Positions 1 through 64,000 of a stretch of DNA of 64,000 bases are shown here, in pieces. A program made the position numbers and the translations under genes. Source of the stretch: Bacteroidales bacterium (GTDB taxonomy: Bacteria > Bacteroidota > Bacteroidia > Bacteroidales > JAADJA01); assembly GCA_021740645.1 (NCBI GenBank), contig JAIOZL010000015.1:1-64000 (forward strand), written 5' to 3'. The notes beneath the pieces are model-generated. The model was not told where the DNA came from and did no database searches. It saw only the letters and a list, made by a program, of their open reading frames with translations. How positions within the stretch are numbered: the first letter of the stretch is position 1; each line of letters opens with the position of its first letter.

Positions 1-667
1 TCCAGACCTGGTGATCAATGAATTTATGGCCAGTAATTTAACTACTGTTGCTGACGAATTTGTTGAATTCGATGATTGGATTGAAATATTTAACTAAGGG
101 ACAGAAAGTGTTTGGCTGCGAGATAAATTCCTGAGCGATAATATAAGTAACCCAGATAAATGGCAATTTCCTGACATCACTCTTGCTCCTGGTGACTTTG
201 TTTTAATTTGGGCGGACAGTGATACGGATCAGGGCCCATTGCATACCAATTTTAAACTTAGTGCATCTGGCGAAGAGATCGGGATTTTTGACTCAGAGAG
301 TACAGCTTTTTTCCCTCTCGACACCCTAAGCTTTGGCGAGCAACAAACCGATATATCCTATGGATTGATTACCGATGGAAATACACCCTGGGTGTTCTTC
401 AATGATCCTACCCCCGGAAGCAGTAACCAATGGCAATCAATTAAAAATAATTCCGGTTTTAATGCCTTACTGAAGTTGTACCCAAACCCGGTACATGATG
501 GGAATGTTTACTTGAGTGAAAAAAGGGATTATACAATATTTAATGCACTCGGAAAAAGAATATATTCAGGTTTTGATTCGAATTGTTTCAGTACTGAGGG
601 TTTTGATAAGGGAATCTATGCTTTAGTTACAAAAAAAGGAGAATCTTTAAAATTTGTGGTTCGATAG
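1..667 (+). pseudogene. 3' part of T9SS-secreted lamin-tail-domain protein, in-frame stop
   Basis: The frame starting at base 2 is open from the window edge except for one TAA at 95-97. Translated across that stop it reads as a lamin-tail domain (VINEFMASN, DDWIEIFN, then WLRDKFLSDN and DKWQFPD, then the APGDFVLIWAD strand). The C-terminus (about residues 155-220, from LYPNPVHDGN to LKFVVR) is a type A T9SS sorting domain, so the parent protein is exported and attached at the cell surface. The usual residue at the stop position is variable (N-x-G), so a one-base change such as AAA to TAA would explain it. An internal ATG-less restart would give only the fragment from 239. The 5' end lies outside the window. 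It is either a recent pseudogene or a sequence error. Confidence 0.75.
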
Positions 668-740
668 CATTAGCAAAAATGGCCTCATAATAATTTCATG
701 AGGGGACATTCGTTAATTCATCTTTTAAATTACTTGAATC

Positions 741-771
741 TTTGGCTCATTCGAAAAAGTACTTAATTTTG
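741..771 (+). promoter_or_regulatory. Bacteroidota-type promoter of aroC
   Basis: TTTG at 741-744 and TAATTTTG at 764-771 are separated by 19 nt, an exact match to the Bacteroidota primary sigma factor consensus (TTTG, 19-21 nt, TAnnTTTG). Transcription should begin about where the aroC GTG lies (779), so the mRNA would have almost no leader. Confidence 0.7.
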
Positions 772-778
772 CTATATT

Positions 779-1861
779 GTGGCTGGTAATTCATTCGGAC
801 ATATCTTTAAACTCACCTCTTTTGGTGAATCCCATGGCCCTGCTATTGGTGGCATTATTGATGGATGCCCTTCAGGCCTAGTTATAGATTTTGAATTCAT
901 CCGACGGGAAATGGAAAAACGCAGGCCTGTTTCCTCACAGCACTCTTCTTCAAGGCTTGAAGCCGACACTGTTGAATTTCTCTCGGGTATTTTTGAAGGC
1001 AAATCAACGGGAGCCCCAATCGGTTTCATCATAAATAATACGGATGTTAAAAGTGAGGATTATCTTCATCTAAAAGAAACCTATCGTCCTTCTCACGCAG
1101 ACTTTACCTATGAAGCAAAGTATGGTTTCCGCGACTATCGCGGAGGAGGAAGGGCATCTGCACGTGAAACAGCTGTGCGTGTGGTGGGAGGGGCTATAGC
1201 AAAACTCCTGATTGGGCAAAAAGGGATGCAGGTGAGTGCTTATGTCTCCCAAATTGGAAATGTGAAACTAACAACTCCTTACGGGGAGCTGGATTTGGAA
1301 AACACCATTCATTCAGAAGTAAAATGCCCGGATAAAAAAATCAGTGCACAAATGGAGTCACTTATCAAAGAAACCAAACTCGAAGGAGATACATTGGGTG
1401 GGGAAATTTTCTGTGTAGTAAAAAATGTACCTTCCGGACTGGGTGAACCGGTTTTTGATAAAGTAGAAGCAGAGCTGGCTAAAGCAATCATGAGTATAAA
1501 TGCTGTTAAAGGTTTTGAAATTGGATCCGGGTTTAAATCAATATGCATGAAAGGATCAGAACATAACGACCTTTTTGAAATAAAAAATGGAAAAGTAGTT
1601 ACTCTATCTAATTTTTCAGGTGGGGTTTTGGGCGGTATTTCAAACGGTCAGGACATCTATTTCAAAACAGCATTTAAACCTGTGGCAACGATTATGAAGG
1701 AACAGGCCTCGGTAAACAAATTTGGCGAGAATGTAATCCTGCAAGGAAAAGGGCGACATGATGTGTGTGTGGTACCAAGAGCGGTTCCAATAGTAGAAGC
1801 TATGACAGCCATGGTTTTGGCCGATTTATATCTTCGAAGTTTAAGTTCAAAAATTACATAA
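779..1861 (+). CDS. aroC: chorismate synthase
   Basis: AroC converts 5-enolpyruvylshikimate-3-phosphate to chorismate, the last common step of aromatic amino acid synthesis, using reduced FMN in the cytoplasm. The 360-residue product has the family length and signatures: [18 protein letters not shown] at the N-terminus, the FMN/substrate region with RPSHADFTY and [17 protein letters not shown] (about 103-131), and the late [18 protein letters not shown] segment. The start is GTG; family members begin MAGN(S/T)FG, which fits this codon exactly, and no in-frame ATG precedes it. No other shikimate genes are adjacent. The gene is followed after 37 nt by the AsmA-like gene on the same strand and may be co-transcribed with it. 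Confidence 0.96.
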
Positions 1862-1898
1862 CATTTAAATAACAAGGTAAGTTTCAAATAAAATAATT

Positions 1899-4763
1899 AT
1901 GAAAACGCTATTAAAAATCCTCGGTGCACTGGTGCTTATTATTATTGCACTAGCCATTCTTCTTCCTATAATATTTAAAGGGAAAATCGTTGAGATTGCC
2001 AAAGAGGAAATCAATAACAACGTAAATGCACAAGTAGATTTCACTGATTTTAGCCTCTCCCTTTTTAGAAGCTTTCCGAATTTTAATCTCAGTATAGAAG
2101 GAATCCTGGTTATTGGCCTGGATAAGTTTTCAGAGGACACACTGGCCCAAATCCCCTCGGTTGAAGTTACCATCGACCTGATGAGTGTATTGGGCGGCGA
2201 CACCTATGAAATAAAACGGATTGGGATATACGGCCCAACCATTAATGTGAAAATTTTAGAAGATGGTTCTGCTAATTATGATATTGCAATGGCAGGCGAG
2301 GAAACAGCACCTGAACCCCCAACAGAAGTTGAGGGAGATCCGGTAGTCCTTACCTTGAAAAAATTGGAAATTAAAAACGGGAATATTACCTATGACGACA
2401 AGTCCCTGGGTGTTTATGTCGAAGTTTTTGGATTAGATCATACGTTGAACGGTGATCTAAGTGAAGATTTTACTGTTCTGAAAACAAATTCAATTATTAA
2501 AGAGTTCTCCCTGGATTACGAGGGTTTTCGCTATATTTCAAGGGCTACAGTATATTATATGGCTGATATTGATGCTGACTTAAAAAACGAAATTTACACC
2601 CTGAAAAAAAACAGGATGGAGTTAAACCAACTCCCCGTAGAGTTCGACGGTACTTTTTCGATAATCAATGAAGATTACAATATAGTAATGACTTATCAAT
2701 CACCCGAAACCGACTTTAAACATTTTCTTTCACTCATACCGGCTGTTTATACCAAAGACTTTGAAAGCATAGAAACCGCAGGTAATTTAGCATTTAGTGG
2801 AAATGTCAAAGGCTTGTATAGCGACAATAGTATGCCTTCTTATGAAGTAAATTTGACTATTTCAGACGGCATGTTTAAATATCCTGATCTCCCTCAGGCT
2901 GTTACCAATGTGAACATCATTTCAAAAATTCACAGTAAGGATGGCGAACCCGACAATACCATAATTGATGTATCCAAATTTCACCTTGATTTGGGGATGA
3001 ACCCGGTCGATATGTATCTGCATGTCGAAACTCCGGTTTCTGATCCTGATATTTCTGCAAAATTTAAAGGAACACTTAACCTGGCTGATGTGCAAAATTT
3101 CTATCCATTGGAAGAAGGTGAAAAGCTTAATGGAACATTGGTTGGAGATTTTTCTCTTATTGGCAGACTTTCTGATATCGAAAATGAAAATTACGATAAT
3201 TTTACAGCACTGGGATCCCTGCTTTTGAAAAGCCTTGAATACCAAAGTGCCTATGTGAAAGATGCAATTGCTATTAGTACTGCCCAATTAAATTTCTCCC
3301 CTCAATACCTCGACCTGGTTTCTTTCAATATGATGATTGGTAGAAATGATTTCTCAGCCAAAGGTAAAATTGAAAACTATTTGGCTTATGCCTTAAAAGA
3401 TGAGATGTTGGCCGGGCAATTGGTTACAACATCCTCCTATTTCAATTTAACTGACCTGATGCCTTCAGAATCTAAGGAATCCACCTCTGTCGAACAAACA
3501 ACTGATAGTATACCAATGTCAGTGATTGAGATCCCTGCCAATATTCACTTTGAAATGACTTCAAGTTTTGATATACTGATCTATGATAATATTGAGATGA
3601 AGAATGTGAATGGCAAAATCCAAATTGCAGATCAGGCTGTGTATCTTAAAAACCTGGGCATGAATATTCTTGATGGCGAAATGGTCATGAGCGGAAGCTA
3701 TACCGCCATTGATCCCCAAAAACCTGTATTTGACTTTACCCTGGACTTGAAAGAAGTTGATATTCAAAAGGCTTACAATACTTTTGGTGTGGTTACAAAA
3801 TATGCCCCAATTGCTAAAAAAACAAGTGGTGTTTTTTCCACAAAAATGAATTTGAAATCCATCCTTAACCAGGAAATGATGCCGGTTTATGAAACCATGA
3901 CAGGTGGAGGTGAATTACTTACAAGCCAGGTTACTATTCAGGACGTAAATACCTTGAATACGATCAGTAATGTTTTAAAAATGGATGAGATCAAACGAAT
4001 GGTTATTGACAAGATCCTTTTCCAATTCGAATTCGTGGACGGAAAACTTTTGGTTGATCCATTTGACATCAGATTCTCAGATTTCGCAGCTAATTTGGGT
4101 GGGTGGACAGCTATGGATCAAACAATAGGATACGTAATGAATATGAGTATTCCCCGCGACAAATTTGGGGGAGGAGCCAACCAGGTTCTCGATAATTTAG
4201 TAAACCAGGCGAATGCTAAAGGAGCTAAATTTTCACTGGGAGAAAAAGTTTCAATGAACGTATTGATTGGGGGTACACTTTCCAACCCTGAAATTAAAAC
4301 AGCCCTGAAGGAAAGTGGTAAAAACCTGGTGGCAGATGTTAAGGAGCAGGTTAAGCAAGAAATCGAGAAAAAGAAGGAAGAAATAAGCCAGGAGGCCCGC
4401 GAACAGGCTCAGAGAATTTTGGATGAAGCCGACCAGCAGTCGAAGAAGATAATAAATGAGGCGGAAAAACAAGCCACAAATGTGAGGAAGGGAGCAGATG
4501 ACGCTGCAAAGAAAATAAGGGAAGAGGCGGAAAAACAGGCTAAGAAAGTGGAAGAGGATGGAAAGAAAAAAGGCTTCCTTGCAGAAATGGCAGCCAAAGA
4601 AACCGCAATTAAGATCAGGCAGGAAGCAGATAAACAAGCAATTAATTTAGTGAAGGAAGCCGACGATAATGCAAAAGGAATCGTGAGGAAGGCCAATGAT
4701 GAAGCTGCTCTTATAAAACGTAATGCCAGTAAAGAGGCCGATAAAATTCTGGAAAGGAATTAA
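1899..4763 (+). CDS. AsmA-family protein with C-terminal 11-residue-repeat coiled coil
   Basis: A 954-residue envelope protein. Residues 5-27 form one N-terminal membrane anchor (LVLIIIALAILLPIIF), followed by an AsmA-type N-terminal domain (FRSFPNFNLSIEG, then IGIYGPTINVKILEDG) and a long beta-rich body with an AsmA-like C-terminal region at about 600-820. AsmA-like proteins span the periplasm and are linked to lipid transport to, and assembly of, the outer membrane. The last ~120 residues (about 835-954) differ: they are charged, Ala/Glu/Lys-rich and repeat with an 11-residue period (EADQQSKKIIN, EAEKQATNVRK, GADDAAKKIRE, EAEKQAKKVEE and later EADKQAINLVK, EADDNAKGIVR), predicting a long coiled coil. 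The gene sits between aroC and the OmpA-family gene, 17 nt before the latter, suggesting an envelope operon. The exact transport role is inferred. Confidence 0.85.
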   Translation: MKTLLKILGALVLIIIALAILLPIIFKGKIVEIAKEEINNNVNAQVDFTDFSLSLFRSFPNFNLSIEGILVIGLDKFSEDTLAQIPSVEVTIDLMSVLGGDTYEIKRIGIYGPTINVKILEDGSANYDIAMAGEETAPEPPTEVEGDPVVLTLKKLEIKNGNITYDDKSLGVYVEVFGLDHTLNGDLSEDFTVLKTNSIIKEFSLDYEGFRYISRATVYYMADIDADLKNEIYTLKKNRMELNQLPVEFDGTFSIINEDYNIVMTYQSPETDFKHFLSLIPAVYTKDFESIETAGNLAFSGNVKGLYSDNSMPSYEVNLTISDGMFKYPDLPQAVTNVNIISKIHSKDGEPDNTIIDVSKFHLDLGMNPVDMYLHVETPVSDPDISAKFKGTLNLADVQNFYPLEEGEKLNGTLVGDFSLIGRLSDIENENYDNFTALGSLLLKSLEYQSAYVKDAIAISTAQLNFSPQYLDLVSFNMMIGRNDFSAKGKIENYLAYALKDEMLAGQLVTTSSYFNLTDLMPSESKESTSVEQTTDSIPMSVIEIPANIHFEMTSSFDILIYDNIEMKNVNGKIQIADQAVYLKNLGMNILDGEMVMSGSYTAIDPQKPVFDFTLDLKEVDIQKAYNTFGVVTKYAPIAKKTSGVFSTKMNLKSILNQEMMPVYETMTGGGELLTSQVTIQDVNTLNTISNVLKMDEIKRMVIDKILFQFEFVDGKLLVDPFDIRFSDFAANLGGWTAMDQTIGYVMNMSIPRDKFGGGANQVLDNLVNQANAKGAKFSLGEKVSMNVLIGGTLSNPEIKTALKESGKNLVADVKEQVKQEIEKKKEEISQEAREQAQRILDEADQQSKKIINEAEKQATNVRKGADDAAKKIREEAEKQAKKVEEDGKKKGFLAEMAAKETAIKIRQEADKQAINLVKEADDNAKGIVRKANDEAALIKRNASKEADKILERN

Positions 4764-4780
4764 GCAACAGGTATAATAAA

Positions 4781-6787
4781 ATGCAAAACTTTTGGAACAG
4801 ACGGCCAATTAATTATCGTTTAGGTCACTACCTGTTTTTATTCCTTTTATTTATATCAATATATCCTCTACAGGTATTTGCCCAAAACTTCGAACCATGC
4901 CCCGAAAAATATAGTCCAAGAGCCAATAAAATTTATGACAAAGCCATTAAGGCTTATCGTATAAAAAATTACACACTAAGTATTCAATTATTAAATGATG
5001 TAATTGATGCTGAGCCAGAGTATACAGATGCCTATTTTGTTCTGGGTTTAATATACATCGATAATAGCCGTAAGAATTTAAAAGCAGCGCGCGAAAATTT
5101 CCTGAAAGTGATAGATATTTGTCCAGGCTACGACGTTTATGCCTATTACCATCTTGCACGGATCGCTTATGGATCAAGAGAGTATGAAAAAGCAATGGAT
5201 TACATTACTGTCTTTCTGGAGGATGTAGATAAAATTAAATCGGATAAAGATTATTCGGAAGCAGTTGGGATACAGGAATATTCTGCCTTCTATATAAAAA
5301 TATTAAACAACCCGGTCCCTTTCAATCCTAAACCTGTGCCAGGGATCAGTACCTCTTCCGATGAATATCTACCCATAATTTCACCGGATAATGAAATGGC
5401 TCTGTTTACGCGGAAAGTCAAGGTACCTCCACGGCGAGATGATCTCACACCCCAGGTGAGGTATAAGGAACAATTTATGTACAGCCTTCGCAAAGACGGT
5501 ACATTTTATGACGGAGAAGTGATGCCCTTTCCCTTTAACAGGAATGACAATGAAGGTGGGGCTACCCTCACCATCAACAACAAGGAATTATTTTATACCT
5601 TGTGCAAATACCAAAAAGGGAGCCGGTATTATAACTGTGACATATGCTACTCAAAATATAATGATGGGAGCTGGACTCCTATCGAAAGTGTAGGGAATAA
5701 TGTGAATTTACCCGACACATGGGAATCACAACCGACCGTTACCTCTGATGGTAAAACCCTCTATTTTGTAAGTGACCGGGATGGGGGTTTTGGAGGTTAC
5801 GATTTGTATGAATCATCAAAAGATGAGCATGGAGAATGGGGGATACCAAAAAACATGGGATCCGTAATAAACACTTCCGGAAATGAAAAATCACCTTTTA
5901 TTCATACTGACAGCCATACATTGTATTTTTCTTCCGAAGGCCATATGGGAATGGGTGGTTATGATATTTTCTATTCAAAATTGGATTCTGCTAAAAACTG
6001 GGGAGAACCGATAAATATCGGATATCCTATTAATTCCTTTGAGGATGATGTTGGATTTTTTGTAAGCACCGACGGGCAATATGGGTATTTTGCATCCAAT
6101 AAATACAATGGTGTAGGAGGCTGGGATCTTTATTACTTCGACCTTTACGAAGAAGCACGGCCTGAAAAAGTGCTGTTTGTAAAGGGGCAGGTTCAAACAG
6201 AAGAGGATAAATCTTTTTTCGATACCAGGATTGAACTTAAAAATGTGGCCTCAAAAAAAATTACAGCAGTTCCTGTGGATAGTGTGACAGGTGAATATGT
6301 TGCCGCAGTCGTATTCAGAAACGATTACATCATGTCGGTAAAAAAGAAAGGATTTGTTCAGGAATCAAAGTACATATCTCGTATTGATCCCAGGTATACC
6401 AAACCCATAGATGTTTTGATAGAACTCAAACCTATTGAAGTGGGTATGTCGTATCGGCTTAATGATATTTATTTCGATTTCAATTCGTCGGATTTGCCAG
6501 AAGAATCAAAAGTTGTTATTGCAGAGTTTTATGAGTTTCTTATGGAAAACAGCAAACTGAAAGTCTCAATTGAGGGGCACACCGATAATATTGGCAACGA
6601 TAACGACAATCTTGTCCTTTCAGAAAAAAGAGCCAGGTCGGTGTATAATCAGCTTATCGAAATGGGTGTGCCGCAAGAAAGACTATTCTATAAAGGATTT
6701 GGGGAATTAAAACCGGTTACTTCTAATAATACCGAAGATGGACGCGCCCGCAACCGTCGCACAGAATTTGTAATCATCGAAAAATAA
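4781..6787 (+). CDS. TPR/PD40/OmpA-family outer-membrane-associated protein (PorE-like architecture)
   Basis: 668 residues with a signal peptide ending near residue 35 (LFLFLLFISIYPLQVFA then QNF). Domains in order: TPR-like helices (about 45-165), WD40-like PD40 beta-propeller repeats (about 180-450; repeated forms such as LYFVSDRDGGFGGYDLY, LYFSSEGHMGMGGYDIF, GYFASNKYNGVGGWDLY), a carboxypeptidase-regulatory-like beta domain (about 460-550), and a C-terminal OmpA peptidoglycan-binding domain (about 565-668) with the GHTDNIGNDNDN loop and RARNRRTEF. The order TPR, propeller, CRD, OmpA matches PorE of the Porphyromonas T9SS, but Bacteroidota carry many paralogs with this layout, so a T9SS role is only possible. 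No lipobox is evident. It follows the AsmA-like gene by 17 nt, so the two are probably co-transcribed. Confidence 0.85.
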   Translation: MQNFWNRRPINYRLGHYLFLFLLFISIYPLQVFAQNFEPCPEKYSPRANKIYDKAIKAYRIKNYTLSIQLLNDVIDAEPEYTDAYFVLGLIYIDNSRKNLKAARENFLKVIDICPGYDVYAYYHLARIAYGSREYEKAMDYITVFLEDVDKIKSDKDYSEAVGIQEYSAFYIKILNNPVPFNPKPVPGISTSSDEYLPIISPDNEMALFTRKVKVPPRRDDLTPQVRYKEQFMYSLRKDGTFYDGEVMPFPFNRNDNEGGATLTINNKELFYTLCKYQKGSRYYNCDICYSKYNDGSWTPIESVGNNVNLPDTWESQPTVTSDGKTLYFVSDRDGGFGGYDLYESSKDEHGEWGIPKNMGSVINTSGNEKSPFIHTDSHTLYFSSEGHMGMGGYDIFYSKLDSAKNWGEPINIGYPINSFEDDVGFFVSTDGQYGYFASNKYNGVGGWDLYYFDLYEEARPEKVLFVKGQVQTEEDKSFFDTRIELKNVASKKITAVPVDSVTGEYVAAVVFRNDYIMSVKKKGFVQESKYISRIDPRYTKPIDVLIELKPIEVGMSYRLNDIYFDFNSSDLPEESKVVIAEFYEFLMENSKLKVSIEGHTDNIGNDNDNLVLSEKRARSVYNQLIEMGVPQERLFYKGFGELKPVTSNNTEDGRARNRRTEFVIIEK

Positions 6788-6826
6788 AAGGTTCTTAAAT
6801 CCTCTTCTGAATCTAAGAATTTACGG

Positions 6827-8215
6827 CTATTTAATAATATTTTTCTCTATTAAAACCTTCTTTAATTCATTGAAGGTAATGGGTTTAGCCACGATCTTTT
6901 TATCTTTATCCAGGAGAAACATGGTGGGAGTGGCATATACATTATAATCCACAGCAGCAGGACTGTCCCATCCTTTAAGGTCAGAAGCATTAATCCACGT
7001 ATAATTCCCCTCTGCAAGGGCTTTTTCCCATTCTTCCTTTTTAGTATCAATAGAAACTGTGATCACTTCTACTTTTCCGGAATTCATACTTGACAAATAC
7101 AAATCATGAACATCTGGCAATGTTTCATTACAGTGAGGACACCAGCTGGCCCAAAAAATCACCAGGGTATATTCCGATTTAATCTTGCTGAGTTTTACCA
7201 TTTCCCCTTTGTCGTTTGGAAGGATAATTTCAGGCGCATCTTTTCCAACAGATAGTTCCGCATATTTCTTAAGCCGGGTTTCCAGGTCAGTTTTCCTTTC
7301 TTCGTTTTCGCATTGTTCGGGGGAATATGTTTCTGCAATATAATCAAGCACTTTATCGAAATGATATCGCTCAAAACCGCCAACCAAATATTCCACAATA
7401 AACTCATAGATGATACTATTGTCCATTGCCTCATACATAATTTTATCCACCGCTTTTATAAACTCATCCTGAAGCTGATCCTGGTTAAGGTTGGGATTAC
7501 TGTATAAACTCATATATTCAATCGCAGCCGTTGTATATACATTGGTCCTGATCAAATCTACATCAGTAAAATCAAAGTTATCGAAATAATGTTCCACCTG
7601 GTATGCCCTTCTGGCTATTTCGTCAAGCGAAGGGTCATAAAACAAGGGTTTTTTAAGTTTCGCAATCTTTGCTACCCAAGTATCGGGAAACTGTTCTATC
7701 AGGTCGTTGGTATAAACAAGAGCCTCCGCCTGGACACCAATAAACTGGGCTCTGGCTATATGAAAAAAGCTATCAGCACGGGGATAGTAATCGTTTAACG
7801 GGCTCAACAGATCAAGTTTAAGCCGATATTCATGCATGATTTTAAGGTAGTCGTAATAAAGCTGGTTCTCTTTTGAAGAAAGGACTTCCAGACTTTCATA
7901 AAGGTCCTGATAATCCGTTTGAATACGTATATCCTCTTTGTTAAACAATATGTCTAAAAAAACTTCTTTATTAAAGAATACACGATACATACCCACATGA
8001 TATTCTGGTAACAGCTCAAAAATAATTCGTCCTGCAGTATCGGGCACAACCGTATCGATTATAGTATTTTTATCCCCATAAAAGTCAGCCAGATAAACTT
8101 CTTTTGAGGGTAAATTATTTACTAAAATTTCAAGTTTATAATCCTGGCTAAAGGTTGAAATTGAAGCTAAAATAGTAATGGCCAAAAAATAACACTTTTT
8201 CATTCTATATTTCAT
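6827..8215 (-). CDS. TlpA-family thioredoxin-like protein, exported
   Basis: 462 residues with an N-terminal signal sequence (FLAITILASISTFSQ). The first ~320 residues form the beta-rich and helical regions seen in Bacteroidota TlpA-like proteins (DUF4369/DUF5106-like; assigned by general resemblance only). Residues ~325-462 are a thioredoxin fold with the redox motif WCPHC (Cys359, Cys362) in FWASWCPHCNETLPDV, followed by EVITVSID and the cis-Pro region YATPTMFLLD. It probably reduces or exchanges disulfides in the periplasm. A methionine at residue 5 is an alternative start. A TAnnTTTG box on the minus strand (8234-8241) lies about 19 nt before the start. The gene converges on the OmpA-family gene. 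Confidence 0.85.
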   Translation of the reverse strand: MKYRMKKCYFLAITILASISTFSQDYKLEILVNNLPSKEVYLADFYGDKNTIIDTVVPDTAGRIIFELLPEYHVGMYRVFFNKEVFLDILFNKEDIRIQTDYQDLYESLEVLSSKENQLYYDYLKIMHEYRLKLDLLSPLNDYYPRADSFFHIARAQFIGVQAEALVYTNDLIEQFPDTWVAKIAKLKKPLFYDPSLDEIARRAYQVEHYFDNFDFTDVDLIRTNVYTTAAIEYMSLYSNPNLNQDQLQDEFIKAVDKIMYEAMDNSIIYEFIVEYLVGGFERYHFDKVLDYIAETYSPEQCENEERKTDLETRLKKYAELSVGKDAPEIILPNDKGEMVKLSKIKSEYTLVIFWASWCPHCNETLPDVHDLYLSSMNSGKVEVITVSIDTKKEEWEKALAEGNYTWINASDLKGWDSPAAVDYNVYATPTMFLLDKDKKIVAKPITFNELKKVLIEKNIIK

Positions 8216-8404
8216 TTATACATTAAAGTGGAACAAAAATAAACAAATGTGCATTAGCAGGTGGGGAATTCCTTGAGCATATTGCTTATAAATAGCAATG
8301 GTTATTATACATAATATCTACTCTATTAGAATATTTTTCTCATTATCCAATTTATAAATTGCTCATTTTTAACCTATATTTGTTGAGAATATCAATTTAA
8401 AACT

Positions 8405-8887
8405 ATGGCCTCTTTTTCTAATCAACAAATTCCTGAGTGGGTTTATCTAAAAATGAAAGAATACTGCGCATACCAGGAGCGCAGCATGTTGGATGTAAAA
8501 ACAAAACTTAAAACCTTCCATTTACACGAGGGTATGGATGAACAAATAATCATTGAATTGAAAAAGGAAAAGTTCCTTGACGAGGCCCGTTTTGCCAAAG
8601 TCTTTGCATCCGGAAAAATAAGGATCAATAAGTGGGGCAAAATAAAAATTTATGCAGCTCTTCAGCAAAAGAAAGTTCCAGAATTTTTTATCCTGCAAGG
8701 TCTCAATGAAATTGATAAAGAGGAATACCTGGGTATCCTGAAAAATGTGATTGAATCTAAAAACAAACTACTGAAAGATAAAGATCTTGCTAAACGCAAG
8801 CAAAAACTTGCTAAGTTTGCAGCCGGAAAAGGCTTTGAATCAGATATGGTATGGAAAGTGATCAACAAGTTTGAATTTAAAGCATGA
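8405..8887 (+). CDS. recX: regulatory protein RecX
   Basis: RecX binds RecA filaments and modulates recombination and SOS activity. The 160-residue product has the RecX three-helix repeats: YCAYQERSMLDVKTKL near residue 20, the hallmark FLDEARFAKVFASGKIR(I)NKWGKIKI around 57-82, and a third repeat ending KGFESDMVWKVI. The length is normal for the family. A -7 box TATATTTG (8375-8382) sits 22 nt before the ATG; no clear -33 element was seen. prfB follows 34 nt later on the same strand, so the two may share a transcript. Confidence 0.88.
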   Translation: MASFSNQQIPEWVYLKMKEYCAYQERSMLDVKTKLKTFHLHEGMDEQIIIELKKEKFLDEARFAKVFASGKIRINKWGKIKIYAALQQKKVPEFFILQGLNEIDKEEYLGILKNVIESKNKLLKDKDLAKRKQKLAKFAAGKGFESDMVWKVINKFEFKA

Positions 8888-8921
8888 AATAGGAATTCAG
8901 ATAGGCTTTTAATAAAATATT

Positions 8922-10008
8922 ATGATTTTAAAAGAACAACTTAAAGATTTACAAAAGAGGCTCGAAGCCTTGAGGAGGTTTCTTTGACATTGATATTAAA
9001 TTAAAATCAATAGCAGAGGAAGAATTGCTTACCCAACAGCAGGAGTTCTGGAATGATCCAAAAAAAGCAGAAGAAATTCTGAAATCAATAAAAGAAAAGA
9101 AAAGCTGGACCAATAAATTCAAGAATGGGCAAACAGGCTTGGAAGATCTTGTCGTGCTCTATGATTTCTTTATGGAGGGGGAAGCTACCGAAAATGAAGT
9201 AGAAAAACAATATGAGGCAGCTTTAAAAGGAATTGAAAAACTGGAATTCCTCAGAATGCTCAGTGGTGATGAAGATAAATTAAATGCCATTCTCCAGATT
9301 AATCCAGGTGCAGGAGGAACAGAAAGCCAGGACTGGGCCATGATGCTGATGCGTATGTATATTCGGTGGGGTGAACGTAATAACTGTAAAGTAAAAGAAC
9401 TGGACTTTCAGGAGGGAGATGTTGCAGGCATTAAGTCAGTATCCCTTGAATTTGAGGGTGATTTTGCCTTCGGATATTTAAAAGGGGAAAACGGGGTTCA
9501 CAGGTTGGTAAGGCTCTCCCCATTTGATGCAGCAAATAAAAGACATACTTCTTTTGCCTCCGTTTATGTTTATCCGGTTGTAGATGATGCCATTGAAATT
9601 GAAATAAATGCATCAGATATTACATGGGACACCTTCAGGTCGAGTGGGCCTGGCGGACAAAATGTAAACAAGGTGGAAACCGCGGTTCGGTTAAGGCACG
9701 AGCCATCCGGGATAATTGTCGAGTGCCAGGAAACACGTTCTCAGGGTCAAAACCGGGATAAAGCCATCCAGATGTTAAAATCGCAATTATATGAAATTGA
9801 AATCAGGAAAAAGAAAGAAGCCCAGGCGGAAATTGAAGATAATAAAAAGAAAATAGAATGGGGGTCTCAAATCCGTAACTACGTAATGCATCCTTATAAA
9901 CTTGTTAAGGATCTGCGTACTGGAGTTGAAACAGGTAATGTTCAGGCAGTGATGGATGGTGATCTTGATAGCTTCATCAAAGCCTTCCTGATGGAGTTTG
10001 GAGGATAA
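8922..10008 (+). CDS. prfB: peptide chain release factor 2, expressed by programmed +1 frameshift
   Basis: RF2 terminates translation at UGA and UAA. The gene is split into a 21-codon leader ORF (ATG 8922, in-frame TGA 8985-8987) and the main frame, joined by a +1 shift at CTT-TGA-C. The fused product is 361 residues, the usual RF2 length. The stop-recognition tripeptide SPF is at residues ~199-201 ([15 protein letters not shown]) and the peptidyl-hydrolysis motif GGQ at ~244-246 ([15 protein letters not shown]). The internal AGGAGG and CTT TGA C form the autoregulatory site: when RF2 is scarce, ribosomes shift and make more. A frame-only prediction starting at 9025 would miss about 34 N-terminal residues. 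Confidence 0.95.
8973..8988 (+). promoter_or_regulatory. prfB programmed +1 frameshift site
   Basis: AGGAGG at 8973-8978 lies 3 nt upstream of CTT (8982-8984), followed by TGA C (8985-8988). This is the classical RF2 recoding signal: the Shine-Dalgarno-like element pairs with 16S rRNA, and the tRNA on CTT slips to TTT so that GAC (8986-8988) is read next. Confidence 0.92.
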
Positions 10009-10031
10009 AAAATTAGAAAATTTATTCTGTT

Positions 10032-10556
10032 TTGGAATTTGAAGAACTTTTATTTGACAGCTCTTGCCATACAATAATTTCGGCAGCCAAAATAATCGAA
10101 AAAGATACTGAGCTGTTCAAAAGCATGTTCAATTTCGCAATGTTGGATAATGGGGTTTATGCACAGCGTTCAGGCAGGGTAATTCAATGTATCGCAGTAA
10201 AGAACCCGGAATTAATCAAACCTTACATTGCCGAGCTTACTAATAAATTACTGGTTGCTAAATCAGAGGGCCTCAGAAGAAGCATTTTAAAAATATTGAT
10301 TGATTATTATATTGAACTTAATGAAGACGAGTTGGGACGTTTAGCCGATACTTGTTTTGAATGGGTGTTAGCAAATAATAAACCAGTGATTAAAATATAC
10401 TCCCTTGAAATCCTCTATCGCATCTCCAATCTTTATACTGACCTCAAACCTGAGTTAAAAACCATCATTGAAAATATTATACCCCATGAATCATCAGGAA
10501 TAAAATCACGAGGTAAAAAAATGCTACAAACATTAAATTGGGAAATTAATCATTAA
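10032..10556 (+). CDS. hypothetical HEAT-repeat-like helical protein
   Basis: 174 residues, not recognised as a named family. The sequence is almost entirely helical, with repeated hydrophobic helix pairs (AQRSGRVIQCIAVKNPELI, EGLRRSILKILIDYYIEL, KPVIKIYSLEILYRISNLY, GIKSRGKKMLQTLNW) as in HEAT/ARM-like scaffolds. No catalytic motif or signal peptide is visible. The start is TTG, 23 nt after the prfB stop; the first ATG in frame is about 30 codons later and would cut into a conserved-looking helix. It converges on tcdA with only 3 nt between the two genes. Function unknown. Confidence 0.6.
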   Translation: MEFEELLFDSSCHTIISAAKIIEKDTELFKSMFNFAMLDNGVYAQRSGRVIQCIAVKNPELIKPYIAELTNKLLVAKSEGLRRSILKILIDYYIELNEDELGRLADTCFEWVLANNKPVIKIYSLEILYRISNLYTDLKPELKTIIENIIPHESSGIKSRGKKMLQTLNWEINH

Positions 10557-10559
10557 GCT

Positions 10560-11288
10560 TCATTCTTTCTCTTCAATTAAATCTCTGATCACGACTGAGG
10601 CAATATAAAGTCCGAATATGGCAGGCATATAAGAAATCGTTCCGACCGTAGATTTTTTATTTGCCTCACTATCAGTAACAATCACAGCATGTTTTGGGAC
10701 TTTTTCCGGAGAAAAAACCACCTTAAATCCTGTACGGATTCCCCACCCATGAAGTTTTTTTCTAACCACTTGGGCAAACTGACAGCCATAGGACCCTGCC
10801 ATATCAGCCACTTTTATCTGTGAGGGATCAAGACGCCCCCCTGATCCCATAGAGCTCACCAGCTTCAAATTTCGTTCAATGCAATTTTTTATAAAGAATA
10901 TTTTAGGGGAAAGGGTATCAATTGCATCTACCACATAATCGAATTGGGTATCAAGGAGAGCCGGTATTTTTTCGTCTTTGAGATAAACTTTCAGTGGATG
11001 AAGCTTAAGTTCAGGATTAATATCCATAAGCCGATTAGCCATCAGTTCTATTTTATCCAGGCCTTCCGCACTTTGAGTGGCTATTATTTGACGGTTTCTG
11101 TTTGTAGGTGAAACTTTATCACTATCCACAATGGTTAACTCACCCACTCCCGCACGGCATAAAGCTTCAGCTGCAAAACCTCCAACACCGCCCAGACCTG
11201 CAATAAGCACATGGGCCTTTTTCAGTTTTTGAACTTTGGTTTTACCTAAAAGTAATTCCGTACGGGCCAACCAGTTATTTTCGTCCAT
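10560..11288 (-). CDS. tcdA: tRNA threonylcarbamoyladenosine dehydratase (ThiF/E1-like)
   Basis: TcdA (CsdL/YgdL) uses ATP to dehydrate t6A37 of tRNAs to the cyclic form ct6A. The 242-residue product starts with the adenylation motif LIAGLGGVGGFAAEALCRAG (Gly-rich nucleotide loop near residue 30), then VDSDKVSPTNRNRQ, DAIDTLSPK, and the family region SSMGSGGRLDPSQI and TISYMPAIFGL. There are no ubiquitin-like partner genes and no C-terminal rhodanese, which favours TcdA over MoeB/ThiF. It lies 1 nt downstream of the TatD-like gene (11290-11955), so the pair is surely co-transcribed. Confidence 0.9.
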   Translation of the reverse strand: MDENNWLARTELLLGKTKVQKLKKAHVLIAGLGGVGGFAAEALCRAGVGELTIVDSDKVSPTNRNRQIIATQSAEGLDKIELMANRLMDINPELKLHPLKVYLKDEKIPALLDTQFDYVVDAIDTLSPKIFFIKNCIERNLKLVSSMGSGGRLDPSQIKVADMAGSYGCQFAQVVRKKLHGWGIRTGFKVVFSPEKVPKHAVIVTDSEANKKSTVGTISYMPAIFGLYIASVVIRDLIEEKE

Positions 11289-11289
11289 G

Positions 11290-11955
11290 TTAAAGTTTAA
11301 AACAATTAATAAAATTGGTGAACATGGCTAGTTTTAAAATTTCCATGTCCATATCAGTTAACGTGGCAGCCGCGAAATACACCTCTTCAATTTTAACTTT
11401 TCCATCATCCGTTTCTAAAAGATACTGATCTTCTTCAAGCTGAGGAAGGAGCTTACTTGCGTTGGAATCTGGAATTAACAGAGCTTTCCCAAACGACAAA
11501 TTCATTTCATGGTTTAGCAATAAATCAGCAATGGCCATTTTTGAATTAAACCCATGCACTATCCACGATACTTCTGACCCTGAGGTCCGTTTAATTTCAA
11601 CCAATTCATTAAAGGACCTGACACAATGGATGATCAAAGGTTTCTGTACTTTTTCAGCAATGGCTATTTGTCGTTCAAAAACAAATTGCTGAATTTCCAT
11701 TGAAGCGTCCGCCAGCTTGTCAAGGCCGCATTCACCAATGGCTACAACTTCTTCATGAGAAGCGTATTCCTCTAATTTATCTAGCCATTTTCCTACTTCT
11801 TTTTCCGGGATAAACCAGGGATGCATCCCTATGCTGTAATATTTTCCGGGATTCATTTTTTCCAGGGCCTCAGGATAAACATTTATAATTGACAGGCAAT
11901 CTTCAGAATTGTCTTCATGAGCGTGAACATTGATGTATTTATATTTGGAAAGCAC
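11290..11955 (-). CDS. TatD-family metal-dependent hydrolase/DNase
   Basis: A 221-residue TIM-barrel amidohydrolase of the TatD family. Metal ligands can be followed: HAH near residue 11 (NVHAHE), Glu in IGECGLDK, His in IIHCVRSF, His in WIVHGFNS, and Asp in LLETDDGK. It is shorter than the ~260-residue enterobacterial enzymes, typical for a Bacteroidota subgroup. TatD proteins show DNase activity in vitro; the physiological substrate here is unknown. The start is GTG. The gene is separated from upstream cobB by 12 nt and from tcdA by 1 nt, forming a cobB-tatD-tcdA run. Confidence 0.85.
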   Translation of the reverse strand: MLSKYKYINVHAHEDNSEDCLSIINVYPEALEKMNPGKYYSIGMHPWFIPEKEVGKWLDKLEEYASHEEVVAIGECGLDKLADASMEIQQFVFERQIAIAEKVQKPLIIHCVRSFNELVEIKRTSGSEVSWIVHGFNSKMAIADLLLNHEMNLSFGKALLIPDSNASKLLPQLEEDQYLLETDDGKVKIEEVYFAAATLTDMDMEILKLAMFTNFINCFKL

Positions 11956-11967
11956 CGTTTTTTTTGG

Positions 11968-12654
11968 CTATAAAACTAATAATTTATCCACTAATTCAGG
12001 AACACCTTTACCTGCTGTTTCTTTTATCACTTCCAATTTATTTATTCCTCCAACCTGAAATGCTTTTGGATCGATAAAATATTTTTGGCTGGAGGCTGGA
12101 ACATAAACAATCAGGCTGGCTGCGGGATATACTACCATTGAGGTTCCTATAACTATAAAAATATCAGCGCCTGATGCCAAACGCATCGCAGGTTCAATCA
12201 TAGTGACCGCCTCACCAAACCAAACTATGTGTGGACGAAGTTGTGAACCCTTCTCGCATTTATCCCCAATATTAAGTTCCCAGTTGTCCATATCATAAAC
12301 AAGCTCCGGGTCAAGGGTACTTCTGGCCTTTTTTATCTCTCCGTGAAGATGCAACACATTTGACGAGCCTGCTCTTTCGTGCAAATCATCTACGTTTTGT
12401 GTAATGATCTGCACAGCATACTTTTCCTCCAGTTTCGCCAGGGCCTTATGACCGGCATTCGGTTCAGCCTCAAATACGATTTTGCGCCGCATATTATAAA
12501 AATCAAGCACAAGTTTAGGATCACGATGCCAGGCAGAAGGACTGGCCAGGTCTTCGAAACGGTATTTGTTCCATAGTCCATCCCCATCCCTGAAAGTCTG
12601 GATTCCGCTTTCGGCACTCATTCCTGCACCGGATAATATTATAATTTTCAGCAT
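11968..12654 (-). CDS. cobB: NAD-dependent protein deacylase, SIR2 family
   Basis: A 228-residue sirtuin. Visible motifs are the NAD-binding GAGMSAESGIQTFRD, YNMRRK (the Y-x-x-R of class III desuccinylase/deacetylases), TQNVDDLHERAG, catalytic His in HLHGE, and GTSMVVYPA. The zinc-ribbon cysteines are mostly lost: between HGEIKKARSTLDP and GDKCEKGSQLRPHIVWFGE only one Cys remains, a common state in Bacteroidota homologs. Substrates are probably acyl-lysines on metabolic enzymes. It lies just downstream of the mdh terminator, so it should have its own promoter, which I could not place. Confidence 0.9.
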   Translation of the reverse strand: MLKIIILSGAGMSAESGIQTFRDGDGLWNKYRFEDLASPSAWHRDPKLVLDFYNMRRKIVFEAEPNAGHKALAKLEEKYAVQIITQNVDDLHERAGSSNVLHLHGEIKKARSTLDPELVYDMDNWELNIGDKCEKGSQLRPHIVWFGEAVTMIEPAMRLASGADIFIVIGTSMVVYPAASLIVYVPASSQKYFIDPKAFQVGGINKLEVIKETAGKGVPELVDKLLVL

Positions 12655-12679
12655 AATTAAAATTTTGATCTAATATACA

Positions 12680-12705
12680 AAAAGGCATCCACATGGATGC
12701 CTTTT
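12680..12705 (-). terminator. intrinsic terminator after mdh
   Basis: An 11-bp perfect stem AAAAGGCATCC / GGATGCCTTTT with a 4-nt loop; read on the minus strand it is followed by a T-rich tract. It sits 34 nt beyond the mdh stop and before cobB. Confidence 0.9.
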
Positions 12706-12738
12706 ACTAAATGTAGAATTTTTAATTCTTAGTAAAAA

Positions 12739-13677
12739 TTAGAAGATCTTCATATCATCAAGCACCTTCATAACTTTTTTAACAGCCACAGCCGAATCAT
12801 TCAGAAGTTTTTTCTCCTCTTTGTTTAGCTGAATGGTAATAATTTCCTCAATTCCTTTTCGGCCAAGTTTTACAGGGACACCCATATAAATATCCTTTAG
12901 TCCATATTCACCCTGCAACCATGCGCATACCGGGAAAATCCTCTTCTGGTCATCCACAATTGCTTCCACCATTTGAGCAGCAGCAGCTCCGGGTGCATAC
13001 CATGCAGAGGTACCCATAAGGTTAACCAATTCGCCACCACCAAAACGTGTCCGCTCTACGATTTTATCAATTTCATCCTTACCGAGTAATTCTGTAATGG
13101 GTATTCCATTCACAGAAGTATAACGAGGTAACGGTACCATGGTATCACCGTGGCCACCTAATGAAAGCGACAGGATATCTTTTGGAGAACAGTTTAATGC
13201 ACTTGCAATAAACGCCCGGTACCTTGCAGTATCTAATTCACCGGCCATTCCAAAGACTTTTGTGGATGGCTTATTGGAAGCCAGATACGAAACATAGGTC
13301 ATGACATCCAATGGATTTGACACAACGATTAAGATGGCATCGGGAGAGTATTTAATTACCTTTTCGGTAACATCTTTTACAATTCCGGCATTGGTTTTAA
13401 TTAAGTCGTCGCGCGACATACCAGGCTTACGGGGCAAACCAGAAGTGATCACAACTACTCCTGAACCTTTCGTTCTTAGGTAATTGTTTGTAGCACCTAC
13501 TACCCTTGTATTAAAGTTCAATATTGATGAAGTTTGCCAAATGTCAAGGGCTTTGCCTTCTGCAACACCTTCTTTAATATCAACCAGGACCACTTCACGG
13601 GCAAGGTCTTTCATAGCAATTACATTAGCACAGGTAGCTCCGACATTACCAGCACCAATTATGGTAATTTTATCCAT
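12739..13677 (-). CDS. mdh: malate dehydrogenase (NAD-dependent, LDH-like type)
   Basis: Interconverts malate and oxaloacetate in the TCA cycle. The product is 312 residues when started at MDKITIIGAGNVGA (13677). An upstream in-frame ATG (13716) would add 13 unlikely residues. Motifs: the NAD loop GAGNVGATCANVIA, VDIKEG, substrate arginines in LPRKPGMSRDD, NPLDVMTYV, LDTARYR, and active His in LGGHGDTMVPLPRY. This is the LDH-like MDH class usual in Bacteroidota. It is preceded by a full-consensus promoter (13734-13764) and followed by a strong intrinsic terminator, so it is monocistronic. Confidence 0.96.
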   Translation of the reverse strand: MDKITIIGAGNVGATCANVIAMKDLAREVVLVDIKEGVAEGKALDIWQTSSILNFNTRVVGATNNYLRTKGSGVVVITSGLPRKPGMSRDDLIKTNAGIVKDVTEKVIKYSPDAILIVVSNPLDVMTYVSYLASNKPSTKVFGMAGELDTARYRAFIASALNCSPKDILSLSLGGHGDTMVPLPRYTSVNGIPITELLGKDEIDKIVERTRFGGGELVNLMGTSAWYAPGAAAAQMVEAIVDDQKRIFPVCAWLQGEYGLKDIYMGVPVKLGRKGIEEIITIQLNKEEKKLLNDSAVAVKKVMKVLDDMKIF

Positions 13678-13733
13678 AGTACATTTTATTTTATTGTTAA
13701 CTGACTTTTTGTTCACGTTTGGAGTATAAAGGA

Positions 13734-13764
13734 CAAAAATAGTCTATAACATCTATTTATCAAA
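13734..13764 (-). promoter_or_regulatory. Bacteroidota-type promoter of mdh
   Basis: On the minus strand, TTTG (13764-13761), a 19-nt spacer, then TATTTTTG (13741-13734). This matches the phylum consensus exactly and predicts a leader of about 50 nt before the ATG at 13677. Confidence 0.75.
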
Positions 13765-13833
13765 ATCAAAGTATTAATACTTGTAATTTGTACACATTTA
13801 TAAATTAGCACAATTATTTCGTAAATTGCAGGC

Positions 13834-15099
13834 ATGATTCATCACCGCAATCATATGAAAATTAAACGCAACCAATTATACTTATTATTTTTTGCGTGCT
13901 CACTTCTATTATTTTTTGGAATAAAACTAAAAGCGCAGAATCAAAATGTTGTAATCGTTATTATAGATGGTGCCCGGTATTCTGAAACTTTTGGGGATCC
14001 CGTCAAACAATACATTCCCTTCATGTCTGCAATAGCAGAAGAGGGAAGCATAATTGATGAATTTTATAATAACGGGATAACCTATACATCTCAGGCTATT
14101 CCGGCATTGTGGTGCGGGACATGGACAGAAGTTAGGGATACGGTGTATAATGGTTCATCAACCAGTTATGCCGTAAATCCAACACTCTTTGAATATTTCA
14201 GGAAACAAACAAATGCATCAGAGATTGACTGTTATTATGTTTTGCCTTACATAGAAAACTTATGGTTGCCCAGTTTTGATCCGGATTATGGCCCTTCTTA
14301 CTGGCCATCATTTCACAGTGCAGGAATTAGCGACACAGATGTTTGTAATCATACATTATTTGTTATGAATTCAATTTACCCAAGACTTTTATTGGTTTAT
14401 TTGGCAGATGTGGATCATGCAGGTCATAATGGCAACTGGAATTATTATACGCAGGCAATTAAAACAGCTGATAGTATTGTGGGTGCAATATGGGATAACA
14501 TTCAATCGAATCAATTCTATGAAAACAATACCACCCTCATAGTAACCAATGACCATGGAAGGCATGATGATGCCCACGGTGGTTTTAGTGGACATGGTTG
14601 TAGTTGCGATGGTTGCAGGCATATCATGTTCCTCGCGGCCGGGAAGAATATAAAGGCAGGGTATATTTCAGAACAACATCGTACCATCCCCGATATGGCA
14701 GTTACCGCTGGAAGCCTACTCAATATAAGTCTTGAAAAAGCCACAGGTCATGTGATGTCAGAGATTTTTAATCAATCCCCGGTTTATCCTTACAGTTATA
14801 ATCCTAATTTTAACCAGGTACACCAAATATCTCCAAATCCTTTCCGCGAGAATGTAAGGTTTGATTTTGAGGCTTCACCAAATTCCTTATTAAAATTGCA
14901 ATTATTCAACTTATCTGGTTTAAAGATAAAATCTATTGAGCAATGGTACCCATCAGGGGGTCAGGGTGAAATAATATGGAATGGATGTGATGAAAATGGA
15001 AATGAAGTGAGTCCGGGAATATATCTTTATTTCTTGATGATAAATGGGAATACCCAGAGTGGAAAGATTATAAAACACTTACCTTATAAAAACTATTAA
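13834..15099 (+). CDS. secreted alkaline-phosphatase-superfamily hydrolase with T9SS sorting domain
   Basis: 421 residues. After a signal peptide (LYLLFFACSLLLFFGIKLKA then QNQ) comes an alkaline-phosphatase-like fold: VVIVIIDGARYSETFG (metal Asp, with Ser/Thr as candidate nucleophile), YLADVDHAGHNGN (Asp/His metal ligands), IVTNDHGRHDDAHGGFSGHGC. Substrates of this superfamily are phosphate or sulfate esters; which applies here cannot be told. The last ~80 residues (HQISPNPFRENVRFDF through GIYLYFLMINGNTQSGKIIKH) are a type A T9SS C-terminal domain, so the enzyme is exported and anchored or released at the surface. An ATG 21 nt downstream (MKIKRN) is an alternative start. The molbindin gene begins 2 nt after its stop. 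Confidence 0.85.
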   Translation: MIHHRNHMKIKRNQLYLLFFACSLLLFFGIKLKAQNQNVVIVIIDGARYSETFGDPVKQYIPFMSAIAEEGSIIDEFYNNGITYTSQAIPALWCGTWTEVRDTVYNGSSTSYAVNPTLFEYFRKQTNASEIDCYYVLPYIENLWLPSFDPDYGPSYWPSFHSAGISDTDVCNHTLFVMNSIYPRLLLVYLADVDHAGHNGNWNYYTQAIKTADSIVGAIWDNIQSNQFYENNTTLIVTNDHGRHDDAHGGFSGHGCSCDGCRHIMFLAAGKNIKAGYISEQHRTIPDMAVTAGSLLNISLEKATGHVMSEIFNQSPVYPYSYNPNFNQVHQISPNPFRENVRFDFEASPNSLLKLQLFNLSGLKIKSIEQWYPSGGQGEIIWNGCDENGNEVSPGIYLYFLMINGNTQSGKIIKHLPYKNY

Positions 15100-15101
15100 T
15101 T

Positions 15102-15311
15102 ATGAAATACGGAGCTAGAAACCAGATTACAGCAAAGGTGAAATCAATTAAGAAGGGCGATGTGATGTCCCAAATTAAATTTGATGTAATACTGCCAGCG
15201 GAAATGGCATCAGTACTTACCACTGAATCTCTTGAACAACTTGAATTCAAGATTGGTGATGAAGTTAAACTGATTGTGAAAGCCATTCATGTTTTACCTG
15301 TTAAGGAATAA
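15102..15311 (+). CDS. molbindin-like TOBE-domain protein
   Basis: 69 residues: a single TOBE/Mop domain (MKYGARNQITAKVKSIKKGD, then MSQIKFDVI, TTESLEQLEFKIGDEVKLIVKAIHVLP). Such proteins bind molybdate or tungstate as oligomers and store or buffer the oxyanion in the cytoplasm. It is full length for the single-domain type. It lies 2 nt downstream of the T9SS phosphatase-like gene and so is probably co-transcribed; there is no molybdate transporter or cofactor gene nearby to explain that pairing. Confidence 0.85.
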   Translation: MKYGARNQITAKVKSIKKGDVMSQIKFDVILPAEMASVLTTESLEQLEFKIGDEVKLIVKAIHVLPVKE

Positions 15312-15322
15312 AATATTCCTTA
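15302..15322. terminator. palindrome spanning two convergent stop codons
   Basis: TAAGGAATA (15302-15310) and TATTCCTTA (15314-15322) form a perfect 9-bp stem with an AAA loop. The stop codons of the molbindin gene and of mpl both fall inside it. It may act as a compact bidirectional terminator, but there is no clean T-run on either side. Confidence 0.45.
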
Positions 15323-16678
15323 TGCAATAACCTTCTTGCCCAGCTCACTGAAGTCGATTCCATCAAAATTACCAGAACTCATCATCAGCAGGTTTTTATT
15401 TTGCCAGTTAATTTTGAGCAGGTCATCCTGCAATTGTGCTGAATCAGTATAAACTTCAATTTTCGGATTATTAAAAGCCTCTTTAACCTGTTCCTTACTC
15501 AATTCATGTAAACGCTTAAGTTTAATTGTATGAGGATTAAAATAAACTTTGGCAATATCCGCATTATCAAGGCAGCCAGCATAGTGTGAAAGAAATTTTT
15601 CACTCAGGCTGCTATAGGTATGTAATTCTATACAAGCCACAAGCTCACGATTTTCGAATTGACTTTTTACCGCATTGGTGGTTGCAACCAGCTTGGATGG
15701 AGAATGCGCAAAATCCTTATAAACAGTAGTTGTTCTATTTTCTGCAACAATTTCCAGCCTTTTCGATGCACCTGAAAAACTACCAATCGCTTTGTAAAAT
15801 TCTTTACTGGTAATTCCAAGTTCTTTACATACCAACCTGGCTCCATTTAAATTCATCAGGTTATGCTCTCCAAATACCTTTAGGGGATAACGTTTATTTT
15901 TATAAATAATATTGGTTACTCCTTGTGCGATTTCGTGTTCAGGAATACCATAAGGCAATTTTTTAATGTCAGCCCTGGTTTGTTCGCCAATCTCTTTTAC
16001 TTCAATATCTTCACTACAGTAAATTAGAGTACCCTTCGGGCTTATCAGGTCGGCAAATATCTGGAACTGGCTAAGGTAATTTTCAAATGTAGGAAACACA
16101 TTAATATGGTCCCAGGCTATTCCGCTGATCAGGGCAATATCAGGCCTGTACACATGAAATTTCGGCCTTTTATCGAGAGGACTCGTAAGGTATTCATCTC
16201 CCTCCAAAACCATAAATGGAGCATCGGTGCTCATTTTCACCATGACCTCAAAACCTTCAAGCTGGGCACCAACCATATAATCACATGCAACCTCATAATA
16301 TTGCAATACATGAAGGATCATCGAAGTGATGGTCGTTTTGCCATGGCTGCCCCCAATTACAATTCTTTTTTTATCCCTTGCCTGTTCATAAAGGTATTCA
16401 GGGTAGGAATAAATTTTCAACCCCAGCTCTTTTGCTTTTAAAAGTTCAGGGTTGTCTTCTTTGGCATGCATTCCTAAAATGATTGCGTTGAGGTCTTCCG
16501 AAATATTATTTTCATCCCATCCCTCAGCGGCAGGCAAAATTCCATATTTTTTTAAGCGTGAACGGGAAGGTTCGAATATCTCATCATCCGACCCAGTGAT
16601 ATCATACCCTTTTATTTTAAGGGCAATGGCCAGGTTGTGCATGGCACTTCCCCCAATAGCAATAAAATGAACTCTCAT
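15320..16678 (-). CDS. mpl: UDP-N-acetylmuramate:L-alanyl-gamma-D-glutamyl-meso-diaminopimelate ligase
   Basis: A Mur-ligase-family recycling enzyme: it joins the murein tripeptide released during cell-wall turnover to UDP-MurNAc. The 452-residue product begins with VHFIAIGGSAMHNLAIALK (UDP-MurNAc-binding Rossmann domain), has the ATP loop VIGGSHGKTTITSM near residue 110, VLEGDEYLTSPLDKRPKF, GIAWDHINVFPT, HNLMNLNGA and YKDFAHSPSKL. SGSD-type and GGSAMHN signatures distinguish Mpl from MurC. A -7-like box (16693-16700, TAACTTTG on the minus strand) precedes the ATG by 14 nt. Confidence 0.92.
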   Translation of the reverse strand: MRVHFIAIGGSAMHNLAIALKIKGYDITGSDDEIFEPSRSRLKKYGILPAAEGWDENNISEDLNAIILGMHAKEDNPELLKAKELGLKIYSYPEYLYEQARDKKRIVIGGSHGKTTITSMILHVLQYYEVACDYMVGAQLEGFEVMVKMSTDAPFMVLEGDEYLTSPLDKRPKFHVYRPDIALISGIAWDHINVFPTFENYLSQFQIFADLISPKGTLIYCSEDIEVKEIGEQTRADIKKLPYGIPEHEIAQGVTNIIYKNKRYPLKVFGEHNLMNLNGARLVCKELGITSKEFYKAIGSFSGASKRLEIVAENRTTTVYKDFAHSPSKLVATTNAVKSQFENRELVACIELHTYSSLSEKFLSHYAGCLDNADIAKVYFNPHTIKLKRLHELSKEQVKEAFNNPKIEVYTDSAQLQDDLLKINWQNKNLLMMSSGNFDGIDFSELGKKVIA

Positions 16679-16863
16679 AGAAATGCTTTTTACAAAGTTA
16701 TTACATATGGTGATTTATGATATTTTCAATACATGATACTTATAAACAAACATCAATGAATAAACTAAGAGGAAAAAGATAAAAATAAACAACCAAATTA
16801 TGAGCTTTGTTTTACAAATATTTTAATTTTCAAAATTATTTAGTTTTGTCAAAATTTTTGCAA

Positions 16864-17700
16864 ATGAGGATATATCCGATTGTAAGTGAAAACTGGAAAA
16901 TGGATGGTGGGGTGGCCTTTGGGGTGGTTCCAAAAACCATATGGCAAAAGCTGGTTGAGCCGGATGAAAACAATATGATTAAAATAACTACTCGCTGCTT
17001 ACTGGTAGTGGAGGGTGACAGGAAAATATTGTTCGATACCGGAATGGGGCGAAAACAAGCTGAAAAATATTACAGTTTCAGGTATATTTTTGGAGAAGCC
17101 GGATTAGAAAAATCATTACAAAATTATGGATATACCAAAAATGATATTACAGATGTGGTATTCACCCATCTGCACGATGATCACTGCGGCGATGCGATCA
17201 GAATAAATGCATCCGGCAAACCGGAACTGACTTTCAAAAATGCCACTTATTATTGTTCTGCTTCGCAATGGGAATGGGCCAATAATCCTAATAAAAGGGA
17301 AGCAGGTTCATTTTTCAAAATTAACTTTCAACACTTAATGGATTCCGGGAAGTTGAGACTTATCGAAAAGGAGGGGCTTTTTTGCCCCAATATAAAGTTA
17401 CGGATCATGGATGGGCATACCCGGGGGCAGCTGATCCCGGTTATAACAGATAGAGAGAAAACTTTTGTATTTATAGCTGATTTTATTCCCCTGCTAGCGA
17501 ACATACCTATTCCATATATTGCCAGCGTAGATATTCAGCCGTTGGATGCAATCAAGGGAAAAGTGAGTTTTCTGGAAGAGGCTCTTGAAAAAAATTACTA
17601 CCTTATTTTTGAGCACGATTATTATCATGAGGTTTGCAATTTAAAGAAAACCGAAAAAGGAATTCAGCCTGACAAGATATTCAGGCTATCAGAAATTTAA
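16864..17700 (+). CDS. MBL-fold metallo-hydrolase
   Basis: 278 residues. The zinc motif HLHDDH (in FTHLHDDHCGD) plus later His in MDGHTRGQ, Asp in FIADF and His in IFEHDYYH are the binuclear metal ligands of the metallo-beta-lactamase fold; DTGMG precedes them. The family hydrolyses esters, lactones or thioesters; the substrate here is unknown (lactonase- or quorum-quenching-like members share this layout). I start at ATG 16864, because the N-terminus MRIYPIVSENWKMDGG matches the conserved family start and TAGTTTTG at 16841-16848 is a -7 box 15 nt upstream. A longer TTG start at 16807 would overlap that box. cysH follows 14 nt later. Confidence 0.85.
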   Translation: MRIYPIVSENWKMDGGVAFGVVPKTIWQKLVEPDENNMIKITTRCLLVVEGDRKILFDTGMGRKQAEKYYSFRYIFGEAGLEKSLQNYGYTKNDITDVVFTHLHDDHCGDAIRINASGKPELTFKNATYYCSASQWEWANNPNKREAGSFFKINFQHLMDSGKLRLIEKEGLFCPNIKLRIMDGHTRGQLIPVITDREKTFVFIADFIPLLANIPIPYIASVDIQPLDAIKGKVSFLEEALEKNYYLIFEHDYYHEVCNLKKTEKGIQPDKIFRLSEI

Positions 17701-17714
17701 ATTAATTTTGACGC

Positions 17715-18422
17715 ATGGACGAGATTCAAATAAAGGCTTTAAACGAACAATTTGAGGGTTCTGCAACAGAGGATCTTCTTGATTATTTTCTTAAAAATTA
17801 TAGGGGTAAAATTGCCTTTGCCTCCAGCCTTGGAGCAGAAGATCAGGTAATAACCCATATGATTACCTCCATTGATTCCAGAACAAAAATCTTTACACTC
17901 GATACCGGCAGGTTATTTCCTGAAACCTATGATTTGATTGAACGAACCAACAGCCGGTATAAAATTAATATGGATATTATGTTTCCTGAAGCAGCAAAGG
18001 TGGAAAAAATGGTGAAAGAAAAGGGCGTCAATCTCTTTTTTGAAAGCATTGAAAATCGCAAATTGTGTTGCCATATTCGTAAAATTGAACCACTTCATCG
18101 AGCCCTTGAAGGTTATGATTTATGGATCACTGGATTAAGGAAAGAACAATCCATAACGCGGAACAATAATAAGCTCATCGAACTGGATAATAATAACCAT
18201 GGACGTATAAAAATTAATCCTCTCCTAAACTGGACAGAAAAGCATGTTTGGGATTTTATTAATAAAAATAATGTCCCTTATAATAAACTTCATGATAGTG
18301 GATTTCCCAGTATTGGGTGCCAGCCATGTACGCGAGCTATTGAGCCCGGTGAGGACCTTAGAGCTGGTAGGTGGTGGTGGGAAATGCCGGAATATAAAGA
18401 ATGTGGTTTGCACCAGCGATAA
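17715..18422 (+). CDS. cysH: adenylyl-sulfate (APS) reductase, CysH family
   Basis: Reduces activated sulfate to sulfite in assimilatory sulfate reduction. The 235-residue product has the PP-loop-like ASSLGAEDQVI, TLDTGRLFPETY, WITGLRKEQS, and catalytic ECGLH at the C-terminus (Cys230). Cys118-Cys119 and Cys202-x2-Cys205 are the four ligands of a [4Fe-4S] cluster, indicating the iron-sulfur APS-reducing type rather than the PAPS-reducing enterobacterial type. TAATTTTG at 17703-17710 ends 4 nt before the ATG, so either the gene is read from upstream or its message is leaderless. No sulfite reductase or ATP sulfurylase gene is in this window. Confidence 0.9.
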   Translation: MDEIQIKALNEQFEGSATEDLLDYFLKNYRGKIAFASSLGAEDQVITHMITSIDSRTKIFTLDTGRLFPETYDLIERTNSRYKINMDIMFPEAAKVEKMVKEKGVNLFFESIENRKLCCHIRKIEPLHRALEGYDLWITGLRKEQSITRNNNKLIELDNNNHGRIKINPLLNWTEKHVWDFINKNNVPYNKLHDSGFPSIGCQPCTRAIEPGEDLRAGRWWWEMPEYKECGLHQR

Positions 18423-18503
18423 TTAGTTTCCTTTTGATTTATTAATAACCTTATCGTTGCTTTAAGTATATTTTTTGCGTATTTTGTAAGAAAATAACCA
18501 ATT

Positions 18504-19250
18504 ATGGATTTCAACATTGCAGTATTGATTGATGGCGATAATATTCCGTCCGCATATGTAAAAGAAATGATGGAAGAAATAGCCAAATATGGGAACCCCA
18601 CCATAAAACGCATTTACGGGGATTGGACCAAACCCAATTTATCAAAATGGAAAAATGTTCTTCTTGAAAATGCCATAACGCCCATTCAGCAATACGGCTA
18701 TACTACCGGGAAAAATGCCACCGACTCAGCAATGATCATCGATGCAATGGATATTCTTTATTCGCAAAAAGTTAATGGTTTTTGCCTGGTTTCCAGTGAT
18801 AGTGATTTTACACGGCTGGCCACCCGGCTTCGGGAGGCAGGAATGAAAGTTTATGGAATCGGGGAAAAGAAAACACCCAATCCCTTTATTGCTGCATGCG
18901 ATAAATTCATTTATATTGAAATTCTGAAAGACCTGGCTGAGACTTCTGAATCAGACCATACAGAAGACAAACCAAGAAAAAAGCACAGTTACGATAAAAT
19001 TACGCCAAAAGTGATTAAGCTGGTATCCACCTCAGTGGATGATTTAGCCGATGATGATGGCTGGGCTTTCCTGGGGGATGTAGGGAGTCTTATTCAAAAA
19101 AAACAGCCCAATTTTGACTCAAGGAATTATGGGTTTCAGAAACTTACGCCCTTAATAAAATCGATGAAAATTTTTGAAATCGATCAGCGCGAAAGTCCTA
19201 AAGGGAGGTTTAAGCTGATCTATATTAAAATAAAAGATGGGCATAAATAG
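18504..19250 (+). CDS. NYN-domain (PIN-like) protein with C-terminal OST-HTH/LOTUS domain
   Basis: 248 residues. The N-terminal NYN domain (about 1-145) shows the acidic residues of a PIN-like nuclease: AVLIDGDNIP, KRIYGDWTKPN, NATDSAMIIDAMD and LVSSDSDFTRLATRLRE. After a charged linker, residues ~165-248 form an OST-HTH (LOTUS) winged-helix RNA-binding domain (DDDGWAFLGDVGSLIQKKQPNFD, YGFQKLTPLIKS). The combination (LabA-like, and MARF1 in animals) points to RNA cleavage or binding in the cytoplasm, though bacterial targets are poorly known. It stands alone between cysH and a bidirectional terminator. Confidence 0.85.
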   Translation: MDFNIAVLIDGDNIPSAYVKEMMEEIAKYGNPTIKRIYGDWTKPNLSKWKNVLLENAITPIQQYGYTTGKNATDSAMIIDAMDILYSQKVNGFCLVSSDSDFTRLATRLREAGMKVYGIGEKKTPNPFIAACDKFIYIEILKDLAETSESDHTEDKPRKKHSYDKITPKVIKLVSTSVDDLADDDGWAFLGDVGSLIQKKQPNFDSRNYGFQKLTPLIKSMKIFEIDQRESPKGRFKLIYIKIKDGHK

Positions 19251-19288
19251 ATTTGTAAATGACTTTTTCGCTTTCCTTTAAAAATGAA

Positions 19289-19316
19289 AAAGGCTGTTTG
19301 AATTCAAACAGCCTTT
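19289..19316. terminator. bidirectional intrinsic terminator between NYN gene and ilvE
   Basis: A perfect 12-bp stem AAAGGCTGTTTG / CAAACAGCCTTT around AATT, with A- and T-rich flanks on both sides. It lies between the convergent 18504-19250 and 19337-20356 genes and can serve both. Confidence 0.88.
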
Positions 19317-19336
19317 AAATTTTAAATTATTTCAAA

Positions 19337-20356
19337 CTATTCAATAATCATATTCCATCCAAACTTATCTTCAATTTCCCCTTCCTGAATGCCTTTCAGT
19401 GTTTTATAAAGTTTCGTGGACATGACCCCTGCTTTGCCATCGCAGCAATAAGTATATTCCTTGCCAGTTTCCCTGTCAACGATTCTTTTAATTGGGGAAA
19501 TAACTGCAGCAGTGCCACATGCACCAGCCTCATCAAAGTTGGCAAGTTCCTCCACCAAAACAGGACGTCTCTCCACCACTAATCCCAAATCTTCAGCCAG
19601 TGTTCTTAAACTCATATTGGTTATGGATGGCAAAATGGTTTTTGAATCCGGAGTAATATATTTGTTTCCCTGTATTCCAAAGAAATTTGCAGGTCCGGCT
19701 TCATCCAGGTATTTATTTTCTTTAGAATCCACAAACATGACAGTTGAGAACCCTTCTTTTTTTGCTCTGTCAGCTGGTTTCAGACTTGCAGCATAATTTC
19801 CTCCAACCTTAATATGCCCGGTTCCGTGAGGCGCAGTCCGGTCGTAGTCTCTTACTATTTGGACATTAACAGGGTTAAATCCTTCTTTGAAATACGGCCC
19901 AACGGGTCCTGCAAAAATCATAAACATATATTCTTCGGCAGGTTTAACCCCAACCTGTGGCCCGGTGCCAATGGTTAATGGCCTCAGGTATAAAGCTGCG
20001 CCCAGGCCCGGAGGCGGGATATATTTTTCATTTAATTTAATGACTTTGATCATCATTTCTTTAAACAATTCCACAGGAGGTTCTGCCATCATAATACCTT
20101 CACATGATCGCTGCATACGTTTGGCATTTTCTTCCCATCTGAATACCCTGATCTTTCCATCTTTTCCCCGGAACACCTTCATTCCCTCGAAACATTCCTG
20201 TCCGTAATGCAATGCAGTTGCAGCAATGTGGATATTGATATACTCTGATGAAGAAACCTCTATTTGGCCCCATTTACCATTTTTGTAATAACACCTAACG
20301 TTGTAATCTGTTTTAAAATAACCAAAGGGCAAAGCTCCCCAGTTTATATTTTCCAT
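19337..20356 (-). CDS. ilvE: branched-chain amino acid aminotransferase
   Basis: A PLP-dependent fold-type IV transaminase for the last step of valine, leucine and isoleucine synthesis and the first of their breakdown. 339 residues with LPFGYFKTDYNVR at the start, YGQECFEGMKVFRGKDG, LYLRPLTIGTGPQ, the PLP lysine region in GTGHIKVGGNYAASL, EAGPANFFGI, and EEVGTAAV-like ACGTAAVISPIKRI. It ends in a shared bidirectional terminator. No other ilv/leu genes are nearby. Confidence 0.94.
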   Translation of the reverse strand: MENINWGALPFGYFKTDYNVRCYYKNGKWGQIEVSSSEYINIHIAATALHYGQECFEGMKVFRGKDGKIRVFRWEENAKRMQRSCEGIMMAEPPVELFKEMMIKVIKLNEKYIPPPGLGAALYLRPLTIGTGPQVGVKPAEEYMFMIFAGPVGPYFKEGFNPVNVQIVRDYDRTAPHGTGHIKVGGNYAASLKPADRAKKEGFSTVMFVDSKENKYLDEAGPANFFGIQGNKYITPDSKTILPSITNMSLRTLAEDLGLVVERRPVLVEELANFDEAGACGTAAVISPIKRIVDRETGKEYTYCCDGKAGVMSTKLYKTLKGIQEGEIEDKFGWNMIIE

Positions 20357-20529
20357 AGATTTTTTGATTTATAATTATTATACGTTAATAAAATATGATG
20401 TAAAACCATATCTTCAAATCAATGGGCTAATTTAGAAATAATATTAATTTAATGTTAAGTTGGATGGCTTTTTATGCTTATTTATACTCAGTTTATAAAA
20501 GTGGTAACAAATAAGCTACAATTGAAAAG

Positions 20530-20552
20530 AATAATCACACCTTATGATTATT
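20530..20552 (-). terminator. probable intrinsic terminator after mnmA
   Basis: AATAATCA / TGATTATT, 8-bp stem with a 7-nt loop, immediately after the mnmA stop (20554) and followed on the minus strand by TCTTTTC. It is AT-rich and less convincing than the others. Confidence 0.45.
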
Positions 20553-20553
20553 G

Positions 20554-21765
20554 CTATGTGATCACCCCCGAACCCAATAATTCGTCTTTTTTATACCAGG
20601 CAGCAAATTGTCCTGAGGTTATGCCACGTTGAGGGTCATCAAAAACGATATACAGGCCATCCTTTTGTTTAAATAACGTGGCATTTTGCAGCTCCTGCCT
20701 GTAGCGAATCCTTACTAAATAATTATCGGAAGATTCTTCATTAAGTTCCAAATCCGGGCGAATCCAGTGAATATTCTCCTTGGAAATAAACAATCCATTA
20801 CGAAATAATCCGGGATGATTTTTTCCCTGGCCTACAAACACCAGGTTTTTTTCGACATCAGTAGAGATTATAAACAAGGGTTCAGGAGTACCTCCAACAT
20901 CCAAGCCTTTACGTTGTCCGATGGTATAAAAATGGGCTCCCTTATGTTCTCCAACCTTTTTTCCATCACTGGAATCATAACGCCTGTCGGAGCACAAAAT
21001 TTTTAGCTGTGATCTTTTATCCTTTAATGACTTTGCCAATTCCGATTCATTTGGAATTTTGGAGGCTGGAATTTCGATGATTTCGCCTATTCTTGAGTCA
21101 AGTTTCTGTTGTAAAAAAGTCGGAAGGTCCACCTTACCCACAAAACAGATGCCCTGAGAATCTTTTTTTTCTGCAGATGCAAGCTCAAGTGTTTTAGCAA
21201 TTTCCCTGACTTTTGGTTTAAGAATATCACCAATCGGGAATAAAACACTTTTAAGTTGATTTTGGGAGAGCTGGCATAAAAAGTAGCTTTGGTCCTTATT
21301 CGGATCAGTCCCTGCCAGAAGGCGATAGAATGTTTGTCCCTCCTTTTCTATCTCGTCCTTACGACAATAATGGCCCGTGGCAAAATAATCGGCCCCGATT
21401 TCCGAAGCCTTTTTCATAAAAACATCAAACTTTATTTCCCTGTTGCACAGCACGTCAGGGTTAGGAGTTCGGCCTGCTTTATATTCCCGGAACATATAAT
21501 CGGCAACATTCTTCATATAATCCTCACTTGAATCAACCACATGAAGTGGAATATCCAATTTTTTGGCCACCAATTTGGCTACCAGGATATCCTCTTCCCA
21601 TGAACAATCTCCCCGTAGAGTTACACTGCTGTCTTTCCAGTTAATCATAAACAAGGCTTCCACATCATACCCCTGTTCCTTCAAAAGATAAGCCGCAACG
21701 CTTGAATCAACGCCTCCCGATAATCCGATTATAACTTTCTGTTTCACTTCCATTATTTCCGGCAA
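20554..21765 (-). CDS. mnmA: tRNA-specific 2-thiouridylase MnmA
   Basis: Thiolates U34 of tRNA Lys, Glu and Gln. 403 residues with the PP-loop SGGVDSSVAAYLL near residue 15, INWKDSS, GRTPNPDVLCNREIKFD (first catalytic Cys), ATGHYC, LAGTDPNKDQSYFL, SQGICFVG (second catalytic Cys) and FYTIGQRKGL. About 30 extra residues precede the HFYTIGQRKGL segment compared with E. coli MnmA, a usual Bacteroidota difference. A TAATTTTG box on the minus strand (21773-21780) is 7 nt before the start, implying a very short leader. Confidence 0.93.
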   Translation of the reverse strand: MPEIMEVKQKVIIGLSGGVDSSVAAYLLKEQGYDVEALFMINWKDSSVTLRGDCSWEEDILVAKLVAKKLDIPLHVVDSSEDYMKNVADYMFREYKAGRTPNPDVLCNREIKFDVFMKKASEIGADYFATGHYCRKDEIEKEGQTFYRLLAGTDPNKDQSYFLCQLSQNQLKSVLFPIGDILKPKVREIAKTLELASAEKKDSQGICFVGKVDLPTFLQQKLDSRIGEIIEIPASKIPNESELAKSLKDKRSQLKILCSDRRYDSSDGKKVGEHKGAHFYTIGQRKGLDVGGTPEPLFIISTDVEKNLVFVGQGKNHPGLFRNGLFISKENIHWIRPDLELNEESSDNYLVRIRYRQELQNATLFKQKDGLYIVFDDPQRGITSGQFAAWYKKDELLGSGVIT

Positions 21766-21914
21766 AATTAATTATAAATGCGCTAATTCTCAGGATTGAT
21801 TTAAACAGGCAGGCTTGTTTTTAATTAACCGGAGATATTTAATCCTTTTATTTTCTTATGTTGCATCCCTCTTTCATGGCCAGGAACCATTTGAACGAAC
21901 CCAGTGAAATATAC

Positions 21915-23900
21915 CTAAATCCTGTTGGTCGGGACTGAAGTCTTTTGTTGCAGAGTAGCAAGTTTATAATAATACTGGGAGACTACCTTATTCCCGATCT
22001 TTTTAAAATAATCACCGAGGGTTAAGCAAACCTCTTTGTTCTGAGGATTCATTTTAGCAGCCTTTTCCCAACAATATATTGCCCTGCTAGTATCGGCCAC
22101 TTTCATCGCTATATCACCGAGATTTTGATAGGGCAAATCAAGCGTGGGGTCAATATCAATGATTTTAATATTAGTGGATGTTGCTTGATCAATGTCTCCC
22201 ACTGTGGCCTGAATCTGAGCCAGGTTCGACAATACCTGAACATTCAAAGAATCAATCAGGAGGTATTTATTCAAGTAAAAGAGTGACTGGTCATAATCCT
22301 TTTCCTCATTGCAAATCACTGCCAGGCTATATAAATACGCTTTCTCATCAGGTTTGATTTCATGGGCACGTTGAATGCATAAAAATGCCTGATCGTTTTT
22401 GCCAAGCATGTTAAAGTAAATTGATCCCAGGTTATTCCATGCAAGATCATTTTCAGGATAAATCTCAAGAGCCCTTTTATAATGAGATATTGAGAGACTT
22501 ATTTGTTCCTTCTTTTCACGGATATTAAGATCGCCGGCTAATAATTCCTCTTTTAAAATATCTGCGTAATGAACATTTGCAATAGCAGAGTTTCCAAGAT
22601 ATTTAATATCAGCTTTAACCAAGGTTTCATAATTTTTCCAATCCTGATTTCTATGAATTACAAGTACCGAATAAGGGATTATCAAGACTAATGTTCCGGT
22701 TATGAGATAAGTAATTTTCATCTTTGATTGTACCGGCTGTCTTATATCATGCCTAAAAAGTTTTAATACCAAAATCCCAAACAATATGCATATGGCAATG
22801 GAAGGGGTGAGCATAAAACGATCTCCTACAATCCCCATTACCGGCCGGACGACATTGGCATACATCGCAATGGAAACCAGGTAAAATAACAGAACGAAGG
22901 AGAAAATACTTTTCTGTTTTAATCCTGTTAAAGCATAAACAAATAAAGCAAGATGTAAAACAAGTGAGAAAATTACCTGGAAACTATTCCAATGAGCAAC
23001 CGGGATCATATTGTACCCGTAATAATATAACAAAGGAAAGGGATAAATAAGCTTTTTCAGATAAAACAATAAAATATAAAATCCGGTAGATAATTTAACC
23101 CAAAAGGTTTCAAACCGAATTGGGTTTTCCAGAAATAACCTGGGATGTGCTGATTCTTCCAAAAATAATCTGGGGCCAAACCTGGCAATTATTACCGCCA
23201 TAAAAATCAGAAAGAAAAGCAGGACAATTTTCCTGAACTTCATTTCAGTAAAAAAATACAATACCAGGGGAATTAAAACCAAGAAGGGTAAAGCCGTAGG
23301 CTTGGATAAAAATGAAATAAAATAAGAAAACACACCCAGTATTACAAGCCAGAACTTATTCGTATCTGCATATTTTAAAAAAAGAAACAGGGTAAAAAAG
23401 GAAGATGCAAGACTCAACAACTCATCCCGGTTTTTCAAGCTGGCAACCACTTCAGTGTGCAAAGGATGGGCAGCCCAGATCAGGGTAATAATTACAGGAA
23501 GGAATGAATTATGTTTTCTCAGCATTCTTTTAAGTAAAAGAAAAAGCAAAAAACAATCGAGCATGTAAAGTAATATATTTACCGTGTGACTCACATACGG
23601 ATTATTCCCAAAAACTTCATATTCAATGGCAAAAACAGTCAGCACAATAGGCCTGTAACCGAAATTCTGATCACTTTCAAGGCTGGTATACCTTGAGGTA
23701 AATATACCAGGGATGGAACGAATCCCTTTTTGGTGACCGGATTCATTGGTAACTACTAATTGATCATCAATTGAATATTTGTTAAAAATGGTATTTCCAT
23801 AAAGCAGAAAAACTGTGAGGATTATTATGGCTAACTGCATTGGATAAGCCTGCAAAAATAAAAAATTTGACCTGACTGGTTTTTCTAAACTCTTCTTCAT
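21915..23900 (-). CDS. GT-C (TMTC/PMT-like) membrane protein with C-terminal TPRs
   Basis: 661 residues. The first ~430 contain about ten or eleven membrane helices, with the loop-1 acidic pair in FNKYSIDDQLVVTN, then NFGYRPI and AAHPLHTEVVASLKNRDELL, the pattern of TMTC-type O-mannosyltransferases (GT-C fold, dolichol/undecaprenyl-phosphate sugar donors). Residues ~450-650 are tandem TPRs (ALEIYPENDLAWNNLGSIY, AHEIKPDEKAYLYSLAVIC, KAAKMNPQNKEVCLTLGDYFKK). It probably glycosylates exported proteins on the periplasmic side, but no substrate or donor gene is adjacent. It lies in its own unit downstream of the prolyl oligopeptidase terminator. Confidence 0.8.
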   Translation of the reverse strand: MKKSLEKPVRSNFLFLQAYPMQLAIIILTVFLLYGNTIFNKYSIDDQLVVTNESGHQKGIRSIPGIFTSRYTSLESDQNFGYRPIVLTVFAIEYEVFGNNPYVSHTVNILLYMLDCFLLFLLLKRMLRKHNSFLPVIITLIWAAHPLHTEVVASLKNRDELLSLASSFFTLFLFLKYADTNKFWLVILGVFSYFISFLSKPTALPFLVLIPLVLYFFTEMKFRKIVLLFFLIFMAVIIARFGPRLFLEESAHPRLFLENPIRFETFWVKLSTGFYILLFYLKKLIYPFPLLYYYGYNMIPVAHWNSFQVIFSLVLHLALFVYALTGLKQKSIFSFVLLFYLVSIAMYANVVRPVMGIVGDRFMLTPSIAICILFGILVLKLFRHDIRQPVQSKMKITYLITGTLVLIIPYSVLVIHRNQDWKNYETLVKADIKYLGNSAIANVHYADILKEELLAGDLNIREKKEQISLSISHYKRALEIYPENDLAWNNLGSIYFNMLGKNDQAFLCIQRAHEIKPDEKAYLYSLAVICNEEKDYDQSLFYLNKYLLIDSLNVQVLSNLAQIQATVGDIDQATSTNIKIIDIDPTLDLPYQNLGDIAMKVADTSRAIYCWEKAAKMNPQNKEVCLTLGDYFKKIGNKVVSQYYYKLATLQQKTSVPTNRI

Positions 23901-24106
23901 TTAAAATAAAATCTGCTTGAAACGTATTTATTAGATTAAAAAGATAGCCTTGAGACAATCCTTCTAATGAAAAAATATTGTCTATTAGAAGAGACCTTTT
24001 TTTTTTAAAAGTTGCATGCAACCCATGATTTAATCCAATTATCCATAGATGAATTTTGGTATTGTGAAAATCGTTTTTAAAGTGATTTTATCGGAGGGTA
24101 AAAAAA

Positions 24107-24136
24107 AGGTTGTACCCAAAAAATCGGGTACAACCT
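24107..24136 (-). terminator. intrinsic terminator after prolyl oligopeptidase gene
   Basis: An 11-bp perfect stem AGGTTGTACCC / GGGTACAACCT with an 8-nt loop, followed on the minus strand by seven Ts; 25 nt past the stop at 24161. Confidence 0.9.
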
Positions 24137-24160
24137 GATAAACAAGATTTCTTCAGTGTA

Positions 24161-26299
24161 TTAGTAATCTGGTGTAACCCCCAGATTATACATCATGAAT
24201 GACCATTCATCCGTATATTCTTCAATAACTTTGGCAGTAGGTTTTCCACCTCCATGTCCTGCTTTTACATCAATGCGGATTAAAACAGGATTTTCTCCCA
24301 TATGCATTTCCTGTAAGGTAGCTGCAAATTTAAATGAGTGTGCAGGTACTACCCTATCATCGTGATCAGCAGTAGTTATCAATGTGGCAGGATAACTTAC
24401 CCCTTTGCTTAAGGTATGTAAAGGAGAATATCCAAGTAAATACTGAAACATTTCTTCCGACTCTTCACTTGAACCATAATCAGAGGCCCAGGCCCATCCA
24501 ATCGTAAATTTATGATAACGGAGCATATCCATAACCCCCACTGCAGGCAAAGCAACTCTAAATAGATCGGGGCGCTGGGTCATACAAGCTCCAACCAGCA
24601 GGCCACCGTTTGAACCACCAGCTATGGCTAACTTCTCTGTAGAGGTATATCTATTCTCAATTAAATATTCCGCAGCTGAGATAAAATCATCAAAAACATT
24701 TTGCTTTTGCATTTTGGTTCCAGCTTCATGCCAGTCTTCTCCATACTCTCCACCTCCTCGTAGGTTTGGCATCGCGAAAACAAACCCATTTTCAAGAAGC
24801 ACCAGCCTTGTAATGCTAAAGCCAGGAGTAAGGCTGATGTTAAATCCACCATAACCATAAAGGTAGGTGGGGTTTTTACCATTCATTTTCATCCCCTTCT
24901 TATGCACTATAAACATGGGAACCTCTGTTCCATCTTTACTCTCATAAAAAACCTGCTTGGTTTCATAAGCATCTATATCAAAGTCAATCTCAGAACGTGT
25001 GTAAACCTCAGAAGTATTAGTTTCCATATCAAATTTGTATACGGTGGAAGGAAATGTAAAAGAAGTAAAGGAATAAAAGGCTTCGTTATCATCCTTCTTA
25101 CCTCCCATCCCAGACATTGAACCTATGCCCGGAAGCTGAAGGTTTTCAAGGAAGTTACCTTCCATATCGTAAATATAGGCCACGCTTGACGCATCCTTCA
25201 TATATTCAGCTACAATTTTACCACCGATCAATGAAATACTTTGTAATACTTCTTCTTTTTCCGGGATAATATCTTTCCAGTTATCTTTAGCAGGATTAGA
25301 AGGATCCACCATGATCAACTTCCATTTTGGCGCCCCATCATTTGTCATTATCAGTAATTGGTCACCAATGTTATCAATCACATTATATTCGTTTTCAAAA
25401 TCATCTACTATAATGGTAAAATCTTTCTGACTTCCATCAAGCTTTTGGATAGCCAGGGAATTACCACTCGTTCCTTCTGACTGACTTAAGTAAACAAAAG
25501 ACTGATCTTCAGTAGTGCCGGCATAAGCATTCCGAAGCGGATGGTCATCATCTTTATGGATTAATACATCTTCACTTTGATTCGTACCCAATTTATGGAA
25601 ATACACTTTATGGTATTCATTTTTTGCTTTTAACACATCTCCATCAGCAGGTGCATCATACCTGCTATAGTAAAAACCATCATCCTTCCACGACATACCC
25701 GAAAATTTTATCCATTCCAGGTGATCACTCATTTTTTCTTTTGTTTCTACTTCCATTACAAATATTTCACTCCAGTCAGAACCTGACTTTGAAATACTGT
25801 AGGCCATATACTTGCCGTCCTTATCAAATTCAAGTCCTGACAATGCAACAGTTCCATCTTCTGAAAGCGTATTTGGGTCAAAAAATACTTCGGGTTCAGC
25901 ATCAAGTGATGTTTGTTTATACATCACATACTGGTTTTGCATACCATCATTTTTAAAAAAGTAATAATTGCTTCCTTTTTTAAATGGTGTACCATATTTA
26001 GGGTAGTCCCAGATTTGCTCGAGCCTAGCTTTTACTTTATCCCTAAAGGGGATTTGGCCGAGGTAGCCAAAAGTAATTTCATTCTCAGCTGCTACCCATT
26101 CTGCAGTTTCTGCTGAATTATCATCTTCGAGCCAGCGGTAGGGATCTGCAACACTGGTTCCAAAATATACGTCAACAGTATCCACTTTTTTCGTTTGTGG
26201 ATAAGGTCCAAAATTGATTTTTTTCATTTTCTGTGATTGTTCGCACCCTGAAAGAATAAATACAATTACTAACAGGAATAAGGGGAAAGAGCGTTTCAT
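24161..26299 (-). CDS. prolyl oligopeptidase (S9A), lipoprotein
   Basis: A 712-residue serine peptidase cleaving after proline in short peptides. The N-terminus has a lipoprotein signal with lipobox LSGC (Cys19), so it is anchored in the envelope rather than cytoplasmic like most S9A enzymes. A beta-propeller (about 90-420) gates the alpha/beta-hydrolase domain. The catalytic triad is visible: Ser563 in AGGSNGGLLVG, Asp in TTADHDDRVVPAHS (about 645-648), and His682 in VKAGHGGGK. NLRGGGEYGEDWHEAG is the conserved S9A loop. Monocistronic by its terminator. Confidence 0.93.
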   Translation of the reverse strand: MKRSFPLFLLVIVFILSGCEQSQKMKKINFGPYPQTKKVDTVDVYFGTSVADPYRWLEDDNSAETAEWVAAENEITFGYLGQIPFRDKVKARLEQIWDYPKYGTPFKKGSNYYFFKNDGMQNQYVMYKQTSLDAEPEVFFDPNTLSEDGTVALSGLEFDKDGKYMAYSISKSGSDWSEIFVMEVETKEKMSDHLEWIKFSGMSWKDDGFYYSRYDAPADGDVLKAKNEYHKVYFHKLGTNQSEDVLIHKDDDHPLRNAYAGTTEDQSFVYLSQSEGTSGNSLAIQKLDGSQKDFTIIVDDFENEYNVIDNIGDQLLIMTNDGAPKWKLIMVDPSNPAKDNWKDIIPEKEEVLQSISLIGGKIVAEYMKDASSVAYIYDMEGNFLENLQLPGIGSMSGMGGKKDDNEAFYSFTSFTFPSTVYKFDMETNTSEVYTRSEIDFDIDAYETKQVFYESKDGTEVPMFIVHKKGMKMNGKNPTYLYGYGGFNISLTPGFSITRLVLLENGFVFAMPNLRGGGEYGEDWHEAGTKMQKQNVFDDFISAAEYLIENRYTSTEKLAIAGGSNGGLLVGACMTQRPDLFRVALPAVGVMDMLRYHKFTIGWAWASDYGSSEESEEMFQYLLGYSPLHTLSKGVSYPATLITTADHDDRVVPAHSFKFAATLQEMHMGENPVLIRIDVKAGHGGGKPTAKVIEEYTDEWSFMMYNLGVTPDY

Positions 26300-26408
26300 G
26301 ATTAATTTTTTAAGAATAGTTTAAAGTGTTTTTTGAATATAAAACTAATTTTGCAGCTAAATTACTATTTCTTATAAAATATAAGCGGTTAAACAAGATA
26401 TAAATGAT

Positions 26409-27301
26409 ATGAAAAAAAAATTAAGTCAGTAAGCATATTTAAGCACAATATAATCCTCGACAAGGTATCTTCCAAAGAGCTTGTAGAAAAAGGCTACAAA
26501 TATTCCAGTAGCGAATTTGACAAAAAGGGCAATAAGCTTACAGAGATTAGGTATAATGAAGATGGTGAAATTGAGGACAAAATTGTAAACAACTTTGATG
26601 AAAGCGGGAATTTGTATGAAGAACTGAATTATATATCACATAATGAAATTGCGGAACATAAAACCTATGAAAGGGATAGTAAGGGCAACGTGGTAGTAGC
26701 CTATAAGCATTATCAGGATGGAGAAAAGGATACGATCAAGTTTGAGCGGGATCATGAAGGAAGATTGATTGAAAAAGTTACCATCGACTCCTATAATGAG
26801 GAAGAGTCCAGGGAAAAAATTCAATACGAAGGAGATAAAGTGGTTCAAAGGAAAATATCGGAATATGACGAACTGGTTTTAGAAGAAAACTTTAAATACG
26901 ATGAAAAGGGGAATCTCATGGAGCATAGCAAATGGAGTGTGGAAGAAGAAGATGCCAGATATGTTCACCTTTATAATCCTGACCGGACAATAAACAAAGT
27001 ACTGAAATACAATTTGAAAGAAGAGCTTATTTCCAAAGCTGAATACAAATATTCAGGGGATCAACTAATTCAAATATTGGAAGAATCAGGATATGGTAAA
27101 ACTATAACGGAAATTGAATATGATGACCAGGGAAATGCCATAACCCAAACTGAAAAGAATGCGAGAAATGAGGTCAATAACATTGCAAAAAGAAAGTATA
27201 ACGAAAATAATGATATAACAGAAACGGAAGTTTTTATTGACCTTCATGGAAAAGGTATAAACCAGAATTATATGTTAAAATACACCTACGAGTACTTTTA
27301 A
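26409..27301 (+). CDS. YD-repeat-like hypothetical protein, frame broken in a 5' A9 tract
   Basis: The uninterrupted part from TTG 26612 encodes 229 residues of repeated Tyr/Asp/Gly units (YERDSKGNVV, FERDHEGRLIE, KYDEKGNLMEH, EYDDQGNAITQT, KYNENNDITET) resembling degenerate YD/RHS-type repeats. The same frame is open further upstream to 26408 with coding quality (DKVSSKELVEKGYKYS, FDKKGNKLTEIRYNEDG) but has no start. ATG at 26409-26411, followed by nine As (26412-26420), would feed this frame if the run had one more A. As printed it stops after seven codons. TAATTTTG at 26346-26353 is a candidate -7 box upstream of that ATG. It is either a slippage-controlled gene, a fresh pseudogene or a homopolymer error. 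Cellular role unknown. Confidence 0.55.
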
Positions 27302-27531
27302 AGGATTTCATAGGCATACAATTTCTAAAAAATTTAATGGCAATTTCATCAAATTTTCTTTGCCGGAAGGGTGAAAAATCTGATCCATAAATTTGAGTCA
27401 TCAATTACAAATTTTAATAAACCAAAGTTATTATTAAAAAGGGGCGGTAATGCAATCAGATTTAACAACAAATTGTTAATAAAAACGTTGATTTTAAAGC
27501 ACTTTCAAAGCGTTTAATTCCTTAATATTTA

Positions 27532-27539
27532 TACCTTTG
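27532..27539 (+). promoter_or_regulatory. -7 box upstream of gyrB
   Basis: TACCTTTG matches TAnnTTTG 37 nt before the gyrB ATG; no convincing -33 TTTG at 19-21 nt. Confidence 0.5.
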
Positions 27540-27573
27540 CATATAATAAAAAATATAATTTTTTAAGCAGTAG

Positions 27574-29541
<1,968 letters not shown>

Positions 29542-29543
29542 TT

Positions 29544-29577
29544 AAGTAAATAAAGCAATCTTTCAATCTATTTACTT
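29544..29577 (+). terminator. weak terminator-like hairpin after gyrB
   Basis: AAGTAAATA / TATTTACTT, 9-bp stem with a 16-nt loop, beginning just after the gyrB stop and followed by CATTTT. It is AT-only and weak. Confidence 0.35.
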
Positions 29578-30074
29578 CATTTTAAAAACTTCCTTATTCT
29601 TCTAAATATTTAAGAAGGGTCATTCATATATTTTCTTTGTAAAGAAATAGTTCCATTCTCTGAAATTAATTATTTATAAAACGAGAGATTTCTTTTCTAA
29701 ATATCTAATTAGTTACCCCATTAAATCTGTTTAAAATCATCCGGATTCCAAAAATGATTTTTTTTCCGTTTTGAAACAATTCACTAATCATTTCTTTTTT
29801 TGGGAATTGAGAGACAAAATTCATCTTGAAAAAAAACAAACTCCTTCAAGCACTAAAAATTTCTGAAACAAATAGTTAGCAAAATCGTACTACTACATTA
29901 ATTAGATTTTGATAGACATAGATCAGTCTGCAAAATAAAAAGATTTGTCACAATCGGGAAAAGGAAAATGTACAGTAACGGCTTGAAATTGAATCAAAAT
30001 TAAAACTGTAGAACTTAAATCTCAATTTGGGAAATCAATTTTTTTGGTGTATTACATAACGTAATTATTACTCT
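29578..30074. other. gene-free AT-rich region upstream of the sigma-54 response regulator
   Basis: About 500 bp with no open frame of coding character on either strand and no tRNA-like or riboswitch-like structure that I could recognise. There are many A and T runs. It probably carries the promoter for 30075, but no exact TTTG-19-TAnnTTTG pair or GG-10-GC sigma-54 site was found. Confidence 0.5.
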
Positions 30075-31418
30075 ATGAGCTCATTTAAGATATTTGTTGT
30101 AGAAGATGATCCCTTGTACGGAGAAATGCTTAAATACCACTTAACACTTAACCCGGATAATGAAGTAATTAAATTTGAAACAGGAGCTGAATGTTTAAAA
30201 CATCTTCACCAACAACCATCTTTAATTTCACTTGATTATTCATTACCTGATATGTCGGGTTTTGAAGTAATTAAAAAAGTAAAGTCATTTAATGCGGATA
30301 TTCCTATAGTAGTTGTTTCTGGTCAGGAGGATGTGGCGACTGCTGTAAACCTTTTAAAGGATGGTGCATACGACTATTTTGTGAAAGATGAAGATACCAA
30401 AGAACGCTTATGGAATACAATAAAAAACATAAAAGAACGGAATGAATTAAAAGAAGAGATAAGCGTACTAAAAGAAGAGATTGGGAAAAAATATGAATTC
30501 CGGAAAATAATAAAAGGAAACAGCCCGGCTATTCAGCAAATTTTTAGTCTGATAGAAAAAGCCACGAATACCAACATAACCGTTTCCATTTATGGCGAAA
30601 CAGGGACGGGAAAAGAACTTGTAGCCAAAGCCATTCACTATAATTCAATCAGGGCTAAAAATTCGTTTGTCCCGGTGAACGTTACTGCAATTCCTTCCGA
30701 ACTAATAGAAAGTGAATTTTTCGGTCATGAAAAAGGGGCCTTTACAGGAGCCAATGCAAGAAAAACGGGAAAATTTGAAGTCGCAAATAACGGAACCATA
30801 TTTTTAGATGAGATAGGGGAAATGGATATTAACATGCAGGCAAAATTGCTTCGTGTGATCCAGGAGAAGGAATTATACCGTGTGGGTGGAACAAAACCTA
30901 TTAAGTTTGATGCCCGAGTTATTGTAGCTACAAACCGAAACCTTGCGAAAGAGGTTGAGAAAGGAAATTTTAGGGAGGACCTATACTACAGGCTTCTTGG
31001 ATTGCCCATAGAAATACCACCACTCAGGTACAGGGGAAATGATATCCTGATCCTGGCCAAGTTTTTTGTGGATGACTTCTGTAAAGAAAATGGAATGCCC
31101 AAACTGGAAATCTCCGCCAGTGCACAGGAGAAGCTCCTTAAATATCCTTTCCCGGGTAACGTTAGAGAGCTAAAGGCGGTTATGGAACTTTCATGCGTAC
31201 TTACCAATTCAACAAATATTGAAGACGAACATATCAGCTTTAATTCAACCAATGCAAAAAGCGATTTCCTTTTAGAAGAAGATACCCTTGAAGGATATGT
31301 CAGGAAGATTGTAAAATATTATTTACAGAAATACAATAACAACGTGATGGTAGTGGCTAAAAAACTTGATATTGGGAAATCTACCATATACAGAATGCTA
31401 AAAAATAATGAATTGTAA
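30075..31418 (+). CDS. sigma-54-dependent response regulator (NtrC/AtoC type)
   Basis: 447 residues. The receiver domain (1-120) has the acidic pocket EDD (10-12), phospho-acceptor Asp54 in SLDYSLPDMSG and Lys in YFVKDE. The AAA+ activator domain (about 140-375) has Walker A GETGTGKELVAKAIH, the sigma-54-contacting loop GAFTGA in HEKGAFTGANARKTG, and Walker B FLDEIGEM, with FREDLYYRL. The C-terminal Fis-type helix-turn-helix is VVAKKLDIGKSTIYRMLK. It activates RNA polymerase carrying RpoN after phosphorylation. No histidine kinase is adjacent. A sigma-54-type promoter lies 144 nt downstream, in front of the Hpt gene, its likely target. Confidence 0.93.
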   Translation: MSSFKIFVVEDDPLYGEMLKYHLTLNPDNEVIKFETGAECLKHLHQQPSLISLDYSLPDMSGFEVIKKVKSFNADIPIVVVSGQEDVATAVNLLKDGAYDYFVKDEDTKERLWNTIKNIKERNELKEEISVLKEEIGKKYEFRKIIKGNSPAIQQIFSLIEKATNTNITVSIYGETGTGKELVAKAIHYNSIRAKNSFVPVNVTAIPSELIESEFFGHEKGAFTGANARKTGKFEVANNGTIFLDEIGEMDINMQAKLLRVIQEKELYRVGGTKPIKFDARVIVATNRNLAKEVEKGNFREDLYYRLLGLPIEIPPLRYRGNDILILAKFFVDDFCKENGMPKLEISASAQEKLLKYPFPGNVRELKAVMELSCVLTNSTNIEDEHISFNSTNAKSDFLLEEDTLEGYVRKIVKYYLQKYNNNVMVVAKKLDIGKSTIYRMLKNNEL

Positions 31419-31561
31419 TTATAAACAATTAGCTGTTAAAATTTGTTTTATCTTCATTGAGTCTTTTGAAAAATTTATTGTAATTTCCATTATTTAAATA
31501 ATGGATTCCAAATAGAGAATTTTTACATTACTAAAACACTTGTTTCTAAGCTTTTAACTTA

Positions 31562-31577
31562 TTGGTATAATAGTTGC
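31562..31577 (+). promoter_or_regulatory. sigma-54 (-24/-12) promoter of the Hpt gene
   Basis: TTGGTATAATAGTTGC: the GG (31564-31565) and GC (31576-31577) are exactly 10 nt apart, with TTGG and TTGC as in the RpoN consensus TTGGCAC-N5-TTGC. The predicted start is near 31589, giving a ~50-nt leader for the gene at 31639. An RpoN activator is encoded immediately upstream. Confidence 0.6.
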
Positions 31578-31638
31578 GAATACAGGTAGCACAACAAAGA
31601 CAAATAACTTATACACTCATATATATAAAATAAATCAA

Positions 31639-32022
31639 ATGGATTCAAAAAGATTGTTCGACCTCACAAACTTAACCGAAATGCTTGGAGATGATAAAAA
31701 AGCAATTCTCCAGATGGTAAAAATCTTCTTGCAAGCAACACCTGAAAGTTTAAATGAACTCAACAGATGTTATGAAAAAAATGATCTACAAGGGGTAAGC
31801 AAACTCGCTCACAAATTGAAATCATCCATCGATATATTTTCAATCAAAGATATTAAGCAAGATATCAGACGACTTGAAAACAATACACGCGATAATATAA
31901 ACCTTGACGAAGTTCCAGAACTGGTCGAACGTCTTAATACAGTTCTTTCAACTGCAATAAAGCAGGTTGAAGAAGAGAAAGAAATACTGAATAAAAAACT
32001 TTTTCTAAACGAAAAGGCCTAA
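31639..32022 (+). CDS. Hpt-domain phosphotransfer protein
   Basis: 127 residues, a single four-helix Hpt domain. The phospho-accepting His58 lies in KLAHKLKSSIDIF, the conserved H-x-L-K-(S/G)-S signature. Such free-standing Hpt proteins shuttle phosphate between hybrid kinases and response regulators. It follows the sigma-54 regulator by 220 nt with its own sigma-54-like promoter, suggesting that the regulator controls, and may exchange phosphate with, this protein. It converges on the carboxylase operon (16 nt gap). Confidence 0.88.
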   Translation: MDSKRLFDLTNLTEMLGDDKKAILQMVKIFLQATPESLNELNRCYEKNDLQGVSKLAHKLKSSIDIFSIKDIKQDIRRLENNTRDNINLDEVPELVERLNTVLSTAIKQVEEEKEILNKKLFLNEKA

Positions 32023-32038
32023 CAGGCCTGGGTAGACC

Positions 32039-33574
32039 CTACAAAGGAATATTTCCATGTTTTTTAGGAGGATTTGACTTCGACTTATTTTGGGTCATAT
32101 CCAAAGCCTGAATAATTTTAAAACGTGTTTCCCTTGGATAAATAATCTCATCAATATAACCTAGTGCTGCTGCCTTGTATGGGCTGGCAAAAGTTGTCCT
32201 ATACTCATCTACTGCCTTTTTCTTATCCTCGTCACTTAGTTTATCTCTAAAAATGATATTCACGGCCCCTTCGGGCCCCATTACTGCAATTTCTGCGGAA
32301 GGATAAGCATAGTTCACATCTGCTCCAATATGTTTACTCGACATCACATCATATGCACCACCATATGCCTTACGGGTGATAAGCGTAATTTTTGGAACAG
32401 TAGCTTCAGCAAAGGCATAAAGTAATTTTGCACCATGTTTTATAATCCCACCAAATTCCTGTGCCGTTCCCGGTAAAAACCCGGGTACATCAACAAAAGT
32501 AACCAGTGGAATATTAAAGGCATCACAAAAACGGACAAACCTTGCTCCTTTAACCGAAGAACTTATATCAAGCACTCCGGCAAGATTAGCGGGCTGATTG
32601 GCTACAATACCGACAGGTTTTCCTGCAAATCTGGCAAATCCAATGATAATATTTTGGGCATAATAAGGCATTACTTCAAAGAAATTATGCTCATCCACTA
32701 CAGAATGAATAATTTCTTTCATATCATATGGTTTATTAGAATCTTCAGGTACAATGGTCTGGAGTTTTTCATCTTCACGGTGAATATCATCCAAACAGGG
32801 TTTTTGTGGTGGATCCTCCATATTGTTGGAGGGCAAGAAACTAAAAAGTTCCCTCAGCATCATCATAGCTCCTTCATCATCTTCTGCAACGAAATGTGCT
32901 ACTCCACTCTTGCTATTATGGGTTATTGCTCCCCCAAGGTCCTCTTTCGTAACTTCTTCATGGGTCACAGTTTTAATCACATCAGGGCCGGTAACAAACA
33001 TGTAACTGGTATTCTTCACCATCATAATAAAGTCAGTAATGGCTGGTGAATATACGGCACCTCCGGCACATGGTCCAAGTATTGCTGATATCTGTGGGAC
33101 AACTCCCGAAGCAATGGTATTCCTGTAAAAAATATCTGCATAACCTGCCAGACTTTCAACCCCTTCCTGTATCCTGGCACCCCCTGAATCGTTTAAACCA
33201 ATAACAGGTGCACCCATTTTAAGGGCAAGATCCATGATCTTAATTATTTTATCAGCATTTGCCCGGCTTAGGGTTCCTCCAAAAACAGTGAAATCCTGAG
33301 CAAAAACATAAACAAGCCTTCCATCTATTTTCCCATAACCAGCTACTACACCATCTCCAAGTATTTTATTTTTATCAATCCCAAAATCAGTAGCACGGTG
33401 GGTTACAAATTTATCTACTTCTACAAATGTTTTTTTATCGAGCAAATCTTCAATCCGCTCACGAGCAGTTTTACGGCCGGCATTATGCTGTCGGTCAATT
33501 CTTTCTTTTCCACCGCCAAGTTCTGCTAAACTATTTCGCTCTTCAAATCTTTTATATTTTTCTTCTGTCGACAT
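32039..33574 (-). CDS. acyl-CoA carboxylase carboxyltransferase (beta) subunit, propionyl-CoA type
   Basis: 511 residues of the carboxyltransferase family (PccB/MmdA). It moves CO2 from biotin to the acyl-CoA. Signatures are [10 protein letters not shown] near residue 38, [87 protein letters not shown] and [17 protein letters not shown]. This form is typical of propionyl-CoA carboxylase or methylmalonyl-CoA decarboxylase alpha chains. Because a biotin carboxylase gene is in the same operon, the cytosolic carboxylase is likelier than the sodium-pumping decarboxylase. It is the third gene of accC - biotin carrier - beta, 27 nt after the carrier gene. Confidence 0.92.
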
Positions 33575-33601
33575 AACTTTAGTTTTTTAATTCTTTGTTA
33601 A

Positions 33602-34108
33602 TTACTCAACAATTACCAATGGTTGGTTCCCATCAATGGTATCCCCTTCTTTTACTTTTATCGCTTTTACAACCCTATCCTGTTTAACCTTATATTCACT
33701 TTCCATTTTCATTGCAGAAACAATCACAACGGTATCACCAGCTTTCAGCTTATCCCCTATTTTTACCAGTATTTTAACCACTTTGCCTGGCATGGGTGAT
33801 GAAATTACGGTATCGTCATCCAGGTCGTCTTGCTTCCTGCTCTGAAGATATTTTGCTTCCGCATCAAGAATACCCACTTCATATGAATTGTATAGGGTAT
33901 TTATGGTATAGGTTTTAGGTATTTTCCCGGGTATCAACTCCACATTATAGGATTTATTCTTGTATAAAATGGAATAAACACCTTCCTCCACCATTACCAG
34001 GTCAACATCATAAACTTTCCCATCGATGGAAACCTTATGTTGATTACCCTCTTTCCCAAGCAATTCCACACTAACAGATTTACCATCAATATTTACTTCT
34101 AAAGCCAT
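33602..34108 (-). CDS. biotin carboxyl carrier protein of acyl-CoA carboxylase
   Basis: 168 residues. The C-terminal biotinyl domain (about 95-168) carries the biotinylation motif SAMKMES with Lys134, preceded by SSPMPGKVVKILVKIGDKLKAGD. The N-terminal ~90 residues form the beta-rich adaptor common in separate carrier chains of propionyl-CoA-type carboxylases. It links the carboxylase (34127-35635) and transferase (32039-33574) encoded on either side, with 18 nt to the former. Confidence 0.92.
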   Translation of the reverse strand: MALEVNIDGKSVSVELLGKEGNQHKVSIDGKVYDVDLVMVEEGVYSILYKNKSYNVELIPGKIPKTYTINTLYNSYEVGILDAEAKYLQSRKQDDLDDDTVISSPMPGKVVKILVKIGDKLKAGDTVVIVSAMKMESEYKVKQDRVVKAIKVKEGDTIDGNQPLVIVE

Positions 34109-34126
34109 AGTAAGTTTTTTTTAAAT

Positions 34127-35635
34127 TTAGAGCCTCGACATGGCATTATTACGTTTTCTTGTTTTCCAATTACTTGCATGACTTGCCCCTGCTGGTTTAA
34201 TCTCAACAGCCTCAAGTTTATTGCTGTAATCAATAAATGCAGCAACCACAGCCATGGCTTTACAATCTCCTTCGCATTTATCCCTGTTGGACAAAAATGC
34301 TGCATTTTTTTCAATGAAGTGGGTATTGTAATTACCCTTCACAAAATCGGGGGCATTCATAATCCTTTCGAGGAACTTTATACTGGTTTTTACCCCTGTG
34401 ATCTTATAGGCAAACAAAGAACGTTTCATACGGGCAATAGCTTCTTCACGTGTTTTACCCCAGACAATTAATTTCGAAATCAATGGATCATAATAGATAG
34501 GAATCTCGTAGCCTTCATACACATACCCATCGTGCCGGACACCCAAACCTAAAGGTTCCGAAATGTGTTTGATCACTCCCGGGCTTGGCATAAAATTCTT
34601 GTCCGGATCCTCAGCATATATACGGCATTCGATGGCATGACCGTGTTGTTTCAAATCTTCCTGTTTATAGGAGAGTTCCAAACCGTTGGCGATATTGATT
34701 TGTTCTTTTACAAGGTCGACACCAACAACCCGTTCGGTAATGGGATGTTCTACCTGCAATCGTGTATTCATTTCAAGGAAGTAATATTTCAGGTTATCGT
34801 CCACAATGAATTCAATGGTGCCAGCCCCTGAATAATTTGCCGCTTTAGCTACTGCCACAGCATGTTTTCCCATTTCTTCCCGGATACCGGGATTCATAAG
34901 TGGGCTTGGCGTTTCTTCAATCACTTTTTGGTGACGGCGCTGCACAGAACATTCTCTTTCAAAGAGGTGGATCACATTGCCATGATTGTCGGCCAGGATT
35001 TGAAATTCGATATGATGGGGAGATGAAATGTATTTCTCAATATATACGGCATCATTCCCGAAAGCTGCTTTGGCTTCCGATTTTGCTCCCCTGATGGAAG
35101 AAACAATGTCCTCTTCATTATGTACCAGCCGCATCCCTTTACCGCCACCACCTGCGGAAGCCTTGATCATTACCGGCAATCCAATTTCCATAATGGTTTT
35201 TATGGCATCTTTCTCCTTTTCAATGGGTTGCGCCGTACCCGGCACAACAGGCACACCAGCTTTTGATATGGTTTTCCTGGCTGTGATTTTATCCCCCATC
35301 GTAGAAATAGAATGGGCAGATGGCCCAATAAAGATGATCCCTTCCTTTTCACATCTTTTTGAGAATTCAGCGTTTTCAGATAAAAAGCCATACCCAGGAT
35401 GAATTGCATCCGCTTTCGCTTTTTTGGCCGCCACAATAACTTTGTCGATATTGAGGTAACTCTCATCGGAAGGTGATGGGCCGATATGGTAGGCCTGGTC
35501 GGCGTAACGTACATGCATCGAATTCCGGTCGGCATCGGAATAAACCGCAACCGAACTGATGCCCATTTCACGGCAGGTCCGCATTACACGCACAGCTATT
35601 TCACCCCTGTTGGCTACAAGTACCTTTTTGATCAT
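34127..35635 (-). CDS. accC: acyl-CoA carboxylase, biotin carboxylase subunit
   Basis: 502 residues with an ATP-grasp fold. The start MIKKVLVANRGEIAVRVMRTCREMG, HPGYGFLSENAEF, KASAGGGGKGMRLV, ERECSVQRRHQKVIEETPSPLM, FLEMNTRLQVEHPITE and AIECRIYAEDP are all canonical. It carboxylates the biotin of the carrier protein using bicarbonate and ATP. It is slightly longer than E. coli AccC (449) by its C-terminal tail. First gene of the three-gene operon; together these predict propionyl-CoA to methylmalonyl-CoA conversion. Confidence 0.93.
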   Translation of the reverse strand: MIKKVLVANRGEIAVRVMRTCREMGISSVAVYSDADRNSMHVRYADQAYHIGPSPSDESYLNIDKVIVAAKKAKADAIHPGYGFLSENAEFSKRCEKEGIIFIGPSAHSISTMGDKITARKTISKAGVPVVPGTAQPIEKEKDAIKTIMEIGLPVMIKASAGGGGKGMRLVHNEEDIVSSIRGAKSEAKAAFGNDAVYIEKYISSPHHIEFQILADNHGNVIHLFERECSVQRRHQKVIEETPSPLMNPGIREEMGKHAVAVAKAANYSGAGTIEFIVDDNLKYYFLEMNTRLQVEHPITERVVGVDLVKEQINIANGLELSYKQEDLKQHGHAIECRIYAEDPDKNFMPSPGVIKHISEPLGLGVRHDGYVYEGYEIPIYYDPLISKLIVWGKTREEAIARMKRSLFAYKITGVKTSIKFLERIMNAPDFVKGNYNTHFIEKNAAFLSNRDKCEGDCKAMAVVAAFIDYSNKLEAVEIKPAGASHASNWKTRKRNNAMSRL

Positions 35636-36010
35636 ATATTTTAGCTAATTTGTTTAAACAATTTTAAATGCATGGAACTGATACCACCTTAATTGCTCTT
35701 ATTTAGAAGGCGTAAAAGTAAGCATTTTTTTTATTCGGGGTTTTGATTTTATTCACATTGAAAACTATTACTATTAACAAAATCAAAATGCATTTCATGC
35801 GCCGTATTTCACTAATTTTGAAAATGAACCCTTTCCCTTTCCCCATCCGATCAGAACTCATCTAAAGAAATTTTCAAATCTTTAAATTCTCAAATCTTCA
35901 CATATTTTTTTACCAAAGTCCTATCAAAATTAATAGAAGTGATATCAAAAATACTAAATCAATGCTCCAACCTTCTCATTCTTTAAAAAACCCCACTTCT
36001 ATCCAAAAAA
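35636..36010. other. gene-free region between accC and the rho terminator
   Basis: About 375 bp without a credible gene. It holds an AT-only inverted pair TTTTGATTTT (35741-35750) / AAAATCAAAA (35779-35788) and a lone TAATTTTG box (35813-35820) followed by a 13-codon ATG frame (35824-35865). None is convincing by itself. The minus-strand promoter of the carboxylase operon should be at the left edge but was not identified. Confidence 0.4.
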
Positions 36011-36033
36011 AAACCTCCGAAAATCGGAGGTTT
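36011..36033 (-). terminator. intrinsic terminator after rho
   Basis: A perfect 10-bp stem AAACCTCCGA / TCGGAGGTTT with an AAA loop, 20 nt after the rho stop, followed on the minus strand by nine Ts. Confidence 0.93.
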
Positions 36034-36052
36034 CGATATTTAGATCGTTTTT

Positions 36053-37660
36053 TTATCCATTCATAGAAATTAGAAACTCTTCGTTGGTATCTGTAAATCG
36101 CATTTTATCTTTCAGGAATTCCATAGCTTCAAGCGGATTCATGTCTGCCAGGTGGTTACGGAGTACCCAGATGCGCTGGAGTTGTTCTTTATCGATCAAG
36201 AGGTCTTCCCTTCGTGTACTTGAAGCTACAATATCGATAGCAGGATAGATCCGTTTATTGGAAAGCCTCCTGTCGAGTTGCAATTCCATGTTTCCGGTTC
36301 CTTTAAATTCTTCAAAAATAACCTCATCCATTTTCGAACCTGTTTCAATAAGCGCAGTAGCGATAATGGTTAAGGAACCACCGTTTTCAATTTGCCTTGC
36401 AGCCCCAAAGAAACGTTTTGGTTTTTGTAATGCATTGGCCTCCACCCCACCAGAAAGTACTTTTCCTGATGCTGGGGCAACGGTATTGTAAGCCCTTGCC
36501 AGCCTGGTGATTGAATCAAGCAGGATAACTACATCATGACCACATTCTGTCATTCTTTTAGCTTTTTCAAGCACGAGGTTAGATATTTTAACGTGGCGCT
36601 CAGCGGGTTCATCAAATGTAGAAGCAATAACTTCTGCTCTAACACTTCTTTCCATGTCTGTAACCTCTTCCGGGCGTTCATCAATAAGCAAAACGATCAG
36701 GTATGCTTCAGGATGGTTTGCGGCTATTGCATTAGCTACCTCTTTTAACAATACCGTTTTCCCTGTTTTGGGTTGAGCTACAATAAGACCCCTTTGTCCT
36801 TTACCAATAGGGCTAAACATATCAATAACACGGGTGGATATTGAATTTTCTTTATGACCGGTAAGCCTGAATTTAGTTTCAGGGAACAAAGGTGTTAAAA
36901 AGTCAAAAGGTATACGATCGCGCACCTCTTCAGGACTGCGGCCATTTATCCTTTCCACCTTAATCAATGGAAAATATTTCTCACCATTTTTGGGAGGCCT
37001 TATACTTCCTCTTACGGTATCCCCTGTTTTTAAGCCAAATAGTTTAATTTGTGACTGGGATACATAAATATCATCTGGAGAATTAAGATAATTATAATCA
37101 GATGAACGTAAAAATCCGTATCCATCCTGCATGATTTCAAGTACTCCTTCACTCGAAACAAACCCTTCAAATTCAAAAGAATATTCGTCTTTTTTCTTCT
37201 CCTGAGGCTTAGTTGCGTCCTTTTGGTAGGAAGGGGCAGGTTCACGCCTTTCAACCGGTTGGGCTCTTCTTGGCTCTTCCGATGGAGTGAGTGTTTCACC
37301 CTCAAGAGTATCTATCTTTGATTTTTCGGGCATTTCATTGAATGTTAAAGTCTTTTTAACCTCTTTGGGTTTGGAAAAGAGTTCTTTTGATTTTTCTTTT
37401 GGGGAATCATCCACTATATACTGCTCAGTAGATGCCACCTTCGCAATTTCTTTTCTAACCCTTTTGCGTTTGCTTTTGACTTTTTTCTCAGAGTTTTCTT
37501 TTTCAAGAACTTCAGGTGATGGGTTCAATGCCTGCTGATCCAATATTTGGTAGATCAACTCTTGTTTTTTTAAGCCTTCGTATTTATCTACGTTAAGTTC
37601 TTTGGCTATTTCCTTCAACTCAGCAACCAGTTTACCGTTTAGCTCAATAATATCGTACAT
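36053..37660 (-). CDS. rho: transcription termination factor Rho with long disordered N-terminal insertion
   Basis: An RNA-dependent hexameric ATPase that releases untranslated transcripts. 535 residues against ~420 in E. coli. Residues 1-45 are the Rho_N helical domain ([22 protein letters not shown]). Residues ~50-165 are a Lys/Glu/Pro-rich, low-complexity insertion. Then comes the RNA-binding cold-shock-like domain ([27 protein letters not shown]) and the RecA-like motor (Walker [71 protein letters not shown]). Such insertions are typical of Bacteroidota Rho and have been linked to phase separation in a gut Bacteroides. It ends in its own Rho-independent terminator. Confidence 0.96.
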
Positions 37661-37899
37661 GTAATGATTATTTAATTTGAAATTTGTCTATTGTAAATGC
37701 TTTATTCGTAGCAGTATTTATGGGAAATTTTTTCGAATTTACGCCCCTGTTTCGCCCGCCTTATTCTTCTGTTAAACTATTAAAATTAATTGATTTGAGA
37801 ATCTTATAGTGTAATCCATCAGGGAATTAAGAACTACACAAAAGTAATTAAATTATTTGATTTCCAAATCTTTTTCACAAAAATTAATTATTCTTTTAC

Positions 37900-39342
37900 T
37901 CACTTACTATCTGAATACGTTTTTTCGGATAGTTTATTGTGATATATATCCAAAGCAACCAATATTGCCATAAATCCCCACACGGGGACTGAGGCTTTAT
38001 CTGAATCAAGAAAATTATTCAAAAACCCGTGAATGTAATATGTAATTAGTCCAATGGTAACCGATAAAGCCAGCAAGCGGATCTCTGGTTCTTTTGATCG
38101 TTTATGCACTTTTAACCCTGTATATATAGAGTATATAAAAATGATTAACATCGTTAACATGCCCAGTATTCCAGCTTCAGCAAGAGGCCCAATATATTCG
38201 CTATGGGCATTTCCCATATCCCCGGCGTTCGTACTAATAATAGTCTTTTCCTTGGAACGCTGGTAAGGCGCATATAAGAATTGGTAAGTACCAGGGCCCC
38301 ATCCCCAAAACGGCCTTTCCCTGAACATCCTCAAAGCAGATTGCCAGCGATTAATACGCTCAAGGTTGGATGCATCAGAAGATATGTTGGTAATTGATTG
38401 AATGTGTTCTACAAAATTAGCTGACGAGTCTTGTTTATTTCTTTCCAGTTGATCAAAAATCTGTTGCTGAAAGGTAAAGAATAATCCAACGATTACCACC
38501 ACAGAAAGGAATACCCATTTGAAATTGATTTTCAGCAAAACAATGATCCAAACTACAATTCCTGCAGTAAGACTTAACCAGGCCGCACGACTATACGAAA
38601 AAACCAGTGCAATCAGAAAGAAAACCAACACCATAAAAGCGACAAAACGTGTGCTTACTGATTTTGTTTTATCGTATGTAAAAGCAAATATCACTGGAAT
38701 GTACATAGTCAGGATGGCACCATAGGCTGTATGGTCGTTGTAAAAGGGCCTCATTACCCAGTGCCCTGAGTCTTCATCCAATCCGAAAGATACATGGCGG
38801 GAAAGGGTATAAATAGCTACAAATATCAATGAAATACTATATAACCAAACAAAGGTTTTAATGTTCCCTGTTTTTTTGAACATCAGTATGATGAAAAAAT
38901 AGAAAGGAACAACAAACCAGAGTCGTGAGATCACATATTTAAATGAAACGACAGGAATTTCACTGGTTAGGCTTGTAAACAAAAGCCATATCAAATTTAT
39001 AAAAATCAAGATCGACAAAGGATGTTTTAAAATTCGTAAATCATAATTCCCGTCATGTAGAAGTTTAATAAGGAAAAAAATAAGGACACCCAGCATAAGA
39101 GGTTCAGTAGGTACGGAGAGTCCAAAACCCATGTCCATATCCTGGATATTAATGGCAATGGGGGTTAATAAGGTAATCAGGAAAATTATTTTATCAACAG
39201 AAACCAAATATAGAAGTAAAACAATAAATGCAACAGGCAACAGCGCCCCCCACATTTTATGGTTTACAATCAGGTAAGTGTTAGCTACAATAAAAAGAAC
39301 ACCAAAGAAGTAAACCCATATTAATTTGCTTTTTTCAGTCAA
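37900..39342 (-). CDS. O-antigen ligase-family (Wzy_C/WaaL-like) membrane protein
   Basis: 480 residues with about ten to twelve membrane helices and the family's large periplasmic loop (about 300-390) containing NLERINRWQSALRMFRERPFWGWGPGTYQ and NAHSEYIGPLAEAGILGML, the RxxxW/WGxGxG and H-(S/N)-x-Y signatures of O-antigen ligases and polymerases. It joins or polymerises lipid-linked polysaccharide at the periplasmic face. It is 20 nt downstream of two Wzz-type chain-length genes, so the three form an exopolysaccharide or O-antigen unit. Ligase and polymerase cannot be separated by sequence. Confidence 0.85.
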   Translation of the reverse strand: MTEKSKLIWVYFFGVLFIVANTYLIVNHKMWGALLPVAFIVLLLYLVSVDKIIFLITLLTPIAINIQDMDMGFGLSVPTEPLMLGVLIFFLIKLLHDGNYDLRILKHPLSILIFINLIWLLFTSLTSEIPVVSFKYVISRLWFVVPFYFFIILMFKKTGNIKTFVWLYSISLIFVAIYTLSRHVSFGLDEDSGHWVMRPFYNDHTAYGAILTMYIPVIFAFTYDKTKSVSTRFVAFMVLVFFLIALVFSYSRAAWLSLTAGIVVWIIVLLKINFKWVFLSVVVIVGLFFTFQQQIFDQLERNKQDSSANFVEHIQSITNISSDASNLERINRWQSALRMFRERPFWGWGPGTYQFLYAPYQRSKEKTIISTNAGDMGNAHSEYIGPLAEAGILGMLTMLIIFIYSIYTGLKVHKRSKEPEIRLLALSVTIGLITYYIHGFLNNFLDSDKASVPVWGFMAILVALDIYHNKLSEKTYSDSK

Positions 39343-39362
39343 TTTGTAAATCAGTTAATATT

Positions 39363-40460
39363 TCAGGCTATTGATTTCTTAGCCATTTCATGATAATTTT
39401 CTAATATTAAAATCACGATAAAGGCTACAAAAAAGGAAGCTAAGGATGCGATAAGCATGATAAGCCATCGCACCGGATAAGCTTTTTTATCCGCAGGAAA
39501 AGGTTTGGTAATTATGCTTGAATAAGAAAATCTACGGTCGTAATCCATATAGGCTTTTTCATATTCATCTTTTAAATCGCTGTATTTTATAGTTTCCTGT
39601 TCTATCAGGTTTAATAAAATAAGCATCTCACCACCTTTGGCTTCAATGTTATTTTTTAACTGCTTGACTTCTTTATCCTTCACATATGCACCTCCGGTTC
39701 CATCAATGGTTTTAAGAAATCCTTTAGTAATTTGTTCTGACTGGGCTTCATAATCCAACAAACCGTATTCAGTGGCTAAAAAGGTCAGCCTTGCATTAAT
39801 ACTATCCAGATAAGTTTGCTTTTTTAAGAGGGCCCGCTCAAACATTTGAACAACCTCACCGAATTTTTCTTCATGTAACGACCTTACTTTAAAATCGTAA
39901 AGCTCTATCATGGCATTAACCATATTGCATGCTGTGTCAGGATCAGAATCCATCACCTGGATGTTAACGGCTTCATTAGGTGTTTTGGTAACCGAAACAT
40001 TGGTCCAGTATTCATCCATCATGTAGGTATGATAATAAGGATCATCCCTGCTAATTTCATAGTGTTTAGGCAAATTAAACTTTTCTATAACCTGGTCGCT
40101 GATATCCCTGGATTGCAAAATTTGCAACATTTGTTCAGTTTCATTTTCATCTGAATAAGGAGCAATGTTAGAAGGATAAACAATAGCAAATGATTTAAAC
40201 TTTGGAGTAATAAATGATTTGCCAGAGAATATCGCAGCCAGTCCTGCTGCAATAAGTACGATCACTGCAAGATGAAATTTCCATTTCAAAAACAGCTTCA
40301 ACAGGTTAACTTGATAAAACTGACTCTCCATATCTATATTTATTTTTAAAAACGACCCCCGCTCTTTTTTTACCTCTGTTTTTTGTTTTTTTACCGAAAG
40401 CTGTTGATCGCTTTTTTTATCAGTTTGTACTTGTTTTTCTCCACTTAATCCAAAATTCAA
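39363..40460 (-). CDS. Wzz/chain-length-determinant family protein (second of pair)
   Basis: 365 residues from a TTG start. A charged cytoplasmic N-tail precedes the first membrane helix (LAVIVLIAAGLAAIFSG, about 66-84), then KFKSFAIVYPSN, a periplasmic helical domain with coiled-coil heptads (about 190-310), and the closing PADKKAYPVRWLIMLIASLASFFVAFIVILIL helix. Proteins of this kind set polysaccharide chain length or serve as export co-polymerases. The same frame is open upstream of 40460 as far as 40523 (AEVDLSFLDIEKYLNKAFNY) with no ATG, up to the A10 tract that ends the preceding gene, so the true N-terminus is uncertain. It is paralogous to the gene at 40511. Confidence 0.8.
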   Translation of the reverse strand: MNFGLSGEKQVQTDKKSDQQLSVKKQKTEVKKERGSFLKINIDMESQFYQVNLLKLFLKWKFHLAVIVLIAAGLAAIFSGKSFITPKFKSFAIVYPSNIAPYSDENETEQMLQILQSRDISDQVIEKFNLPKHYEISRDDPYYHTYMMDEYWTNVSVTKTPNEAVNIQVMDSDPDTACNMVNAMIELYDFKVRSLHEEKFGEVVQMFERALLKKQTYLDSINARLTFLATEYGLLDYEAQSEQITKGFLKTIDGTGGAYVKDKEVKQLKNNIEAKGGEMLILLNLIEQETIKYSDLKDEYEKAYMDYDRRFSYSSIITKPFPADKKAYPVRWLIMLIASLASFFVAFIVILILENYHEMAKKSIA

Positions 40461-40510
40461 ATAATTGAAAGCCTTATTAAGATATTTTTCAATATCCAGA
40501 AAGCTTAAGT

Positions 40511-41545
40511 CTACTTCAGCATTTTTTTTTTACTATAATTTGATAAACTATCCAAAATAGCCAGAATTAAAATAGCCAACAGAAATGCTGAAAGTGTCGA
40601 TATCAGCACTATAATCCAGCGTACAGGATACGATTTCTTTTCAGCCGCATAAGCACTGTTTACCACGAACTTTTGAGGCAATACCTCTTCTGCATCAATT
40701 TTAGCTTCTTCAAACTTTGTTTTTACCACACTGAGCTGCTTTTTCTCATGCTCAAGGGCATCCCGTATTGAAACATAAGGGCCACCATATTTAGCCAGAA
40801 TTTCAAGTTTATCCTCCAGTGCCTTTACTCCACCCTTGTTTCCCTTAGCTAATTCAATAGCGAGTTGCTGATTGATCATTTCAACCTGAGATTCATAATC
40901 ATGAACTCCCAGTTCGCGGAGCCGTGTTAATGAATCTTCCATTACCTGAACCTCTCTTTTCAATTCAAGGTATTCTGCTTCTACAATTTTGAAAGCTTTT
41001 AAGGCTCTCTCTTTTTGCATCGTATTTTTGGTTGAATCAAGCAGTTCAGCAATGTCATTGGCTATTAATGCAGCCGTATCCGCATCCCTATCAAGAACAG
41101 TAATTTTTACCGCCATATATTCGGTTCGGCGAAACGTTATATTATTGTCATATGCTCTAAATAACTTCGTATTTTTAGTAGAGGATTCAGGGTTTATATC
41201 GTAATGTTTGAGTAGGGAATATTTCGCAATGATCTTATCCCTGATCTTATTAGAATTTAATACCTGAAGCATTTGTTCTGTTTGTTCCTCTTCACCAAAC
41301 TGCAATATATCCTGCTTCTCCCCGGCATTTTCTGAAAGTAGTGCTTTAGAAATTGAATTAGTAGAGGTAGGGAACATTATAACAGTAGACTTAAATTTAG
41401 GAGTAATGAAAAGTGGTGATGAAATAATGACACTGACCAGCATCGCAGCCAGCGTAATAATAATCAGCGGTTTCCGCCAATGATACAGGAAAATCAGAAA
41501 GTTTGTGGATTCAAAATCCTCGTTACCTTTCACGTTGCTTACCAT
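40511..41545 (-). CDS. Wzz/chain-length-determinant family protein (first of pair)
   Basis: 344 residues: membrane helix near 31-52 (PLIIITLAAMLVSVIISSPLF), the Wzz motif TPKFKSTVIMFPTS, a coiled-coil periplasmic domain (about 165-300, including LKREVQVMEDSLTRLRE), then AAEKKSYPVRWIIVLISTLSAFLLAILILAIL. It lacks a cytoplasmic kinase domain, so it is the polysaccharide co-polymerase type without BY-kinase. The gene ends in SKKKMLK encoded over an A10 run (40522-40531 on the minus strand), 51 nt before the next paralog. A TAACTTTG box (41576-41583, minus strand) lies 30 nt upstream and probably starts the three-gene polysaccharide unit. Confidence 0.82.
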   Translation of the reverse strand: MVSNVKGNEDFESTNFLIFLYHWRKPLIIITLAAMLVSVIISSPLFITPKFKSTVIMFPTSTNSISKALLSENAGEKQDILQFGEEEQTEQMLQVLNSNKIRDKIIAKYSLLKHYDINPESSTKNTKLFRAYDNNITFRRTEYMAVKITVLDRDADTAALIANDIAELLDSTKNTMQKERALKAFKIVEAEYLELKREVQVMEDSLTRLRELGVHDYESQVEMINQQLAIELAKGNKGGVKALEDKLEILAKYGGPYVSIRDALEHEKKQLSVVKTKFEEAKIDAEEVLPQKFVVNSAYAAEKKSYPVRWIIVLISTLSAFLLAILILAILDSLSNYSKKKMLK

Positions 41546-41678
41546 ATATTTTCCGCTTCAAATATTAAGGAGGCGCAAAGTTAGAAAAAAAACTAAAGTC
41601 CTCTCTTTTTATCTTAATTTTATTTATCGCCTATCCCCAAGGATTTAATTTCAGTAGTTTTGTAAAAACTTTATGTAA

Positions 41679-42905
41679 TTGAGATTTGAAATTTTCATAG
41701 CCAGCCGAATGTTTTTGAAAAACAAGGCAAATTTTTCACAGCCTATTGTAAGGCTTGGGGCTATAAGTGTTGCACTTGGCCTGGCGGTGATGACCCTTTC
41801 CATTTTTATTGTAACCGGATTCCAGCAACAGGTACGCGAAAAAGTCATTGGTTTTGGCTCGCACATTGTTATTTCTGCGTATGAAACAAATACATCATTA
41901 GAAAGTACTCCCCTCTCGGCTGACCAGGATTTTTATCCTTATTTGGATACTATTGATGGAATAAAACATATTCAGATTTTTGCCACAAAAGCAGGAATAA
42001 TTAAAACCGACAATCAAATTGAAGGCCTGGTATTTAAGGGTATTGGAGGTGACTTTGACTGGGATTACTTCGATAGTAAGATTATTAGCGGGGAAAGCTT
42101 CAGGATTGAGCCTTCTGAAAAGAGTACAGATATTATTGTTTCAAAAAGTACGGCCAATCGACTGAATCTTCATGCCGGGGAGGAGGTACGAATGTATTTT
42201 ATAAACAATGATGAATTAAAGCCCAGGGGCAGAAAATTTACCATTGTCGGTATTTTTGAAACCGGTCTGGAAGAATTTGACAGGATGTATGTGCTGGGTG
42301 ATATTAAACAGGTGCAACAATTAAATAATTGGACCGATAAACAAATTTCAGGATTTGAAATTCTGATTAACAACTACGAAGATATTGACAAAATGGGTGA
42401 AAGGGTAAATGACCTTATTGGATATAACCTGCGTTCACAAACAATTAAAGAATTGCAACCCCAAATATTTGAGTGGCTCGATCTTCACGACATGAATGTT
42501 TTCATCATCATCGCCCTGATGATTTTAGTTGCAGGCATAACTATGATTTCCACATTGTTGATTCTCATCCTTGAGAAAACCAGCATGATAGGGATATTGA
42601 AAGCGCTGGGCACGAAAAATATGAGCATCCAGAAAATATTCCTGTACAATGCAATCTATATTATTGGTAAGGGTTTAATTTGGGGAAACCTGATTGCTAT
42701 TGGATTATCATTAACCCAACTTCAATTTGGCATTTTTAAACTCAACCAGGAATCTTACTATGTCTCTGAAGTCCCCATAAATTTTAACCTGATGTATTTG
42801 CTTTTCGTGAATGTTGGGACAATTGTTGTTTGTGCACTAATGCTCATTGTTCCAACATATATTGTTACTCGTATCAAACCGATTAAAGCCATCCGTTTCA
42901 GGTAG
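41679..42905 (+). CDS. LolC/LolE-type ABC transporter permease (FtsX-MacB family)
   Basis: 408 residues with four membrane helices: one near residue 25-48 (LGAISVALGLAVMTLSIFIVTGF), a large periplasmic domain (about 50-265; MacB_PCD type), and three C-terminal helices (about 272-300, 318-345, 375-400). KTSMIGILKALGTKNMSIQKIF is the FtsX-type coupling loop. In Bacteroidota the single LolC/E-like permease releases lipoproteins from the inner membrane together with LolD; the ATPase gene is not here. The start is TTG (family proteins begin (M/L)-x-FE-x-FIA-x-R), with TAGTTTTG at 41655-41662 as its -7 box. It abuts the convergent next gene with no gap. Confidence 0.85.
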   Translation: MRFEIFIASRMFLKNKANFSQPIVRLGAISVALGLAVMTLSIFIVTGFQQQVREKVIGFGSHIVISAYETNTSLESTPLSADQDFYPYLDTIDGIKHIQIFATKAGIIKTDNQIEGLVFKGIGGDFDWDYFDSKIISGESFRIEPSEKSTDIIVSKSTANRLNLHAGEEVRMYFINNDELKPRGRKFTIVGIFETGLEEFDRMYVLGDIKQVQQLNNWTDKQISGFEILINNYEDIDKMGERVNDLIGYNLRSQTIKELQPQIFEWLDLHDMNVFIIIALMILVAGITMISTLLILILEKTSMIGILKALGTKNMSIQKIFLYNAIYIIGKGLIWGNLIAIGLSLTQLQFGIFKLNQESYYVSEVPINFNLMYLLFVNVGTIVVCALMLIVPTYIVTRIKPIKAIRFR

Positions 42906-43940
42906 TCATTCCTTATACAAAATATCCATATACACGGGCAGATGGTCGCTATAACCCCCCTCATATTTGAATCCATTATAAGTACGAAATGGCTTCTTTC
43001 CTAAATTTTTTTCATCTTCAACAAGTAAAAAATCTGGTGAATAAATTTGATAACCTGGTGCCCGAACACGAAGCCCATTATCTTTTTGCAATAAATTTCC
43101 TGAAACTATTATTTGATCAAATATATTCCACCCTTCCTGGAATTTAAGTGTCCCCTCTATACTTAAGTTGGTGTTAATGGATGCCATATCATATAGCGCC
43201 ATCGGATTCATTTTAAGTGTATCTGTTTTAACCATAAGTTCTTTCTGAAGGCTTTGATCCAGTGGGTCGTCGTTAAAGTCACCCATTATTATAATGTTAT
43301 TTTCAGCATTGACCTGCAGAAGTGAATCTGTAAACTGCCGGAGGATTCCGGCTGCTGCTTTTCGTTTTGGTATGGTCTCAAGATAACCGCCATAACGCGA
43401 GGGCCAGTGATTCACAAAAAGATGGAAAGTATCTTTCAATCCTATTGCTCCCTTAATGTAAAGTATATCCCGGGTGGTGGAAGTTGGGTCAAAGGAAAAG
43501 TCAATCCTTATCGGAAATGTTGTATCGACAACAATTTTATCCTTCCGGTATATACAGGCCACATCAATACCCCGCCGGTCAGGCGACTCATAATGGACAA
43601 CTTCATAACCGAATTTTTCTAATGGGGTATGATAGACCAACTGGTTCAGCACAAATCGGTTTTCAATTTCACAAAGGCCAATAATAGCAGGTGGTTCCCA
43701 CTCCCCCACCCCAATAATCACCTTATAAATATTGTTTAATTTCTTATAAAACTTGTTCTTGTTCCAATGCCTGTCACTACCAGGCAAAAACTCTTCATCC
43801 ATGGTAAGGGAATCATCTTCGGTATCAAACAAGTTCTCTACATTATAAAACATCACCCTAAGCGATTTACCTTCCTGTGCCGAAGCTAAAATCGTGAGCA
43901 AAAGTAAAAACGGGATGAAGCAACAAATACGCGTTTGCAT
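42906..43940 (-). CDS. secreted endonuclease/exonuclease/phosphatase-family protein
   Basis: 344 residues with a signal peptide (FIPFLLLLTILASAQ). The EEP fold is shown by RVMFYNVENLFDTEDD (Asn and Glu metal/substrate residues), GLCEIEN, YESPDRRGIDVACIYR, NHWPSRYGG (His), IIMGDFNDDPLD (Asp/Asn) and the closing YSDHLPVYMDI (Asp-His pair). These enzymes cut phosphodiesters in DNA, RNA, nucleotides or lipids; the exported location suggests extracellular nucleic-acid or phosphate scavenging. The substrate cannot be deduced. Confidence 0.87.
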   Translation of the reverse strand: MQTRICCFIPFLLLLTILASAQEGKSLRVMFYNVENLFDTEDDSLTMDEEFLPGSDRHWNKNKFYKKLNNIYKVIIGVGEWEPPAIIGLCEIENRFVLNQLVYHTPLEKFGYEVVHYESPDRRGIDVACIYRKDKIVVDTTFPIRIDFSFDPTSTTRDILYIKGAIGLKDTFHLFVNHWPSRYGGYLETIPKRKAAAGILRQFTDSLLQVNAENNIIIMGDFNDDPLDQSLQKELMVKTDTLKMNPMALYDMASINTNLSIEGTLKFQEGWNIFDQIIVSGNLLQKDNGLRVRAPGYQIYSPDFLLVEDEKNLGKKPFRTYNGFKYEGGYSDHLPVYMDILYKE

Positions 43941-43977
43941 GGTAGTGATGGTTTTAATATTCGGTCACCTAAAACCC

Positions 43978-44640
43978 ATTGGTTTAATTAAAAACAGAGC
44001 AAATTTAAGATTTTTAAGGGATAGTCAAACAGGTATATGAAAATTCTTTTGAATGATTTAGTTGTTTTTAAATACTTCTGTGTAAGTAACACCCCAGGCT
44101 TAACTTCAAAGAGAAACCACTCGAGTTTGGTGTTCTATTTCCCCCGCTGGCGGGGGTCAGGGGGTGGAATTCCCAGCATCTCCCTCCTAACCTCCGCCCA
44201 ATATTCTATTGTCCGTATAACATTACTGATGTCATTCAGCACTTCGCTATCCGTAAACCGTAATACTTTAAACCCAACCGCTTCCAGGTCTTTTTCTTTT
44301 CTAATGTCTTTGGCAACGGTTTCTTCAAATAGATGGGTAATACCATCAACTTCAATAATAAGCAGTAGTTCTTTACACATAAAATCTGCAATATAATTTA
44401 ACACAGGCCGCTGTCTTCTAAATTGCCAGCTTGACAATTTGCCTGCTTTCAGTGCATATTTCCAAAGGCAAGCCTCTGCCTTCGTCATGTTTTCTCGTAA
44501 CTGTCTGGCAAAGGGCTGAAGTTTTTTGTTGTAATGCCAATTGTTATTTGGCCCTGCTTGTTTGGTGTTTTGCATGTATTCTCCTCCCCCTAGCCCCCTC
44601 CTGAGGGGGAAAGCGGAAATATCAGTTCGACTAAAAATTT
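43978..44640. repeat. DUF559 cassette, unit 1 (complete)
   Basis: A 663-bp unit whose outer parts recur directly afterwards as unit 2 (44641-44930). The first ~194 bp match 44641-44834 (roughly 85-90% identical by eye) and the last ~100 bp match 44835-44930. It carries GC-rich palindromes on both sides of the nuclease gene: CCCCCGC-TG-GCGGGGG (44141-44156) overlapping the gene's 3' end, and CCCCCT-CCTG-AGGGGG (44594-44609) just before its start. Confidence 0.85.
44135..44575 (-). CDS. DUF559 endonuclease-like protein
   Basis: 146 residues of the DUF559 family, related to very-short-patch-repair (Vsr)-type endonucleases with a PD-(D/E)XK-like fold. Seen: ARQLRENMTKAEACLWKYALK (family N-terminal helix), WQFRRQRPVLNYIADFMCKELLLIIEVDG (the F-R-R-Q, D and E-x-D catalytic-type residues), and GFKVLRFTDSEVLNDISNVI. 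The C-terminus, PPPDPRQRGK and stop, is encoded inside the GC-rich palindrome. No methylase or other restriction partner is adjacent. The biological role of such orphan genes is unknown. The N-terminal 14 codons exist a second time in the deleted unit 2. Confidence 0.85.
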   Translation of the reverse strand: MQNTKQAGPNNNWHYNKKLQPFARQLRENMTKAEACLWKYALKAGKLSSWQFRRQRPVLNYIADFMCKELLLIIEVDGITHLFEETVAKDIRKEKDLEAVGFKVLRFTDSEVLNDISNVIRTIEYWAEVRREMLGIPPPDPRQRGK

Positions 44641-44930
44641 ATTGGTTTAATAAAGAACAAAACAAATTTAAGATTTTTCGGGGATAGTCAAATAGGTATA
44701 TGAAAATTCTTTTGAATGATTTAGATGTTATTAATATATCTATGTAAGTAACACCACGGGCTGTACCGCAAAGAGAAACCACTTGAGGTTTGTGTTCTAT
44801 TTCCCCCGCTGGCGGGGGCCAGGGGGTGGAATTTTTCGTTTAATGCCAGTTGTTGTTTGGCCCTGCTTGTTTGGTGTTTTGCATGTGTCCTCCTCCCCCT
44901 AGCCCCCTCCTGAGGGGGAAAGTGGTAAAT
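44641..44930. repeat. DUF559 cassette, unit 2 (internally deleted copy)
   Basis: A direct tandem copy of unit 1 lacking about 350 bp that correspond to roughly 44172-44520, i.e. most of the nuclease gene. Both palindromes remain (44803-44818 and 44903-44918), as does the stretch encoding the gene's first 14 residues. Confidence 0.85.
44840..44884 (-). pseudogene. 14-codon remnant of DUF559 gene in unit 2
   Basis: From ATG (44884-44882) it reads MQNTKQAGPNNNWH then TAA, identical to the start of the intact gene at 44575, after which the deletion junction follows. It marks unit 2 as a decayed copy. Confidence 0.8.
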
Positions 44931-45014
44931 CCGGAAGCATTATTGAAAAGAATACAGATAGGGTTACGTTGGGTTTTCAGCCACACGAAGCCTTACTTAT
45001 TAGGTGGCGTTTTT

Positions 45015-46079
45015 TTATTCTTCTAATTTATTTAATTTGTCTATTATATTATATTTCACCTGTCTTTCCTTCCACCTATCCCTTGCATATTTTTGCATAT
45101 CAACTATGGTATCGGTTTCATCAATTATCTCCAGGCCAAGCATGGTTTCAATAATATCTTCCATAGTTACAATTCCGTCTAAACCACCATATTCATCAAC
45201 AATTAAGGCAATATGTTCTTTTTTTTCCAAAAGATTTTCCCACAATGCAAATAGAACTATACTATTTGGAACTACAACTATCTCTCGTTTAACATCTTTT
45301 AATGTTAAATTATGTTGGTCTTCTGCCAGTTTTTCAAAAACTTCCTGCCTAAATACATACCCTGTTATATTTTCATCATTTTCTGAATATACGGGGATGC
45401 GCGAGAATCTTAAATAATCTTTATTCTTAAAAAAGTCTGTCAGATTTAAATTCTCATCTGCAACAGCAACAACCACTCTTGGTGTCATTATTTCTGTAAC
45501 TTTTACATTCTTAAGCCGAAGTAAATTTTGAATTATTTTGTGCTCTTTATTTGAAAAAATGCCTTCATCTGCTCCTATATTTGCTAATGCTGCAATTTCT
45601 TCTCTGCTGGTGGTTTGCTCTTGCCTGCTTTTTGAAATTAGTTTTGTAATGACTGCTGACATAACAACCAATGGATAGGTAATAATTATCATGACATGTA
45701 TAATTCGGGAAGACATCCTTGCCAGGTATCTCCAATATCTGGCACCAATCGTTTTTGGGATTATTTCTGTGATCACCAATATTAAAATTGTTAAAATAGC
45801 TGATACGATACCAAAGGAAGCATCGCCGTATATTTTAACTGCTTGTGCTCCAACTCCAGCAGCACCAACTGTATGTGCAACCGTATTTAATGATAAAATG
45901 GCAGATAAAGGTTTATCAATATTGGTTTTTAAATCAACAAATGATTTTGCCCATGTATTTTCATTTTCATACTTAGCAATCAAGAAGGATTGAGGTGTTG
46001 AAAGAAGCACCGCTTCCATTATAGAGCAGAGGAATGAAACAAATAGTGCCAGAAATAAATAGAAAAAAAGTAATATCAT
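45015..46079 (-). CDS. CNNM/CorC-type membrane protein with CBS domains
   Basis: 354 residues. The N-terminal CNNM (DUF21) domain (about 1-145) has three or four hydrophobic helices with SIMEAVLLSTPQ, ILSLNTVAHTVGAAG and ITEIIPKTIGARYW, the family's ion-path region. Two CBS motifs follow (about 195-320), with VTEIMTPRVVV, SRIPVYSEN and LIVDEYGGLDGIVTMEDIIETMLG. The C-terminal CorC_HlyC domain of longer members is missing. Relatives transport or sense Mg2+ or Na+; the older name is hemolysin-like. A TAAATTTG box (46091-46098, minus strand) precedes the start by 12 nt. Confidence 0.87.
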   Translation of the reverse strand: MILLFFYLFLALFVSFLCSIMEAVLLSTPQSFLIAKYENENTWAKSFVDLKTNIDKPLSAILSLNTVAHTVGAAGVGAQAVKIYGDASFGIVSAILTILILVITEIIPKTIGARYWRYLARMSSRIIHVMIIITYPLVVMSAVITKLISKSRQEQTTSREEIAALANIGADEGIFSNKEHKIIQNLLRLKNVKVTEIMTPRVVVAVADENLNLTDFFKNKDYLRFSRIPVYSENDENITGYVFRQEVFEKLAEDQHNLTLKDVKREIVVVPNSIVLFALWENLLEKKEHIALIVDEYGGLDGIVTMEDIIETMLGLEIIDETDTIVDMQKYARDRWKERQVKYNIIDKLNKLEE

Positions 46080-46098
46080 GTATTTTCTTTCAAATTTA

Positions 46099-46519
46099 CA
46101 ATATTATGAATTCATTTAGGATGCTGTCTTAGTATAATTCTGACTAACTTCAAATTTTGTTATCAATATTCGGTGTTATATATATTTTTCGGTGTTTCGA
46201 TTTTTTATCCATTTTTTCGATTCTGACACGCGGGTTAGCTAAAAAAATTATTGAATTATTTCTATTAGAGGAAGGCCATATAACTTGTTTATATCGCTAA
46301 ATTTCCACTATTCTTCATCGCTTTTTGTTTTCAATCTTTGGGCTGTGTATCTAAAGAGGATAAAACACCCTTCAAGAATTAAACCAGTAGCCTATTATGG
46401 CACCTGTTTTATCATACACAAATTTAACCAACCTTTATAACGTTTGAGAATCAGCCGTTATATTCTTCAGATTACCTTAAACAGACCGCAAGCGACTTGA
46501 TCCATGAATCAAGGCAAAA
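46099..46519. other. gene-free region with possible lipoprotein-gene remnant
   Basis: About 420 bp without an intact gene. From 46284 to 46382 on the plus strand there is a 32-codon open stretch lacking a start codon, reading as a lipoprotein signal (KFPLFFIAFCFQSLGC then VSKEDKTPFKN). The frame just after continues one phase over with KPVAYYGTCFIIHKF. This looks like the debris of a small lipoprotein gene, but the stretch is short. Confidence 0.3.
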
Positions 46520-47893
46520 CTAATACATCGGATCCCAGGGGGGTAGCAAAACAGCTTTCAAGTCAAGGATTTTAAGGGTCCCGGCATCAATGTATTTTTT
46601 ATTGATCACCAAACGAAACATATATTCATCAAACCATGCATCTGTCATGGTAAGATAGCCTTTGTTTCCCTTATCGGCACCCCAGCTGTTTTCCAGTTTC
46701 CATTTTTCAGTTTGCCCATCGGGTAAAATGTTTACCCCCACTAATGCCATTCCATGGGTAGAAGCACTTTCGAATGTTTCAATCCGCTGTTTTTTATTCA
46801 GGCTAAAATCCACACCAAATAAATCATCGTAGCTATAATTATTCACATCCAGTATTCCCCATTCTGTGTTCAATTGTTTTCCTACATCACACGAGAAATA
46901 CATGGCTTCATTGGCTTTGATTGATTTCACAGCAAATTCCTTAATTTTACTTGCTGGCAGGTTAATGTATTTCCAGTTTCCCCCTTCTACCAGGTTACGG
47001 TCGTATTCCACTTCATAAAGTTTGTGGTATTCATGACGGGGGTCGTCCATTAGCATAATATAATCGTTAAGGTTCAGCCCGATAATTTCCTGATAAAATG
47101 TTTTAGGGGTATAGGTGTTACTACTACTTAAGTTATCATCCTTATCCTTATATTGCCAGGAAAATTCTGTGGGTGGTTCACCCAGGCTCAGTACCAGTAT
47201 ACGGTAAACTTCTTTCAGCATCTCTATCTTCTTTTGTGCCTTGAGGTCTTCCCTCATTCGTGAATTGCTAATCTCCCGCATTTCCAATCCTTGTTCCCGC
47301 AATTTTCTTCGAAGTAAGCGCGACATCATCGAGGTTTTTTCGCTTTGGTAAGAATCGGGCATAGCTGATGTGGGGACTAATCCATACTTGGCCACATTAT
47401 CAGCAAAGGTGGTCCATTGTCCGCCATCCCCAATCGGGTTTTGAAACAACCATTCCACTTTTTTATCATTCATGGGCAAATGAGCTGTTTCTCTGGCTAT
47501 CTCTAAAAAAAGGTTGGCCTTTTCGAACTGGTCCCAAAAGAAATTATAGGTTTGCGAAAATTCAAAATCACTTAAGTTATACTTTTCCTGAACCATGGGT
47601 TTTAGTGTATTCAAACCCGTATACAGCCAGCATCGTCCCGACTGATTTTGATTGGATATCCCTGAAGTTTTCACTTCATCCGAAAAATAATGATTCAGTT
47701 TACCCTCGTTCTCCCGGTTTTCTGCAAGCTTTTTAATATCATTATGGCTTACTGCATTCATGAGGGCTCGGTTTTCAGGGGTATCCTTAAAACTTTGCCT
47801 GATCTCGTTTAAGGTGGTTTCATCCACTTCCTGTGCAATCATCTGCATTAATGAATAGAATATAATGCCGAATAAAAGTGAAAATCGTTTCAT
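46520..47893 (-). CDS. pepC: aminopeptidase C (C1B, bleomycin-hydrolase family), exported
   Basis: A 457-residue cysteine peptidase. Catalytic residues: Cys88 in NQNQSGRCWLY, His in ESASTHGMALVGV, Asn in WKLENSWGADKG. The signal peptide (FSLLFGIIFYSLMQMIAQ) places it in the periplasm or outside, unlike cytosolic PepC of lactic acid bacteria; exported forms are usual in Bacteroidota. It trims N-terminal residues from peptides. TMTDAWFDEYMFRLVINKKYI is the conserved C-terminal segment that closes the active-site channel. Monocistronic, with long gene-free flanks. Confidence 0.92.
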   Translation of the reverse strand: MKRFSLLFGIIFYSLMQMIAQEVDETTLNEIRQSFKDTPENRALMNAVSHNDIKKLAENRENEGKLNHYFSDEVKTSGISNQNQSGRCWLYTGLNTLKPMVQEKYNLSDFEFSQTYNFFWDQFEKANLFLEIARETAHLPMNDKKVEWLFQNPIGDGGQWTTFADNVAKYGLVPTSAMPDSYQSEKTSMMSRLLRRKLREQGLEMREISNSRMREDLKAQKKIEMLKEVYRILVLSLGEPPTEFSWQYKDKDDNLSSSNTYTPKTFYQEIIGLNLNDYIMLMDDPRHEYHKLYEVEYDRNLVEGGNWKYINLPASKIKEFAVKSIKANEAMYFSCDVGKQLNTEWGILDVNNYSYDDLFGVDFSLNKKQRIETFESASTHGMALVGVNILPDGQTEKWKLENSWGADKGNKGYLTMTDAWFDEYMFRLVINKKYIDAGTLKILDLKAVLLPPWDPMY

Positions 47894-48050
47894 AGGTAAG
47901 TACTTTAAAGTTTAAGGCTTGCAAGTTAAAAAAATGCGCTTTATTTAGGGCCATTGGATGCAAATATTTTTAGAGAATTTTTCTTCGCAAAAACTAAGCA
48001 AGATAAAGGATGACTTTGCTTAAAGCTAAGACTAAGCCCTCTGCCCCCTG

Positions 48051-48085
48051 CTCTTTGCTCTTTGCTCTTTGCCCTTTGCCCTTTG
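48051..48085. repeat. (YCYTTTG)5 heptanucleotide tandem repeat
   Basis: Three CTCTTTG and two CCCTTTG units in perfect tandem, with a partial sixth (CCCCTG). Short heptamer arrays of this kind also flank the four-helix-bundle gene near 53 kb. Confidence 0.85.
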
Positions 48086-48160
48086 CCCCTGCTTTAAGGT
48101 TCCCATTTTATTCCTGAATATTTTTTCGAAAAAGGCTATGGTCAATAATTTATTAATCCA

Positions 48161-48168
48161 TACTTTTG
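48161..48168 (+). promoter_or_regulatory. -7 box upstream of gatE
   Basis: TACTTTTG matches TAnnTTTG, 31 nt before the gatE ATG; the -33 element is not clear. Confidence 0.45.
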
Positions 48169-48199
48169 ACCGTTAATTTATTCACAGTAAGATTTAGGT

Positions 48200-50167
48200 A
48201 TGCAGAAGAAATTTAAGGCTTCCAAAAATTATGAATCCACCAGGGAAGCAATCGGTTATATACCCCGTGTAAAAGCCACCCAAAAAGATTACGACCGCAT
48301 CGGGTTTATGTCGGGACTGGAAGTGCACCAGCAATTAAAAACCAAACACAAACTTTTTTGTAAATGTCCGGCTGGTATTTACCAACAACCTGATGAGTAT
48401 GATGCAGAGGTGATCCGCCACATGCGGCCTACACTCAGTGAACTGGGTGAATACGACGGCACTGCCCTGATGGAATTTAAAACCAGAAAGGAGATTGTTT
48501 ACCACATCTCCAACGATACAGCTTGTACCTACGAAGTGGATGACACCCCCCCTTTTCACATCGACAGGGAAGCCCTTGAAATAGCCATTAAAATTTCACT
48601 TTTATCCAAATTAAGTATTGTGGGCGAAGTACATATAACCCGTAAGCAATACCTCGACGGAAGTATACCAACAGGTTTTCAGCGGACAGGGATCATTGGA
48701 GTGGAAGGCGAACTGGAATTGCCCCATAAAAAGATCAGGCTGATCCAACTTAGCCTGGAAGAGGATTCATGCCGGGAAGTTTCAGATATCGGCCATACCC
48801 GCGTTTATCGTACCGACCGTCTGGGAATGCCTTTGATCGAAACAGTAACTTACCCCGATTGTGTAAATCCTGATGAAGTTAGGGAAACCTGCGATTATAT
48901 CCGTTTTTTGAACAGAAGTACCGGTCTCGTGAGAACCGGTATAGGTGCCGGAAGACAGGACGTGAATGTGAGTTGCCGAGGCGGTTCAAGGGTTGAAATC
49001 AAAGGGGTGGCCCACACCAAATGGATACCGGAGCTTACCCATAACGAATGTTTCAGGCAATGGGCGTTATTAGCCATTAGGGACGAATTGAAAAACAGGA
49101 TAGAGAAGCCGGAGAATTGGAAAATCAAATCGCTAAAATTAAATGGTAAACTTACCCCTGAACACAAGGAAATAGACGAAGCCCTGAAAAACAAGGAGAA
49201 AGTTTACGCAGTCAATCTACCTGGGTTTGGAGGGCTTTTATCACATTTCACCCAGCCCGGAAAAATGTTTGCCGATGAAATCAAAGACCGGCTTAAAGTG
49301 ATTGCCTGTCTGCAGGTACCTTTTATTTTTACTTCAGAAGATTTTGAAGCCGAAATCAAAACCAAAGAATTTGAAGCAATAAAACCAAAATTAGGTGCTG
49401 AAGATGGAGATGCTCAAATTATATTCTGGGGACCTGAGGAGGATATTAAAACTGCCTTGGAAACCATTGAAGAAAGATGCCAAATGGCCTTTGAAGGCAT
49501 TCCCAACGAAACCCGCAAATCATTTGCCGATGGCACAACTATCTTCGAAAGGGTTCTGCCCGGGGCTGACCGCATGTATCCTGATACCGATACTGCGCCA
49601 CTTCCATTAGCCAACGAGTATATTGATGCACTTCAAAAAGATTTACCCAGCGACATTATAGAACGATACCGGCAACTTAAAGCATGGAAAGTTCCGGAAG
49701 ATACCTACACCTACATTTTTAGTAAAAACCTCTACCCTGTCCTTCAAAAACTAATTACTGAAATGAGGGTTGACCCTGTATTTGCGGGCACCTTCATTGG
49801 ACATCATTTAAAATATGTGGAAGGCCATTATAAACCCTTAGATGTTTTTGACTATAAAATCATCCAGGCCATGTTTAAATACCTCAACAATCAGAAAATC
49901 TTACATAACATTGCTGAGAAGATGTTGCCTGTAGTATACGAGCATCCGAAAATGGATTTTGACTCCGTATTAGAAAGCATCGGTTATAAAAAAATAAAAG
50001 CCTCAGAAATCATCTCAAAAATTCCATTTCTGAAAAATAAATGGGAAACGACAGGAAAGGTCAAGACCGAAGAAAACATGGTCCATTGGGTGATGGGAGA
50101 ATTGCGGGGCCAGGCAGCGGGGAACATTTCATTTGAAGAACTAAAGAAACACATTATTCATTCTTAA
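48200..50167 (+). CDS. gatE: Glu-tRNA(Gln) amidotransferase subunit E (archaeal type)
   Basis: GatE recognises and phosphorylates misacylated Glu-tRNA(Gln) so that ammonia from GatD can make Gln-tRNA(Gln). 655 residues: the GatB-like kinase core (GFMSGLEVHQQLKTKHKLFC, RHMRPTLSELGEYD, ACTYEVDDTPP, TRKQYLDGSIPTGFQRT, LSLEEDSCR, RTDRLGMPLIE, GRQDVNVSCRGGSRVEIKGV), an AspRS-like insertion (about 330-430; QMAFEGIPNETRKSF), PGADRMYPDTDTAPLPL, and a C-terminal YqeY-like tail (WVMGELRGQAAGNISFEELK). The Asp-RS insertion and N-terminal wording are GatE, not GatB. gatD follows after 9 nt. GatDE is regarded as the archaeal route, so transfer is likely. Confidence 0.93.
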   Translation: MQKKFKASKNYESTREAIGYIPRVKATQKDYDRIGFMSGLEVHQQLKTKHKLFCKCPAGIYQQPDEYDAEVIRHMRPTLSELGEYDGTALMEFKTRKEIVYHISNDTACTYEVDDTPPFHIDREALEIAIKISLLSKLSIVGEVHITRKQYLDGSIPTGFQRTGIIGVEGELELPHKKIRLIQLSLEEDSCREVSDIGHTRVYRTDRLGMPLIETVTYPDCVNPDEVRETCDYIRFLNRSTGLVRTGIGAGRQDVNVSCRGGSRVEIKGVAHTKWIPELTHNECFRQWALLAIRDELKNRIEKPENWKIKSLKLNGKLTPEHKEIDEALKNKEKVYAVNLPGFGGLLSHFTQPGKMFADEIKDRLKVIACLQVPFIFTSEDFEAEIKTKEFEAIKPKLGAEDGDAQIIFWGPEEDIKTALETIEERCQMAFEGIPNETRKSFADGTTIFERVLPGADRMYPDTDTAPLPLANEYIDALQKDLPSDIIERYRQLKAWKVPEDTYTYIFSKNLYPVLQKLITEMRVDPVFAGTFIGHHLKYVEGHYKPLDVFDYKIIQAMFKYLNNQKILHNIAEKMLPVVYEHPKMDFDSVLESIGYKKIKASEIISKIPFLKNKWETTGKVKTEENMVHWVMGELRGQAAGNISFEELKKHIIHS

Positions 50168-50176
50168 GCCAAGTTT

Positions 50177-51562
50177 ATGAACCAGGATTTTTTTCAAGGA
50201 TATAAAGGGGATTCATTAGCCGTTTTAAAAAAATACAACGTACGTGTTTGGGGTCAGACGGAAATTAAAACCATACGTGGTTCTTTTACGGGAACTGTTT
50301 TACCGCGGTCAGAAAACGATGACGATCAGCACATCGTTTTAAAAATTCCAACAGGCTATAATGTGGGTATCGATATTACCACGATAAAAGACATGGTGGA
50401 AACGGGCTACAAAAAAGCCAATTATAAAATTCCTGAAAAACAATTCCCCATTACTCCCGGCTTGCCTAATGTAAAATTGTTTGGTACAGGTGGCACCATC
50501 GCTTCACGGCTCGACTACAGGACAGGGGCTGTGATCCCGGCTTTTTCACCCGGTGAACTTTATGGCGCTGTGCCTGAGCTGGCCGATATTTGTAACCTGG
50601 AAACCGAAAAGGTTTTTGCCGTATTTTCTGAGAACATGGGACCAAAACAGTATATGGCTCTGGCAAAAGCCATTGGAAAAGAAATTGAAAAAGGAATTGA
50701 TGGGATTGTCATTGGACATGGAACCGATACCTTGCATCACACAGGTGCTGCCCTCACTTTTATGGTTCAGAACTCACCTGTGCCTATCGTGCTTGTTGGG
50801 TCTCAGCGATCTTCCGACCGTCCCAGTTCTGATGCGGCCTTAAATCTGATGCATGCTATGCATACCGCTGGACATTCAGATATTGCTGAAGTCATGGTAT
50901 GTATGTTTGGCCCAACATCGGATGAATATGGATTATTGCACAAAGGAACCCGTGTACGAAAAATGCATTCATCCTATCGTTCAACTTTTAGGACTATTGG
51001 CGATACTCCGCTGGCCATGGTCAGCAGAAAAGAGATCATCCCGATTAAAAAGGAATACAAACACCGGAGGAAGGACCGTGATGTAACTATCATGCCTTAT
51101 TTCCACCCAAAGGTCACGATGTTATACTATTATCCTGGCATCCAGCCCGACACACTTGATGCTCTGGTAGACGCGGGTTATAAAGGAATTGTGTTTGTCG
51201 GAACAGGACTGGGTCATGTTAACAAAGAACTTTACCCTGCCATAGAAAGGGCACAAGCTAAAGGAGTGCATATGTATATGACCTTACAAACCATTTGGGG
51301 ATATGTGCATATGTTTGTGTATGACACAGGCCGCGACATGATGGCCAAAGGAATAATTCCCGCCGGAAATATGCTGCCTGAGGTAGCCTGGGTAAAACTA
51401 AGTTGGGCGCTAGGCCAGACCGAGGATCCTGAAGAAGTGAAAAAAATCATGCTAACCCCCATCAACGACGAGATCACCGAACGCGAACCTTACAATGGAT
51501 ATCTTGTTTACCAGGGCGGTGTTCCTGAAGTGGAAGAGTTTGTAAGGAGGGTGCATAAATAG
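50177..51562 (+). CDS. gatD: Glu-tRNA(Gln) amidotransferase subunit D (archaeal type)
   Basis: 461 residues. An N-terminal small beta-barrel (about 10-75; RGSFTGTVLPRSENDDDQHIVLKIPTGYNVGIDI), found in GatD but not in ordinary asparaginases, precedes an asparaginase fold. The nucleophile loop is FGTGGTIASRLDY (Thr107), and the second catalytic pair is GHGTDTLHHT (Thr183-Asp184), followed by VGSQRSSDRPSSDAALNL and GTGLGHVN. It releases ammonia from glutamine or asparagine for GatE. The barrel and adjacency to gatE exclude a plain AnsA. The operon ends at the palindrome at 51571. Confidence 0.92.
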   Translation: MNQDFFQGYKGDSLAVLKKYNVRVWGQTEIKTIRGSFTGTVLPRSENDDDQHIVLKIPTGYNVGIDITTIKDMVETGYKKANYKIPEKQFPITPGLPNVKLFGTGGTIASRLDYRTGAVIPAFSPGELYGAVPELADICNLETEKVFAVFSENMGPKQYMALAKAIGKEIEKGIDGIVIGHGTDTLHHTGAALTFMVQNSPVPIVLVGSQRSSDRPSSDAALNLMHAMHTAGHSDIAEVMVCMFGPTSDEYGLLHKGTRVRKMHSSYRSTFRTIGDTPLAMVSRKEIIPIKKEYKHRRKDRDVTIMPYFHPKVTMLYYYPGIQPDTLDALVDAGYKGIVFVGTGLGHVNKELYPAIERAQAKGVHMYMTLQTIWGYVHMFVYDTGRDMMAKGIIPAGNMLPEVAWVKLSWALGQTEDPEEVKKIMLTPINDEITEREPYNGYLVYQGGVPEVEEFVRRVHK

Positions 51563-51570
51563 GATGACTC

Positions 51571-51603
51571 ACCTGCTAAGCGCTTCCAAAGCGCTTAGCA
51601 GGT
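51571..51603. terminator. 15-bp palindrome after gatD
   Basis: ACCTGCTAAGCGCTT (51571-51585) and AAGCGCTTAGCAGGT (51589-51603) form a perfect 15-bp stem with a CCA loop, 8 nt after gatD and far from convergent gap. No T-run follows, so termination by an intrinsic mechanism is uncertain; it may instead be a repeated extragenic palindrome. Confidence 0.6.
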
Positions 51604-51738
51604 AATCTGGAAGAATTAAATAATTATTCTGGGGTATATCTTATTTAGTCTTTTTCTGATTTTCAGTTTCCATAAAATTGCAATAATTCTTTATTCGATA
51701 AATTATGCAGAAGTAGGTTGTTTATTAATCCCAAAAAT

Positions 51739-52752
51739 CTACACAAACTTCTCCACCAACTCCACTAACCTATGCGAATAACCTACCTCATTATCGTACC
51801 ATGCAACCACTTTTACCAGTTTGTTCTTTTCGCCCAGAACCGCAGTTAATTGAGCATCGAATAAAGCGGAATGTGAATTGCCTATTACGTCCATCGATAC
51901 AATGGGATCTTCAGTGTATTCCATTATTCCTTTCAGGTAAGTTTCTGAAGCTTCTTTAAATTTGTTATTAATTTCCTCAATACTGGCAGGTCTTAATAAA
52001 GTGCAGGTCACATCAGTTAGTGATCCATCCGGAACGGGCACTCGGATACCAGCACCCCCGATGTTTTTCGCCAAATGCGGGAATATTTTAGTGACGGCCT
52101 TTGCTGCCCCTGTTGTGGTGGGCACTATGGAGTAGGCCGCAGCCCTGCCCCTGCGTAAATCCTTATGCGGGCCATCCAGTATATTTTGATCTGTTGTATA
52201 AGAATGTACAGTAGTGATAAAGGCTTTTTCAACCCCCCAGAATTTATCGAGGATTTTGATCATCGGGGCCACATTATTTGTGGTGCAGGAGGAATTGGAA
52301 ATCACTTTATCGTTTTTATTGATCAGGTGATCATTTACCCCTATAACAATATATTGCACGCCATCACTTTCCCCTTTAGCCGGCGCAGAGATAATCACTT
52401 TTTTGGCTCCTGCCACATCCACATGTTTCAGGGCATCCTCCCTGGAAGTGAATTTCCCTGTTGCCTCTATCACAACATCCACATCTAAATCTTTCCATGG
52501 CAGGTTTTCAGGATTATCTTCTGTAAATACTTTTATTTTTTTGCCATTTACCTCAATATGATCATGATTAAACTCCACTATGCCTTTGAATTTTTTATGA
52601 ACTGAATCATATTTTAATAAATGGGCCATCGTAGCTGGTTCCATTACATCATTAATGGCTACGATATCAAAGTTTTCTTTAGCGTGGGCTAACCTCATAA
52701 ACATTCGCCCTATCCTGCCAAAACCGTTGATTGCTATTTTAATTTTTGACAT
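51739..52752 (-). CDS. gap: glyceraldehyde-3-phosphate dehydrogenase
   Basis: A glycolytic and gluconeogenic NAD-dependent enzyme, 337 residues. NAD-binding INGFGRIGRMFMRLA at the start, catalytic Cys156 in SNSSCTTNNVAPMIK, TTVHSYTTDQNILDGPHKDLRRGRAAAYSIVPTTTGAA with its His, GAGIRVPVPDGSLTD and WYDNEVGYSHRLVEL. The usual SCTTNCLAP is here SCTTNNVAP, a common variant without the second Cys. The preceding 300 bp hold heptamer repeats rather than a clear promoter. Confidence 0.95.
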   Translation of the reverse strand: MSKIKIAINGFGRIGRMFMRLAHAKENFDIVAINDVMEPATMAHLLKYDSVHKKFKGIVEFNHDHIEVNGKKIKVFTEDNPENLPWKDLDVDVVIEATGKFTSREDALKHVDVAGAKKVIISAPAKGESDGVQYIVIGVNDHLINKNDKVISNSSCTTNNVAPMIKILDKFWGVEKAFITTVHSYTTDQNILDGPHKDLRRGRAAAYSIVPTTTGAAKAVTKIFPHLAKNIGGAGIRVPVPDGSLTDVTCTLLRPASIEEINNKFKEASETYLKGIMEYTEDPIVSMDVIGNSHSALFDAQLTAVLGEKNKLVKVVAWYDNEVGYSHRLVELVEKFV

Positions 52753-52818
52753 TTTATTTTGTTGTTTGTAAATGCTTGTTTGTGATGAGGATGGGAACCT
52801 TGGGCTGTTTGGGAAAAT

Positions 52819-52884
52819 GGGTATAGGGTATAAAGGTATAAGGTATAAGGTAAAAGGTAAAAGATAAAAGGTAAAAGGAATAAG
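52819..52884. repeat. degenerate GGTATAA/GGTAAAA heptamer array (left arm)
   Basis: About nine tandem near-heptamers (GGTATAA, GGTAAAA, GATAAAA variants). Inverted relative to a similar array at 53552-53588; the two flank the four-helix-bundle gene. Confidence 0.75.
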
Positions 52885-53059
52885 ATTTAAATAAAATGTT
52901 TAAGTCTGTGACTCCCCTATTTATATGTTTACCATATCTCTTCATTCCCTGACTACTCATGATCCCATAATTTCATCTTAGTTAAACCTTAAGACTTACC
53001 TTTAAACTAAATGGCCCCAAAATGATAATCTATCCGAATTTATAAATCCAATCCTCATG

Positions 53060-53470
53060 TCAATTTCTTTTTTGTTTTTTTACAAAATTAATATAACCTC
53101 CTAAACTTTTCTTGGCATTTTCAATTAGATCCAGACCATCTTTATATATGGATTCTGAAATGTACTTTAGCTCATAGCAGCTTATCAAATGGTCTTTCGA
53201 CTCATACAATGAACCCTTTGATATCCGGTAAAACTGAATTCCTTCCAGAAAATGATACCGGCCGTAACCTTCAGCTATATTAGCCGTGGAGCTGCAAGTA
53301 GACTTTCGAATTTGGATATCCAGATTGAATTTTTCTTCATTTGGTAACAAAGGAAGGACTTCATTGTAAAAAAATACTTTTACTGTTTGCGCATCCTTCC
53401 AGCAAAATAGGGAAGTAAAATCTCTGTTTTCATTATAAATACCCTGATTATCTTCAAATATGTTTTCCAT
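53060..53470 (-). CDS. four-helix-bundle protein (23S rRNA intervening-sequence protein family)
   Basis: 136 residues from the ATG at 53470; a start at 53515 would add 15 residues (MDMMGTSFFKINYFT). The core IRKSTCSSTANIAEGYGRYHFLEGIQFYRISKGSLYESKDHLISC is the family signature (TIGR02436-type), forming a small helical bundle. Relatives sit inside intervening sequences of 23S rRNA genes or as orphans in intergenic DNA; the biochemical function is unknown. Here it is an orphan between gap and an M20 peptidase, flanked by oppositely oriented heptamer arrays. Confidence 0.85.
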   Translation of the reverse strand: MENIFEDNQGIYNENRDFTSLFCWKDAQTVKVFFYNEVLPLLPNEEKFNLDIQIRKSTCSSTANIAEGYGRYHFLEGIQFYRISKGSLYESKDHLISCYELKYISESIYKDGLDLIENAKKSLGGYINFVKKQKRN

Positions 53471-53551
53471 TGTGAAATAATTAATTTTGAAAAAACTCGT
53501 CCCCATCATATCCAATAACTCCTAATATCTCACACAATATTACACCTAAAA

Positions 53552-53588
53552 TCCCTATACCCTATTACCCCTATACCTTATACCTTTT
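53552..53588. repeat. heptamer array, right arm (inverted)
   Basis: CCCTATACC / CTATTACC / CCTATACC / TTATACC units, which on the other strand read GGTATAAGG-type repeats like the left arm at 52819-52884. Confidence 0.7.
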
Positions 53589-53742
53589 CCGCCGAAGCCC
53601 TCCTGTTCCCCAAACCTTCATTCCATGGCATTCTACTACCATACCAAATTATTCCAAACAAAATTAAGATTTATTACACGCTACCTGAATAAGAATTATT
53701 AATTTTGACGGCCTTACCGAAAAGAAATAATAAAAAACATAC

Positions 53743-55116
53743 ATGGAAAATTTGAAATCATACATTCAGGAAAATAAAGACAGATTCCTTGAGGAACTTT
53801 TTGGATTAATCAGAATACCCTCTATCAGTTCGCTTTCAGAACATAAAGCAGATATGGTTAAAACAGCCGAGTACTGGAAAGAGTTGATGCTCAAGGCGGG
53901 TGCAGATAGAGCCGAAATTATGCCCACCGCAGGAAACCCGGTTGTTTATGGAGAAAAGATCATTGACAAATCTCTTCCAACCGTGCTTATTTACGCACAT
54001 TATGATGTTATGCCTGTCGATCCGCTTGATTTATGGGAAAGTCCTCCGTTTGAACCGGAAATCAGGAACGGGAAAATTTATGCCCGTGGTGCAGATGACG
54101 ATAAAGGACAATCCTTTATGCATGCCAAGGCTTTCGAATATATGGTCAAAACAGGCAACCTCCCCTGCAACGTTAAGTTTATGATAGAAGGGGAAGAAGA
54201 AGTAGGTTCCCCGAATTTAGGGAAATGGTGCGCTGAAAACAAAGAACTTGTTAAAGCTGATATTATTCTTGTTTCAGATACGGGAATGATCGCTCCGGAT
54301 ATTCCTTCCATTACTACTGGTCTGCGTGGCTTATCTTACTGGCAGGTAGAAGTTACCGGCCCCAACCGTGACCTTCACTCCGGTTTGTTTGGAGGTGGCG
54401 TAGCCAATCCGATCAATGTACTTAGTAAAATGATCGCTAATTTAACAGATGCCAATGGAGTTATCCAAATCCCGGGATTTTATCAGGATGTACTTGATGT
54501 TTCGATGGAAGAAAGGACCTTACTGGGTAAAGCTCCATTTGATCTGGAAGAATATAAAAAAGCCATTGATGTAAAAGAAGTTGCTGGTGAAAAAGGCTAT
54601 ACCACCATGGAACGTACCGGTATCCGCCCATCCCTGGATGTGTGTGGAATTTGGGGAGGTTATACGGGTGAAGGAGCTAAAACCGTGCTACCTTCAAAGG
54701 CTTATGCGAAAATCTCAACCCGCCTGGTTCCCAACCAGGACAACGAAAAAATATCCCTTCAGTTTAAAGAATATTTTGAATCCGTTGCCCCTGATTCAGT
54801 AAAAGTTGAAGTAACTCCTTTGCATGGCGGACAGGGTTATGTTTGCCCAATTGACCTTCCGGCCTATAAAGCAGCTGAGAAAGCTTACGAAAAGGTTTAT
54901 AATAAAAAGCCTGTTCCTGTGAGAAGTGGAGGCAGTATACCCATCATTTCGACCTTTGAGGAAGTACTGGGGATTAAATCTGTGTTAATGGGATTTGGAT
55001 TAGAATCGGATGCCATTCATTCACCCAATGAAAACTTCCCACTTGAACAATACTTTAATGGTATAGAAACCATTCCTTATTTCTATCAGTATTTTGCTGA
55101 GATGATGAAAAAGTAA
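53743..55116 (+). CDS. M20-family dipeptidase
   Basis: A 457-residue zinc peptidase of the M20/carnosinase type. Metal and catalytic motifs: IYAHYDVMPVDP (His/Asp), YARGADDDKGQ (bridging Asp), FMIEGEEEVGS (catalytic Glu and ligand), VSDTGMIAPDIPSI, and a C-terminal His in SDAIHSPNENFPLEQYFNGIE. The middle lid or dimerisation domain is about 190-370. It lacks a signal peptide, so it acts on dipeptides in the cytoplasm. TAATTTTG at 53700-53707 is a likely -7 box, and a strong terminator follows. Confidence 0.92.
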   Translation: MENLKSYIQENKDRFLEELFGLIRIPSISSLSEHKADMVKTAEYWKELMLKAGADRAEIMPTAGNPVVYGEKIIDKSLPTVLIYAHYDVMPVDPLDLWESPPFEPEIRNGKIYARGADDDKGQSFMHAKAFEYMVKTGNLPCNVKFMIEGEEEVGSPNLGKWCAENKELVKADIILVSDTGMIAPDIPSITTGLRGLSYWQVEVTGPNRDLHSGLFGGGVANPINVLSKMIANLTDANGVIQIPGFYQDVLDVSMEERTLLGKAPFDLEEYKKAIDVKEVAGEKGYTTMERTGIRPSLDVCGIWGGYTGEGAKTVLPSKAYAKISTRLVPNQDNEKISLQFKEYFESVAPDSVKVEVTPLHGGQGYVCPIDLPAYKAAEKAYEKVYNKKPVPVRSGGSIPIISTFEEVLGIKSVLMGFGLESDAIHSPNENFPLEQYFNGIETIPYFYQYFAEMMKK

Positions 55117-55132
55117 ATTAAAAAGTCTTATT

Positions 55133-55160
55133 AAAGGTGTGCGGAAATCCGCACACCTTT
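55133..55160. terminator. intrinsic terminator after M20 dipeptidase
   Basis: A 12-bp stem AAAGGTGTGCGG / CCGCACACCTTT with an AAAT loop (55145-55148), followed by TTTTATTT on the plus strand. It abuts the convergent gene ending at 55162 and has A-rich left flank, so it could also serve that gene. Confidence 0.92.
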
Positions 55161-55161
55161 T

Positions 55162-55587
55162 TTATTTCTCAATAATTTGAAACCAGGTATGCTTGCAAAC
55201 TTTGCAATAATGTTCCCGTTTGATAAAACCCGCAAAAAAAGATTTAAAAGCAGTTTGTTTTTCACTGTATACTTCCTCCGATTCGCATTTGGGGCATTCC
55301 CCGTATGATTTTACAAATATTCTGTTTCTGATGCTGATCTCTTTTTCTTCTTCCTGCTCTGCTTTATTTAGAGCTATTGTTTTCAGTATTTCCAGTGCCA
55401 ATTTTGCCTGACTCGCCCTGACTTCCAGTTTGATGCCACCGGTTGCATTCGATAACATGGGATCAATGGTATTGGAATAATCATCCCTAAGCACAACATC
55501 AATCCCTTCAGATTCAAGTTTACTTTTAACAATCAGGTATTCGTGATAGTAAGTGTACCGGGAAAGAGTAACTATTTGGTCTTCCAT
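55162..55587 (-). CDS. DUF2007-like protein with zinc ribbon
   Basis: 141 residues. The N-terminal ~75 residues (TLSRYTYYHEYLIVKSKLESEGIDVVLRDD, GGIKLEVRASQAKLALEIL) match the DUF2007 'putative signal transducing' fold: a small alpha/beta domain acting on membrane-edge or regulatory roles not yet defined. The C-terminus has CPKC ... CKVC, a four-Cys zinc ribbon, separated by SEKQTAFKSFFAGFIKREHY. No neighbour clarifies the role. It converges on the M20 gene and shares its terminator. Confidence 0.75.
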   Translation of the reverse strand: MEDQIVTLSRYTYYHEYLIVKSKLESEGIDVVLRDDYSNTIDPMLSNATGGIKLEVRASQAKLALEILKTIALNKAEQEEEKEISIRNRIFVKSYGECPKCESEEVYSEKQTAFKSFFAGFIKREHYCKVCKHTWFQIIEK

Positions 55588-55650
55588 CTTAAGTGATTTT
55601 TCAAGGTTAGTTGATAGATTTACCCAAAATTAATCACTATATCCTTTCTA

Positions 55651-56046
55651 TCAAATTAATTTAAAAATTTTTCCTGTAAAAAGGTCGAAAAGAAATACTT
55701 TGTCAAAATTTGAGGAGAATTCCCAATTCGCAATTTTATTAGCGATGTGGTAAGATTTTGAATCTTTAATAAGATCAGCATGAATGATCAACCAGAGCTG
55801 GTTGAAAACATTTCGTTGATAAAGCTTTATTTTATCTTTTTTCCTTACAAGAGCGAATTCAATATTTTCTTTTAAAGAACCTTCATTTTGATCCAACCTG
55901 GTTAATTCAATACCAATTGACTTTTTGGGACTTAGTTTCAGAATAAAATCCGGTGACTCTGAATTCGTCAATTTCCCTTTTGGAAAATCAGAATAACTTT
56001 CCCTGAAATATTTAATAATTAATTGTTCTTCTTCTTTTTGATTCAC
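55651..56046 (-). CDS. hypothetical protein, possible degenerate PD-(D/E)XK nuclease fold
   Basis: 131 residues from a GTG that overlaps the upstream patB stop (GTGA). Not a family I can name. The arrangement ESPDFILKLSPKKSIGIELTRLDQ resembles the P-D...E-x-(K/T) core of small nuclease-like proteins, with Thr in place of the usual Lys, and is followed by FNQLWLIIHADL and FDKVFLFDLFTGKIFKL strands. The fold assignment is inference. The 4-bp overlap means translation is coupled to the aminotransferase gene. Confidence 0.6.
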   Translation of the reverse strand: MNQKEEEQLIIKYFRESYSDFPKGKLTNSESPDFILKLSPKKSIGIELTRLDQNEGSLKENIEFALVRKKDKIKLYQRNVFNQLWLIIHADLIKDSKSYHIANKIANWEFSSNFDKVFLFDLFTGKIFKLI

Positions 56047-57218
56047 TGCAATATATTTATAGCTTTTTCAAGCCTAAGCATGGCTTCTTCAACATAGGCC
56101 CTGGGACAGGCCAGGTTCATCCTTTGAAAGCCTTCCCCACCCGGTCCAAAGACCGGACCGTCATTCAAACCAAGTTTTGCTTTTTCGATAATAAACCTTT
56201 TTAGTTCATTATTATCCATTCCCAATTCCCTAAAATCGAGCCAGACCATGTAGGTCGCTTCCGGCCGCATCATCTTTATTTTAGGAATTTTCTCTTTGAT
56301 GTAAGTCTCCGTATAGTCAATGTTTCTCTTCACATACTCAAGCATTTGATTAAGCCAGTCTTCTCCTTGTGTGTAGGCTGCTTCCGAAGCCACCATACCA
56401 AACAAATTTCCCATTCCCACATGCACACGGTCCAGAAAAACCTGGAAGTCATTTCTAAGTTGTGGATTTGAAATAATAACCGACGAGGATGCCATCCCGG
56501 CCAGGTTAAAGGTTTTGCTTGGTGCCATCATGGAAATGGTAACATCGGCAATCTCTTCCGAGATATTTGCTGCTACCGTATGCTTAAATGGAGGAATCAC
56601 CAGGTCGCTGTGGATTTCATCTGAAATGAGAATGATGTTGTGTTCGATACATATTTCTCCAAGCTTCATTAATTCATCTTTAGTCCATGCGCTGCCCCCA
56701 GGATTATGCGGGTTGGAAATAATGATCAATTTCGTCCGGTTATCGATCTTCTTTTTCAAATCTTCAAAATCCATATGATAACGTCCATTCTCTATGTGAA
56801 GCTGATTGTATACCAATTGCCTGCCATTGTCTTTCACCGCTGAGAAAAAGGGAAAATACACCGGTGGCTGAACAATGACCTTATCGCCCGGTTTGGTATA
56901 AGCCAAAACAGCCATATTCACTGCCGGAACAATGCCCGGACTAAATATGATCCAGTCTTTTTCGATTTTCCATTTGTGTTTTTTACCAATCCAATTGATC
57001 ATGGATGAATAATAACTTTCTGGCCTGACTGTATAACCATAGATTTCATGGGCTGCCCTTTTCTTAACAGCTTCCACAATAAAATCAGGGGTTTTAAAAT
57101 CCATATCGGCCACCCACATGGGCAACAATTCATCTGATCCAAAATATGCTTTGGTAATATCCCATTTTACACAAGATGTTCCTTTACGATCAATAATCTC
57201 GTCGAAATTGTAATGCAT
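56043..57218 (-). CDS. PatB/MalY-family PLP aminotransferase (cystathionine beta-lyase type)
   Basis: 391 residues, fold-type I. MHYNFDEIIDRKGTSCVKWD and LLPMWVADMDFKTPDFIVEAV are the PatB/MalY opening; YGYTVRPESYYSSMINW, SPGIVPAVNMAVLAYTKPGD, ISNPHNPGGSAWT, LISDEIHSDLVIPP, PLP-Lys in APSKTFNLAGMASSS and RMNLACPRAYVEEAMLRLE complete it. It cleaves C-S bonds of cystathionine or related thiols, with possible regulatory roles. TAAATTTG (57251-57258, minus strand) is a candidate -7 box 32 nt upstream. Confidence 0.9.
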   Translation of the reverse strand: MHYNFDEIIDRKGTSCVKWDITKAYFGSDELLPMWVADMDFKTPDFIVEAVKKRAAHEIYGYTVRPESYYSSMINWIGKKHKWKIEKDWIIFSPGIVPAVNMAVLAYTKPGDKVIVQPPVYFPFFSAVKDNGRQLVYNQLHIENGRYHMDFEDLKKKIDNRTKLIIISNPHNPGGSAWTKDELMKLGEICIEHNIILISDEIHSDLVIPPFKHTVAANISEEIADVTISMMAPSKTFNLAGMASSSVIISNPQLRNDFQVFLDRVHVGMGNLFGMVASEAAYTQGEDWLNQMLEYVKRNIDYTETYIKEKIPKIKMMRPEATYMVWLDFRELGMDNNELKRFIIEKAKLGLNDGPVFGPGGEGFQRMNLACPRAYVEEAMLRLEKAINILQ

Positions 57219-57448
57219 AAATTAAATTATAAGATTAATATAAAATCGTGCAAATTTAATGATTACCATTTGTTATGGATTTTTACTTAGAAATTAAACT
57301 AAGCATTCATCAAGAATAATGCGTGCGATCAGATAAAAAAGCCCTGCGTTCAAATTTAGAACCTATGTATTGAGATATTTACATTCTCGTTTCTTCTTCC
57401 ACTATTAAAATTTGTAAAATCAATTTTGGTTTATAAAATTTTCGATTT

Positions 57449-57670
57449 ATGTTTGAAAGTGCTATATACGTTGAAAAATATTTTAAGATCAAGGCTATTG
57501 CTATAGAAGCCGATGGAAATTATTCCACCTTCTACCCGGTTGACAGACGAAAAATCGTAATTTCCAAAACTACCAAAGACTTAGAAGAAACATTGACCGA
57601 TCAGGGTTTCCACCGGATCCATAAGTTCCATATTGTGAACATCAACAAAATGAGTTATTTGATAGTTTGA
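57449..57670 (+). CDS. minimal LytTR DNA-binding-domain protein
   Basis: 73 residues, all of which align to a LytTR domain: KIKAIAIEADGNYSTFYPVD (strands 1-2 with the E-x-x-G-N-Y signature), KIVISKTTKDLEETL and FHRIHKFHIVNINKM (helix and strand with H-R-x-H-K and V-N). The last strands of a standard domain (the region that usually ends ...R) are missing, and there is no receiver or membrane domain. It may be a free DNA-binding repressor, or a remnant of a longer LytTR gene. The downstream ATPase gene starts 114 nt later, past three 14-bp repeats. Confidence 0.65.
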   Translation: MFESAIYVEKYFKIKAIAIEADGNYSTFYPVDRRKIVISKTTKDLEETLTDQGFHRIHKFHIVNINKMSYLIV

Positions 57671-57704
57671 TCTAGAAGATATTTTTTATTCATCAACGAT
57701 TATG

Positions 57705-57746
57705 TAACATTTTGTTTATAACATTTTGTTTATAACATTTTGTTTA
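57705..57746. repeat. three perfect 14-bp tandem repeats in ATPase promoter
   Basis: TAACATTTTGTTTA repeated at 57705-57718, 57719-57732 and 57733-57746 without a mismatch. Each unit is a near-palindrome (AACA...TGTT) and contains a TTTG; the third supplies the -33 element of the downstream promoter. Confidence 0.92.
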
Positions 57747-57769
57747 TAAATATAAAATGGCTATTTTTG
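57739..57769 (+). promoter_or_regulatory. Bacteroidota-type promoter of the ATPase gene
   Basis: TTTG (57739-57742), 19 nt, TATTTTTG (57762-57769): full consensus. Transcription should begin near 57776, giving a leader of only ~10 nt before ATG 57785. Confidence 0.75.
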
Positions 57770-57784
57770 CAGAAAAGTAATCAT

Positions 57785-58909
57785 ATGAATCCATTCATTC
57801 TCAAGGATTATGCGGGCCACGAATATTTTTGTGACAGGGAAATTGAGACAAATAGAATAATTAACGCCATTGAAAACCAACGGAATCTTACCCTTTCTTC
57901 TATACGAAAAATGGGTAAAACGGGACTTATACATCATGTTTTTAATCGGTTGGATAATGATGAAGTATTTGATACGATTTATTTTGACATTTATTACACA
58001 GAATCGTTATTAGGTTTTATCAATAAGTTTGGATCAAGCCTACTCACAGAGAAAGAATCATTTCCTGAAAGGATACGGAAAATGATAAAGAATTTCATTC
58101 AAAGCATAAGGCCTACAATGTCTTTCGATGGTTTGACAGGATCCCCAACCTTTTCGTTCAATGTTGAGAATGAAAGCGCAGGTGTTCGGACCATGGAAGA
58201 AATTTTTGGATTTCTGCAACAGCGAAGTCTTGAGAAACCAATAGTCATTGCCATTGATGAATTCCAGCAAATTGCCAATTATCCTGAAAATAATATTGAA
58301 GCCCTGCTTCGGACAAATATTCAGAAACTACAAAATGTGAATTTTATCTTTTCAGGGAGTGATAAACAACTTCTAACAAGCATGTTTACCGATGCCAAAA
58401 GACCCTTTTACCAAAGCACGGAATTTATGCATTTAGAAGAAATTCCGGAAAATGACTATTCGGTCTTCATCAAAGATAAATTCAATGTTAACTCTATTGT
58501 TTTTGAGGATGAAGCTATTTCAGAAGCATTAAATCTTACCAGAAACCATACTTACTATGTCCAGTTTTTGTGCAATAAATTATATGGCTCTGGAATTAAA
58601 ATAATTAATACCGATACGGTAAAACAAATATATTCTGATATACTTCAGGAAAATGAAGTTTACTATTCGGAATACCGTGATCTGCTGACAAAACCTCAAT
58701 GGAAACTTTTGATAGCCCTGGCAAAGGAAGATGGTATAAGTAAAGTTACTACTTCAAAGTTTCTCAAAAATCATGATTTAAGCAATAGTGCAACTGTACT
58801 TAGGGGGATTCAGTCCCTTATGGACAAAAAGATGATTTACAAAAAGGATTCTAAGTATTTTGTCTATGATGTTTTTTTCGCAAAATGGCTTCAGCGACTC
58901 AAGCCTTAA
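57785..58909 (+). CDS. P-loop ATPase (archaeal-ATPase/AAA_14-like family)
   Basis: 374 residues from ATG 57785 (MNPFILKDYAGHEYFCDRE); a longer TTG start at 57740 would run through the promoter. The Walker A is SSIRKMGKTGLIHHVF (about 39-53; the R-x-GKT form of archaeal-type ATPases), Walker B is PIVIAIDEFQQI (about 166-177), with FIFSGSDKQLL as the sensor strand. The C-terminal ~90 residues (WKLLIALAKEDGISKVTTSKFLKNHDLSNSATVLRGIQSLMDKKMIY) form a winged helix. Relatives are of unknown biological role, sometimes suspected in defence or mobile DNA. No partner nuclease is fused or adjacent. Confidence 0.82.
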   Translation: MNPFILKDYAGHEYFCDREIETNRIINAIENQRNLTLSSIRKMGKTGLIHHVFNRLDNDEVFDTIYFDIYYTESLLGFINKFGSSLLTEKESFPERIRKMIKNFIQSIRPTMSFDGLTGSPTFSFNVENESAGVRTMEEIFGFLQQRSLEKPIVIAIDEFQQIANYPENNIEALLRTNIQKLQNVNFIFSGSDKQLLTSMFTDAKRPFYQSTEFMHLEEIPENDYSVFIKDKFNVNSIVFEDEAISEALNLTRNHTYYVQFLCNKLYGSGIKIINTDTVKQIYSDILQENEVYYSEYRDLLTKPQWKLLIALAKEDGISKVTTSKFLKNHDLSNSATVLRGIQSLMDKKMIYKKDSKYFVYDVFFAKWLQRLKP

Positions 58910-59025
58910 ATAACTGGAGTTCTGTCGCAAAACAAGGCGGCGAAATCAACTGACTTAATGTTTAATCAGCATTTTTTATGTTAAAGAAATAGTATTAGTA
59001 ACGAAAACTTTAGCGAAGGCTTAGT

Positions 59026-59784
59026 TTACTTCATCCCCCGATCCTTCTTGATCTGCTCATATGCCGCCTGTACTTCCTGGAATTTTTCCTTGGCCGCTTT
59101 CTGGAATTCCTCACCCAGGTGGCTCACTTTATCAGGATGATATTTAGTAGCCATTTTTCGATAGGCCTTTTTAATTTCTTCTTCATTAGCATCGGGTGTG
59201 GTTCCGAGTACTTTATAAGAGGAGTAAACATCCTTATAAAACATCGCTTTAATAGAATCGAAATCTGAAGTCCGGATTCCAAGAAAATTACTGATACGCC
59301 TGATCTCCTCTACTTCTTTGGAGTGGACATGGCCATCAGCTTTTGAAATTCCAAAAAGAAAGTGAAGAAGTTGTAGCCGGCTTGAATGATCCATGTATTG
59401 CCTTATCTGCTGGGCTACCATTTGAACATTTATCTCCTGTTTTAATACCTCACGCAGAACAAGCATGTTTTCAGTAGCCAGTTTTTCTCCAAACTGTTGA
59501 TGAAAAAATGATTTCACAAAATCTAATTCCGATTTCAGTACTTTTCCATCGGCTTTCATTACAGCTGCTGATAATACAACCATGCTGGCTGCAAAATCTC
59601 CCGGTTGGGTACGCCGACTGCCAGAAGTTGCACTCCCATAAGGATGAGCTCCACCTGTGTATTCATAGTTACCCCCTTGCATTCCATCATACATCGATCC
59701 AAAAACCAAACCCAGAATTCCTCCTATAGGGCCACCTAATGCCCATCCAAGCCCGAGGCCTACCCATTTTCCATATTTTGCCAT
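59026..59784 (-). CDS. TerB/DjlA-like protein with C-terminal J domain
   Basis: 252 residues. A Gly-rich N-terminal membrane-associating segment ([26 protein letters not shown]) precedes a TerB-type acidic helical domain (about 62-175; [46 protein letters not shown]) and a J domain (about 183-250) with the HPD motif in ATKYHPDKV. The layout matches DjlA, a membrane-linked DnaK co-chaperone. TAATTTTG (59806-59813, minus strand) is a likely -7 box 22 nt before the start. Confidence 0.88.
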
Positions 59785-59819
59785 AACAGTCTATTTAAAT
59801 GAAAACAAAATTAATAAAT

Positions 59820-59852
59820 AAACCCACAAGCTAGAACAAGGCTTGCGGGTTT
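59820..59852 (-). terminator. intrinsic terminator after saccharopine dehydrogenase gene
   Basis: AACCCACAAGC (59821-59831) pairs with GCTTGCGGGTT (59841-59851); read on the minus strand the single mismatch becomes a G-U pair. TTTATTTATT follows. It lies 31 nt after the stop at 59883. Confidence 0.82.
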
Positions 59853-59882
59853 AACATATTTTAAATTACAATTTGAGCCGGG

Positions 59883-61235
59883 TTATTTCCCATTAGGCTC
59901 ATCAATCTCTTTTTTCTCTTCTTTAAAAACAATTTTATAATTTGCAAGCTCTTCCAAAATGGGCTTGTAAATATCTTCAGAAGTTGGTATTTTTATTCCA
60001 GTCCCCGTAATCTTTCCTTCAAGAATAAGCTTACATCCTATGGCTACAGGTAGCCCAACAGTGATGGCCATTGCCGTATCTGTATTATCCTTACCTTCTA
60101 CAACCATTGACGAAGTAATTTGATAATACTTATCATTGAGTTTATACTCGAATCCATGTTGCATCACAATCATGTCTTTATCCTCTGGTTCTAAAGCCCA
60201 CTTTTCTTCTAATTTCTTTTGAAGGATTTGTGCGGGTGTGGCTTTTTTTAAACCGATTTTTTCATTGCTGAACAAACCAAGCCAACGAATCTTGTACATG
60301 CTAAAGGAATCACTATCTATCCCCACATATTCAGCAAACTTATCTTCTACAGTACGAACTTTATCATATCGCAGGAAACTATTGGTAAACTCCCGGTAAG
60401 TAAGATTTTCAGAGTTTTCAATCACAAAGGAATCATCGGTTACACCCAGTTGAACTAATGTATTCCAGGTTTTACTGAAACCAGGCCGGCGAATGGTGCC
60501 CCTAAACATTGAAGGAATATTATCAATGCCGTAGGCAGTGCGATAGCTGAGTGAATCCCTGTTGGGATAAACTTCGAACTCGCCATAGCCATCTATGTCA
60601 ATAGTTAGCAAACGGGTAAAAAGCTTATGATAGGGAATATATTTATACATACCCCTTTTTATCAATTGAGCTCCCCCCTGCCCTGCCAGTACCACATTTC
60701 GGGGGTTCCAGGTGAATTTATAATTCCATGGGTTATTATCAAATTTAGGAGCTACCAGGCCTCCGGTAGATGATTTAAAAGAAACCAGTTCCCCACCTTC
60801 TGCTTTAATGGAATCAATAATTTGCATCGCCGACATATGGTCGATGCCAGGATCCAGCCCCACCTCATTCAGAAAAAGAACACCTAATTCCCGGGCCTCT
60901 GTATCAAGTTTTTTAATCTCTTTTGAAACATAGGAAGCAGTAACCATGTTCTTTTTGAACTTTAAACAAGTGCCTGCCACCAGGTAGTGCATCCTGGCCG
61001 GGAGCATTGAAATTACAATATCAGCATGGCCAATTTCCGAATTTCTCTGCTCTTCATCATTCACATCAAATTGAATGGCTTTCCCATTGGTGTGGCCATT
61101 AATCCTTTGCTCAGCAATTTCTTTTGAAATATCCCCTACAGTTACCTGCCACCCATTAACATCAGAGTTCTTTAACAAATAACTGATCAAGGTGGGCGTT
61201 GATAATCCTGCCCCTAATACTAAGATTTTTTTCAT
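59883..61235 (-). CDS. saccharopine dehydrogenase (glutamate-forming type)
   Basis: 450 residues. Rossmann start KKILVLGAGLSTPTLISYLL, ISMLPARMHYLVAGTCL, NMVTASYVSKEIKKL, GLDPGIDHMSAMQIID, STGGLVAPKFDNNPWNYKFTWNP, VYPNRDSLSYRTAYGI, RGTIRRPGFSKTWN and EDKDMIVMQH. These follow the SDH half of the animal/plant bifunctional aminoadipate-semialdehyde synthase segment by segment. It oxidises saccharopine to glutamate and aminoadipate semialdehyde in lysine breakdown. The upstream gene (20 nt away) encodes the matching reductase, which settles the direction of the assignment. A terminator follows. Confidence 0.9.
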   Translation of the reverse strand: MKKILVLGAGLSTPTLISYLLKNSDVNGWQVTVGDISKEIAEQRINGHTNGKAIQFDVNDEEQRNSEIGHADIVISMLPARMHYLVAGTCLKFKKNMVTASYVSKEIKKLDTEARELGVLFLNEVGLDPGIDHMSAMQIIDSIKAEGGELVSFKSSTGGLVAPKFDNNPWNYKFTWNPRNVVLAGQGGAQLIKRGMYKYIPYHKLFTRLLTIDIDGYGEFEVYPNRDSLSYRTAYGIDNIPSMFRGTIRRPGFSKTWNTLVQLGVTDDSFVIENSENLTYREFTNSFLRYDKVRTVEDKFAEYVGIDSDSFSMYKIRWLGLFSNEKIGLKKATPAQILQKKLEEKWALEPEDKDMIVMQHGFEYKLNDKYYQITSSMVVEGKDNTDTAMAITVGLPVAIGCKLILEGKITGTGIKIPTSEDIYKPILEELANYKIVFKEEKKEIDEPNGK

Positions 61236-61255
61236 GTTACCTCTTGATTTACGAA

Positions 61256-62563
61256 TTATAAATATTTTGAAATGTATTGATAATCGGGTGTTAATTCCCC
61301 TTTATGAAGGATCACTGCTTTTTTGATCGGATTAGGCAGATCAAGTGCCTCAAAGTTTGCCGAGTAATCAGCCGTTGCAATTGCTTTGATATATCTAAAC
61401 AATGCATTACTGAATGCCATGGAAGATTCTCTTGGCAATTCGCTTGGAAGAATATCTACTCCCATTATTAGCAGGCCTGTTCCTTCAAAACCCATAACAG
61501 GTTCCCGTGTAAATGGGTTATAAACAAAAACAGGGTCCTCAATAAAAGTTCCTTTATGCAAACATTCAATGGAGCCACCCGGATCACAGGTTACATCTCC
61601 AATGACCTTAAGCTTTGGATTGGTTTGTTTATAAAGGTTTTCAAGATAATCTTTGGTAACTATTCTTGGATAACGATCATCCCAGTACATGCAGTTCATT
61701 AAGATACTCAGGTGGGGTATATATTGCTCAAAATCGCTAACATAATTTTCAGGGTGGCCATAATAATCTGCCAGATCAAATTCCTCATTGCTTCTTTTAT
61801 GTTTTGACAGGTCGCTCTCCTTAAAAACAACTTTGTAAAGCACATTACAAGGTAAATCTTTCTTTTTTGAAAGGGCAAGTAATTCTTTAGGGCTCACCTC
61901 CTTTATAGGTAGTAATGCGGCAATTTCCTGCGCTCCGTTAGATACGTTCCCATACCCGGTAAACCCAATGGTCAAGGGGCTAATTTCAGAAGGCAGGCCC
62001 TGTTCAATAATTTTCTGTCCCACTTCAGAAATAACTTCAATAGCCTCATCAAGTGAGTTATAGGTATGTGATTGTTTAATGCTGGTAAAAGGGGTTTCAA
62101 TCCCCTGCAATTTAAGGCGCTGGCCCAGTGACCATAAAGAATTGATCATACCTGCCAGCCCGGCAAATCGACCAAAAAATATCAATCTTCTGCCCATTTC
62201 ATCCACAACCTTTTCATATTCGATGAGGGTAACTTTCTTTTCCATCATCTTTTTCAACATGGGCATATTGTACGACTGACCCTTAATCACATGTGAGAAA
62301 AACATATAAGTTTTATCCTGTTCAAAAAAATCAATCGGCATCTCTTTTACTCCTAAAATCACTTTTGCAGGACTCAGATCGTGTACAACTTTAGCCCCGG
62401 CTTTTACAAACTCTTCATTCTTAAAAATTCGTTTTGGTGAATCTTCTACCAGTATTTCAAGGCCCTGCTCTTCTATCAGTTTTTTTGCATGTTGAGGGAT
62501 TATAGCCACTCTTCTTTCCATCAAATATTTGTCTTCGTGCCTGATGCCAATTGTTGTATTCAT
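61256..62563 (-). CDS. lysine-ketoglutarate reductase (saccharopine-forming, LKR-type)
   Basis: 435 residues of the AlaDH/PNT-like fold. GIRHEDKYLMERRVAIIPQHAKKL, EFVKAGAKV, VILGVKEMP, TYMFFSHVIKGQSYNMPMLK, LIEYEKVVDEMGRRLIFFGRFAGLAGMIN, TIGFTGYGNVSNGAQEI, GDVTCDPGGSIECLHK and EGTGLLIMGVDILPSELP follow the LKR half of eukaryotic aminoadipate-semialdehyde synthase. It joins lysine and 2-oxoglutarate to saccharopine. A full-consensus promoter (62634-62664) lies ~70 nt upstream. With the SDH gene behind it, the pair converts lysine to glutamate plus aminoadipate semialdehyde. Confidence 0.9.
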   Translation of the reverse strand: MNTTIGIRHEDKYLMERRVAIIPQHAKKLIEEQGLEILVEDSPKRIFKNEEFVKAGAKVVHDLSPAKVILGVKEMPIDFFEQDKTYMFFSHVIKGQSYNMPMLKKMMEKKVTLIEYEKVVDEMGRRLIFFGRFAGLAGMINSLWSLGQRLKLQGIETPFTSIKQSHTYNSLDEAIEVISEVGQKIIEQGLPSEISPLTIGFTGYGNVSNGAQEIAALLPIKEVSPKELLALSKKKDLPCNVLYKVVFKESDLSKHKRSNEEFDLADYYGHPENYVSDFEQYIPHLSILMNCMYWDDRYPRIVTKDYLENLYKQTNPKLKVIGDVTCDPGGSIECLHKGTFIEDPVFVYNPFTREPVMGFEGTGLLIMGVDILPSELPRESSMAFSNALFRYIKAIATADYSANFEALDLPNPIKKAVILHKGELTPDYQYISKYL

Positions 62564-62633
62564 AATGTTAATTTAAAAATCCGAATAAAAAGATCAAAAA
62601 CTACCTTTAAAGTTTATGCCTGATTTAGGACAG

Positions 62634-62664
62634 CAAACTTAGGATATTTAACTATCCTCACAAA
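62634..62664 (-). promoter_or_regulatory. Bacteroidota-type promoter of the LKR-SDH operon
   Basis: Minus strand: TTTG (62664-62661), 19 nt, TAAGTTTG (62641-62634). Predicted leader ~64 nt. Confidence 0.72.
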
Positions 62665-62757
62665 GAAAAAGAACATATTTATTCCAGCTGTTTTCTTCAA
62701 ACTTTAGAGCAATTTCTGGCCATACAAATTATACTAATTATAAATTGATTTTCCTGT

Positions 62758-62787
62758 TTTGAAACTACCTATTGATTATTATATTTG
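62758..62787 (+). promoter_or_regulatory. Bacteroidota-type promoter of the DUF4476 gene
   Basis: TTTG (62758-62761) and TATATTTG (62780-62787), 18 nt apart, 62 nt before the ATG at 62850. Confidence 0.62.
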
Positions 62788-62849
62788 CACCCTAGCAATA
62801 CATAAAATTGGAAGTTATCATTCAAAAATTATAAACTAATCGAGTACCT

Positions 62850-63890
62850 ATGAAAACATTAAAATTCAGAATGCTGCCGTTCATTTTCATGAATTTATTT
62901 TTTATTACAGGATTAATTGCCCAAAAACCTTTAGCGACTTTTTTTTCAGAGGATGGCGATAACTTTACGGTTATTATGGATGGTAAAAAGATTAATTCTA
63001 CACCCATGAGCCGTGTGGAATATGTGGAGATGGATCATGATTGGGCAAAAGTTAAAATAATCTTTGAAGATAAGGACCTACCTCCGGTTGATAAAACCAT
63101 ACAAGGACTGGATGCAGACGGAAAAGCATCATCCACCACCTGGGTAATAAAAAAGAGCAGTAAAGGAAAATGGAAAATTGTAGCCAGTAGCTGGAAACCC
63201 ATTGAAGAAGAAAAGGATGCAGTTAGATTTACAGATAACAACGACAATGTTTATATCGAAGAATCCAAACCTGCTACTGCTGGAGAAATGCGAACATCCA
63301 GCACACAAACTATAACCACTCAAACAAGCCAGGAGGCGGATCCCTCCAGTGTTAACGTATCGGCTGGAATTAATTCATTTAATATGAAAGTGGATATAAA
63401 AGATGATGATGAAAATGCTGGAATAAATATCAATATTGCCTTGCCAAATGTCGGGGTAACCGAAACAGAAAGCAACACATCTACAACCATTACCACAACA
63501 ACCACGACCACCTCGGTTTATAGTGAAGAAGCAACAGCGGAAATTCCGGTTCTTGAAGAAAAGCCAGTAATTGAAGACGTCAATGTACAGGGAACAAATT
63601 GTAATAACCCCATGTCGGAGGAGAGGTTTTTAAATGCCAAAAATTCCATCGCCAACAAAGATTTTGAAGACAGTAAGCTTACCATTGCCAAACAGGTCAT
63701 GAAATCAAACTGTCTGAAAGTTTCTCAAATCAAGCAAATAATGATGCTTTTTGACTTTGAGGATACCAAAGTTGAATTTGCGAAAGAAGCTTACGATTAC
63801 ACTTTCGATACCAATAATTACTACGAATTGAATGATGCCTTCACATTCGAGTCAAGTATTGATGAGTTAAACGAACACATAAACAAGTAG
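62850..63890 (+). CDS. exported DUF4476-domain protein
   Basis: 346 residues with a signal peptide (LPFIFMNLFFITGLIAQ). The N-terminal ~110 residues form a beta-rich domain (PLATFFSEDGDNFTVIMDGKKIN, YVEMDHDWAKVKIIFED). A low-complexity Thr/Ser/Glu linker follows (about 150-245; includes STTITTTTTTTSVY). The C-terminal ~90 residues (NPMSEERFLNAKNSIANKDFEDSKLTIAKQ... FDFEDTKVEFAKEAYDYTFD) are DUF4476, a helical domain frequent in exported Bacteroidota proteins of unknown function. It has its own promoter. Role unknown. Confidence 0.8.
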   Translation: MKTLKFRMLPFIFMNLFFITGLIAQKPLATFFSEDGDNFTVIMDGKKINSTPMSRVEYVEMDHDWAKVKIIFEDKDLPPVDKTIQGLDADGKASSTTWVIKKSSKGKWKIVASSWKPIEEEKDAVRFTDNNDNVYIEESKPATAGEMRTSSTQTITTQTSQEADPSSVNVSAGINSFNMKVDIKDDDENAGININIALPNVGVTETESNTSTTITTTTTTTSVYSEEATAEIPVLEEKPVIEDVNVQGTNCNNPMSEERFLNAKNSIANKDFEDSKLTIAKQVMKSNCLKVSQIKQIMMLFDFEDTKVEFAKEAYDYTFDTNNYYELNDAFTFESSIDELNEHINK

Positions 63891-63948
63891 TTCAGTAGGT
63901 TTTTTTAGCAATTGGCTTAAATATTTTACAATAATTCAAAATAATTGG

Positions 63949-63956
63949 TAATTTTG
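63949..63956 (+). promoter_or_regulatory. -7 box for a gene beyond the window
   Basis: TAATTTTG matches TAnnTTTG, 44 bp before the window edge; a short palindrome ACGATCAGATCGT follows at 63970-63982. The gene it would serve lies outside. Confidence 0.4.
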
Positions 63957-64000
63957 CCACACGAAAAACACGATCAGATCGTTGTTAGTTAATATTTACT

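Follow-up and report, generated by a model that had tools for sequence, protein, structure and literature searches.

A DUF559 nuclease gene between inverted palindromes in a Bacteroidales genome looks like a small mobile module of a widespread, little-noticed type

The window analysed here, a 64,000-nucleotide stretch of DNA from a Bacteroidales bacterium (GenBank assembly GCA_021740645.1, contig JAIOZL010000015.1), contains a DUF559 nuclease gene enclosed by two GC-rich palindromes, as an initial annotation had described; the features are collected in Table 1. The encoded protein scores 105.9 bits against PF04480 (curated cut-off 20.6), its only other Pfam match, to MTES_1575, is weak, and it has D64, E75, D77 and H81, which belong to the invariant columns of the alignment. 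The final codons and the stop of the gene run through the left palindrome, CCCCCGCTGGCGGGGG, so the 3′ end lies inside a palindrome, as claimed earlier. A further C/G run is found on the gene side of each hairpin, and the two module ends are therefore inverted copies of one plan, with the hairpin outside and the tail inside.

Table 1 Features of the nuclease–palindrome locus, with positions counted from the first nucleotide of the window
Feature	Position	Strand	Remarks
Full module (palindrome, DUF559 gene, inverted palindrome)	44141-44609	-	469 bp; limits of congeneric homology
DUF559 nuclease gene (Vsr-like, PD-(D/E)XK), 146 aa	44135-44575	-	PF04480, E = 1.3e-30
Left palindrome CCCCCGCTGGCGGGGG	44141-44156	.	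gene-side tail to about 44170
Right palindrome CCCCCTCCTGAGGGGG	44594-44609	.	gene-side tail CCTCCCCCTAG
Gene-less module derivative	44803-44918	-	116 bp; two palindromes retained; 14 codons, then stop
Unit 2 left palindrome	44803-44818	.	exact 16-mer match to CCCCCGCTGGCGGGGG
Unit 2 right palindrome	44903-44918	.	exact 16-mer match to CCCCCTCCTGAGGGGG
Tandem unit 1 (local flank and full module)	43971-44633	+	663 bp; direct repeats
Tandem unit 2 (flank copy and gene-less module)	44634-44928	+	295 bp; direct repeats

The tandem cassette of the initial annotation is recovered with limits at most 7 bp from those given there, and its units are connected by direct repeats at 43971–44071/44634–44734 (88%), 44066–44171/44728–44833 (86%) and 44523–44619/44832–44928 (91%). 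From the spacing of the repeats, 309 and not 663, it follows that 354 bp of the gene are missing from unit 2, close to the earlier estimate of about 350 bp, and the codons that are left, MQNTKQAGPNNNWH, are followed by a stop. Palindrome plus tail is identical between the units at 30/31 and 31/31 positions (61/62 together), the gene remnant at 50/54 and the local flank at 143/165 (22 differences); the higher conservation of the palindromes relative to the flank (one-sided Fisher p = 0.005) is in agreement with the earlier view that the palindromes are kept while the rest drifts. Single-stranded DNA folding of the four palindromes gave z-scores of −1.5, −0.1, −3.8 and −0.3 against dinucleotide shuffles, and since three of the four are not clearly beyond the shuffles, hairpin energy is left unused and the paired and conserved arrangement is taken as the evidence.

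The 16-mers CCCCCTCCTGAGGGGG and CCCCCGCTGGCGGGGG have two exact occurrences each in the 5.06-Mb genome, only in these units, and contig C33 has a related palindrome pair that lacks DUF559. The expectation of further copies thus holds for five congeneric genomes (see below), and is limited in the window's own genome to the related C33 pair, with no further exact copies. Elsewhere in this genome a second DUF559 gene (L058), interrupted by the end of contig C51, adjoins tandem units of about 164 bp with CTCCCTCTCCTCTCAGGAGAGGG palindromes, and a third DUF559 domain (L002/L060, contig C39) is C-terminal in a Pyr_redox_2/4Fe-4S protein, with an upstream palindrome in frame and a downstream palindrome past the stop.

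A profile built from 26 sequences (A3) matches the structures 3hrl, an 'Endonuclease-Like Protein' (E = 4.7e-33), and 3r3p, a 'Mobile intron protein' (E = 1.2e-5) that we take to be I-Bth0305I of the EDxHD family. PADLOC returned two weak matches for the window nuclease, one of them to an HEase model (E = 4e-5, 21.4 bits), and none for its two neighbours, and a defence system was rejected on these grounds; an RNA family was likewise rejected, as the two Rfam matches fall far under their gathering scores. That members of the DUF559 family can act on DNA in vivo is indicated by VsrA of Caulobacter, a DUF559 protein that causes SOS induction without a cytosine methyltransferase (PMC12907096). Among publications that use the word DUF559, searched by titles and beginnings of abstracts and mostly outside subscription papers and preprints, none deals in those parts with palindromes or mobility.

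Of 5426 genomes, 3365 have a match to the DUF559 gene ycjD of E. coli (L120, L341), whose neighbours are sapF and fabI; C/G hairpins lie downstream of ycjD, and an 81-bp palindrome-bearing stretch downstream of it has matches in 5100 genomes, at a median of 4 places each. Two genomes in which the match stops in sapF were considered as a clean empty site of ycjD and rejected; sapF is followed there by efflux genes, which points to a replacement.

Comparison of 60 stretches, 4 from the own genome and 56 from relatives, and mostly, not always, chosen around standalone DUF559 matches, identifies close relatives of the window gene at five congeneric loci (L083, L087, L091, L103 and L110; the L103 and L110 copies are broken or partial). 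Nucleotide identity to the window is 70–76% over 295–501 bp and is confined to the module, and the homology stops at one or both palindromes: it spans 44135–44610 in L103 and 44133–44627 in L091, runs from the left palindrome to near the start codon in L083 (44137–44563) and L087 (44138–44562), and covers only 44318–44610 in L110. None of four neighbouring window proteins has a tblastn match at these five loci. By comparison, the putative module is thus shown as a unit that ends at the palindromes and stands in unrelated surroundings. The left flank of about 165 bp is not shared by the congeneric copies, and the tandem unit is therefore a duplication of local extent, with the module inside it; of the multiplying nuclease-plus-palindrome unit proposed initially, the recurrence in unrelated places of five congeners stands, and the left flank falls outside.

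Right-end palindromes with at most 3 mismatches number 13 in the genus, distributed over 9 of 17 genomes, with 0 for the reversed control. Six of the 13 loci have a full or near-full DUF559 gene (five genes, because one locus is unit 2, with the gene in its neighbour), one has a remnant, and six, including both members of the C33 pair, have none in the compared locus. At four loci without DUF559 (L298, L300, L301 and L305) the palindrome is all that is common with the window, over 27–36 bp and with a best match of 96–97%; L300 is a gene-less module of 139 bp that has both ends, similar to unit 2 (116 bp). Gene-less palindromes are also found in the same-genus genome G015, where a palindrome–spacer–palindrome stretch beside the L067 DUF559 gene has at least 13 matches in its own genome: among those listed, 2 flank the DUF559 gene and 11 lie on six other contigs, without DUF559 in their loci. 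Searched in the other 16 genomes (best 40 candidates each), this stretch gave no match in 14 and one short match in each of 2. The G015 set and L300 extend the reading of unit 2 as a gene-less derivative to copies elsewhere.

Inspection by eye of the window-family copies reveals no target-site duplication at their ends, and no exact empty site was found at the DNA level. The syntenic empty sites that the initial annotation had envisaged did not appear, as the adjacency of the window neighbours is not kept in relatives: both neighbour genes have relatives, but these are not on one contig or are widely separated, and of the stretch 43940–45050 the beginning of the CNNM gene was all that aligned. 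Taken alone, the two units of the window are explained by a plain segmental duplication of 663 bp amid GC-rich repeats followed by decay of one copy through a 354-bp internal deletion, with nothing mobile; this account fails, however, for the module in unrelated surroundings of five congeners, for the gene-less copies elsewhere and for the cross-phylum and in-frame cases described below, and we find it barely credible.

The association of palindromes with DUF559 genes was followed in 141 full-length DUF559 domains, of which 51 come from the Bacteroidales stretches and the window together, 11 from plasmid/phage records (11 of 48 with a match) and 79 from GTDB loci (the best 80 of 569 confirmed loci). 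The sample was not picked by flanks, and its GTDB part was picked by similarity to ten Bacteroidales proteins. For the hairpin counts, we excluded two duplicates together with those cases whose flanks were short, and non-overlapping positions on the same contigs served as controls. CCC/GGG hairpins within 200 bp on both sides accompany 43/97 standalone and 23/33 in-frame domains versus 1/405 controls, which bears out the proposed companionship of palindromes and DUF559 genes; with CCCC/GGGG hairpins within 250 bp the counts are 32/97, 11/33 and 0/288. A CCC/GGG hairpin on at least one side is present at 78/97 standalone and 27/33 in-frame domains; both-side hairpins were not recognised at 54/97 standalone genes, of which 19 have no recognised hairpin on either side. 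The architecture is seen in Cyanobacteria, Chloroflexi, Proteobacteria, Deinococcus and Omnitrophota, and is weak or one-sided at several loci from plasmid records (e.g., L119 and L120). Under the strict hairpin rule, GIY-YIG genes of the same relatives gave 0/20 (20 of 30 loci were long enough).

The two ends of an element resemble each other in inverted orientation with a mean score of 34.0 versus 18.3 across elements, and own ends exceed the 99th percentile in 27/132 elements versus 0/1451 overlapping control positions. The own partner is the best end match in only 26/132 elements, and direct-orientation matches are about as frequent as inverted ones (24/132 versus 27/132), which fits genes that lie within arrays of repeated units. 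Similarity of palindromes follows similarity of proteins over 67 elements (Spearman 0.44, or 0.34 where identity is less than 55%; the p-value of 0.002 is the minimum possible with 499 permutations), an agreement for which shared descent alone could be sufficient.

These data bear on the proposal that the palindromes are independent REP-like elements moved by another enzyme such as a Y1 transposase, with DUF559 as a neighbour or passenger. The proposal accommodates the gene-less palindromes that occur alone, and the genome of the window has three Y1_Tnp matches (L293–L295), which could in principle act on the palindromes; intragenic REPs without genes of their own are also known (PMC3733652). 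However, both-side hairpins occur far above control in several phyla, palindrome sequences change along with the nuclease lineage, and the Y1_Tnp matches are located on other contigs (C57, C14 and C43) that have no match to the palindromes or the unit. We consider this proposal unlikely.

Direct repeats with a minimum length of 80 bp are present at 37/94 standalone DUF559 loci, 1/31 in-frame loci and 0/68 controls (counts that include duplicates), as well as at 16/30 GIY-YIG genes. Nuclease genes of this kind are thus often accompanied by duplications like that of the window. Duplication of the flanks is perhaps a by-product of breaks. Several GIY-YIG genes lie between CTTCGACAGGCTCAG...-type repeats or duplicated tRNA-like pieces (L309, L311 and L316, in the flanks; L315 and L317), and an apparent tandem triplication is seen at L327 (G040, contig C20), with three equal-score GIY-YIG matches at 354-bp spacing; GIY-YIG genes with flanking repeats are perhaps a second nuclease–repeat module.

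A stop-to-stop frame of at least 300 aa surrounds 35 of the 141 DUF559 domains, and comparison shows that the predicted modules sit either between genes or in frame within large ORFs. Hosts assigned by Pfam or PDB matches include IleRS (L166), ValRS (L173) and MetH (L181), as well as HsdM, HsdR, HsdS, Eco57I-type enzymes, a DUF1156 protein, PIG-L and others; LeuRS is the host at five more loci (L033, L034, L041, L043 and L047). In Pedobacter, DUF559 shares one frame with about 270 further residues, which at L136 are a HisF-like His_biosynth domain, and the same frame layout recurs at seven more loci (L131, L132, L134, L149, L154, L157 and L180). Alignment with homologues by phmmer places the insert at query residues 299–440 in LeuRS (between residues 236 and 242 of 2v0c), 784–965 in MetH (between 956 and 959 of 9ssp), 627–784 in IleRS (between 531 and 541 of 8c8w) and 496–681 in HsdM (between 495 and 505 of 3khk). 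In all four the host match resumes behind the module and both palindromes are translated through. The LeuRS of L034 has one other gap, of 59 residues and without a palindrome, which is ordinary variation. The LeuRS linker is readable at 19 of 30 loci of relatives, where it measures 13–18 aa in 15 and 150–175 aa in 4; counting L041 and L047, the insert of about 150–180 aa is found in six genomes. The same IleRS and HsdM each carry, at a second place, a lone in-frame palindrome. The in-frame proteins that were scanned show host domains and DUF559, and no intein model.

The tree of the DUF559 domains was computed from 142 rows and 105 columns; 42 of its 139 inner branches are open and the bootstrap is not quite settled. 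It clusters the window row with L083, L087 and L091 (100/96). Modules of different hosts appear as sisters, namely those of HsdR in L143 and HsdM in L147 (100/93), and the IleRS module of L166 is sister to the LeuRS rows (100/96). Labelling the rows as free or in-frame needs 8 changes, of which at least 6 are forced; the host labels of seven HisF rows, L176 and L183 derive from layout or likeness and not from a scan. The LeuRS modules (5 rows) and the HisF modules (8 rows) form one clade each, and perhaps represent single old insertions that were inherited vertically.

Many of the in-frame hosts are methylases, specificity subunits or restriction subunits of restriction–modification systems, as would be expected of a domesticated DUF559 domain that is fused to or placed beside such genes, with the palindromes as linkers, terminators or recombination scars. 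The nuclease has, however, no obvious use in the LeuRS, IleRS, ValRS, MetH and HisF-like hosts, nuclease-free palindromes occur in frame in the same IleRS and HsdM, modules of different host genes are sisters in the tree, and palindromes that are translated within ORFs are not terminators there; domestication is therefore a quite improbable explanation.

Among known systems, one close likeness is to the REPtron (RAYT/REP, related to IS200/IS605), in which, too, a single small gene encodes an enzyme that cuts DNA and has inverted tailed palindromes on either side; single and paired gene-less palindromes elsewhere, palindromes that vary from lineage to lineage and intragenic copies are further shared traits (REP features from PMC3733652). 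The enzyme of the window is, in contrast, a DUF559 PD-(D/E)XK nuclease and not a Y1 HUH transposase, the DUF559 gene itself may sit in frame within host ORFs, and GTAG is absent from the hairpin foot in the window family, where the tail reads CTAG, CTGA, CTAA or CTGG. Because Y1 transposase and GTAG tag are both absent, we do not file the window module under RAYT/REP: the candidate module would function like such a system, and is not one.

Vsr-related homing endonucleases share detectable homology (3r3p) and the recurrence of modules at one site of conserved genes, and PMC11878797 reports a VSR-type nuclease within group I introns of phages. They differ in that the insert of the DUF559 module is translated within the host protein, with no intein model in the proteins scanned, and in that palindromes frame the module, which has intergenic copies too. 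PMC3733652 already describes palindromic elements that keep the frame of protein genes and are translated along with them, and says that CGTC REPs have no dedicated transposase; Rickettsia palindromic elements and intragenic CGTC/GTAG REPs resemble the present case in that they lie in frame, but they are, by the same source, short and gene-less, whereas the DUF559 module carries a nuclease gene and C/G-run palindromes. No nuclease gene carried in frame by a palindromic element was encountered in literature searches that covered mainly open-access papers and no preprints. Like MITEs, the gene-less internal-deletion derivatives unit 2 and L300 keep both terminal inverted repeats and have a full-length parent; unlike in MITEs, the DUF559 parent encodes no transposase and no target-site duplication is seen by eye.

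The window is thus probably the site of a small mobile module, in which a homing-type DUF559 nuclease gene lies between inverted copies of a REP-like sequence and spreads by means of its own palindromes; the REP-like end sequence consists of a hairpin of C/G runs and, towards the gene, a C-rich tail. From comparison of loci we infer that the module moves, and that the predicted DUF559 nuclease recognises the palindromes, cuts and has the copy joined. The nuclease would recognise its own palindromes, or targets that resemble them, and would then cut either the donor or the target; through repair or replication by the host, the segment delimited by the palindromes would be copied into the break. 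Copies that disrupt a needed gene would be lost, and so only stop-free copies that keep the frame would remain inside genes, where the GC-rich palindromes would be read through as protein linkers. Breaks at palindromes may also explain the frequent tandem duplications of flanks at standalone copies, and unit 2 would be a tandem copy in which the gene was deleted between the palindromes, and which a full copy might conceivably still mobilise in trans, as the initial annotation had supposed. The interpretation given in the initial annotation is in this way borne out in part, and the in-frame copies inside essential genes go beyond it.

On the evidence of the sequences compared, DUF559 modules seem to be a small kind of mobile DNA that has drawn little notice and is widespread among many bacteria. 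The broader reading, to which we give about even credence, is that of cross-phylum selfish DNA, in which a homing-type nuclease that is not a transposase and its own palindromes would spread together, insert between genes as well as, without splicing, in frame within essential genes, and shed gene-less palindromes, with the nuclease as the dedicated enzyme for a group of palindromic repeats made of C/G runs. Bacterial genomes have palindromic repeats at many scattered places, and some classes, such as the CGTC REPs, have no known mobilising enzyme (PMC3733652); the linked nuclease, if this broader reading is true, would give one class its enzyme. A whole nuclease gene in frame in aminoacyl-tRNA synthetases and MetH would then represent survival in essential genes without splicing, and, for annotation, 'DUF559 domains' in aminoacyl-tRNA synthetases or MetH may be insertions.
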